Shown here one piece after another: positions 1-36,035 of a DNA stretch of 36,035 nt. The notes beneath the pieces were generated by a model. The model was given only the letters and a program-made list of their open reading frames with translations, was not told the origin of the DNA and ran no database searches. Location: NCBI RefSeq assembly GCF_026013615.1, contig NZ_JAPDPI010000051.1, forward strand, positions 1 to 36,035, read 5' to 3'. The position numbers and the translations under genes were made by a program. The stretch is from Plebeiibacterium marinum (lineage in GTDB: Bacteria; Bacteroidota; Bacteroidia; Bacteroidales; Marinilabiliaceae). Position 1 is the first letter of the stretch; the number at the start of each line of letters is the position of its first letter.

Positions 1-341
1 TAGCTGATAGCTGATAGGACGGCTGCGCCTTTAGGACGCTTCGCTTTAGCTTGATTCCTTGCTACTAATACATCTTTTGCACAGGAACAACATTTTCCGG
101 ATTTGTTCTTTATAAACACCATGTAAATAAGATCGGATCCGTATGAGCAGGCTATAGCCAATAGCCCAAATAACCTATAGCTGATAGGACAGCTGCGCCT
201 TTTTACACAGTTTGTGTAGAGTTTGCTCTTGGATACAATGAAAAGGTACTGTCTGTCAATATTCAATCCTAAAAGTTGAAGATTCGAAAAAAGTGTTAAT
301 TTAGTCGTCTGTATTTTATTATAAACATCAAACATAACTAA
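1..341. repeat. Intergenic region with dispersed and heptameric repeats
   Basis: No gene is visible in these 341 bases. The region carries two near-identical 25-bp direct copies (8-32 and 178-202, one mismatch) that contain TAGCTGATAGGAC and GCTGCGCCTTT. The first copy is preceded by a tandem TAGCTGA heptamer (1-7, 8-14), and the second by related heptamers TAGCCAA (155-161) and TAGCCCA (162-168). Bases 240-341 should contain the promoter of the downstream peptidase, but no exact TAnnTTTG box was found; TAATTTAG near 298-305 is the closest. The repeat family probably continues to the left of the window. Confidence 0.6.
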
Positions 342-1988
342 ATGAAGAAGTATTTGCTATTGTTTACACTAATGTTAGTAGTAAACCCTTTCCTGCATGC
401 ACAAAGCGATGCACTTAAATTTGCAGATGAAATTACCCTGGAGAATGTAAAAAAGCATGTGTACACCCTGTCATCCCCTGAAATGATGGGTAGAAATACA
501 GGTGAGAAAGGACAAAAGGATGCAGCCGAATATATTGCATCATTTTACCGAAACAATCAAGTGGACAGCCTGGGGTATTTAAGTTATTTTCAGGATTATG
601 AAATGTATAATTACAACTTTGGAAGATTAAATATCTCTTATAAAAACAAAACCGGTACACGAGATGGTCTCGAAACGATCAATTTAAACGGTCCGTTTTA
701 TTCATCTGCTAATATAGAACTCAATGACACCATTCCGGTATGTTATTTAGGATATGGTAAAAACTTACCTGAGGAAGATTTGCATAACAAATTGATCATA
801 TTGTTAGCTGAAGAAAACTTAGGGAAGACAAATGATAATATTGCAAATATCTGTAAGCAGTGCAATGCTAATTTATTTGCTGTTTTATTGCCCAAAAATG
901 GAGGATGGCATTTTAATGTTGATAAAGATAAAGTGGCAGATATTAAAACGGTTTTGCCTTTTGCCAAATTAACAAGCAATTTAAAAAATATTAGCCTGGG
1001 ATATAAACTTGGTGAAAAAAGCACAAGGTTGAATATGATCGACGAAGCCATGGAGCCTCTTGAAGACAAAGAAGTATGTATACTCTACGCCTATGATTTC
1101 AGCAGTACGTATTTGTTTAATGAGAAGAAAACGAAAAAGCTCTATAAAGAAGAAAACAAAAATATAGCGGGAGTAGATTACCAAAAGTACAGACTGTTAG
1201 TTGACTCTGTTTATTGCGATATTGATGCCACAAAAGCCAGGTTGGATACTTTGGATACCGAAAATGTGATAGCATTTGTAGAGGGAACAGATAAAAAGGA
1301 AGAGGTTATTGTGGTTTCTGCGCACTATGATCATATTGGTGCTAAGAATGATTCTACCATTAATTATGGGGCCGACGATAATGCTTCAGGTACTGCAGCA
1401 GTAATGGAAGCTGCCCGGGCTATGCAAAAGGCTGTAGATAACGGTTATCGTCCGAGGCGAAGTGTGGTTTTTGCTGCCTTTTCAGGTGAGGAAATGGGAT
1501 TGAGGGGCTCGCATTATTATGTGCTTAATTCTCCCACACCACTTAAATCGGTTGTTTACAACCTGAACATGGATATGGTAGGCAGGGATAAAAAGAATAA
1601 GGATAAATATGAGAAAACGGTTTTTATGATTGCTAATGGGGATAATAAAAAAGCATTTAAAAAGACCGCAAAAAGACTGAATAAGGACAATCCTAACCTA
1701 AAGGTTTCTACGCATCCGGGATTCTTCTCAAAATTGATATGGTCTGTGTCTTCGGATCATTATCGTTTTAAAAGGAACCATATTCCTATTGCCTGTTTTT
1801 TTACAGGTTTGCATCCTGATTATCATACACCCAGAGATACTCCTGACAAGATCAATTATGAAAAGTTAACGGAAATTACCAAGCTGGCTTATAAAACAGT
1901 TTGGGAGATGGCCAACTCAGAGAGAGATTTAAAGGTTGATGTGGAGGTTCCGGATAAGGAAAACCTTATTGAGAGAATGATGGATTAA
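342..1988 (+). CDS. Secreted M28-family zinc metallopeptidase (aminopeptidase)
   Basis: The protein has 548 residues and starts with a signal peptide (lysines, a hydrophobic stretch, then HAQ near residue 21), so it should be exported to the periplasm or cell surface. The C-terminal half carries the two-zinc M28 set in order: H328 and D330 in AHYDHIG, D345 in GADDNASG, E383-E384 in SGEEMG, D411 in NMDMVGR and H495 in DYHTP. Roughly residues 125-250 look like the PA-type insert common in this family and show no catalytic motif. M28 enzymes release N-terminal amino acids from peptides; the exact specificity cannot be read here. The gene stands alone and is followed by a strong hairpin terminator. 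The start is chosen because it gives a clean signal peptide. Confidence 0.9.
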   Translation: MKKYLLLFTLMLVVNPFLHAQSDALKFADEITLENVKKHVYTLSSPEMMGRNTGEKGQKDAAEYIASFYRNNQVDSLGYLSYFQDYEMYNYNFGRLNISYKNKTGTRDGLETINLNGPFYSSANIELNDTIPVCYLGYGKNLPEEDLHNKLIILLAEENLGKTNDNIANICKQCNANLFAVLLPKNGGWHFNVDKDKVADIKTVLPFAKLTSNLKNISLGYKLGEKSTRLNMIDEAMEPLEDKEVCILYAYDFSSTYLFNEKKTKKLYKEENKNIAGVDYQKYRLLVDSVYCDIDATKARLDTLDTENVIAFVEGTDKKEEVIVVSAHYDHIGAKNDSTINYGADDNASGTAAVMEAARAMQKAVDNGYRPRRSVVFAAFSGEEMGLRGSHYYVLNSPTPLKSVVYNLNMDMVGRDKKNKDKYEKTVFMIANGDNKKAFKKTAKRLNKDNPNLKVSTHPGFFSKLIWSVSSDHYRFKRNHIPIACFFTGLHPDYHTPRDTPDKINYEKLTEITKLAYKTVWEMANSERDLKVDVEVPDKENLIERMMD

Positions 1989-2005
1989 TGGTTGATATAA
2001 AATAG

Positions 2006-2033
2006 GAAGCCCCGGCACGTTTGCCGGGGCTTC
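2006..2033 (+). terminator. Hairpin terminator after the M28 peptidase
   Basis: A perfect 12-bp stem (GAAGCCCCGGCA pairing with TGCCGGGGCTTC) encloses the loop CGTT, 18 bp after the stop codon. The following TCTTGTCAATTT is only weakly T-rich. It can fold on either strand, but the M16 gene ends 145 bp away, so it chiefly serves the + gene. Confidence 0.75.
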
Positions 2034-2177
2034 TCTTGTCAATTTAATAAATACACATTATTAATAAGGTGAGAACGTTTTCTCACTAAACCTTTCAAAT
2101 TTTTGTCTTCGTTGTTGGTCAATGGTCATGTCCTTTTTCTATAAAAACTGATTTCCCATTAATAAACGACCATTTAA

Positions 2178-4988
2178 CTACTTTTTCGGCACCATTACCA
2201 CTTCAACAGAGTCGTACCCCTTAAATAGTTTTTTAGCGAATTTCTGAACGCTTTTTTCGCTTAATCCTTCAATTATTTTATTGTACTCATCTGTTGTAGC
2301 AATTGGTTCCTCATTCATCAAGGATCCTTGAATTACACTCAACCAGAAATTATTTTTGTCTTCTGATTCCTGACGGCTTTTAATGTAGCTCTTTTTGATT
2401 TCATTCAGGTCATCAGTATTAACACCATTGTTAACCAGGTTTTCAATCTCGCTTTTCAAGATTCCTGTTAATTTTTCTTGTTTTTCCGGATCGCAATCAA
2501 AACTCATTGTGATAACAGCATGTTCGTACGAACGCTTTGAAATGGATGGACGTACACCAACTCCGTATGAACCACCTTCTTCTTCACGGATTGTTTCCAT
2601 GTATCTTTTGCTTAAAAGTTCTGATATTGTGCGAACATACATCCTGGTTTCAAGGTTGTATTTTACGTCATTGTATATTGCGTAATAAACTGTGGCTTTT
2701 GCCACTTCCATTGGCCTTTCTATTGTTCGTGTCGTTGTACCTTCCGCAGGTTTGATGTTATGGTTCACCCAGTTTTCTGATCGGTTTGTTGACGACAAGC
2801 AACCAATATACTTTTTAATCATTGGGATATGTTTACTTTCATCAATGTTTCCTACAAAAATAAAAGTGAAGTCACTGGCATCCTGGATCCTGTCTGCGTA
2901 AATTGCTTTAGCTTTTTCAAAGTCAATATTTTTCACAAACTCTTCGCCAAAAATAATGTTGCGTTCGCTATAATTAGAGCTTACCACTCCAATAGTATCT
3001 TTAAAAGCCCGGCCGTTATCTGCATTTATGTAGGCAAGTTGGTTTTTCATTGATCCCATGATCATATCAAAGGTTTCTTTTTCGAAACGCGGGTGTTCAA
3101 ATTTCTGATACAATAACTGCAGCATGGTCTCAAAATCCTCCACTGTTGAAGAACCTCCGAAACCTTCCGTATTGGTTCCTATAGAAGGGTTAACGCTTGC
3201 CATCTTTCCGGTTAGTTTCTTTTTTAACTGGGTAGCATTAAATTCACCAACCCCTGACATGCCGGCAATTGTAGTGGCAAGTTCTGCCGATTCCAATTGG
3301 TTATTATCTAATACCGAAGTTCCTCCAAAACTATAGGCACTCATTAAAATCTCATCCTTGCTAAGCTCTGTTGGCATAATCACCACACGGGCACCATTTT
3401 CAAGTTTGTATAGTTTTGCATTTTCAACCCCTTTAATAACGGTTTCAGAAACAAAATTTTTGGCAACCAATTCATCAGTAACCAACGGGGCATCCAAAGC
3501 CTCGTCTTCATAAGCTGTGATTTCAGTGGCCATAACTTTTTTCACTTCAGCCATCAACTCTTCTTCTGTTGGATAAATTACACTTTCTTTATCCGGTCCC
3601 TGAACAGTTATAACGCTATTGTTAGTGTTTTGAAAATCATTTAACGGGGCATATACGTCTTTAAGTGTTAAAGCAGCAATGGTGGTTTTAGCAAAATTCA
3701 TTTCCCAGTCCAGTGAAGGGAATGGGCTTGCTTCAAGAAATAGGTTGCCCAGTTGCTTGGCCCAGGTTTCGTTATCTACTTTTTCGTATTCTTTTTCGTA
3801 GGCCTCATACTGGCGAATATAATTGGTTTTAACCCTTTCAAGTTCCGATTCAGTAAATCCATATCTTCGTGCTCTTTCCAATTCTGTTAGCATTAAAGAA
3901 AAAGCTTCTTTTTCTTTGTTTTCTTTGGGCACAACCGCCAGGTAGGCAGCATCTTTTGTGCGGGCCATATTATAACCGCCTACCTGCATTTGCAATGCCG
4001 GACAGTCTGGCTTGCGGGTAAGCTCGCTCAACCGGTTGTTAAGCATAGAGCTCATCATTCCTTGTGCCAAATCATTTTTCAAATAGGCTTCGTCTTTAAC
4101 TGTGGTAGGATCTTTTCTAAAAATCCAGTTGATTGATACACCTTGTGCCTCTTTGTCTCTGGCAACAACAAAACCCATTTCCTTTGAGTCCTCAACAGGA
4201 TAGTATTTGCGTTCAGCAGCATTTTTTTTGGCTGGTATTTTTGAAAACAAATCTTTTATTTTCTGTTCTATCTTATCTGCATCAATATCACCAACTACAA
4301 CCACTGCCTGCAAATCGGGGCGATACCATTTGGCATAGTAATCTTTTAATTCCTGATGTTTAAAATTATCGATGACGTCGATTGATCCGATTACATCCCT
4401 TATTGCATATTGCGAATTGTTAAACATGTATGGATAGGTCTGTTTCATCAGGCGGAAACGGGAGTTTCTTCGTGTTCTCCATTCTTCATGAATTACGCCT
4501 CTTTCTGCTTCTATTTCTTCTCCTTCCAATAAAAGGCCTCCCGACCAGTCGTGAAGTACCAGTAATGCCGAATCTAAAAGGTTTTCATCGGTTGCTGGAA
4601 TATTGCTTAAGTTATAAACTGTTTCGTCCTGAGCTGTATAGGCATTGATATCTGCACCAAACACAATACCTTTTGATTCCAGATAGTTTAACATGTTTTT
4701 TCCAGGATAGTGTTCTAATCCATTAAAGGCCATGTGCTCTAAAAAATGGGCCAACCCATTTTGGGAATCTTCTTCAAGTATAGCCCCTACATTTTGTACA
4801 AAGTATAAGCTGGCTCTTTCTTTAGGCTCCTCATTGTGCATCACGTAATACGACATGCCGTTGGATAGTTTGCCGTGCTTTACTCTTGAATCAATAGGAA
4901 TTGTTGTTGTATTTTGGGCTGAAATAAACGCTCCGCTTAATAGCAGGGCTCCAGCAAATAGTGGTTTTAAAATATTCTTCATAATCAT
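2178..4988 (-). CDS. M16-family (pitrilysin/insulinase-like) zinc protease
   Basis: The protein has 936 residues, the length of a two-half M16A-type peptidase. A signal peptide ends near residue 25 (FISAQ), so it acts in the periplasm. The N-terminal half has the inverted zinc motif HFLEH (H81, E84, H85), and the third zinc ligand is E162 in AERG, 77 residues after H85, the spacing of pitrilysin. The C-terminal half (from about residue 525) has the M16 fold pattern but no HxxEH, as is normal for the structural half. It degrades peptides held inside a clamshell chamber. The gene is downstream of dsbD on the same strand, but a terminator in the 110-bp gap argues for its own promoter. An alternative start at the third codon (4982) is equally likely. 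Confidence 0.92.
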   Translation of the reverse strand: MIMKNILKPLFAGALLLSGAFISAQNTTTIPIDSRVKHGKLSNGMSYYVMHNEEPKERASLYFVQNVGAILEEDSQNGLAHFLEHMAFNGLEHYPGKNMLNYLESKGIVFGADINAYTAQDETVYNLSNIPATDENLLDSALLVLHDWSGGLLLEGEEIEAERGVIHEEWRTRRNSRFRLMKQTYPYMFNNSQYAIRDVIGSIDVIDNFKHQELKDYYAKWYRPDLQAVVVVGDIDADKIEQKIKDLFSKIPAKKNAAERKYYPVEDSKEMGFVVARDKEAQGVSINWIFRKDPTTVKDEAYLKNDLAQGMMSSMLNNRLSELTRKPDCPALQMQVGGYNMARTKDAAYLAVVPKENKEKEAFSLMLTELERARRYGFTESELERVKTNYIRQYEAYEKEYEKVDNETWAKQLGNLFLEASPFPSLDWEMNFAKTTIAALTLKDVYAPLNDFQNTNNSVITVQGPDKESVIYPTEEELMAEVKKVMATEITAYEDEALDAPLVTDELVAKNFVSETVIKGVENAKLYKLENGARVVIMPTELSKDEILMSAYSFGGTSVLDNNQLESAELATTIAGMSGVGEFNATQLKKKLTGKMASVNPSIGTNTEGFGGSSTVEDFETMLQLLYQKFEHPRFEKETFDMIMGSMKNQLAYINADNGRAFKDTIGVVSSNYSERNIIFGEEFVKNIDFEKAKAIYADRIQDASDFTFIFVGNIDESKHIPMIKKYIGCLSSTNRSENWVNHNIKPAEGTTTRTIERPMEVAKATVYYAIYNDVKYNLETRMYVRTISELLSKRYMETIREEEGGSYGVGVRPSISKRSYEHAVITMSFDCDPEKQEKLTGILKSEIENLVNNGVNTDDLNEIKKSYIKSRQESEDKNNFWLSVIQGSLMNEEPIATTDEYNKIIEGLSEKSVQKFAKKLFKGYDSVEVVMVPKK

Positions 4989-5063
4989 TTTTTAATTTTT
5001 TGTAATAAGGTAAAATTAAAGACAAGATATTTTAACTAATACAAAAATCATAAAATAAAAAAA

Positions 5064-5093
5064 TGGGGCAGGAACCTGTTGAAACCTACCCCA
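5064..5093 (-). terminator. Hairpin terminator after dsbD
   Basis: On the minus strand a 9-bp stem (TGGGGTAGG with CCTGCCCCA, one G-T pair) starts 6 nt beyond the dsbD stop and is followed directly by a T-rich run (minus strand 5063 to 5051). It separates dsbD from the M16 gene. Confidence 0.75.
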
Positions 5094-5098
5094 AGGAA

Positions 5099-7177
5099 TT
5101 ATAGTTGTTGTTTTCGGAAGTTCTCTTTTCCTTTTTCCAGGAATTCAACAAATGCATTTATGTCAAGGTCATATGCCCTTGGAGTAACCAAATCGTTGCC
5201 ATCAGTATCCAATAGGCAATAGTAAGGTTGTGCATTCACTTCATATCTTGTAATCTGGAAATCTGCATTTTTCTTTCCCAAAGTTTTTTTGGTTTTACCA
5301 TCGTATTCTGATACAACCCACTCTTCTTCGGGTAGTTTCATTTTGTCGTCAACGTACAAGGCAATGATGATATAATCTTCTCTTAAACGTTGAAAAACTG
5401 CAGGGTCCGACCATACATTTGCTTCCATTTCGCGGCAGTTTACACATCCATGGCCTGTAAAATCAATAAAAACCGGCTTGTTTGCTTTTTTTGCTGCTGC
5501 CATTCCTTCTTCATAATCGAAATAGCCCTTTAATCCATGGGGAAGGTGAAGGAAGTCGGAATATTTTGCCGTATGAGCCTCTGCGGACGAATGTCCCCCT
5601 CCCGAATTTTCCGAAATCATCTTGCCTAAGTCAAAATCGTGGGTTGCCTGAGGTGGTATATACCCCGACAAGGCTTTGAGTGGTGCTCCAAACATCCCGG
5701 GAATCATATACACTACAAAGGCGAATGTAACTAAGGATAATAATAACCTGGGTACGCTAACATAAGGCAAATCGCTGTCGTGAGAAAATTTTAGTTTTCC
5801 TAACAAATAGAAGCCCATAAGCGTGAAAGTAACGATCCAAATGGCCAGGTAAACTTCCCTGTCCAGAATGCCCCAGTGGTATGTTTGGTCAGCTATACTT
5901 AAAAACTTTAATCCCAAAGCTACTTCGATAAATCCCAGTACAACTTTTACTGAGTTTAACCAGCCGCCTGATTTTGGCATGTTGTTTAACCACGAAGGGA
6001 AAATGGCAAATAAGGTAAATGGCAGTGCAAAGGCTATTGAAAACCCTAGCATACCAACAATTGGCATTAAAACCTCACCACCTGCTGAAGCTACCAGGAT
6101 TGCCCCTACAATTGGTCCTGTACATGAAAATGAAACCAATACCAGGGTAAAAGCCATGAAAAATGCACCCATTAAACCACCTTTGTCTTCGTTAGATACA
6201 GATTTGTTTACAATCCAGTTTGGCATAGTAATTTCAAACATACCAAAGAAAGAGGCGGCAAACACCATAAATATCAGGAAGAAAAATACATTGGGAATCC
6301 AATGTGTGCTTAAAAAGTTGGCAAAGTTTGCCCCAAAAATTATAGCTACCAAAGTTCCTATGATTGTATATATGGCAATGATTGAGAAACCATAAAAGAA
6401 AGCATTGAATTTAGCTTTGGCTTTATTCTCATCACTATGCATAAAAAAACTTACAGTCATGGGAATCATTGGAAATACACAGGGTGTAAAAATGGCTGCC
6501 AAACCACTCAAAAAACTAATAAGAAACAAAGTTATTAGGGAGTCTTTTTCTTTGGACTCGCTTTTTTTAGTGGCTGGTTTTGTTTGAGCAAGCTCCTTGT
6601 TTTCTTTTTTGTCTTCTTTTACTACAGCAGTTTCTTTAACTGTTTCAACCTCTTTGGTTGGTTCTGCTTTTACTTCTTCCTTTTTGGTTGCAGTTGTTTT
6701 TGCAGTTCCTTGAATTGAAAGATCAAACTCTTCGTCACCCATCACACACATGCCTGTTTGGTCAGAGCAGGTCTGGAATTCAAAAGTACCCGAGATTTTT
6801 AAGGGTAGTTCTTTAACCAGAATAGTTTGTCGTAGTTCTGCTGAATTTTCAAAATAGCTCACTTCTCCTTCCCAAATCTCGTCATAATGCTTATGCGGAT
6901 TTATGGGTTTTACCTTCCCAATCTTTTCGTAACTTGAGTTTGCTTTAAAATCAAATGATATTAATATTGGCCCAAGTTCTGGATCAAAATCATTTGAATA
7001 CAGATGCCAGGTTGGTTCAATAGTGGCCTTAAAAACCACATCGATTTTATCTCCAACTTTTGCTTTTTTATCCGACAATTCAACTTTCCACTTGGTAGGT
7101 TTCTGAATTTGCCCATGCGTAACCCCTTGAAAAATCATCATCAGCGCTAAGGCAAGTAGTAAAAAATGTCTGTTCAT
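5099..7177 (-). CDS. dsbD: Thiol:disulfide interchange protein DsbD
   Basis: The 692-residue protein shows the full three-part DsbD architecture. A signal peptide (1-23) leads into a periplasmic alpha domain with C137 and C144 in CSDQTGMC. A Lys/Glu-rich linker (about 160-212) precedes a CcdA-like membrane domain of about eight helices, with C233 in TPCVFP and the second membrane cysteine in SFSCTGP. The C-terminal thioredoxin-like domain has C578-V-N-C581. DsbD carries electrons from cytoplasmic thioredoxin across the inner membrane to periplasmic disulfide reductases and cytochrome c maturation. The charged linker is longer than in E. coli DsbD. All the key cysteines are present, so it should be functional. 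The gene is followed by its own terminator. Confidence 0.95.
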   Translation of the reverse strand: MNRHFLLLALALMMIFQGVTHGQIQKPTKWKVELSDKKAKVGDKIDVVFKATIEPTWHLYSNDFDPELGPILISFDFKANSSYEKIGKVKPINPHKHYDEIWEGEVSYFENSAELRQTILVKELPLKISGTFEFQTCSDQTGMCVMGDEEFDLSIQGTAKTTATKKEEVKAEPTKEVETVKETAVVKEDKKENKELAQTKPATKKSESKEKDSLITLFLISFLSGLAAIFTPCVFPMIPMTVSFFMHSDENKAKAKFNAFFYGFSIIAIYTIIGTLVAIIFGANFANFLSTHWIPNVFFFLIFMVFAASFFGMFEITMPNWIVNKSVSNEDKGGLMGAFFMAFTLVLVSFSCTGPIVGAILVASAGGEVLMPIVGMLGFSIAFALPFTLFAIFPSWLNNMPKSGGWLNSVKVVLGFIEVALGLKFLSIADQTYHWGILDREVYLAIWIVTFTLMGFYLLGKLKFSHDSDLPYVSVPRLLLSLVTFAFVVYMIPGMFGAPLKALSGYIPPQATHDFDLGKMISENSGGGHSSAEAHTAKYSDFLHLPHGLKGYFDYEEGMAAAKKANKPVFIDFTGHGCVNCREMEANVWSDPAVFQRLREDYIIIALYVDDKMKLPEEEWVVSEYDGKTKKTLGKKNADFQITRYEVNAQPYYCLLDTDGNDLVTPRAYDLDINAFVEFLEKGKENFRKQQL

Positions 7178-7427
7178 TCTAATTAGTTTATATAATCCTT
7201 ACTTTTTAATATTTCCTTTTCCCTATAGGTAAGACAACTACAATTGAAAAATGGGTGACTTTATAGGTAAAAATATTTTTGAAAACTGTAAATTTTGCAC
7301 CATAACCTCTTAAAATTTGATAAGTGTATATGATTAAAGGTACGAAATAACAAAAGGAGTACTAAAAAATGGGTTAAAGCTTGGTTAATATTCCTGGTTA
7401 GTTGGGTTAATTAAGGTTAATAGGTAT
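7178..7427. other. 250-bp gap between response regulator and dsbD
   Basis: This gap holds the dsbD upstream region. It is AT-rich and has no open reading frame worth calling, no hairpin with a T run and no exact -7 box on the minus strand. The dsbD promoter is presumably here. Confidence 0.4.
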
Positions 7428-8129
7428 TTATCTTTTTACCAAAAACAGATAGCCTTTGCCCCTTAATGTTTGAATTTCAATATTGGGATCTTCTTTGAAA
7501 TAGTTACGAAGCTTTTTAATATATACATCCAGGTTGCGTGAATTAAAAAAAGAGTCGTCACCCCATATTTTCATTAACAGGTGTTTCCTCTCAATAATCT
7601 GGCTTCCTTTGCCTGCCATAATCTGCAATAATTCCCCTTCGCGGTTTGATAGTTTGATGATTTTGTTGGGGGCATGAAGTTCGTATCGGTGTGGATAGTA
7701 TTTGTATTTCCCGATATGTATTTCATCAATTGCTATTTTGTTGGTATTTTCATTAGAGCCAAGGCTATGGATGTATATTTGGTTTTTGATACGGGCAATC
7801 AATTCTTCAATGCTAAACGGTTTACGCATATAATCAGTGCCACCGGCTTCAAAACCCTTTATTAGATCTTCGGTATTGATTTTTGCAGTTAAAAATATAA
7901 TAGGCATTTTGGGAAACCGGTTCCTTATGTGCTTGCATATTTTATAGCCATCAATATTCGGAAGCATAATGTCCAAAAGACAAATATCCGGAGTAAAGCC
8001 GGAGAGGTGCGAGAGTACCAGACCCCCATCGGTTTCCCAAACAACGTCAAAGCCTTGCATACGGAGTGTATCGTTTACAATTTTACCTAAATTGGGTTCG
8101 TCCTCAACGTATAAAACCTTTGTCTTCAT
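7428..8129 (-). CDS. OmpR/PhoB-family response regulator, no adjacent kinase
   Basis: The 233-residue protein has a receiver domain (about 4-118) with the acidic pair E9-D10, the phosphoacceptor D53 in LLDIMLP, T81 in FLTAK and K103 in RKPF. The rest is a winged-helix DNA-binding domain ending in the usual RGKGYLF strand. It is therefore a DNA-binding two-component regulator with a complete phosphorylation site. No histidine kinase gene lies on either side: upstream is a 312-bp gap and pyrH on the other strand, and downstream is dsbD. Its partner must be encoded elsewhere. It resembles the RprY group of Bacteroidota regulators, but that is a family impression only. Confidence 0.93.
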   Translation of the reverse strand: MKTKVLYVEDEPNLGKIVNDTLRMQGFDVVWETDGGLVLSHLSGFTPDICLLDIMLPNIDGYKICKHIRNRFPKMPIIFLTAKINTEDLIKGFEAGGTDYMRKPFSIEELIARIKNQIYIHSLGSNENTNKIAIDEIHIGKYKYYPHRYELHAPNKIIKLSNREGELLQIMAGKGSQIIERKHLLMKIWGDDSFFNSRNLDVYIKKLRNYFKEDPNIEIQTLRGKGYLFLVKR

Positions 8130-8441
8130 GTTTTTATTATATTTCTGGTCAACGTGGAAATATGGATTCGCGTTAGCTGAATCTTTTATTATGCCTGTTT
8201 GCTATTAATCTTTGAAATTACCGCACTGCAATATAGCAAATTGAATCTGTATTGAAAACACCGGGGAAACAGTGTTGCTGTTAATGTATTTTTAAAGCAG
8301 AATAAACAGGGTTAAGCAACCGACAGAGGTGATTTTTTATATGATTAACGAAAAATGAGCAAAAGTGAAGGTTCAATTTCTGATTATTAGCTTTTTCCTT
8401 AGTTTTGTAGGAATAAAAATAATACGACAAAAACTAACATC
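8130..8441. other. 312-bp divergent intergenic region (response regulator / pyrH)
   Basis: Both flanking genes are transcribed away from this stretch, so it should carry two promoters. A good match is visible for pyrH (see 8377-8407). No gene, repeat or strong hairpin was seen in the rest. Confidence 0.5.
8377..8407 (+). promoter_or_regulatory. Putative pyrH promoter (Bacteroidota type)
   Basis: TTTC at 8377-8380 and an exact TAGTTTTG (TAnnTTTG) at 8400-8407 are separated by 19 bp, matching the Bacteroidota -33/-7 layout. The predicted transcription start is about 30 nt before the pyrH ATG. Confidence 0.5.
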
Positions 8442-9146
8442 ATGTATAAAAGAGTACTACTAAAATTGAGTGGGGAATCGCTGATGGGCGAACAAAATTA
8501 TGGTATCGATAATGTCCGTTTAGAGGAATATGCACAGCAAATTAAAGAGATAGTCGAACTTGGCGTTCAGGTAGGGATTGTTATTGGTGGAGGAAATATA
8601 TTTCGTGGGCTAAGTGGTGCTGCCAAAGGTTTTGATCGTTATCAGGGCGACCAGATGGGTATGTTAGCTACTGTGATCAACAGTTTGGCTTTAAAATCGG
8701 CACTAAATAATAATGGTGTTAAAGCACGTGTGTTGACTGCAATAAAGATGGAGCCAGTTGGAGAGTTTTATTCTCAGCCAAAGGCCCTTGAATGTCTTGA
8801 GAATGGAGAGGTTGTAATCCTATCTGCCGGAACAGGGAACCCGTACTTTACAACAGATACCGGCTCATCATTAAGGGGTATTGAAATAAAAGCAGATGTT
8901 ATGCTAAAAGGTACCCGTGTTGATGGTGTATATACTGCAGATCCGGAAAAAGACCCAACGGCAACCAAGTTTGATGAAATTACTTTTGACGAGATTTATA
9001 ACCGGGGATTAAAAGTAATGGATTTAACGGCCACCACCATGTGTAAAGAAAACAATTTGCCTATTATTGTGTTTGATATGGATACTCCTGGTAATCTGAT
9101 CAGGGTGATTAAAGGTGAAAAAATAGGAACCTTGGTGAAATGTTAG
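8442..9146 (+). CDS. pyrH: UMP kinase
   Basis: The protein has 234 residues, the usual size for bacterial UMP kinase. It belongs to the amino-acid kinase fold: the N-terminal KRVLLKLSGESL strand-loop, the glycine-rich GIVIGGGNIFRG, the DQMGMLATVINSLAL helix, the acceptor-site loop GTGNPYFTTDT, and the ADPEKDP nucleotide-binding segment are all present. The enzyme phosphorylates UMP to UDP with ATP in the cytoplasm, an essential step of pyrimidine nucleotide synthesis. In many bacteria pyrH is followed by frr (ribosome recycling factor); here the next gene is a small STAS-like protein 45 bp downstream. Confidence 0.97.
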   Translation: MYKRVLLKLSGESLMGEQNYGIDNVRLEEYAQQIKEIVELGVQVGIVIGGGNIFRGLSGAAKGFDRYQGDQMGMLATVINSLALKSALNNNGVKARVLTAIKMEPVGEFYSQPKALECLENGEVVILSAGTGNPYFTTDTGSSLRGIEIKADVMLKGTRVDGVYTADPEKDPTATKFDEITFDEIYNRGLKVMDLTATTMCKENNLPIIVFDMDTPGNLIRVIKGEKIGTLVKC

Positions 9147-9191
9147 GGTGAATAGAATAGAACCCCTTTTAAAGTAAAAAGTAGTAAATAA

Positions 9192-9563
9192 TTGTTCATG
9201 AGTTTTAATGTAGAATGGAGAGGGGCTAATATCATTGTTAAGTTTAGTGGCCTGGTCTCTTATCAGGAAATAAATGAGGCTGATGGCATTATATATGGAA
9301 ACAAGCACTTTGATCAAATGCAATATCAGGTTTTTGATTTTAGTGGGATTGATGGGTTTAATGTAAATGAGCTTGAGATGAAAATGATTGGTACGCTTGA
9401 TAAAGCGTCGTCTCATTGGAATAACAGTGTTAAAGTGGCCGTTATTACTGATGATCCTAAAATTGTTGAGCTTACCCGGGTATACGAAGGTGTTATGGAT
9501 GATTCTGACTGGGAAACCAAAATATTTAAATCCATGGAAGATGCTTTAAAATGGTGTACTTGA
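9192..9563 (+). CDS. Small STAS/SpoIIAA-like protein
   Basis: The protein has 123 residues with no signal peptide or membrane segment, so it should be cytoplasmic. The alternating strand/helix pattern, the VFDFSGIDGF strand after a charged segment and the C-terminal helix ending in EDALKWC fit the STAS/SpoIIAA-like fold known in small Bacteroidota proteins. It has no phosphorylatable serine motif that I can identify with certainty. It lies 45 bp after pyrH on the same strand with no terminator in between, so it may be co-transcribed. Its role is unknown. A second protein of similar style is encoded at 27495-27935. Confidence 0.6.
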   Translation: MFMSFNVEWRGANIIVKFSGLVSYQEINEADGIIYGNKHFDQMQYQVFDFSGIDGFNVNELEMKMIGTLDKASSHWNNSVKVAVITDDPKIVELTRVYEGVMDDSDWETKIFKSMEDALKWCT

Positions 9564-9594
9564 TTTTTGCTGTGGGTTTTATAAAAAAAATAGG

Positions 9595-9623
9595 AGAGCT
9601 GCAACTATATTGGTTGCAGCTCT
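9595..9623. terminator. Bidirectional terminator between STAS gene and TonB receptor
   Basis: A perfect 11-bp stem (AGAGCTGCAAC with GTTGCAGCTCT) has a 7-nt loop. An A-rich run precedes it (ATAAAAAAAATAGG) and a T-rich run follows it (TTGTGTTTTT), so it can terminate both of the converging transcripts. Confidence 0.8.
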
Positions 9624-9631
9624 TTGTGTTT

Positions 9632-12067
9632 TTAAAACTCTTCATCACCCATTCCTTCTCCATTGCTGTCTTTCCCTTTTCTTTTTTGCATAAAGTTGTT
9701 TAATCGATAGCTAAGAGTAAAAGATACAAACGGTGCTTTACGTTCCCATTTTTGATAATTATAAAAATCAGCATCTTCAGTAATCGAAACCCTTTTGGCT
9801 GTAGCAAATATGTCGCGTACCTGCACAACTCCACTCATCTTCCTATCCAGGAAGTCTATCCTGAATGCTCCGTTAAATGCATAATAGCCTTCTGTTTCGC
9901 CTTGGGATGTTGCAGTAGGACTGTTGTAATCACCATTAAACTGGAGTTGCATGAGTTTATTCAATTTGAATGTATTGTTGATACGAGAGCTCCAGTTGAA
10001 TGAATGGTTGTTAAACGACTGCCCATTTGTTGATCCTTTAACGCGGTACTGGTACAGGTTTCCCATAATGTTCATTTCCCACCATTTAAATAATGGTACA
10101 TTGTAGTTTGCATCCAAACCTAAAGAGTAGTCTTTACCCACGTTTGCAACAGAGGTTAGCAAAATACCTTCATCGTATACACTCTTTATACGTTCAACTT
10201 TATTGTGGGTAATACGATAATATCCCTCAAAAGATAATTGGGATTTTTCCCATTGTTTTAGATAGCCCAATTCCAAGGCATCAATATACTCAGGAACGAT
10301 GCCAGGATCACCCATACGTACATTGTACATATCTTCCCATGTAATAAAAGGTTCGAGATAAAATCCGCGGGGACGGTCTATACGCCTTGAATAACTGGCC
10401 ATTAACTGATGGTCTTCCGGAAGCTTGTATGATAAGTGTACAGTTGGAAAATAATCAAATCGATCAATAGTATAATCCTGGTTATCCTTTTTGTTTAAAA
10501 TATCCCTTTTGGTAAATTCACCCCTGATGCCAAGCTGGTAGCCTAGTTTGCCATATTCGCCATTGTAGGTTGAATACAGGGCATAAATATTACGTTTGTA
10601 GTTTATCGCATTGTTTTTGTCTGCTTGAAGTTCAAATGCGTTGCTTGAGGCATTGAAAAGCGACAAACTGGTTATGTCATCACTGTTGCTTGACCTGCCT
10701 TGAAATCCGGCTTCGAATTTGTTGTTTGCACCAACGGGCTTAACGTAGTCAATACGAATTTCCCACCTTCCGGAAGGGCCATCTTCAGTAGTGTAGGTTC
10801 CGGAGGATGCAATGGGATTGTTGTTCTGAAATAAAAGGTTCTCATTATCTTCTTCTCCATCCCGGTAACGGTAATTTACCTGTGCAGATAGTTCATGGCC
10901 TTTTTGAGAAAATTTCTTTTGATAATTACCTGTGATCGAGTAGTAAAAACCGCCTCGGCTCGATTCGTTTTCATTCTGTTCAAGTGTTTCAGTTGATTGA
11001 GGGAGGGTTGTGGTAATATATTCTTGATCTGATGAACCGCTCATGTCATATTTGCCGGTCCTAAGTCCCACAGAAAGGAAATTATTGTCGGATATATCCC
11101 AATCTAAACCAGTTCTGAAAGAGCCTCCGTTAAAGCTGCGGTCGTTCTCCCCATATGATTTTTTAACTGTAGTAATATTATTTGCCTTAGTCTGTCTTTC
11201 AGAAAACGATTCGCCTGGGAATGGGCGGTTGTTATAATCTCCACCTACATAAAAGTTTGTACTGTTCTTTCTCCAGTTAAGCAAAAAATCGCCTCCATGT
11301 TGTTTAAAAGTGCCGGCCTTTAAATTGATAAGTCCCTGAACGCCTTTTAAACGGTTCTTTTTTGTGATGATGTTTATGATACCCCCGGTTCCATCGGGTT
11401 GGTATTTTGCCGATGGGTTGGTTATAATCTCAATGTTTTCTATAGTTGAGGCCGGTATCTGGCGAAGGGCATCAGAAGGATCCAGAACAGTGGGTTTTCC
11501 ATCAATAAGTACGGTAAAACCGGTGCTGCCCCTTAACGAAACATTGCCTTCAATATCTACCCTGATAGAAGGAACGTTTTCCAATACCTCTACTGCAGAA
11601 AGGGATGCAGAGGTCATTTGTTTTCCTACGTTAACAACCTTCTTGTCTATTTTAAATTCAACAGATTGCCGTTGGGCTACTACATCAACCTCTTCCAGTG
11701 ATTTGGCGTTGGCATCTAAAATGATATCCCCTAAATTCATTGTATTGCCACTTTTACGTATGGTGATGTCATCAAATTTATAATCGTCATATCCCAAAAA
11801 TGAAATTACAATGTAAAAGTTTCCCGGTTGCAGGCCTTTAATTTTAAATTCTCCATTTTCATCACTTATGGTTCCTGTTACAACTGAGTTATCTTCTTTT
11901 TTATATACAGCAACAGTAGCATATTCAACAGGTTCGTTCGACTTTTTGTCAAACACTCTTCCCCTAACAATTTTTTCTTCTCCAACCTTATTGGTATTGT
12001 TAGCAAATAGATTAGGAAAGAAAAGTGTCATTCCCAAAAGCATTAATAGTGTTAATATATTCTTCAT
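9632..12067 (-). CDS. TonB-dependent outer membrane receptor (OMP beta-barrel family)
   Basis: The protein has 811 residues. A signal peptide (1-22) is followed by a carboxypeptidase-regulatory-like beta-sandwich (about 33-118), a plug domain (about 145-238, including LRGSTGFTVLIDGKP and DGTGGIINIITKK) and a barrel of the OMP_b-brl_3 type made of amphipathic strands. The tail after the last strand is hydrophilic and ends in phenylalanine. Such proteins sit in the outer membrane and import, or otherwise respond to, ligands by means of TonB-ExbBD energy. No SusD partner or anti-sigma gene is adjacent, so it is not a polysaccharide-utilisation SusC pair; the ligand may be a peptide, metal chelate or other small molecule, which cannot be decided from sequence. 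Confidence 0.9.
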   Translation of the reverse strand: MKNILTLLMLLGMTLFFPNLFANNTNKVGEEKIVRGRVFDKKSNEPVEYATVAVYKKEDNSVVTGTISDENGEFKIKGLQPGNFYIVISFLGYDDYKFDDITIRKSGNTMNLGDIILDANAKSLEEVDVVAQRQSVEFKIDKKVVNVGKQMTSASLSAVEVLENVPSIRVDIEGNVSLRGSTGFTVLIDGKPTVLDPSDALRQIPASTIENIEIITNPSAKYQPDGTGGIINIITKKNRLKGVQGLINLKAGTFKQHGGDFLLNWRKNSTNFYVGGDYNNRPFPGESFSERQTKANNITTVKKSYGENDRSFNGGSFRTGLDWDISDNNFLSVGLRTGKYDMSGSSDQEYITTTLPQSTETLEQNENESSRGGFYYSITGNYQKKFSQKGHELSAQVNYRYRDGEEDNENLLFQNNNPIASSGTYTTEDGPSGRWEIRIDYVKPVGANNKFEAGFQGRSSNSDDITSLSLFNASSNAFELQADKNNAINYKRNIYALYSTYNGEYGKLGYQLGIRGEFTKRDILNKKDNQDYTIDRFDYFPTVHLSYKLPEDHQLMASYSRRIDRPRGFYLEPFITWEDMYNVRMGDPGIVPEYIDALELGYLKQWEKSQLSFEGYYRITHNKVERIKSVYDEGILLTSVANVGKDYSLGLDANYNVPLFKWWEMNIMGNLYQYRVKGSTNGQSFNNHSFNWSSRINNTFKLNKLMQLQFNGDYNSPTATSQGETEGYYAFNGAFRIDFLDRKMSGVVQVRDIFATAKRVSITEDADFYNYQKWERKAPFVSFTLSYRLNNFMQKRKGKDSNGEGMGDEEF

Positions 12068-12211
12068 AAAATCAATTTCTATAGAACCACAGACGATAAA
12101 ACATTCTTTGTCCTTCGATAAAAATTCTTTTTTCTACAAGAAGGGCAAATCAGAAAGCTTAATAACGTATTATACGGTTGTAAAGGTGAAGATTTTTTGA
12201 AGGAATATCTG

Positions 12212-12370
12212 TTAACAGGATGTTATTGTATATGGATAGGATGTTTTTGAAAGGCTGTCCATCCGGTAAGGATTGGTATTAAAACTTGTACTATTGTTTA
12301 CTGCAATAGCAACTCCGATTATGATACTTAGTATCAGAAAGAAAACTCCTGAAATAAATAAAACTCCCAT
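12212..12370 (-). CDS. Possible small single-helix membrane protein (52 aa)
   Basis: A minus-strand ATG at 12370 opens 52 codons ending in TAA. The N-terminal part (about residues 2-24, including FISGVFFLIL and IIIGVAIAV) is strongly hydrophobic and would make one membrane helix, followed by a short Ser/Thr/Asn/Tyr-rich tail of about 28 residues. I recognise no family. The start codon lies in the edge of the repeat element, and AT-rich DNA gives hydrophobic translations by chance, so it may be a gene remnant or no gene at all. It is co-directional with polA and the TonB receptor. Confidence 0.22.
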   Translation of the reverse strand: MGVLFISGVFFLILSIIIGVAIAVNNSTSFNTNPYRMDSLSKTSYPYTITSC

Positions 12371-12482
12371 CGCTCACCCCTAACCCCTAAAGGGGAAATT
12401 CCTTGCTTTATGCGGGTTGATGGTTCTCCCTTTAGAGCCTGTCCCGAACTTTTATTCGGGAGAGTAAGAGGGTGTGTGGAGG
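12370..12482. repeat. Interspersed repeat with CCCCTAA heptamers and hairpin
   Basis: Two tandem CCCCTAA units (12377-12390) run into AGGGGAA (12391-12397), forming a small inverted repeat. Further on, TCCCGAA (12442-12448) pairs with TTCGGGA (12455-12461) across a 6-nt loop. The stretch is far richer in C on one strand and G on the other than its surroundings. Similar CCCCTAACCCC-bearing intergenic sequence is common in Bacteroidota genomes in my experience. Copy number in this genome cannot be seen from one window. Confidence 0.45.
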
Positions 12483-12521
12483 GAAGAAGTTGAACTTTTC
12501 TTGCCAACACTACTTTAAAAA

Positions 12522-12560
12522 GTAATTTCAAAACACTGAAAAGCAGTGTTTTGAAATTAC
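12522..12560 (-). terminator. polA terminator, perfect 17-bp inverted repeat
   Basis: GTAATTTCAAAACACTG (12522-12538) is exactly complementary to 12544-12560 across a 5-nt loop. It begins 38 nt past the polA stop, and on the minus strand it is followed by TTTTAAAG. The stem is long and AT-rich for an intrinsic terminator, but position and T run fit one. Confidence 0.65.
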
Positions 12561-12597
12561 AATTTTATGCTATAACTCCAAGAGACAGCAGTTCCAT

Positions 12598-15369
12598 CTA
12601 ATGTGCTTCATGCCAGTTTTTACCAATGCCCATATCAACTGATAAAGGAACCGATAACTTGCAGGCATTTTCCATACTTTCTTTTACGATTTTTTTCACC
12701 TGCTCCAGTTCGTCTTTTGCTACGTCAAAATTTAATTCATCATGAACCTGAAGGATCATTCTTGATTTAAGATGCTTATCCCTAAGTTGCTTTTGTATGT
12801 CCACCATGGCCATCTTTATAATGTCGGCCGCTGTACCTTGAATAGGAGCATTAATGGCATTTCTTTCTGCCATTCCCCGTACTACACCATTTCGGGAATT
12901 GATATCCGGCAGGTTCCTTTTGCGTCCAAAAACGGTTTCAACAAAACCTTGTTCACGAGCTACCTCAATGCTTTTATCCATATAGGCTTTTACTTGCGGG
13001 AAGTTTTCAAAGTATCCGTCAATCAGCTCTTTGGCTTCGCTTCTCGAAATGTTGAGCCTTTCAGAAAGTCCAAAAGCCGATATGCCATAAATTATCCCAA
13101 AGTTTGCCGTTTTGGCTTTGCGTCGCATGTCATCGGTTACTTCATCTAATTCAACCTTATATATTTTAGAAGCTGTTGCGGCATGGATGTCTTCCCCATT
13201 ATTAAAGGCCTTTAGCATATGTTGGTCCTGGCTTAAATGCGCCATCAACCTCAATTCAACCTGTGAGTAGTCAGCAGAAAGAAATATATGGTTTTCATCG
13301 CTGGTAATAAACGATTTTCTGATTTCCCTGCCGTCTTCGTCTCTTATTGGAATGTTTTGAAGGTTGGGGTTTGTACTACTCAAGCGTCCGGTGACCACCA
13401 TAGCCTGATTATATGTAGTGTGTATTTTGCCTGTATGTGCGTTTACTAATGCAGGCAATGCTTCTACATAGGTGTTGAGTAATTTTTTTAAACCTCTAAA
13501 CTCAAGTATTTTATCAATTATTTCGTGTTTGCCTTTTAGCTTGTTGAGTGTTTCTTCATTTGTACTATATTGGCCACTCTTGGTTTTTTTCGCTTTGGCA
13601 TCAATTTTAAGGTGTTCAAACAATATTTCTCCCACCTGTTTAGGACTGGCAATATTGAATTCAACCCCCGCCATTGAGATGATCTCTTTTTCAAGGGTCT
13701 CAATTCTGTTTTTGAGCTTTATCGCAAAGTGGTTTAGTTCGTCTACATCCAGCTTTACACCACAAGCTTCCATTTCGGCTAAAACCAACAGAAGTGGCAT
13801 TTCAGTGGTGTAAAAAAGTTCCTCTAAACCAGATTCCTTTAGTTTGGGTGTTAGATAGTGTTTTAACTGAAGAGTGATATCTGCATCTTCGGCAGCGTAT
13901 TCTTTTGCTTTGTCAATTTCTACCTGTCGGAAAGAAAGCTGGTTTTTCCCTTTTTTGCCAATCAGGGATTCTAATTTTACCGGCGAATAACCCAGGTAGG
14001 TTTCTGCCATAAAATCCATACTGCTTTTTAATCCGGGCATGGCCAGGTGATGTGCCACCATGGTGTCAAATATTTTTCCTTTAACCTCAATCCCATATTT
14101 TTTAAGCACGAGGATGTCGTATTTTAAGTTTTGTCCTATTTTTAAAATATCTTCATCTTCCAAAACCAGCTTAAAATATTGGGCAAGTTTTTGTGCTTCA
14201 TCTATATTTTCAGGGATGGGTACATAATAGGCTTCGTTTTTTTTCCATGAAAACGAAATACCAACCAGTTCTGCACTGATAGCGTCCAAACTTGTAGTTT
14301 CCGTATCAAAACAAAACTCTTTCTGTACACTTAACTCAGCTGCCAACGAAGCATAAGCCTGCTCGTTATTTACCAGATAGTAAGTGTGTTCAGTATCTTC
14401 AATGGTTTTAAAGGAGGAGGTTATGCCGGGTGTTTCTTCAACTTGTGGCTGTCCGAATAAATCCCCTTGGGTAGGCACTATTGCCTGTGGTACAGGGGCT
14501 CCAAAGCGGGGCAACATACTTTTAAACTCAAGTTCCTCCAGTAAAGGAAATAGCTTGTCCTTATCTGGTTCTGATACCTTCAACGCTTCTTCATCAAATT
14601 CGATAGGAACTTCCTGGTTTATGGTGGCAAGCGTGTATGATAGTTCTATCTGCTCCTTGAAGTTAACCAGGTTTTCCTTGCGTTTTCCTTTAAATTCATC
14701 AATTCGTTCATAGATGCCTTCAATATTTTTGTATTTCTCTATAATATCCTTGGCACCTTTTTCTCCAATACCCGGGCATCCAGGGATGTTGTCAGAAGCA
14801 TCGCCCATTAATGCCAGTATGTCAATTACTTGTTTGGGTTCAGTAACTCCAAATTTCTCCTGTACCTCAGCGATGCCTAAAATGTCCATTCCACCCCCTT
14901 TGGTCCGTGGCTTGTACATTTTTACCTTTTCCGTAACCAACTGGGCGTAATCCTTGTCCGGAGTCATCATTAATACTTCAAAACCGGCTTTTTCAGCTTG
15001 CAACGAAACGGTTCCCACTACATCGTCGGCTTCATATCCCATAACTTCTAAAACAGGTATGTTTAATGCATCCAATAGTTGCTTGATATAAGGAACTGCA
15101 AGTTTTATATCCTCAGGTGTGGCTTCGCGTTGGGCCTTGTAGGGTTCGTACATCTCATGTCGAAATGTTGGTCCTGCAGGATCAAAAGCCACAGCCAGGT
15201 GTGTGGGTTTTTCTTTTTGAAGTACCTCTAAAAGTGAATTGGTAAAACCATATATGGCAGAGGTGTTTAGTTTTTTTGAATTTATTCTGGGTGCTCTAAT
15301 AAAGGCATAGTAGGCCCGGTATATTAGTGCATAAGCGTCGAGTAAGAATAATCTTTTAGTATCGGACAT
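12598..15369 (-). CDS. polA: DNA polymerase I
   Basis: The protein has 923 residues and all three Pol I domains. The 5'-nuclease domain (about 5-290) opens with LLDAYALIYRAYYAF and has the helix-hairpin-helix segment IPGCPGIGEKGA. The 3'-5' exonuclease (about 335-525) keeps its catalytic residues: D355 and E357 in FDTETT, the NLKYD motif and YAAED, so proofreading should be intact. The polymerase domain has motif A D700 in ADYSQVELR, motif B RRKAKTANFGIIYG and motif C D877-E878 in VHDEL. It works in Okazaki fragment processing and repair. Upstream, 93 bp away on the same strand, is the polyprenyl synthase gene; the two may share a transcript. Confidence 0.97.
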   Translation of the reverse strand: MSDTKRLFLLDAYALIYRAYYAFIRAPRINSKKLNTSAIYGFTNSLLEVLQKEKPTHLAVAFDPAGPTFRHEMYEPYKAQREATPEDIKLAVPYIKQLLDALNIPVLEVMGYEADDVVGTVSLQAEKAGFEVLMMTPDKDYAQLVTEKVKMYKPRTKGGGMDILGIAEVQEKFGVTEPKQVIDILALMGDASDNIPGCPGIGEKGAKDIIEKYKNIEGIYERIDEFKGKRKENLVNFKEQIELSYTLATINQEVPIEFDEEALKVSEPDKDKLFPLLEELEFKSMLPRFGAPVPQAIVPTQGDLFGQPQVEETPGITSSFKTIEDTEHTYYLVNNEQAYASLAAELSVQKEFCFDTETTSLDAISAELVGISFSWKKNEAYYVPIPENIDEAQKLAQYFKLVLEDEDILKIGQNLKYDILVLKKYGIEVKGKIFDTMVAHHLAMPGLKSSMDFMAETYLGYSPVKLESLIGKKGKNQLSFRQVEIDKAKEYAAEDADITLQLKHYLTPKLKESGLEELFYTTEMPLLLVLAEMEACGVKLDVDELNHFAIKLKNRIETLEKEIISMAGVEFNIASPKQVGEILFEHLKIDAKAKKTKSGQYSTNEETLNKLKGKHEIIDKILEFRGLKKLLNTYVEALPALVNAHTGKIHTTYNQAMVVTGRLSSTNPNLQNIPIRDEDGREIRKSFITSDENHIFLSADYSQVELRLMAHLSQDQHMLKAFNNGEDIHAATASKIYKVELDEVTDDMRRKAKTANFGIIYGISAFGLSERLNISRSEAKELIDGYFENFPQVKAYMDKSIEVAREQGFVETVFGRKRNLPDINSRNGVVRGMAERNAINAPIQGTAADIIKMAMVDIQKQLRDKHLKSRMILQVHDELNFDVAKDELEQVKKIVKESMENACKLSVPLSVDMGIGKNWHEAH

Positions 15370-15462
15370 ATCATCTTTTTTTAATTATCTGTCTGAAATG
15401 GAGCAGGGAGTATTAGGTCGTTTAGCAATTCTCTTTTTACAAAAATTATAGTAAGCTAGATA

Positions 15463-16437
15463 TTACTTTTTTCTTTCAATGGTATAATGAACCAGATCGA
15501 TTAATGCTGCCCTGGTTTCAGAATCTTCAAAATCATCTAGCACAGCAAGGGCTTTATCTCTGTATCTGATCATTTGGTCATGTGTATATTCAATACCTCC
15601 GTTGTTTCTTACAAATTCAATGATTTCTGCTACTTTTTTATCATTTTTATGGTGACGGCGGATGGTGGAAATTAGCTTTTTCCTATCCTTTTTGTCACAT
15701 GTATTTAAAACATGTATCAAAGGCAAAGTCATTTTCTTTTCCCGGATATCGTTACCAGTAGGTTTTCCAATCAAATCTGTTTTTTCGTAATCAAACAAAT
15801 CATCTTTAATTTGGAAAGCAATTCCCAAATAAGTACCAAACTCCTTCAGTTTGGCAATGTTTTCTTTATCCGCATTTACCGATAAAGAGCCGGCAGCTGT
15901 ACAAGCCGCAATAAGTGTAGCTGTTTTCTTATTAATAATTTTGTAATATACTTCCTCTGTAATGTCTAGTTTGCGGCTTTTCTCAATTTGAAGCAACTCA
16001 CCTTCGGCCATCGATTTTACAGCTTCCGAAACTATTTTTAAAACGTCGATTTGGTCATTGTCAAGGGCAACCGATAACCCCCTTGACAGGAAATAATCAC
16101 CAACCAGAACGGCAATTTTGGATTTCCACAGTGCATTAACCGAAAAAAAGCCTCTTCGTTGATAGGTTTCGTCTACTACATCGTCATGAATTAAAGTGGC
16201 TGTATGTAATAATTCTATTAAAGTTGCAGCAACAAATGTAGATTCAGAAATTGTTCCGGTGAGTTTTGCTGATAAAAATACCAGCATGGGCCTCATCTGT
16301 TTGCCCTTTCTTCGAAGTATATAGTTTGTGATTACGCCCAATAATGGAATCTTTGATTTTAATTGTTCCCTGAAAAAGGGTTCAAAATCTTTCATTTCAT
16401 CTTTAATGGGTTTTTTAATCGTATTTAAGTTTGCCAT
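15463..16437 (-). CDS. Long-chain polyprenyl diphosphate synthase
   Basis: With the start at 16437 the protein has 324 residues and begins MANLNTIKKP. Both aspartate-rich motifs of trans-prenyltransferases are present: D85-D86-V-V-D89 and D212-D213-L-F-D216, with the KGKQMRP substrate-binding segment near 44-50. The residue five places before the first motif is alanine, and a small residue there usually permits long products, consistent with an octaprenyl/heptaprenyl synthase for menaquinone side chains. A longer frame opens at 16485, but an exact minus-strand -7 box (TAATTTTG, 16472 to 16465) lies inside that extension, so the shorter start is preferred. The gene is upstream of polA and divergent from the rubredoxin fusion. 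Confidence 0.9.
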   Translation of the reverse strand: MANLNTIKKPIKDEMKDFEPFFREQLKSKIPLLGVITNYILRRKGKQMRPMLVFLSAKLTGTISESTFVAATLIELLHTATLIHDDVVDETYQRRGFFSVNALWKSKIAVLVGDYFLSRGLSVALDNDQIDVLKIVSEAVKSMAEGELLQIEKSRKLDITEEVYYKIINKKTATLIAACTAAGSLSVNADKENIAKLKEFGTYLGIAFQIKDDLFDYEKTDLIGKPTGNDIREKKMTLPLIHVLNTCDKKDRKKLISTIRRHHKNDKKVAEIIEFVRNNGGIEYTHDQMIRYRDKALAVLDDFEDSETRAALIDLVHYTIERKK

Positions 16438-16464
16438 GCAAAAGTCTCTCGTTTGTAGGATCAC

Positions 16465-16472
16465 CAAAATTA
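16465..16472 (-). promoter_or_regulatory. Putative -7 box for the polyprenyl synthase
   Basis: On the minus strand the octamer TAATTTTG matches TAnnTTTG exactly and lies 27 nt before the ATG at 16437. No TTTG was found at the usual -33 spacing, so only half of the promoter is supported. Confidence 0.4.
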
Positions 16473-16597
16473 TAATTATGGCCAAATTTAATGAATTAAG
16501 GCAAACAAAGGCTTATTATGTTGATTAATTCTACCTTCTTTTGTTTTGATTAAGAGTGGATAATTTTTGTATCTTTTGGTTTTAAATTGAAAATAAT

Positions 16598-18010
16598 ATG
16601 GCTGTGTATAAATGTTTAGCTTGTGGAAATGAATATGATGAGGAAAAAGAAGGTGTGAAATGGCAGGATTTGCCTGGTGATTGGATTTGCCCCGTGTGCG
16701 GTGTCGCAAAAGATATGTTTGAAAGTATTGGTGATCAGGATGAGGCTCAAAACAGTGCTGAAGACATAGATCATGTTGATAAAGGTGATTATCTGTCGAA
16801 ATGGAAAAAGTCAGGTGATGATAATGAGCAATATTTTAATGACATTCATACTATTGCAGAAACAGGCAAATCGATTGCTGAACCAATGAAAACAAAAATG
16901 CCATTGGTTTCGTGGAACGATATTCTTTTTAAAGGAGCCCAGTTGTCAAAGCTTCCTATTAATACGGAGGTGGAAGTCAACACAAAAACTGTTATAGGGC
17001 CAAGGGCAAAACATCCTTTGGTAATTGAAATACCTATTTATATCAGCCATATGTCGTTTGGGGCACTTTCAAAAGAAATTAAGGTTGCCCTGGCTAAAGG
17101 GAGTGCTGCTGTAAAAACTTTGATTTGCTCAGGCGAAGGTGGGATATTACCTGAAGAGTTTGAAAATGCTTACAAATACATCTATGAATACATTCCAAAT
17201 AAATATAGCTTGACCGATGAGAATTTAAGGAAAGTTGATGCGGTAGAAATTAAAATAGGACAAAGTGCCAAGCCGGGGATGGGAGGGCATTTGCCTGGAA
17301 GTAAGGTAACCAGGGAAATTGCTCATATTAGAGGAAAACGTGAAGGGGAGGACATTCATAGCCCTGCCTGTTATCCTGATATCAGGAACAAGGAAGAACT
17401 CAAGAGCAAAGTGGATTGGCTAAGGGAAAAAACAGGAGGAAAACCAATAGGTGTTAAAATCGCCGCGGGTAACATTGAAGAAGATTTGGACGTGGTTTTA
17501 TATGCAAATCCGGATTTTATCACCATTGATGGCAGGGGAGGAGCCACAGGGTCTGCACCGAAACATATCAAGGATCACACTTCGGTTCCAACAATATTTG
17601 CTTTGAACAGAGCCAGGAAATATTTGGACGCCAATAACATTGTTGGTGTTTCTTTAATTATTACAGGAGGCTTGCGCGTGTCATCTGATTTTGCAAAAGC
17701 TTTAGCAATGGGTGCTGATGCCGTAGCTATTGCAACCGCCGGTATGATTGCAGGAGGATGCCAGCAATACAGGGTTTGTAATACAGGTAAGTGCCCGGTA
17801 GGTATTGCAACTCAGGATAATGATTTGCGAAAAAGGTTGGATGTTGATAAGTCAGCCAAAAGGATAGAAAACTTTTTGAAGGTATCGTCTGCAGAATTAA
17901 AAGATTTTGCAAGGATAACTGGTAATGTGGATGTGCATGGTATGGATATCAAAGATGTATGTACCACGAATAGTGAAATATCTGATTACACAGATATTGA
18001 TCATGTTTGA
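16598..18010 (+). CDS. Rubredoxin fused to glutamate synthase FMN domain
   Basis: The protein has 470 residues. Residues 1-45 are a complete rubredoxin: C6 and C9 in CLACG and C31 and C34 in CPVCG, which bind one iron. After a linker of about 60 residues comes a glutamate-synthase-type FMN barrel (about 105-445) with SFGALSKE, GEGG, KPGMGGHLPG, DGRGGATG and GADAVAIAT. C388, C394 and C399 in the CQQYRVC...KCPVG segment match the 3Fe-4S ligands of glutamate synthase. There is no glutamine amidotransferase domain, so the protein cannot by itself release ammonia from glutamine; the rubredoxin probably delivers or receives electrons for the FMN/Fe-S centres. It is a single-gene unit with its own terminator. 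The true substrate is open: ammonia-dependent glutamate synthesis or another FMN redox reaction. Confidence 0.85.
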   Translation: MAVYKCLACGNEYDEEKEGVKWQDLPGDWICPVCGVAKDMFESIGDQDEAQNSAEDIDHVDKGDYLSKWKKSGDDNEQYFNDIHTIAETGKSIAEPMKTKMPLVSWNDILFKGAQLSKLPINTEVEVNTKTVIGPRAKHPLVIEIPIYISHMSFGALSKEIKVALAKGSAAVKTLICSGEGGILPEEFENAYKYIYEYIPNKYSLTDENLRKVDAVEIKIGQSAKPGMGGHLPGSKVTREIAHIRGKREGEDIHSPACYPDIRNKEELKSKVDWLREKTGGKPIGVKIAAGNIEEDLDVVLYANPDFITIDGRGGATGSAPKHIKDHTSVPTIFALNRARKYLDANNIVGVSLIITGGLRVSSDFAKALAMGADAVAIATAGMIAGGCQQYRVCNTGKCPVGIATQDNDLRKRLDVDKSAKRIENFLKVSSAELKDFARITGNVDVHGMDIKDVCTTNSEISDYTDIDHV

Positions 18011-18036
18011 TGGATAATGAATATTTCAGGAGGATT

Positions 18037-18073
18037 GGGAAATGGATTACAGGATGTCCGTTTCCCTTTTTTT
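18037..18073 (+). terminator. Terminator after the rubredoxin fusion gene
   Basis: A 10-bp stem (GGGAAATGGA with TCCGTTTCCC, one T-G pair) with a 10-nt loop is followed at once by seven T residues, 26 bp past the stop codon. This is a classical intrinsic terminator layout. Confidence 0.8.
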
Positions 18074-18189
18074 ATGATGGTATTGGGGTCAGAGCATTGA
18101 TTTTTAAAAATATTGCTAATTGATGATGAGGTATGATATTGTAAATCAGATTTGTAGTAATATTGTTTCGCATTCCATGACACATGTGA

Positions 18190-18220
18190 TTTGTAAGTGA
18201 CCCAAAAAGATATATATTTA
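18190..18220 (+). promoter_or_regulatory. Putative promoter of the POT transporter
   Basis: TTTG at 18190-18193 and TATATTTA at 18213-18220 are 19 bp apart. The second box differs from TAnnTTTG only in the last base. The ATG follows 38 nt later. Confidence 0.4.
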
Positions 18221-18258
18221 GCTGCGAAAAAGAATAACTAATTAAAAATTAAATAGAT

Positions 18259-19965
18259 ATGTTTAAAGGACATCCAAAGGGATTAATGATTCTTTTCTTT
18301 ACTGAAATGTGGGAACGTTTTGGTTATTATCTAATGTTAGGGATCTTCAGTTTGTATATGATTGAACCCACTTCTTCAAAATTTGCAGGCTTAGGGTTTA
18401 CTAATATGTTTGCTGCAGATATATACGGTACTTACCTGGCATTGGTTTATTTAACCCCATTTTTTGGTGGTTTAATAGCTGACAGGATGATTGGTTACCG
18501 GAAATCTATTTTAGTGGGGGGGGTATTGATGGCTGCCGGATATATTGGGTTGGCAATTCCAGATTCTATGATGGCCTTTTATATTTCATTGTTGCTCATA
18601 ATTTTGGGTAATGGGATGTTTAAGCCTAATGTTTCGGTTTTGTTGGGTAAACTATATGAAAAGCCTGAATTTGAGTCGCTAAAGGATTCTGGTTATAACA
18701 TCTTTTATATGGGTATCAATATCGGAGCTTTCGTTTGTAATTTTGTAGCCGCATATTTAAGGTTGACTTATGGTTGGGGATGGGCTTTTGCTGCAGCCGG
18801 AATTGGTATGTTGATAGGTGTTGTGTGGTTTTTGGTTGGTTTATCTCGTGTACCTGAAATTAAGGAAGCGGATAAAATATCGCCTTCCAGGCCTGGAGAT
18901 ATTAAGTTGAGCAGGTTGTTTACTGTATTGTTTTTACCTGCTTTTGCAGCTGCCGCTATTGGTTGGTTTATTCCTGGAACCATGTTTGGTGGTGATTCTA
19001 CAGATGCATTTATATTCTTCTGTGTTCCGGTTTTACTGTTCTTTTTTACTACGTGGAAAACAGCAGATAAAAAGACAGAAAGAGAGCCTATTGCTGCATT
19101 GTTGGCGGTATTTGGTGTGGTAATTATTTTTTGGGCTGTATTTCATCAAAACGGATCGGCATTAACTTACTGGGCTAAAAACAATACCTCAAGGGAGGTT
19201 TCCGGTGTTACTGAAGTGGTTATAAATACTATTGCTAAAACGGAGGATGTATCCACCTTGCCCCGAGACATTAAAGTACAAGGTTTGCATGGAGAAGATT
19301 TAGGGTTTAAAGAAGGGCCCAACCCATATTTTGATAATTATACAAAGGAATTTCCTAAAGGTAACCTGGAAGGAAAGCCAGGTGATCTGACCCAGGAACA
19401 ATGGCAGGAGCTAACCGCATCTCAAAAAGCAGAAGGCGGGAAATTGAAATTATGGCCAACTGAGTTGCAGGCCTCAATCAACCCTGGATTTGTTGTGTTT
19501 TTAACTCCTTTGGTGGTGGGTGTGTTTGCTTGGTTACGTCGCCGTAAAAAGGAACCTACAACACCAGGCAAGATTGCGTGGGGTATGCTGATCTCTGCAT
19601 TGTCGTGGCTCGTTATGGTGGTTGCTGCTATAACCTCAGCCAATGGTCTGGATAAAGCTTCGGTAGCTTGGTTGTTTGGTGTTTATGGAGTAATTACAGT
19701 TGGTGAATTGTGTTTAAGCCCGATGGGATTGTCGTTGGTAAGTAAACTGGCTCCCAAACGAATTGCAGCTTTAATGATGGGAGGGTGGTTTCTATCAACA
19801 GCTATAGGTAATAAACTGTCGGGTGTGCTTTCTGGTTTATGGGATCTTTTTGAAAAGAAATCTTATTTCTTTTTAACCAATGCAATACTTACCGCAGGTG
19901 CATTTTTAATTATAGTTATAATAATGCCTTGGTTAAAGAGGGTGTATAATGAATATGTGGATTAA
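18259..19965 (+). CDS. POT-family proton-coupled peptide transporter
   Basis: The protein has 568 residues, nearly all hydrophobic helices. The signature of proton-dependent oligopeptide transporters, ExxER, is present in the first helix (E16, E19, R20 in FFTEMWERFGYY), along with the PTR2-type segment GYNIFYMGINIGAF. These inner-membrane carriers import di- and tripeptides with protons. Between about residues 300 and 405 there is a hydrophilic insert (including LTQEQWQELTASQKAEGG), longer than in E. coli DtpA, which I believe is usual for Bacteroidota members. The gene ends at a terminator and is followed by an ArsR-type regulator on the same strand. Confidence 0.93.
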   Translation: MFKGHPKGLMILFFTEMWERFGYYLMLGIFSLYMIEPTSSKFAGLGFTNMFAADIYGTYLALVYLTPFFGGLIADRMIGYRKSILVGGVLMAAGYIGLAIPDSMMAFYISLLLIILGNGMFKPNVSVLLGKLYEKPEFESLKDSGYNIFYMGINIGAFVCNFVAAYLRLTYGWGWAFAAAGIGMLIGVVWFLVGLSRVPEIKEADKISPSRPGDIKLSRLFTVLFLPAFAAAAIGWFIPGTMFGGDSTDAFIFFCVPVLLFFFTTWKTADKKTEREPIAALLAVFGVVIIFWAVFHQNGSALTYWAKNNTSREVSGVTEVVINTIAKTEDVSTLPRDIKVQGLHGEDLGFKEGPNPYFDNYTKEFPKGNLEGKPGDLTQEQWQELTASQKAEGGKLKLWPTELQASINPGFVVFLTPLVVGVFAWLRRRKKEPTTPGKIAWGMLISALSWLVMVVAAITSANGLDKASVAWLFGVYGVITVGELCLSPMGLSLVSKLAPKRIAALMMGGWFLSTAIGNKLSGVLSGLWDLFEKKSYFFLTNAILTAGAFLIIVIIMPWLKRVYNEYVD

Positions 19966-19984
19966 CAAGTATAAACTAATATTG

Positions 19985-20013
19985 AAAAGAGACTGTTTGG
20001 GTCTCTTTTTTTT
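19985..20013 (+). terminator. Terminator after the POT transporter
   Basis: A 9-bp stem (AAAAGAGAC with GTCTCTTTT) with a 7-nt loop runs directly into a T tract, 20 bp beyond the stop codon. Confidence 0.85.
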
Positions 20014-20063
20014 GCTCATAACCCATCGATTACATCTAAATATCTAAATATTGTTAATATGTT

Positions 20064-20094
20064 TTCGTTTTCTGCGAACATATTTATATATTTG
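20064..20094 (+). promoter_or_regulatory. Putative promoter of the ArsR-type gene
   Basis: TTCG at 20064-20067 and an exact TATATTTG at 20087-20094 are 19 bp apart, giving a leader of about 35 nt. The surrounding AT-rich stretch has weak dyad symmetry (ACATATTTA then TATATTTGT) that could be an autoregulatory operator, but the match is imperfect. Confidence 0.4.
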
Positions 20095-20134
20095 TATTTG
20101 TTATTTTATTGTCAATCACTTAGATTGATTTACC

Positions 20135-20458
20135 ATGAAGGAATTCGTAAAGCAAATGAAAATAAAAGATTTAGATGCTGCACAGTTAGAGCGCGCAGCT
20201 AGTATGCTAAAGGCTATTGCCCATCCCATGAGGATTGCTATTTTAAGTCACCTTGAAGAAGGAAAAAGACTCACGGTTACTGAAATTCATAAGTTGCTTG
20301 ATATTGAGCAGTCTACAACATCTCACCATTTGGGTATCTTAAAGGATAAAGGTGTATTGATTTCTCAAAGGGAAGGGAAGAATACTTTTTATTCATTGAA
20401 ACATAACAGCCTGCAGAATATTGTGGATTGTGTAAGTAAATGTACTGTAAAGTTATAA
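20135..20458 (+). CDS. ArsR/SmtB-family winged-helix transcriptional regulator
   Basis: The protein has 107 residues. It shows the typical ArsR layout: a helix with AIAHPMRIAILSHL, a helix-turn-helix with TVTEIHKLLDIEQSTTSHHL (about 46-65) and a wing ending in GKNTFYSL. Metal-sensing members often carry a CxC motif in the recognition helix; none is present here. Two cysteines near the C terminus (C99, C103 in VDCVSKC) could bind a metal or form a disulfide, but that is speculation. It stands alone, with a terminator before it and a 155-bp gap after it, so the regulated genes are not evident; autoregulation is likely for this family. Confidence 0.88.
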   Translation: MKEFVKQMKIKDLDAAQLERAASMLKAIAHPMRIAILSHLEEGKRLTVTEIHKLLDIEQSTTSHHLGILKDKGVLISQREGKNTFYSLKHNSLQNIVDCVSKCTVKL

Positions 20459-20575
20459 AATCATAGAAATCATTTATTGAAGCCTTAAGCTTATACAATA
20501 TGTATTGAGTTTAGGGCTTTGTTTTTAATTGGATTTGGGAACGGGCAAGAGGCGATTTAGTATGATCTGAAGTAG

Positions 20576-20607
20576 TCTCTTATCTCTTATCTCTTATCTC
20601 TTATCTC
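20576..20607. repeat. Tandem heptamer repeat next to the queD start
   Basis: Four complete copies of TCTCTTA (20576-20603) plus TCTC (20604-20607) end six bases before the queD ATG at 20614. The tract therefore lies in the leader or ribosome-loading zone. A change of one unit would move upstream elements by 7 bp without touching the coding frame. Confidence 0.9.
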
Positions 20608-20613
20608 AAGAAC

Positions 20614-21060
20614 ATGTCAAAAATACGGTTAACAAAGGAGTTTCGATTCGAAATGGCTCATGCCCTATGGAATTATGATGGCTTGTGTAAGCATTTCCAT
20701 GGCCACTCATATATACTTAGGGTAACAATAATAGGAAGTCCTATCAATGATCCAATGAATCCTAAATATGGTATGGTAATGGATTTTGGCCAGCTTAAAA
20801 AGATAGTAAACGAAGAAGTCGTGGATAGGTTAGATCATAGTGTAGTGATTAATCAAAATGCAGATCATAAAGAGTTTACGAGTATACCCCAGATGGGTGA
20901 ACGGGTTGTGTTTACCGATTACCAGCCCACTTGCGAAAATATGATTGTGGAAATGGCCCAACGTATTTCTTCGCGATTGCCTGATGATGTTTTGCTGCAT
21001 AGTTTAAGGTTAAACGAAACAGCAAACTCTTTTGCAGAATGGTTTGCCGAGGATAATTAA
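20614..21060 (+). CDS. queD: 6-carboxy-tetrahydropterin synthase (QueD-type)
   Basis: The protein has 148 residues in the tunnelling-fold 6-pyruvoyl-tetrahydropterin synthase family. The CxxxHGH signature that marks QueD is present (C25, H29, H31), and H16 completes the zinc site; D-H in RLDHSVV and E in RLNETANS complete the active site. QueD converts dihydroneopterin triphosphate to 6-carboxy-tetrahydropterin in the pathway to 7-deazaguanine and queuosine tRNA modification. No other queuosine gene is adjacent. A heptamer repeat abuts the start codon, and no preQ1 riboswitch was recognised upstream. A eukaryote-like PTPS role is less likely because of the cysteine at position 25 and the QueD motif. 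Confidence 0.9.
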   Translation: MSKIRLTKEFRFEMAHALWNYDGLCKHFHGHSYILRVTIIGSPINDPMNPKYGMVMDFGQLKKIVNEEVVDRLDHSVVINQNADHKEFTSIPQMGERVVFTDYQPTCENMIVEMAQRISSRLPDDVLLHSLRLNETANSFAEWFAEDN

Positions 21061-21071
21061 CAGGATATAAA

Positions 21072-21105
21072 AAAGCCGGAAAACGGTGGGATGCTTTCCG
21101 GCTTT
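21072..21105. terminator. Terminator between queD and the POT-like transporter
   Basis: An 11-bp stem (AAAGCCGGAAA with TTTCCGGCTTT) and a 12-nt loop sit between two converging genes. The arms end in A and T runs, so it can serve both strands. Confidence 0.75.
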
Positions 21106-21132
21106 ACAAGGGTTGTGTGAGTGGTTTTTTAT

Positions 21133-22494
21133 CTATTCTTTTTTTCTGGCAACTTTGCCATATATGATTAGCGCCACAGCAGAAATGAATGCAATTCCGC
21201 CAAAATAATACCAAATATAATGGGCATGAGCACTGGCAGCCTGCCATTCAGCCGTTCTTCCGCCAAATTTTAAGGGATCAGGACAATATTTGTCAAGCAG
21301 TACACCCGACATCAGGAATCCAAAAATACTCGATAGGAATGAGTGCAAGTGAGAGAATCCCAGGTACAAGCCCTCTTCCCCTTTGGGAGCCTGAAACGAA
21401 AAATATTCAAGGAACCTTGGTGAAATAAACGATTCTGCCAATCCCTGAAAAGCTATACCTACAATCATCATAAATGCAATCGGGTGTAAGCCTACAATGT
21501 TCATATCTGCACCAAATAAGTTTCCTGCAGCCATACAAAATGCCGAAACAGGCATGATGAACATACCAACTGTCATCGAAAATAAGGCACTTCTATTTTT
21601 CATTAACGAAGTAACAATTCCTACAGTTGTAAATACAACTAATGGGTTTACGTTGGCATACCAGCTCGGAGAGGCACTTTCGCCAGCCATACGCAACACA
21701 TATTTAGGCATGGTTGCATAGAGTTGGTGTTGTACCATCCAAAACCCTGTTATAATTAATATTAAAACTATCAACCGCACATTACCCAATACTTTGGTAA
21801 AGGCTATCCATATCTCATTAAATGATTTTCCCTCGCGTTGCTGTACTGATGGTTTAAAAAAGAAGAAGACTGCAATTAGTGCCAGTACAGTCATGCCAGC
21901 CGAAAAGAAACTGATATCAATTAAACCAACATTACCCATGGCATCACGAAGTGGTTTAACGATGGTTTTGCCAGAAAATGCTCCGATGTTTACAATGGTG
22001 TAGAAAATTGAAAAACCGGTTGCCCTGTTTTTTTCACTGGTTTCCAATGAAACGGTACCGGTTATTACCGACTTGATAAAGCTTCCTCCCAGAATGATTA
22101 ACAGCATTACTGGTAAAATCGCATACCTGAACCCACTGTTTTGCAAACCGGTGAAGGTGGTTTCAAAATCATATTGTGCAAGTCCGGCACTCTCAATAAA
22201 TGTGGGTAACAGTCCCAGGCCAAGATAGCCTAACGAAAGCAATGAAAACGCAAGAAGCAAAGATTTTTTAAAACCTATTTTGTCGGCATAGGCACCTGCA
22301 AAAGTGGGTAAAAAATATAATAAACCTGAAAATACACCTGCAATGGTTGCTGCCTCAATATCGCCAAATGCTAAAATCCGTGATAAATAAAGCGTGATAA
22401 CAATAAAAACTCCATAATATGCAGCACGCTCCAACAATTCGGCAAAGTTTGCCGTCCAAAATGCTGCAGAAAACCTCCTAAACACTCCTGTCAT
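21133..22494 (-). CDS. MFS transporter of the POT-like type
   Basis: With the start at 22494 the protein has 453 residues, begins MTGVFRRFSAAFW and has about 12 membrane helices. The first helix carries ELLERAAYYG, an ExxER motif (E19, E22, R23) as in proton-coupled oligopeptide transporters, and FSIFYTIVNIGAF resembles the PTR2 segment. It is shorter than the POT protein at 18259-19965 and lacks that protein's large hydrophilic insert. An upstream in-frame ATG at 22626 would add 44 residues that are not conserved-looking and would disturb the N-terminal helix pattern, so the shorter start is chosen. Substrate: probably small peptides or amino-acid derivatives, not proven. It converges on queD and diverges from recO. 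Confidence 0.85.
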   Translation of the reverse strand: MTGVFRRFSAAFWTANFAELLERAAYYGVFIVITLYLSRILAFGDIEAATIAGVFSGLLYFLPTFAGAYADKIGFKKSLLLAFSLLSLGYLGLGLLPTFIESAGLAQYDFETTFTGLQNSGFRYAILPVMLLIILGGSFIKSVITGTVSLETSEKNRATGFSIFYTIVNIGAFSGKTIVKPLRDAMGNVGLIDISFFSAGMTVLALIAVFFFFKPSVQQREGKSFNEIWIAFTKVLGNVRLIVLILIITGFWMVQHQLYATMPKYVLRMAGESASPSWYANVNPLVVFTTVGIVTSLMKNRSALFSMTVGMFIMPVSAFCMAAGNLFGADMNIVGLHPIAFMMIVGIAFQGLAESFISPRFLEYFSFQAPKGEEGLYLGFSHLHSFLSSIFGFLMSGVLLDKYCPDPLKFGGRTAEWQAASAHAHYIWYYFGGIAFISAVALIIYGKVARKKE

Positions 22495-22636
22495 AAATTT
22501 AAAAATTGTAATAATTAAAAATAAGGGCATAGATAACAATAGATTAGGTAAATCGCAACGACATATGTCATAATTATAGCTGGTATAACTTTGTCTGGTA
22601 TTCGGTTTGTATAGGGCATTATTCACATCCTTCTCT

Positions 22637-22644
22637 TATCTTTG
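22637..22644 (+). promoter_or_regulatory. Putative -7 box for recO
   Basis: TATCTTTG matches TAnnTTTG exactly and lies 28 nt before the recO ATG. The nearest TTTG upstream (22606-22609) is 27 bp away, too far for the normal -33 spacing. Confidence 0.4.
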
Positions 22645-22672
22645 GAAATTGTTTAAACAGGATAGATAATTT

Positions 22673-23401
22673 ATGATTGAATCGACCAGGGGAATAGTTT
22701 TGACTCATACAAAATATGCCGAGTCTAGCATAATATCTCATATTTATACAGAGCACTATGGGCTACAATCCTATATGATTAATCAGGTTCGCAGCAGGAA
22801 ATCAAAAGGGAAAACTGTTTTTTTGCAACCACTAACGCTGGTAAACCTTGAAGTATACCATTCAGATAAAAAGACAATACACCGGATAAAAGATTTTAAG
22901 GTTAGCTCCCCATTTTCATTGATTCCATTTGAGCCCATTAGGCAAAGCCTTGCATTTTTCATTGCAGAAGTATTAAATAAAGCACTAAAACATGAAGATA
23001 AGCTTGGTAATGATCTGTTTGATTTTTTGTTTCATAGTATTTGTTTGATGGATGACAATATACCCGGGATACAAAACTTCCATTTGTTTTTGTTGTTTAA
23101 ACTGACGCAGCCTTTGGGATTTTATCCAAATTTTGAAGAAGAGCTGGAGAAAGTTTTTTTTGATTTAAGGAAAGGGATGTTTACTATTCATGAACCGGTT
23201 CACCCAAACTATATGAATGTTTGGCAGTCAAAGTTATTATATAAGTTAAAATCAGTGGATGTCAATCATTTGGATCAGATAGAATTGAATGGGGAGCAAA
23301 GAACCGAATTTATAGAGAAGATGCTGGATTATTATCATTTGCATCTTTCCGGTTTTTCTAATATTAAGTCTTTCAAGGTTCTGAAAGACTTGTTTAGGTA
23401 A
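22673..23401 (+). CDS. recO: DNA repair protein RecO
   Basis: The protein has 242 residues, the usual RecO size. The N-terminal OB-fold begins with the characteristic ESTRGIVLTHTKYAESS and continues through SYMINQVRSRKSKG and LQPLTLVNLEVYH; the remainder is helical (LAFFIAEVLNKAL and LFKLTQPLGFYPNFE). RecO works with RecR and RecF to load RecA on gapped DNA, and anneals single strands. No zinc-binding cysteine cluster is seen in the C-terminal half, as in other Bacteroidota RecO. It is monocistronic here and divergent from the transporter gene. Confidence 0.9.
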   Translation: MIESTRGIVLTHTKYAESSIISHIYTEHYGLQSYMINQVRSRKSKGKTVFLQPLTLVNLEVYHSDKKTIHRIKDFKVSSPFSLIPFEPIRQSLAFFIAEVLNKALKHEDKLGNDLFDFLFHSICLMDDNIPGIQNFHLFLLFKLTQPLGFYPNFEEELEKVFFDLRKGMFTIHEPVHPNYMNVWQSKLLYKLKSVDVNHLDQIELNGEQRTEFIEKMLDYYHLHLSGFSNIKSFKVLKDLFR

Positions 23402-23472
23402 ATGTTAACATAACAAGGATGTTTGCCCGTTTAGAAATGAAACCTTCAAAGCATAGGTGAACTGTAAACTTA

Positions 23473-23480
23473 TACCTTTG
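23473..23480 (+). promoter_or_regulatory. Possible -7 box upstream of the aminotransferase homologue
   Basis: TACCTTTG matches TAnnTTTG exactly, 172 nt before the ATG at 23652. If used, the cluster of TTTGTAAA boxes would lie in the start of the transcript. No matching -33 box was identified. Confidence 0.3.
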
Positions 23481-23483
23481 GGG

Positions 23484-23537
23484 TTTGTAAAAAAATATCC
23501 GTTTTGTAAAAAAAACTTTGTAAATTGTATTTACAAA
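23484..23537. promoter_or_regulatory. Cluster of TTTGTAAA boxes with a perfect 9-3-9 dyad
   Basis: TTTGTAAA occurs in direct orientation at 23484-23491, 23503-23510 and 23517-23524 and in inverted orientation (TTTACAAA) at 23530-23537. The last two form a perfect palindrome of 9-bp arms around a 3-bp centre (23517-23537). The arrangement looks like a multi-site operator. Confidence 0.45.
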
Positions 23538-23651
23538 TGCTGTTTGTTCAGTATAAAACCAATGTTTAATGTGTGTTTTAGGATGATGGGTTAACGTGTA
23601 ATTAGCTCATTTTTATTCGACCAGGTCTTAAATTATCAGAATAGTTACATC

Positions 23652-24785
23652 ATGATTGTACAAAATATGGAAAAGTTATCTTCGCCTAAAGATATAGCAG
23701 CGTATGCCAGGGAAGTTGATTTAATTAATATGGCGGAAAATTTTTCAATGCAGAAAAGTGCCCCTGAATTGACAGATTTATTGCATTCTTATATTAAACC
23801 ATTTGCCAACGAATCATCACCTAAATTTGGGTTGCTTGAGCTCAGGGAAGCCATTGCCTTAAAAACAGAATCCTTATATGATTTTAAATATGCTCCGGAT
23901 ACAGAAGTAACAGTGACTAATGGAGTAAAACCATGTGTTTTTGCTATCATGCTTGCTTTGCTTAAAGAAGGGGATGAGGTAATCGTCTTTGAGCCGGCTC
24001 ATAAAAGTTATCAGGCTGCCATAAATGTAACTGGCGCTCGTGTGGTTTATGTTGAACTTGATGCGCCAGAGTTTAGTTACGACTGGGAGAAGGTACAGAA
24101 ATTTGTTACCTCTAAAACACGGATGATAATCATTAACAGCCCGCACTTTCCCACTGGAACAACCATGTCGGAACTGGATATGTTAAGACTTCAGAAAATT
24201 ATTAATGGAACTAATATTTACATATTGAGTGACGAATCTTTTGAGCATATTGTTTTTGATAAAGAAATGCACCAAAGTATTGCGTTATATCCAAAATTAA
24301 GGGAACGTAGTATTATTGTTTCTTCATTCAACGAAACTTTAGGGATTAACAATTGGCATATTGCGTATTGCCTGTCTACCGAAAAAATAATGAAGTCTAT
24401 CAGGGGTGTAATCAGTTTGTTGGGCGAAGGGGTTGGTATTCCGTATCAAAAGGCCATCGTTTCATACCTGAATAAACATAGTGATTTTGCTAAGCTGGCA
24501 GGGTTTTATCAGAAAAAGCGTGATTTATTGTTAGAAGGTCTGGATGATTCCGGGGTGTTCTTCGTGCCTTCAAAATCTTCCTATTATCAACTTATTTCCA
24601 AAGCAGGGAAAAATGATAGTACTGATGTAGATTTTGCCATGAGTCTGATCAAAGATGTAGGTATTGCCGCAGTGCCATTGAGTTACTATTACCATCAAAA
24701 AATAAAGACAAAATTTGTGCGACTTAATTTTTCATTACCGGATGAAGATCTGATTAAAGCAAATCAATTTTTAAAAGGAATATAA
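23652..24785 (+). CDS. Class I/II aminotransferase homologue lacking the PLP lysine
   Basis: The protein has 377 residues and full-length similarity to fold-type I aminotransferases of the methionine/kynurenine aminotransferase group. The pattern FGLLELREAIA, GDEVIVFEPAHKSY, NSPHFPTGT, LSDESFEHIVFD, SSFNETLGINNWHIAYC and FVRLNFSLPDEDL follows the family in order. The position of the Schiff-base lysine (SSFGKT in active enzymes) is glutamate E228 (codon GAA, 24333-24335). Other cofactor contacts have changed: F166 for the Asn in PHNPTG, F197 for the Tyr in DEVYE, H for Tyr in EPAHKSY, and GVKP for the GATE phosphate loop at 91-94. D194 and the carboxylate-binding R357 remain. The frame is open, so it looks like a preserved protein, not a decaying gene. 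It is likely a non-catalytic or repurposed member. Confidence 0.88.
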   Translation: MIVQNMEKLSSPKDIAAYAREVDLINMAENFSMQKSAPELTDLLHSYIKPFANESSPKFGLLELREAIALKTESLYDFKYAPDTEVTVTNGVKPCVFAIMLALLKEGDEVIVFEPAHKSYQAAINVTGARVVYVELDAPEFSYDWEKVQKFVTSKTRMIIINSPHFPTGTTMSELDMLRLQKIINGTNIYILSDESFEHIVFDKEMHQSIALYPKLRERSIIVSSFNETLGINNWHIAYCLSTEKIMKSIRGVISLLGEGVGIPYQKAIVSYLNKHSDFAKLAGFYQKKRDLLLEGLDDSGVFFVPSKSSYYQLISKAGKNDSTDVDFAMSLIKDVGIAAVPLSYYYHQKIKTKFVRLNFSLPDEDLIKANQFLKGI

Positions 24786-24786
24786 C

Positions 24787-24962
24787 AAAAGAGGGTGCCT
24801 GTAATAACATTAGTTTGTTAAATTTTTATAATGTACTGATTCTAAATACATTGAATGATTTATGGCAAAATTATTATCTTATTGATTTTAAGCGAATTGT
24901 AAATCAGTCTAATGTCTATTATCTAAAATCTAACGATCTATTGTAATAAAGCACCCTCTTTT
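24787..24962. other. 12-bp inverted repeats flanking a 152-bp AT-rich spacer
   Basis: AAAAGAGGGTGC (24787-24798) and its exact complement GCACCCTCTTTT (24951-24962) bracket the gap between two converging genes. The second arm is followed by TTATT, so it may act as a long-loop terminator; equally the 176 bp could be a small non-autonomous element with terminal inverted repeats. No flanking target duplication was found. Confidence 0.4.
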
Positions 24963-24982
24963 TTATTGTCTTATCTATAAAG

Positions 24983-26581
24983 TTAACCTAACGAGGCCAA
25001 TATCTGAACGCATATAATTAAAAGAACCATAGCCACCGGATATACCGTTGCATAGGCAATGGAGGGGGCATTGGTTTCTGTCATTGGGTCAACTGCAGCC
25101 AACCCGGGTGTGCTGGTCATTGAACCTGTTAATGCACCAAGCATGGAAAGGATATTGACGTTCAGCAATAATTTTGCGACTAAGGCACCAAATATCATTG
25201 GCAAAAGGGTTAGTGCTCCGCCAATTAAAAAAAGGTTAAACCCATATTCATTATAAGTTTCAATAATTTGAGCTCCGGCTTTTGTGCCAACTCCGGCAAG
25301 AAAGAACATAAGGCCTAAAGTTCTGAGCAGTTGGTTGGCTCCGCCAGACATGGACCAGATGATAGGGCCAGTTTTTCCAATGCGGCTTAAAATCATGGCT
25401 ACTGTAAGTACACCTCCTGTCAGGCCAAGTGAAAAGGTAAATGAACTGCCAAAGTTTAATGAGAACTTTCCAAGGAAAAAACCCAGTACTATTCCTGCGG
25501 CTATCGGGAAAAAATCTGTATCAGAGAGTTTTTTGCTGTTGCCACCAAACAGTTTAGTGACAACTTCCATATGGTCGCGGCTGCATGAAATCTTGATTTT
25601 ATCACCCATCTGTAATTTTAGGTTGGGGCTTGGGGTGATGTCAATACCTGAACGGCGTACTCTTGTAATGGTAACGCCATAGGTAGAAGTCCATTGAATT
25701 ATTTCACGGATGGTTTTGTTTACAACAGCTGTGTTCGAAACAAGGATAGATTGTATTTCGTATCCTTCTTTTAAAGGAACTTCCTGAGTAGTTTCTCTTC
25801 CTATTAAAACCCCAATTTTCTTAAGAGCTTCTTCTGTACCAACAGCTTTAATTATGTCGCCGTTTTTTAATACCGTAGTAGCGGTGGGTACGGTTGGTTT
25901 CCCATCAGATAAAATCCTGGAAATAACCCCTTGGGTCATTGTCCTTATCCTAAGTTCTGCGAGGGTTTTTCCTGCAACATTTTCATTTTCAACAATAAAA
26001 TGTTTGAAGGATATTTCAGGGAAAACCTCGGTTGAAGATTCTTCATAATCCTGTTCTGCCTTTTTTAAGTTGGCCATGGTAATTTTAGGGTATAGCCTTA
26101 CAAACAATATAACACCAATAACACCAAATGGATAAGCTATACCATAGCCGATAGAAACACCGGTTGATCCGGTACTTTCAATGGCTGCAGCCAGACCGGG
26201 GGTGCTGGTTAAAGCACCGGTTAACAGGCCTATAGCCACGGGAACATCGATATCGAATAATTTTATTGCAGCAAATGTCAGTGCCGAGGCCGATATAATA
26301 ACTACGGTTGCCATGATTACTAAGGTTCTGCCTTGCTTTTTAAAGGAATCGAAAAAACCGGGGCCAGCTTGTATACCTATAGTATAAACAAATAAAATGA
26401 GTCCAAGCTTTTCAATGATGGAAGGCATAATAATTCCATAGTGGCCAAAAACCAGGGCTACAAAAATTATTGCTGATATATCCAACGAAATGCCCTTAAT
26501 TTTTATGTTTCCTATAACATAACCAAGGCATATAATAACAAAGAGGGCAAAATAACCTTGCTGAAGAAAATCGAGTACCAT
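24983..26581 (-). CDS. AspT/YidE-type transporter with two TrkA-C domains
   Basis: The protein has 532 residues with an internal duplication. Two membrane blocks (about 1-170 and 375-532) each contain the family signature TSTPGLAA (126-130 and 490-494 mark STPGL), and between them lie two RCK_C/TrkA-C-like cytosolic domains (about 195-275 and 285-365) that usually bind small ligands and gate transport. This is the aspartate:alanine exchanger family, which includes AspT and E. coli YidE/YbjL. The substrate may be an amino acid or organic acid exchange; it cannot be named. The gene stands alone, with an exact -7 box at 26602-26609. Confidence 0.9.
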   Translation of the reverse strand: MVLDFLQQGYFALFVIICLGYVIGNIKIKGISLDISAIIFVALVFGHYGIIMPSIIEKLGLILFVYTIGIQAGPGFFDSFKKQGRTLVIMATVVIISASALTFAAIKLFDIDVPVAIGLLTGALTSTPGLAAAIESTGSTGVSIGYGIAYPFGVIGVILFVRLYPKITMANLKKAEQDYEESSTEVFPEISFKHFIVENENVAGKTLAELRIRTMTQGVISRILSDGKPTVPTATTVLKNGDIIKAVGTEEALKKIGVLIGRETTQEVPLKEGYEIQSILVSNTAVVNKTIREIIQWTSTYGVTITRVRRSGIDITPSPNLKLQMGDKIKISCSRDHMEVVTKLFGGNSKKLSDTDFFPIAAGIVLGFFLGKFSLNFGSSFTFSLGLTGGVLTVAMILSRIGKTGPIIWSMSGGANQLLRTLGLMFFLAGVGTKAGAQIIETYNEYGFNLFLIGGALTLLPMIFGALVAKLLLNVNILSMLGALTGSMTSTPGLAAVDPMTETNAPSIAYATVYPVAMVLLIICVQILASLG

Positions 26582-26601
26582 AATAAATTAGATTAGGCAC
26601 G

Positions 26602-26609
26602 CAAAGATA
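26602..26609 (-). promoter_or_regulatory. Putative -7 box for the AspT/YidE-type transporter
   Basis: On the minus strand TATCTTTG matches TAnnTTTG exactly and lies 20 nt before the ATG at 26581. A clear -33 TTTG was not found. Confidence 0.4.
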
Positions 26610-26855
26610 AGGATTTATAAAACCGAATGGCTAAAAGCTGCTGATAATGAACTGTTAATATTTATTAATGAGGGAGGGGTTTGATATGGATTTTAGTTTT
26701 GTTGAAACTTTTTTTATTTACACAAAACAATGTCTTCCAATTATTTAATAGTTGATATTTGTCATGGATTTGATTGGTAATATTTGTTAACACAATTTTA
26801 TTTGAGGGGGTGATATGCTACTAATTCAGATTTTTTTTAAATAAGGGCTGTGTAT

Positions 26856-26885
26856 ATTGAGGGATCATGATAAAATTTACTTTTG
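26856..26885 (+). promoter_or_regulatory. Putative promoter of the His-rich barrel gene
   Basis: ATTG at 26856-26859 and an exact TACTTTTG at 26878-26885 are 18 bp apart. The box lies downstream of the in-frame ATG at 26857, which favours the ATG at 26914 as the real start. Confidence 0.45.
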
Positions 26886-26913
26886 TCGGCTTATTTCAAA
26901 ATATTTAAAAGCA

Positions 26914-27498
26914 ATGAGAAAGTTATTTTTTATCATGGTGACTCTTGCTGTTACAGGAGTTACTGTAGACAGTGTTTATGCGCAGGAATTGCACCATCAT
27001 CATGAGTCTATTCATGAAAATGAAGAACATGGAAAACACAAGTTGTCGGTATACGGAGGTTTTACCCATGTTGATGCCGCATTTTATGAGCATGAAACTC
27101 ACGAGGAGAGCACCGGAAAATGGATACCAACCCTTGGGCTCGAGTATTTTTACACCCTTAGTCATAAATTCGATATCGGATTATTGGCAGATATGGAATT
27201 GGACGAATATTTTATTCAGGTGAATAATGAACGGGAACTTCTGAGAAATAATATTGTGGTGGCCACAGCAGTATTAAGGTATAAGCCAATGAAGCGAGTA
27301 GGGATTTTTGCAGGGCCCGGGGTGGAAACAGAATTTATTGAAGATGAAGATTCCGAGTCTTTCTTTGTAGCAAAAGTAGGAATAGATTATGAAGTTGAAA
27401 TTGCCCATGGATGGGAACTGACTCCGGTTTTTTCATACGACTTCAAGGAACATTATTCCTCATACTCATTTGGAATTTCATTGGGAAAGAGATTTTAA
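26914..27498 (+). CDS. Predicted His-rich small outer membrane beta-barrel
   Basis: With the start at 26914 the protein has 194 residues and a signal peptide ending near VYAQ (residue 23). The mature N terminus is histidine-rich (LHHHH, then more His in the next 25 residues and again in HVDAAFYEHETHEES), which suggests metal binding. The rest alternates amphipathic strands and ends YSFGISLGKRF, with the terminal phenylalanine typical of outer membrane barrels. About eight strands would fit. The substrate and function are unknown; a metal-related porin or sensor role is only inferred. The gene converges on a small STAS-like gene, and the two stop codons overlap by two bases within TTAA. Confidence 0.65.
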   Translation: MRKLFFIMVTLAVTGVTVDSVYAQELHHHHESIHENEEHGKHKLSVYGGFTHVDAAFYEHETHEESTGKWIPTLGLEYFYTLSHKFDIGLLADMELDEYFIQVNNERELLRNNIVVATAVLRYKPMKRVGIFAGPGVETEFIEDEDSESFFVAKVGIDYEVEIAHGWELTPVFSYDFKEHYSSYSFGISLGKRF

Positions 27499-27935
27499 TC
27501 GGGATTGTTTATAAAGGCTTTGATATCATGCATGTCATAGCCTTTATTTTCAAGCCACTCTGCTGCCTGACCCTGGTTAAAAAATACTTTTGATTTTATT
27601 TTGGCATTTTTAAGATAGTACGAAAAGATGTAAGCCTGTATGATGTCGAAAAACTTATTTTTAACAATGATGGCATTGTACTTAAAGTTAATGGAGTGAG
27701 AAAGCTTTACAATGGCCCGGTTTATAATCCTGGCTTCTTTGGGGTTGCTTAAAATCAGTTCCTGAAGGTCGCACAGTGATACGATTTGATGATGAGGGTA
27801 ATTTTCAATAAGTTCATCTACTGCTTTGCTGAAAAACATCGCCCCATTTTCATCCTGATGGCCTAATACCTTAATATAAACAACATCTTTGTATAATCTG
27901 ATGCAAAAGTCTGCGTTATCGATTGCTATTTGCAT
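27495..27935 (-). CDS. Small STAS-like cytoplasmic protein of unknown role
   Basis: The protein has 146 residues with no signal peptide or membrane helix. Strand-helix alternation, the VSLCDLQELIL strand after a helix and the C-terminal GQAAEWLENKGY helix resemble SpoIIAA/STAS-like small proteins, much like the gene at 9192-9563, though pairwise identity is low. The stop codon overlaps that of the converging barrel gene, and no terminator separates them. No partner gene (anti-sigma factor, kinase) is close. Function unknown. Confidence 0.55.
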   Translation of the reverse strand: MQIAIDNADFCIRLYKDVVYIKVLGHQDENGAMFFSKAVDELIENYPHHQIVSLCDLQELILSNPKEARIINRAIVKLSHSINFKYNAIIVKNKFFDIIQAYIFSYYLKNAKIKSKVFFNQGQAAEWLENKGYDMHDIKAFINNPD

Positions 27936-28095
27936 GGTTTATAGTTATTGGTTTGTAAATACAGGATATACAAGTTCATACTTTTTTATAAATAAGAAAA
28001 GTATTTGCCTTGTTTATTTATTTGAGTTTAGCAGACTGTACATTTTAAATCAATGTAAGGATTTTATACATTTACGTGCTGTAATAAAATAGTTA

Positions 28096-29172
28096 ATGGG
28101 GGTAGTAAAAAACATATTTAAAGTATTTGGTGCTGAATTTATTATTGATAGGGTAATAGATGTTTGGTTAGGGTTAAAAGAGCAGTTCCAGTACCGGGTT
28201 GTATACCCAGTGGTTTCAAAAATCCCTTTTGCCCAGAATATCTACTTTATTTTCTCTGCTTCTTTTGCGCATGAAATGAAGATGTTCCTTGAGGCAAGGC
28301 GGCAATATTTAAAGAGCAGGCACGGTAAAACCGGTAATTTATTTCTTTTGCGGAGGAATATTCATCGTTTAGAGAAGGGTTTATTGATGAAGGACAGGAG
28401 AGCTGTGTTTGCTTTGGGATATATTGGCCAAACTGTGGATGTTTTTCAAGCTTGCGTCAGCAAAGTTGGCAATAATGATCAATTGGACTGGGCCTTTGAA
28501 GTGTTGTGTGAATATTTTGAAGTTACAGAACCGGTTCCTGTTATTGCCAAAGCCAAATGCGTTTTTGAAACCATTGATTATGTCTCCCATAAAAATCAGC
28601 AATGTACACCATACAAACTTCCTGCTTCAAATATCAATTATTACGAAGCCTTTAAAGCATTGGCATACCAACGGAAATCCATAAGGCACTTTGATTTAAA
28701 CAGGATTCCAAAGAGAGATGTTGTGGATGAGGCTGTTTTTCTCGCCGGGTTGGCACCCAGCAGCTGCAACCGCCAGCCTTTTCAGTTTAGGATTATCGAT
28801 GATCCGGAACTGGTGAAAAAAATTTCGGTGTTACCTGGGGGAACTGCCGGTTTTGCAGGGAGTATCGCCGCCATGATTGTTGTGGTTGGGCAGATGAATG
28901 TTTCACCTACATTGGCAGATCGCCATTTGATGTATGTGGATGGAAGTTTGGCCTCAATGAATCTGATGTTAGCCCTGGAAAGCCTTGGTATTTGTACATG
29001 TCCGCTGAACTGGCCTGAAAACAGGAAGAAAGATAAGCAAGTAGCACAATTATTAAAGCTTAATACATTTGAAAGGCCTATTATGATGATTGCTTATGGT
29101 TATGCCGAGGAAAATTGTTTGGTAGCCTGTTCTGTTCGCAAACCTTTGGATCAATTAAGAAAATACAATTAA
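28096..29172 (+). CDS. Nitroreductase-family protein in a polysaccharide cluster
   Basis: The protein has 358 residues. The C-terminal half (about 187-350) is an FMN-dependent nitroreductase fold: RKSIRHF (193-199), APSSCNRQP (220-228) and a DGSLASMNLMLALESLGIC helix (282-300). The N-terminal 185 residues are a helical extension that includes LLRRNIHRLEKGL (84-96), a segment I associate with this subgroup. The gene starts an operon: polysaccharide pyruvyl transferase follows 3 bp later and a glycosyltransferase after that. Nitroreductase-like proteins often occur next to pyruvyl transferases in capsule loci, so a redox step on a sugar or lipid carrier is plausible but unproven. Confidence 0.85.
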   Translation: MGVVKNIFKVFGAEFIIDRVIDVWLGLKEQFQYRVVYPVVSKIPFAQNIYFIFSASFAHEMKMFLEARRQYLKSRHGKTGNLFLLRRNIHRLEKGLLMKDRRAVFALGYIGQTVDVFQACVSKVGNNDQLDWAFEVLCEYFEVTEPVPVIAKAKCVFETIDYVSHKNQQCTPYKLPASNINYYEAFKALAYQRKSIRHFDLNRIPKRDVVDEAVFLAGLAPSSCNRQPFQFRIIDDPELVKKISVLPGGTAGFAGSIAAMIVVVGQMNVSPTLADRHLMYVDGSLASMNLMLALESLGICTCPLNWPENRKKDKQVAQLLKLNTFERPIMMIAYGYAEENCLVACSVRKPLDQLRKYN

Positions 29173-29175
29173 CAG

Positions 29176-30354
29176 ATGCAGAAGATTATTATTACGGGAG
29201 GTAATTTTATTAATAAAGGGGCCCAATCGATGCTTTTTTGCTTGGTTGACAGCTTGAAAAAGAACTTTCCCGGTGCAAATATTGTGATGATTGACCTTTT
29301 TCCAACTTTAACGGATGAGGATAAAGAAAAATATGATTTTCAGGTGGTAAATATGCATATCCGAACTGTTCTGCGGATGGCATTTCCTTTTATTAAACTG
29401 GTAGTAAAGCCTAAACCTATTTCAAATGACGAATCGGAAATAAAAAAACACTTTAAAACTGCCGATCTTATTTTGGATATCAGTGGGTATGGTGTGAGTT
29501 CCCATAACCAAAGTCCTTTATGGACTTATGCCACCTTATTTCCTGTTATGCTGGCCAAAAGGTCGTTAGTTCCATTTGTATTTTTACCACAATCCATAGG
29601 GCCATTTGATTTTAAAGGGTGGAAAAAGCTAGTAATATGGCCTTTGGTAAAAAAGTATTTGAAATATGCCAAGGTTATTTTTATACGCGAACCTGAATGT
29701 AGAAAATATGTTGAGAAAGTCAGAAAAGATGAGATTGTGGATTCTTTTGATTTGGTGCTTCAATCTCCAAAAATTGAGTTAAAGAATATTTATAAAGATT
29801 TGCCAAAGCAAAAAGATAAAGAATTGAGGATCAAAAAGGATTCGGTAGTCGTGATTCCCAATAAACAGTTAACCAAACTAAAATCTTCTGAAGAGGTAAT
29901 AGCAATTTTTAAGGATTTGATCCTTGATTTGTTGAGCAGGGGGGAAGAAGTAGCCATTGTACGTCATTCAAGCGATGATAAACAATTATGCGATTCAATT
30001 TATCGTGAGGTATCCCACCAAAAGTTGCAGTTAGTTAATGAGGATTTGTCTCCCTATGATATTCAGCAGGTGTTGGAAAGTTCAAAAGTGGTTGTGGCGG
30101 CAAGATACCATGGTTTAATCCATGCCTTAAAGCTTGAAAAACCGTGTTTGGTAATAGGTTGGGCCAACAAATACAGTCATGTGATGAAGTCGTTTGGGCT
30201 AAGTAATTATCAGTTTGATATTAGCCAGGCAAACATTGATGGTATAATAGATACACAGCACAGGTTGATAGAAAATAAAGACCAGATAACGAAACAAATA
30301 GCCCAAAAGCTACAGGAAGTGAATACGGTTGATATTTATAAATATTTTGCATGA
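29176..30354 (+). CDS. Polysaccharide pyruvyl transferase family protein
   Basis: The protein has 392 residues. The N terminus has the glycine-rich GGNFINKGAQSM (8-19), the family's form of the GDxNxGD loop; the C-terminal half has AARYHGLIHALKLEKPCLVIGW (308 onward), which matches the sugar-nucleotide-like HGLxHA region of CsaB/WcaK-type enzymes. These proteins add pyruvate ketals to cell-surface sugars from phosphoenolpyruvate, though many members have other, unassigned roles. It is tightly packed between the nitroreductase gene (3-bp gap) and the glycosyltransferase (4-bp overlap), so the three act in one pathway. Confidence 0.88.
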   Translation: MQKIIITGGNFINKGAQSMLFCLVDSLKKNFPGANIVMIDLFPTLTDEDKEKYDFQVVNMHIRTVLRMAFPFIKLVVKPKPISNDESEIKKHFKTADLILDISGYGVSSHNQSPLWTYATLFPVMLAKRSLVPFVFLPQSIGPFDFKGWKKLVIWPLVKKYLKYAKVIFIREPECRKYVEKVRKDEIVDSFDLVLQSPKIELKNIYKDLPKQKDKELRIKKDSVVVIPNKQLTKLKSSEEVIAIFKDLILDLLSRGEEVAIVRHSSDDKQLCDSIYREVSHQKLQLVNEDLSPYDIQQVLESSKVVVAARYHGLIHALKLEKPCLVIGWANKYSHVMKSFGLSNYQFDISQANIDGIIDTQHRLIENKDQITKQIAQKLQEVNTVDIYKYFA

Positions 30355-31271
30355 ATAGTTTAGCCCCCATAGTTGTTTTTACCTATAACAGGCTTGAGCA
30401 TACGCGCCAAACAATTGATTGCCTGGCTAAAAATGAGCTTGCAAGAGAAAGTGAATTGCATGTGTTTTCCGATGGCGCAAAAAACCATGATGAGTATAAT
30501 AAGGTAAAAGATGTCAGGGCGTTTTTAAAAACAATCACCGGTTTTAAAAGTGTGGTGATTCATGAAAATGACGTTAACCAGGGATTGGCAAAAACCATAA
30601 TTGGTGGGGTTTCTAAAATATTTGAAAGCTATGATAAAATTATTGTTTTAGAAGACGACCTTGAAACCGCCCCGTATTTTCTTCAATTTATGAATGATGC
30701 CCTTCATACATATTCACCTAAGGAGGTATGGTCTGTTGCAGGGTATTCACCCCATATTCATATTCCGGATTCCTATAAAAATTCCACTTATATGGTTCAT
30801 CGCAACTGTAGTTGGGGATGGGCTACCTGGAAGGAGAATTGGGACCGGACTGATTGGGAGGTATGTGGTTTTGATGTGTTTTTTAAAGATAAAAAACAAA
30901 GAGCATTGTTTGAAAGGGGTGGTAACGATCTTTCAATTATGTTGTTAAAGCAGCAGCAAAAGCAGATTCATTCCTGGTCGGTGAGGTTTAACTATGGGGC
31001 ATTTAAGCACAACCTTCCAACCGTATATCCAACTAAATCATTGGTTAAAAATATGGGTGTTGATGGAAGTGGTACAAACATGAAGCGCAGTGATAAATAC
31101 TCTGTAGATCTATGTCTGAATAAAGTAGATAAAGTTGCTTTTTGCAAAGCTTCCTCGTTTGATTATCGGATAGAGAGTGGTTTTAAGAGATTCTATAATA
31201 CCTCGATGCTTCGAAAATGTATTAATTGGTTTAAAACTCAGGTTTACCTGATGAAACTTTATATTATTTAA
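30351..31271 (+). CDS. Family 2-like glycosyltransferase
   Basis: The protein has 306 residues. A GT-A fold is indicated by PIVVFTYNRLEHTRQ at the start, DGAKNHDE and the acidic E101-D102-D103 in IVLEDDLE, which should bind the metal and nucleotide sugar. SWGWATWKENWDRTDWEV (about 154-171) resembles the GNT-I-like/GT13-type acceptor-side segment. The ATG overlaps the stop of the pyruvyl transferase (ATGA), a sign of translational coupling. It is the last gene of this operon and converges on the flippase gene with 45 bp between them and no clear terminator hairpin. The sugar donor is unknown. Confidence 0.87.
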   Translation: MNSLAPIVVFTYNRLEHTRQTIDCLAKNELARESELHVFSDGAKNHDEYNKVKDVRAFLKTITGFKSVVIHENDVNQGLAKTIIGGVSKIFESYDKIIVLEDDLETAPYFLQFMNDALHTYSPKEVWSVAGYSPHIHIPDSYKNSTYMVHRNCSWGWATWKENWDRTDWEVCGFDVFFKDKKQRALFERGGNDLSIMLLKQQQKQIHSWSVRFNYGAFKHNLPTVYPTKSLVKNMGVDGSGTNMKRSDKYSVDLCLNKVDKVAFCKASSFDYRIESGFKRFYNTSMLRKCINWFKTQVYLMKLYII

Positions 31272-31316
31272 TGCTAATTGCTTTTTTATCTAAAGAGCGA
31301 ATGGCGGGTACATATG

Positions 31317-32834
31317 TCACCGGGATTTGTTTTTTAAAGATTGCAGATTGTCTTTCACGTGTTTAATATCCGACCATTTGGCGATTAGTTGGTGGAGGCG
31401 AAGTTTTTCTTCATCAAACAAAAAGTTCCCAAAATAAATAATCCCTCCCCAGAGGGCAATCAAAGCTATCTTATAGCTAACCATTAACAGCCAGCTATCA
31501 AATTTTATAGTGTAAAAAAGTGCTATGATCAGGGTAAAGGCTGTAAGTGTGATTGCAATGCGCTTCCATTCGAATGGTTGTCTTGCTACCCGGATCACAA
31601 AATACAATAAAACCACTGATGAAAACATCTGTACAACGCCTGTGGCATAGGCAGCTCCTAAAGCCGCATACCTGGGGATGAGCAGGTAGTTTAATATTAC
31701 ATTGATAAAACCGGATAGGATAGACAAAATACCAATAATGCGGTTTTTTTTGATTTTATTGATTGGTAATACCAACATTTGCCGTATGCCACCAAAAACC
31801 AAGCCTATTGTTAAAACAGGAACAATAAACGATGCGTTTGAATAGTCCTGATTGTTTGCTGAAAAAACAAATAAGGCCTCTTCTACAAAAACAATGAGCA
31901 ACAAGCTACAAAATGTAATGGCAAGCAGAAAATAAGTAAAAGACCGGCTGTAAAACCTGTCATTGTCCTTGTTTTGAATGCCCTTAAAGTAGTTGTGCAT
32001 ATAGGCGTTCATAAAAGAGTTTACAATAAGCAGGTTTACAATATTTGAGAGTTTATGTGCCAGAGTAAAGGTTCCAACAACGGCAAAGTTTGAGAACCAG
32101 TTCAGAAAATACTTATCGGTGAAATTAAAGGTTATGTTTACCATGTTTCCCAGGGCTACCGGGAAACCATAGCGTAACATATCCCATAAAAGCCTTACTT
32201 CCAGTTTAAAACGGGTGTTTTTAACAATAACCGGGATCACCAGCAAAAACTGTAGTCCACCCGAGAATATATTTGCAAGGAAAATGCCTTCGATACCTTT
32301 GTTGAAAAGTGCCAGAAATATAAAAACGAACAACACAAAACTAAGAAGTTGTATTATCTGGATAACTGAATGCTTTTTAGCTTTGTGCTGAACCCTGAGC
32401 AATAGCAACGGAACTTCTGAAAACAGCTTAGTGAGGTTTCCCAGAATAAAAAGCCATATCAGGTTGTTGTCAATTGAGGTTTTAAAATAATATTGGTTCA
32501 AAAAATCGAACGACAGATACAGTAAAAAACTAAAGATGGTGCATATTACCAGGTTAAAAAGGTATGTGGAGAAGAAAAGGCTTTTTTTATCTTTTGTAGC
32601 ATCTTCATCCCAATACCACCTTGTTAAGCCCAGTTTGATCCCTAGTCCTGAGAATACTTGAAAAAGCTGAAATATTACTTCGAAAAGGGCATATAAACCA
32701 AAGGTTTCTACCGGCAAATACAATGAATATATAGGCAACAGGATTACACCGGAAAATTTTCCGGCGAAGTTTCCCATGCTATAAAAAAAGGATTGTATTA
32801 CAGTTGATTTAAACTTATGGAATATGTCGCTCAC
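31317..32834 (-). CDS. Wzx-type polysaccharide flippase
   Basis: The protein has 505 residues with about 12-14 membrane helices and the layout of the MATE/MVF-like polysaccharide exporter family: SFFYSMGNFAGKF at the start, VFSGLGIKLGLTRWYW, and FPVALGNMVNI before the second half. It would flip lipid-linked oligosaccharide across the inner membrane. It is the last gene of a three-gene minus-strand operon: a T9SS cargo, a tail-fibre-like secreted protein (7-bp gap) and this flippase. Together with the convergent pyruvyl transferase operon it points to a surface polysaccharide. No polymerase or Wzz gene is in the window, so the locus is incomplete here. Confidence 0.9.
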   Translation of the reverse strand: MSDIFHKFKSTVIQSFFYSMGNFAGKFSGVILLPIYSLYLPVETFGLYALFEVIFQLFQVFSGLGIKLGLTRWYWDEDATKDKKSLFFSTYLFNLVICTIFSFLLYLSFDFLNQYYFKTSIDNNLIWLFILGNLTKLFSEVPLLLLRVQHKAKKHSVIQIIQLLSFVLFVFIFLALFNKGIEGIFLANIFSGGLQFLLVIPVIVKNTRFKLEVRLLWDMLRYGFPVALGNMVNITFNFTDKYFLNWFSNFAVVGTFTLAHKLSNIVNLLIVNSFMNAYMHNYFKGIQNKDNDRFYSRSFTYFLLAITFCSLLLIVFVEEALFVFSANNQDYSNASFIVPVLTIGLVFGGIRQMLVLPINKIKKNRIIGILSILSGFINVILNYLLIPRYAALGAAYATGVVQMFSSVVLLYFVIRVARQPFEWKRIAITLTAFTLIIALFYTIKFDSWLLMVSYKIALIALWGGIIYFGNFLFDEEKLRLHQLIAKWSDIKHVKDNLQSLKNKSR

Positions 32835-32841
32835 TTATTGC

Positions 32842-33765
32842 TTATTCTTGAGTCATATTTAATACATGCCAAGCTTCTCCATTGAAAAGATGCAACTTGC
32901 CGTCTGTTCCAAAATAGATATCTCCCATGACAGGGTCAGAAGGAGCTGTAGCTTGGGGTTCCAGTCTCATTGCCTCAGAAATGTGAAGTTTTCGAGCAGG
33001 ATTTTCAACTCCAATTCCGACATTCCCGGTGTTTTTTTTAATCACAAATCTTTTTTCGCTTCCATCACCACCTGGATTATTATCTGTTTCATCTGCAATA
33101 CTAAAATCACCATTAGGTTTATGGCTATTAATTCTCCAAAAAGAACCTTCATCTGTGATGTAACTGTCGTTGGGATAATATCCTAAGTAGATAGTGGCAT
33201 CAGATTCTGAATCAGCCTCAACTAAAAGTTGCGCTTGTCCAATTCCTTGTCCATTATCTGTTACGCGACGAATATGTAAAGCTTTTTGCGGATTGGCTGT
33301 GCCAATGCCAATTCTTCCATCATTATAGTAAAGGTGGTTAGCTGTATTCTTTGAAAAATGCTTGTCTCCGGATGATTTTGCATATAATGCATATGGGACA
33401 CTAACTAATTGTGTGGTGCCGGCATCAATCCAGTTTAAACCACCCTGAATGTCTATTTGAACATTAATAAAATATGAATTTCCGCCCCAGTTAATTAAAT
33501 TAAAATTACCAGTTTCGATATTACCACTTCCAATTTCAATGTTAACAAGTCCGAACTTATTGGTTGTTACGGAGTGGTTTTCAGAATAGATAATAATACC
33601 ATTGGTATTGCCTTCAATTATATTGATTTTCATAGAAATATCCTGTTCGGAAATTATATTGCCACTGCCATCTCTAATAATGGATTGATATTTGAATTTT
33701 TCCGGGCTTTGACAGTAAAGCGAACCATAAATGGTTAAAAGTAATAGACTGATTATAATTCTCAT
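32842..33765 (-). CDS. Secreted tail-fibre-like protein
   Basis: The protein has 307 residues with a signal peptide ending near YCQS (residue 20). Residues 25-130 form a beta-rich domain starting FKYQSIIRDGSG and ending VPYALYAKSS, a pattern common in Bacteroidota surface proteins. Two repeats of the tail-fibre kind follow, GRIGIGTANPQKALHI (150-165) and GNVGIGVENPARKLHI (247-262). The end, GDIYFGTDGKLHLFNGEAWH, resembles the closing motif of such proteins. No S74 peptidase/chaperone domain is present. It sits between the T9SS cargo gene (3-bp gap) and the flippase gene (7-bp gap), which suggests one transcript. Attachment or surface-layer function is inference. Confidence 0.7.
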   Translation of the reverse strand: MRIIISLLLLTIYGSLYCQSPEKFKYQSIIRDGSGNIISEQDISMKINIIEGNTNGIIIYSENHSVTTNKFGLVNIEIGSGNIETGNFNLINWGGNSYFINVQIDIQGGLNWIDAGTTQLVSVPYALYAKSSGDKHFSKNTANHLYYNDGRIGIGTANPQKALHIRRVTDNGQGIGQAQLLVEADSESDATIYLGYYPNDSYITDEGSFWRINSHKPNGDFSIADETDNNPGGDGSEKRFVIKKNTGNVGIGVENPARKLHISEAMRLEPQATAPSDPVMGDIYFGTDGKLHLFNGEAWHVLNMTQE

Positions 33766-33768
33766 AGT

Positions 33769-34248
33769 TTATTTTTTTACTAGTTTATGCGTTGCTAATT
33801 TATTGTTGTTTATGTTGTAGAAAACTAACAGGTATGAACCTTTATTCAATTGTGATAAATCCACTTTAGAAATAGTCTTATTTAGTGTATTTTCTAAAAT
33901 AAATTTTCCCTGAGTTGTAAAAAGTTTATATGATGAGCATTGTGTTTCGTTATTGTAAATCGACACATAATCAATGATCGGATTGGGATATACACTAATT
34001 TCGAGTTCACTTAATTTTAGGTTTTTTGCACTTGTAGGTATAAGATTTGGCTGATGCAATCCTTGGGTTAATTCAGTGTTCTCCGAAGAATAAGTGTTGG
34101 TTATAATTTCACCAATTGAAAAGGAAATCATAAAATTGCTATTCTCAACATGCCCTCCGGATGCAGACATAAGTGCTTGTTCATTTAATTGGCTCCACCC
34201 GGGTAATAGGTGGCACCAGAATAAACAAAAAGAAAATAATAGTCTCAT
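33769..34248 (-). CDS. Small secreted T9SS type A cargo protein
   Basis: The protein has 159 residues. A signal peptide (1-19) is followed by a short beta-rich domain with ASGGHVENSNFMISFSIGEI (30-49) and LTQGLHQPNL, then a T9SS type A sorting domain (about 77-159) with ISVYPNPIIDYVSIY and a closing SYLLVFYNINNNKLATHKLVKK-like strand set. It is exported by the general secretory pathway, then by the type IX system, and probably anchored to or released from the cell surface. The N-terminal domain is short and has no enzyme motif. It opens the operon that includes the tail-fibre-like protein and the flippase. Confidence 0.8.
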   Translation of the reverse strand: MRLLFSFCLFWCHLLPGWSQLNEQALMSASGGHVENSNFMISFSIGEIITNTYSSENTELTQGLHQPNLIPTSAKNLKLSELEISVYPNPIIDYVSIYNNETQCSSYKLFTTQGKFILENTLNKTISKVDLSQLNKGSYLLVFYNINNNKLATHKLVKK

Positions 34249-34386
34249 GTTTTAATATTGTTTAGTGTTTATGATTATGTGATTCGAAAATACGAAAAAA
34301 ACTATATATAATGTTGCGGATATAGATTTCTTCGAAATATGTTCATCGGTATATTATTTTCTTAGATTACAATTATTGCTTTTTTA
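34249..34386. other. 138-bp gap between deoC and the T9SS cargo operon
   Basis: AT-rich sequence that should contain the promoter of the three-gene minus-strand operon. A box GAAAATA near 34284-34291 is only a weak -7 candidate. No terminator hairpin for deoC was identified. Confidence 0.35.
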
Positions 34387-35286
34387 CTAAAAGAATTTCA
34401 CTTCTCCTTTATCTTCCCCTTCCAATTTTAGAATATCGCTTAAAAGGTTGTTGGCCAAACGGCTGGCGCCTATTCTAAACAAATCCTTGTTTAGCCATTC
34501 TTCACCTAAAATATCTTTTACAACAGCATAATAGTTTACCGCTTCGTAAGTTTCGGCAATGCCGCCAGCGGGTTTAAAACCAACTTTACGTTTGTGTTTG
34601 GCATTAAAAGCTTTAATGGCCCGGCACATTACATAAGCTGCCTTAATGGTTGCTGCAACGGGGATTTTTCCGGTGCTGGTTTTAATAAAATCGGCTCCTG
34701 CATCCATGGCAATTATTGATGCGTTCCAAATTAGTTCAGGATCTTTAATGGCTCCGGTTTCAAGGATTACTTTTAGGTGGGCTTTGCCACATGCCTCTTT
34801 TAGCTGACGGATTTCTTCGTAAACAAATTCGTAGTTGCCCTCGATAAATTCACCTACCGATATAACCACATCTATTTCGTTGGCTCCAAAGTCAACCGCT
34901 TTTTTTGTTTCCAGCACCTTTAGGTCAAGAAATGTTTGCGAAGCCGGGAACCCTGCTGAAACCACAGCCCTGTTTACGCCTTCGGCCTTTAAATATTGTT
35001 TTAAGATAGGCGTAAAAACCGGGAATACACATATTCCGCCTACATTGGGTATGTTAGGGTATTCTTTTTCAAATTGGTTTACCTTTTGGATAAAGGCCAT
35101 AACTGAATTGGACGAATCGGTTTCCTTTAATGTGGTGAGGTCAATGCAGTTGAAGATTTTTTTTAAAACTTCAATATCGTTGCAGATCTCTTTGTTGTCG
35201 TCAATAATTTTTTTTGCCAGTGATTCAACTTCCTCAAACTTAAAGTCAGGGGTGTAGTCATCAAGTATATTTTCTGATTGCATCAT
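34387..35286 (-). CDS. deoC: Deoxyribose-phosphate aldolase
   Basis: The protein has 299 residues in the E. coli-type (long) DeoC class. The Schiff-base lysine is K202 in DFIKTSTGK, the second lysine K238 is in GFKPAGGI, and D139 in EIDVVISVG completes the active site. It cleaves 2-deoxyribose-5-phosphate to glyceraldehyde-3-phosphate and acetaldehyde in deoxynucleoside breakdown. The N-terminal 50 residues extend beyond the minimal barrel. The ATG begins two bases after the stop of the MazG-like gene, so both belong to one operon concerned with (deoxy)nucleotide turnover. Confidence 0.95.
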   Translation of the reverse strand: MMQSENILDDYTPDFKFEEVESLAKKIIDDNKEICNDIEVLKKIFNCIDLTTLKETDSSNSVMAFIQKVNQFEKEYPNIPNVGGICVFPVFTPILKQYLKAEGVNRAVVSAGFPASQTFLDLKVLETKKAVDFGANEIDVVISVGEFIEGNYEFVYEEIRQLKEACGKAHLKVILETGAIKDPELIWNASIIAMDAGADFIKTSTGKIPVAATIKAAYVMCRAIKAFNAKHKRKVGFKPAGGIAETYEAVNYYAVVKDILGEEWLNKDLFRIGASRLANNLLSDILKLEGEDKGEVKFF

Positions 35287-35288
35287 GG

Positions 35289-35612
35289 TTACTGTAATTT
35301 TTTATTGTTTGCGTGTCGGTGTTTATCGCGTTTTGTTTTCTTTTCAATATTCTTTTTAAGGGCTTCTGTTAAATCCACGCCGGTTTGGTTTGCCAGGCAT
35401 ATCAACACCCAAAGCACATCTGCCATTTCGTCGGCCAGGTTTTCCTTTTCGCCTTTTTTAAATGATTGCTCGCCATATTTTCGGGCCATAACCCGGGCCA
35501 ATTCACCAACTTCTTCTGTAAGGATAGCCATGTTGGTGAGCTCGCTAAAATATTTTACGCCAATGGTGTTAATCCATTCATCAACTTGTTTTTGGGCTTC
35601 TTCTATAGTCAT
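35289..35612 (-). CDS. MazG-like nucleotide pyrophosphohydrolase
   Basis: With the start at 35612 the protein has 107 residues and begins MTIEEAQKQVDEW. The metal-binding pattern of the all-alpha NTP pyrophosphatases is present: ILTEEVGELARV (EExxE) and, 26 residues on, ENLADEMADVLW (ExxD). The C terminus is rich in Lys and Arg. Such enzymes remove non-canonical or excess (d)NTPs by hydrolysis to NMP and pyrophosphate. An in-frame ATG at 35642 would add ten residues without any family pattern, so the shorter start is chosen. It is the first gene of the MazG-deoC pair. Confidence 0.88.
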   Translation of the reverse strand: MTIEEAQKQVDEWINTIGVKYFSELTNMAILTEEVGELARVMARKYGEQSFKKGEKENLADEMADVLWVLICLANQTGVDLTEALKKNIEKKTKRDKHRHANNKKLQ

Positions 35613-35712
35613 GTAGAATACAGTTCTCAAAGTTTCGTACAAATATGATGATTTTTGATGGATGATGGAGGGTTGGGGAGGTTTTTTTATTTGCAGAGGG
35701 AGAAGGGGGGAA

Positions 35713-35740
35713 GTAGAAAGTTGAAAGTAGAAAGTTGAAA
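35713..35740. repeat. Alternating heptamers GTAGAAA / GTTGAAA
   Basis: Four consecutive heptamers alternate GTAGAAA, GTTGAAA, GTAGAAA, GTTGAAA, which is two perfect copies of a 14-bp unit. Degenerate purine-rich heptamers (GGAAAAA, GGGTGAC) continue after 35740. Confidence 0.85.
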
Positions 35741-35943
35741 GGAAAAAGGGTGACAGGTGGAAAGGAGGAGGGTGATAAGTTGGTTAACGGGTTGGAGAGG
35801 GAGTGGTGTAGGGGCTTTTGATTTACAGCTTTGCCTTACCACAAACCCCAGAAGGGCATAACTGTCAGGCTAAGGTTCTATTTTATTAGAATAATGTTAT
35901 ATATTTTAGGCTGAAGATCTTTTGTAAAGGTATTTTCTAAATC

Positions 35944-36021
35944 GTGCTGAAAGCACAGCTTATCCTAGCCCCATGCAACGCATGGGGTTATGTAAGGAGG
36001 TAATCAACGTCCTGTAGGGAC
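35944..36021. repeat. Three consecutive triloop hairpins (REP-like element)
   Basis: Three hairpins each have a 3-nt loop: GTGCT-GAA-AGCAC (35944-35956), CCCCATGC-AAC-GCATGGGG (35969-35987) and GTCCT-GTA-GGGAC (36009-36021, one T-G pair). Similar multi-hairpin intergenic units are found dispersed in Bacteroidota and are often mobilised by IS200-like REP-associated transposases. No transposase gene is seen; the element may continue past the window end. Confidence 0.55.
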
Positions 36022-36035
36022 AGCTCATTCATTTT

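Follow-up and report, generated by a model that had tools for sequence, protein, structure and literature searches.

A lysine-less YbdL-type aminotransferase homologue downstream of recO in Plebeiibacterium marinum

The locus and the active site of its product

The window analysed here, a stretch of 36,035 nucleotides from the Plebeiibacterium marinum contig NZ_JAPDPI010000051.1, carries a gene for a 377-aa aminotransferase homologue downstream of recO. The two genes, the gap between them and the codons considered below are as follows.

22673..23401, forward strand: recO (242 aa), the conserved upstream same-strand neighbour, from a profile match and family synteny
23513..23530, forward strand: AT-rich AAACTTTGTAAATTGTAT, between recO and the aminotransferase gene; by eye, a similar motif recurs in each of the 7 genus loci printed
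23652..24785, forward strand: lysine-less YbdL-type aminotransferase homologue (377 aa), from profile, structure and model matches
23814..23816, forward strand: Ser55, at the Tyr70* position (phosphate contact from the dimer mate), by residue-column comparison
24000..24002, forward strand: His117, at the ring-stacking Trp140/Tyr position, opposite the Y of PSYDSY
24147..24149, forward strand: Phe166, Asn194-equivalent, opposite the N of PHNP
24171..24209, forward strand: residues 174-186, candidate contact surface, from family conservation compared with lysine-bearing homologues
24231..24233, forward strand: Asp194, at the pyridine-N contact position, kept in the YbdL alignment
24240..24242, forward strand: Phe197, Tyr225-equivalent, opposite the Y of SDEVYEH
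24333..24335, forward strand: Glu228 (GAA), in the PLP-lysine column, opposite the K of SSFGKT in the YbdL alignment
24357..24359, forward strand: His236, at the phosphate-binding Arg266/Lys position, by residue-column comparison
24720..24722, forward strand: Arg357, equivalent to the substrate-carboxylate Arg386, kept in the YbdL alignment

The frame runs uninterrupted from ATG to stop, at exactly the positions where a sequence-only reading had placed an intact gene for a complete class I aminotransferase fold. That fold is borne out by every comparison made. The protein matches the Pfam profile PF00155 (Aminotran_1_2) with 140.5 bits against a cut-off of 19.7, the best match among solved structures is E. 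coli YbdL (1u08; HMMER, E 4e-69, residues 15-374), and its AlphaFold model (57-row alignment) has a pLDDT of 93.1, with 1u08 as the top Foldseek match (TM 0.94, 33% identity). It is thus a full-length YbdL-type class I aminotransferase homologue, resembling this methionine aminotransferase in length and over the whole fold (TM 0.93-0.94), while differing from it in having neither the Schiff-base lysine nor most of the PLP contacts. The nearest NCBIfam model, NF006569 'methionine aminotransferase', gives 333.6 bits, under its curated cut-off of 420, which leaves the protein outside that family. Profile searches alone would name it an 'aminotransferase', and lysine-less proteins of this kind are easily mistaken for enzymes.

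For the active site we use AspAT numbering and contact roles, in which we take Lys258 to correspond to position 228 of the window protein, and the other contacts likewise. The Schiff-base lysine is replaced by Glu228, encoded by GAA and lying opposite the lysine of YbdL in the HMMER alignment with 1u08, just as the sequence-only reading had proposed. The contacts to the PLP phosphate, ring and O3' are also changed: S55, H117, F166, F197 and H236 replace Tyr, Tyr, Asn, Tyr and Lys, respectively. Among these, H117, F166 and F197 had already been named in that reading, whereas H236 and S55 are additions. A further feature it had listed, the motif GVKP, is not odd by itself, as the ordinary class I enzyme TM1255 also has a Lys in the K93 column ('ngakqalf'). 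K93, D194 and S225 are compatible with a class I site, and D194 and the carboxylate-binding R357 are retained, as had been claimed.

How unusual these replacements are can be judged from 171 lysine-bearing homologues not tied to recO. In these, the canonical residue occurs in nearly every row: Tyr70* in 169 (Tyr at position 55), Thr109 in 167, the ring Tyr/Phe in 170, Asn194 in 167, Asp222 in 171, Tyr225 in 170, Lys/Arg266 in 169 (Lys at position 236 in 168) and Arg386 in 171.

Lysine loss and shifted constraint in the family

The window's family, which we infer to be Marinilabiliaceae-like, is represented by 71 genomes, of which 47 carry the gene at E<=1e-45 and 24 do not; it is present in 15 of 21 family genera, with no internal stop among the matches listed. 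Position 228 was read in 46 of the 47 carriers, the gene of G002 being split over two contigs, and is Glu in 40, Gln in three, and His, Thr and Ile in one each. For L079 it was taken from a partial protein, and for G032, G035, G061, G079 and G080, which lie outside the 235-row set described below, it was read separately. All seven complete copies from the window's genus have Glu. The sequence-only reading had accepted that a lysine in this column in close relatives would point to a recent point mutation. Lys occurs in 0 of the 46 family members, which rules out such a mutation, and sequencing error is ruled out by the many independent assemblies, including the near-complete G003 (4 contigs) and G072 (1 contig). 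Among the literature matches listed, there is no recognised description of this lysine-less family.

Column frequencies were taken from 41 family rows (the window, L040-L078 and the named L106). The wider set of 235 distinct homologues was obtained by dropping partial L028 and L079, identical duplicates and rows with <330 aligned residues. It draws on an order-wide search in which 149 of 393 genomes matched (all but 16 places fetched, among the matches listed) and on a scan of named genomes covering the best 80 of 550 relatives. Trees used 122 and 69 of 236 rows.

Across the family rows, E228 is found in 36 of 41, with H, T, I or Q in the other five, so the conservation that the sequence-only reading had asked about holds for this residue. 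For F166 it holds within the genus only, where the Asn194 column has Phe, or Tyr in one, in 7/7 rows; neither occurs there in any of the remaining 34. His likewise fills the ring-stacking column (117) in 7/7 genus rows. Ranked by variability within the family, this column falls in the top 28%, and the Tyr70* and Thr109 columns (55 and 93) fall in the top 6%. The Tyr225 column has Phe in 33 of 41 rows, and the Lys266 column (236) has Gln in 28 of the 34 rows outside the genus, within which it has His in six and Asn in one. The Asp222 column (194) is divided between Asp (26), Glu (14) and Ile (1). S225, H165 and R357 are nearly fixed, with Ser225 in 41/41 rows and Arg357 in 40/41, the genus member L043 having Gln. 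Judged from these columns, several cofactor contacts are altered together with the loss of the lysine, and the presumptive substrate-carboxylate arginine is retained.

Purifying selection acts on the lysine-less gene in those relatives where it can be tested. Ten of 16 lysine-less pairs yielded a dN/dS value by at least one method, ranging from 0.013 to 0.106; dS exceeds 1 in six of these, and the four with dS <1 give 0.013-0.073. Lysine-bearing pairs gave 0.028-0.082 in three of five. Decay, for which the sequence-only reading had named a dN/dS near 1 as the sign, is therefore contradicted in the relatives, by these ratios and by open frames, although the window gene itself has no estimate, its nearest relative being 70% identical and synonymous sites saturated.

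The constraint has also moved. Thirty-seven positions that are >=90% conserved in lysine-bearing homologues drop below 60% in the family, including 29-32, 54-58, 93, 117, 166, 227 and 236, and many of them lie in the contact-holding segments 29-34, 51-58, 93-95, 117-122, 166 and 227-236. Conversely, at eight positions that vary among lysine-bearing homologues, a single residue occupies >=95% of the family rows. Four of the newly fixed residues, E174, R179 and Q181 (41/41 each) and G186 (40/41), fall within 15 residues (permutation p 0.013, with thresholds set after seeing the data). In 19 other recO-linked rows, R179 occurs in none, Q181 in eight, E174 in eight and G186 in all 19, and G186 is also present in 62 of the 171 lysine-bearing rows. 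This is modest evidence that residues 174-186 may form a new contact surface.

The aligned sequences indicate that at least two lineages beyond the family lost the lysine separately, one to Pro and one to Val/Ile. The f72 clade has Pro at position 228 in 7/7 rows (three from f72 genomes and four from named MAGs, of which two are Prolixibacteraceae), and the f97 clade has Val or Ile in two of five. Four lineages away from recO also lack the lysine, each in a single row (Ile in f11, Glu in f90, Arg in f55 and f82). Parsimony places five changes of lysine state on the 122-row tree. In f97 (L089, L169, L186, L219, L227), the carboxylate Arg is replaced by Gly in 5/5 rows while Lys is still present in three, which suggests that loss of the Arg preceded that of the Lys. 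The three f89 rows are lysine-bearing copies beside recO with an essentially intact site.

recO and other neighbouring genes

Of the 40 family loci with upstream sequence, 39 have recO directly upstream on the same strand, compared with 22 of 41 for the next commonest neighbour family; in L048, a 93-aa ORF is called between the two genes. The adjacency recurs in five more family groups (f72, f82, f89, f97 and f115). The spacing, 43-622 bp with a median of 162, does not support a tight operon. Nor is a promoter reading of the AT-rich motif in the gap supported, TAnnTTTG occurring in the gap of only one of seven genus loci, and the palindrome (arms of 9) that the window's gap contains has no counterpart in the other six genus loci. 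In L073 (5784-6769), recO is interrupted and only its last 24 residues survive, preceded by an ORF judged transposase-like by eye; the adjoining aminotransferase homologue remains intact.

Of the 235 distinct homologues, 58 are recO-linked, 48 of them without the lysine and 10 with it, against five without (one of them L073) and 154 with it among those not recO-linked. The lysine-less L074, whose upstream sequence is absent, was left out of these counts, and 17 lysine-bearing rows with <900 bp upstream belong to the 171 and lie outside the 154. Striking as the raw counts are, a tree-based paired test found no association between recO adjacency and lysine loss, with only four pairs on supported branches (six in all), and we do not regard the adjacency as the cause of the loss; the counts mainly reflect a few lineages. 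A single origin of the recO-linked proteins was rejected as well (AU test on a quick tree, p 5.7e-53, or 4.4e-86 without f89), the tested group having been named before its tree and after the earlier 122-row tree, with long branches in play.

The surroundings of lysine-bearing copies are of another kind. An omega-amidase-type gene lies at most two genes downstream in at least 97 of the 171 lysine-bearing, non-recO-tied homologues, and no such YafV-type gene within two genes, which would mark an omega-amidase-linked transaminase, was found beside any of the 58 recO-linked copies, many loci being short. Each neighbour family takes its name from a single representative truncated to 400 residues; the one scanned here is a carbon-nitrogen hydrolase, YafV-type. 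At E<=1e-40, 61 of the 71 family genomes have such an amidase gene (NF007757), which in 55 scores above the cut-off. In nine of ten fetched family loci, no aminotransferase of the YbdL-type family was detected within ~5 kb of it, and the usual transaminase-amidase pair is therefore split in the family members looked at. The window genome's own amidase gene is on another contig (L287, 4565-5341), with no aminotransferase within ~5 kb. The family amidase must be fed by another transaminase, or its role must have changed.

Other neighbours recur less widely. A PorZ-like type IX secretion gene, whose representative fragment scores 217 bits against a cut-off of 260, precedes recO in 13 recO-linked loci, including L241. 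In seven recO-linked loci, the gene after the aminotransferase homologue is GH3/OlsH-like (the representative fragment, from L218, scores 341 bits against a cut-off of 620).

Possible roles of the protein

We consider it probable, at roughly 0.6, that this is a pseudo-aminotransferase kept for a non-catalytic role in binding or regulation, similar in action to MalY. The sequence-only reading had likewise suggested a preserved non-catalytic protein with linked changes, and the uniform lack of the lysine, the joint change of contacts and the purifying selection in testable relatives all speak for it. So do the confidently modelled full-length fold, the shift in constraint and the lack of an omega-amidase-type neighbour beside every recO-linked copy. 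The YbdL/class I fold would have been kept while the lysine for the PLP internal aldimine and most cofactor contacts went, and because of these losses PLP is probably no longer held by the protein. For the same reason, a PLP sensor is the least likely of the roles proposed. The protein would act by contact with another protein, as MalY does on MalT, probably as a dimer, and perhaps through the surface of the PLP domain that includes the helix 174-186, nearly invariant in the family. A free amino or keto acid may serve as the switching ligand, bound in the vacated pocket with Arg357 taking the carboxylate and Glu228 the ammonium. Several observations weigh against such a role: E228 is not universal (replaced in five of 41 family rows, with Pro, Val or Ile elsewhere), which weakens a specific function for the Glu; R357 is Gln in L043; 24 of the 71 family genomes lack the gene, which is therefore dispensable; other recO-linked rows share the 174-186 pattern only in part; and MalY itself keeps PLP. 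A narrower version, in which a cofactor-free amino-acid sensor binds ammonium through Glu228 and carboxylate through Arg357 and the ligand switches the contact of helix 174-186 with a partner, possibly RecO, is tentative and rather doubtful. If it were true, lysine losses in at least three recO-linked lineages (to Glu, Pro and Val/Ile) would represent repeated recruitments for signalling.

The other explanations differ in how much of the old chemistry they keep. A new or residual enzyme, in which Glu228 would act as an acid/base group, without PLP, on a substrate (an amino acid or another compound) occupying the old pocket, draws on the constrained part of that pocket (the nearly fixed S225, H165 and R357) and on the prevalence of E228, F197 (33/41) and, outside the genus, Q236 (28/34). 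We nevertheless think it unlikely, given H, T, I or Q at position 228 in five rows, the variability of positions 55, 93 and 117, and the lack of linked pathway genes in the neighbourhoods read. ColD provides a precedent for a PLP/PMP enzyme without a lysine, and the family could by analogy hold its cofactor non-covalently, with E228 as the base in place of the Lys. The pyridine-N Asp (26/41, Glu in 14) and the invariant Ser225 would fit; the contacts for the phosphate (Tyr70* and Arg266 equivalents), for ring stacking and for O3' have disappeared or vary, and this reading is very improbable. An inactive subunit paired with a lysine-bearing aminotransferase, as LCB1 is with LCB2 in serine palmitoyltransferase, would also account for the retained fold, and passages of PMC3794620 present LCB1 as a known case. 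Each of the 47 carriers, however, has one YbdL-type locus at E<=1e-45 (that of G002 on two contigs) and hence no close lysine-bearing paralogue, and no other aminotransferase encoded in the window genome matches better than E 4.5e-24, which makes a heterodimer quite unlikely.

A functional partnership with RecO in recombinational repair would explain why recO is so much more constant a neighbour than any other gene family and why the adjacency reappears in five further groups. The wide gaps, the rejection of a single recO-linked clade, the null paired test and the intact gene beside the interrupted recO of L073 count against it, leaving this partnership a little less probable than a new enzyme; as a direct partner, RecO is only a lead, the two genes being neighbours and not a tight operon. 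A dying gene that survives by recent ancestry would fit the relaxed positions around the old site and the family genomes without the gene. Its presence in 15 of 21 genera without internal stops among the matches listed, the low dN/dS of its relatives and, again, the copy in L073 make this hardly credible.

The preferred pseudo-aminotransferase reading has parallels in several known systems. According to passages of PMC10427625, E. coli MalY is a PLP-fold protein that represses the regulator MalT by direct contact, a dimer acting through its PLP-binding domain; the likeness is one of working principle only, as MalY binds PLP and is an enzyme, and a MalT-like target is known for MalY only. In Saccharomyces cerevisiae, ScAlt2 is described in PMC5960717 as an inactive alanine transaminase paralogue that has retained the aminotransferase fold and lost activity, although it is a eukaryotic paralogue of an active enzyme. 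Closer in the feature at issue are Mycobacterium tuberculosis Rv3778c and the serine palmitoyltransferase subunit LCB1, PLP-fold proteins without the PLP lysine according to sections of PMC12910592 and PMC3794620; both belong to other subfamilies, the former being cysteine-desulfurase-related (PMC12910592) and the latter pairing with the active LCB2 (PMC3794620). PLP-fold pseudoenzymes have so far been known mostly as single cases. Here, one gene in one order presents a graded series, from an intact site with Lys (f89) through Lys without Arg (three of five f97 rows) to Lys replaced by Glu, Pro, Val or Ile, and the order of the steps from enzyme to non-enzyme is thereby directly testable.

Two composite reading frames were also observed. 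In L112 (7926-12158), a lysine-bearing homologue is in frame with a sortilin/PKD/Por_Secre_tail protein, giving 1411 aa in total, perhaps as a MAG artefact, and a single ORF of the window itself (16598-18010) combines a rubredoxin-like N-terminus (35 bits, cut-off 90) with a glutamate-synthase-like domain.
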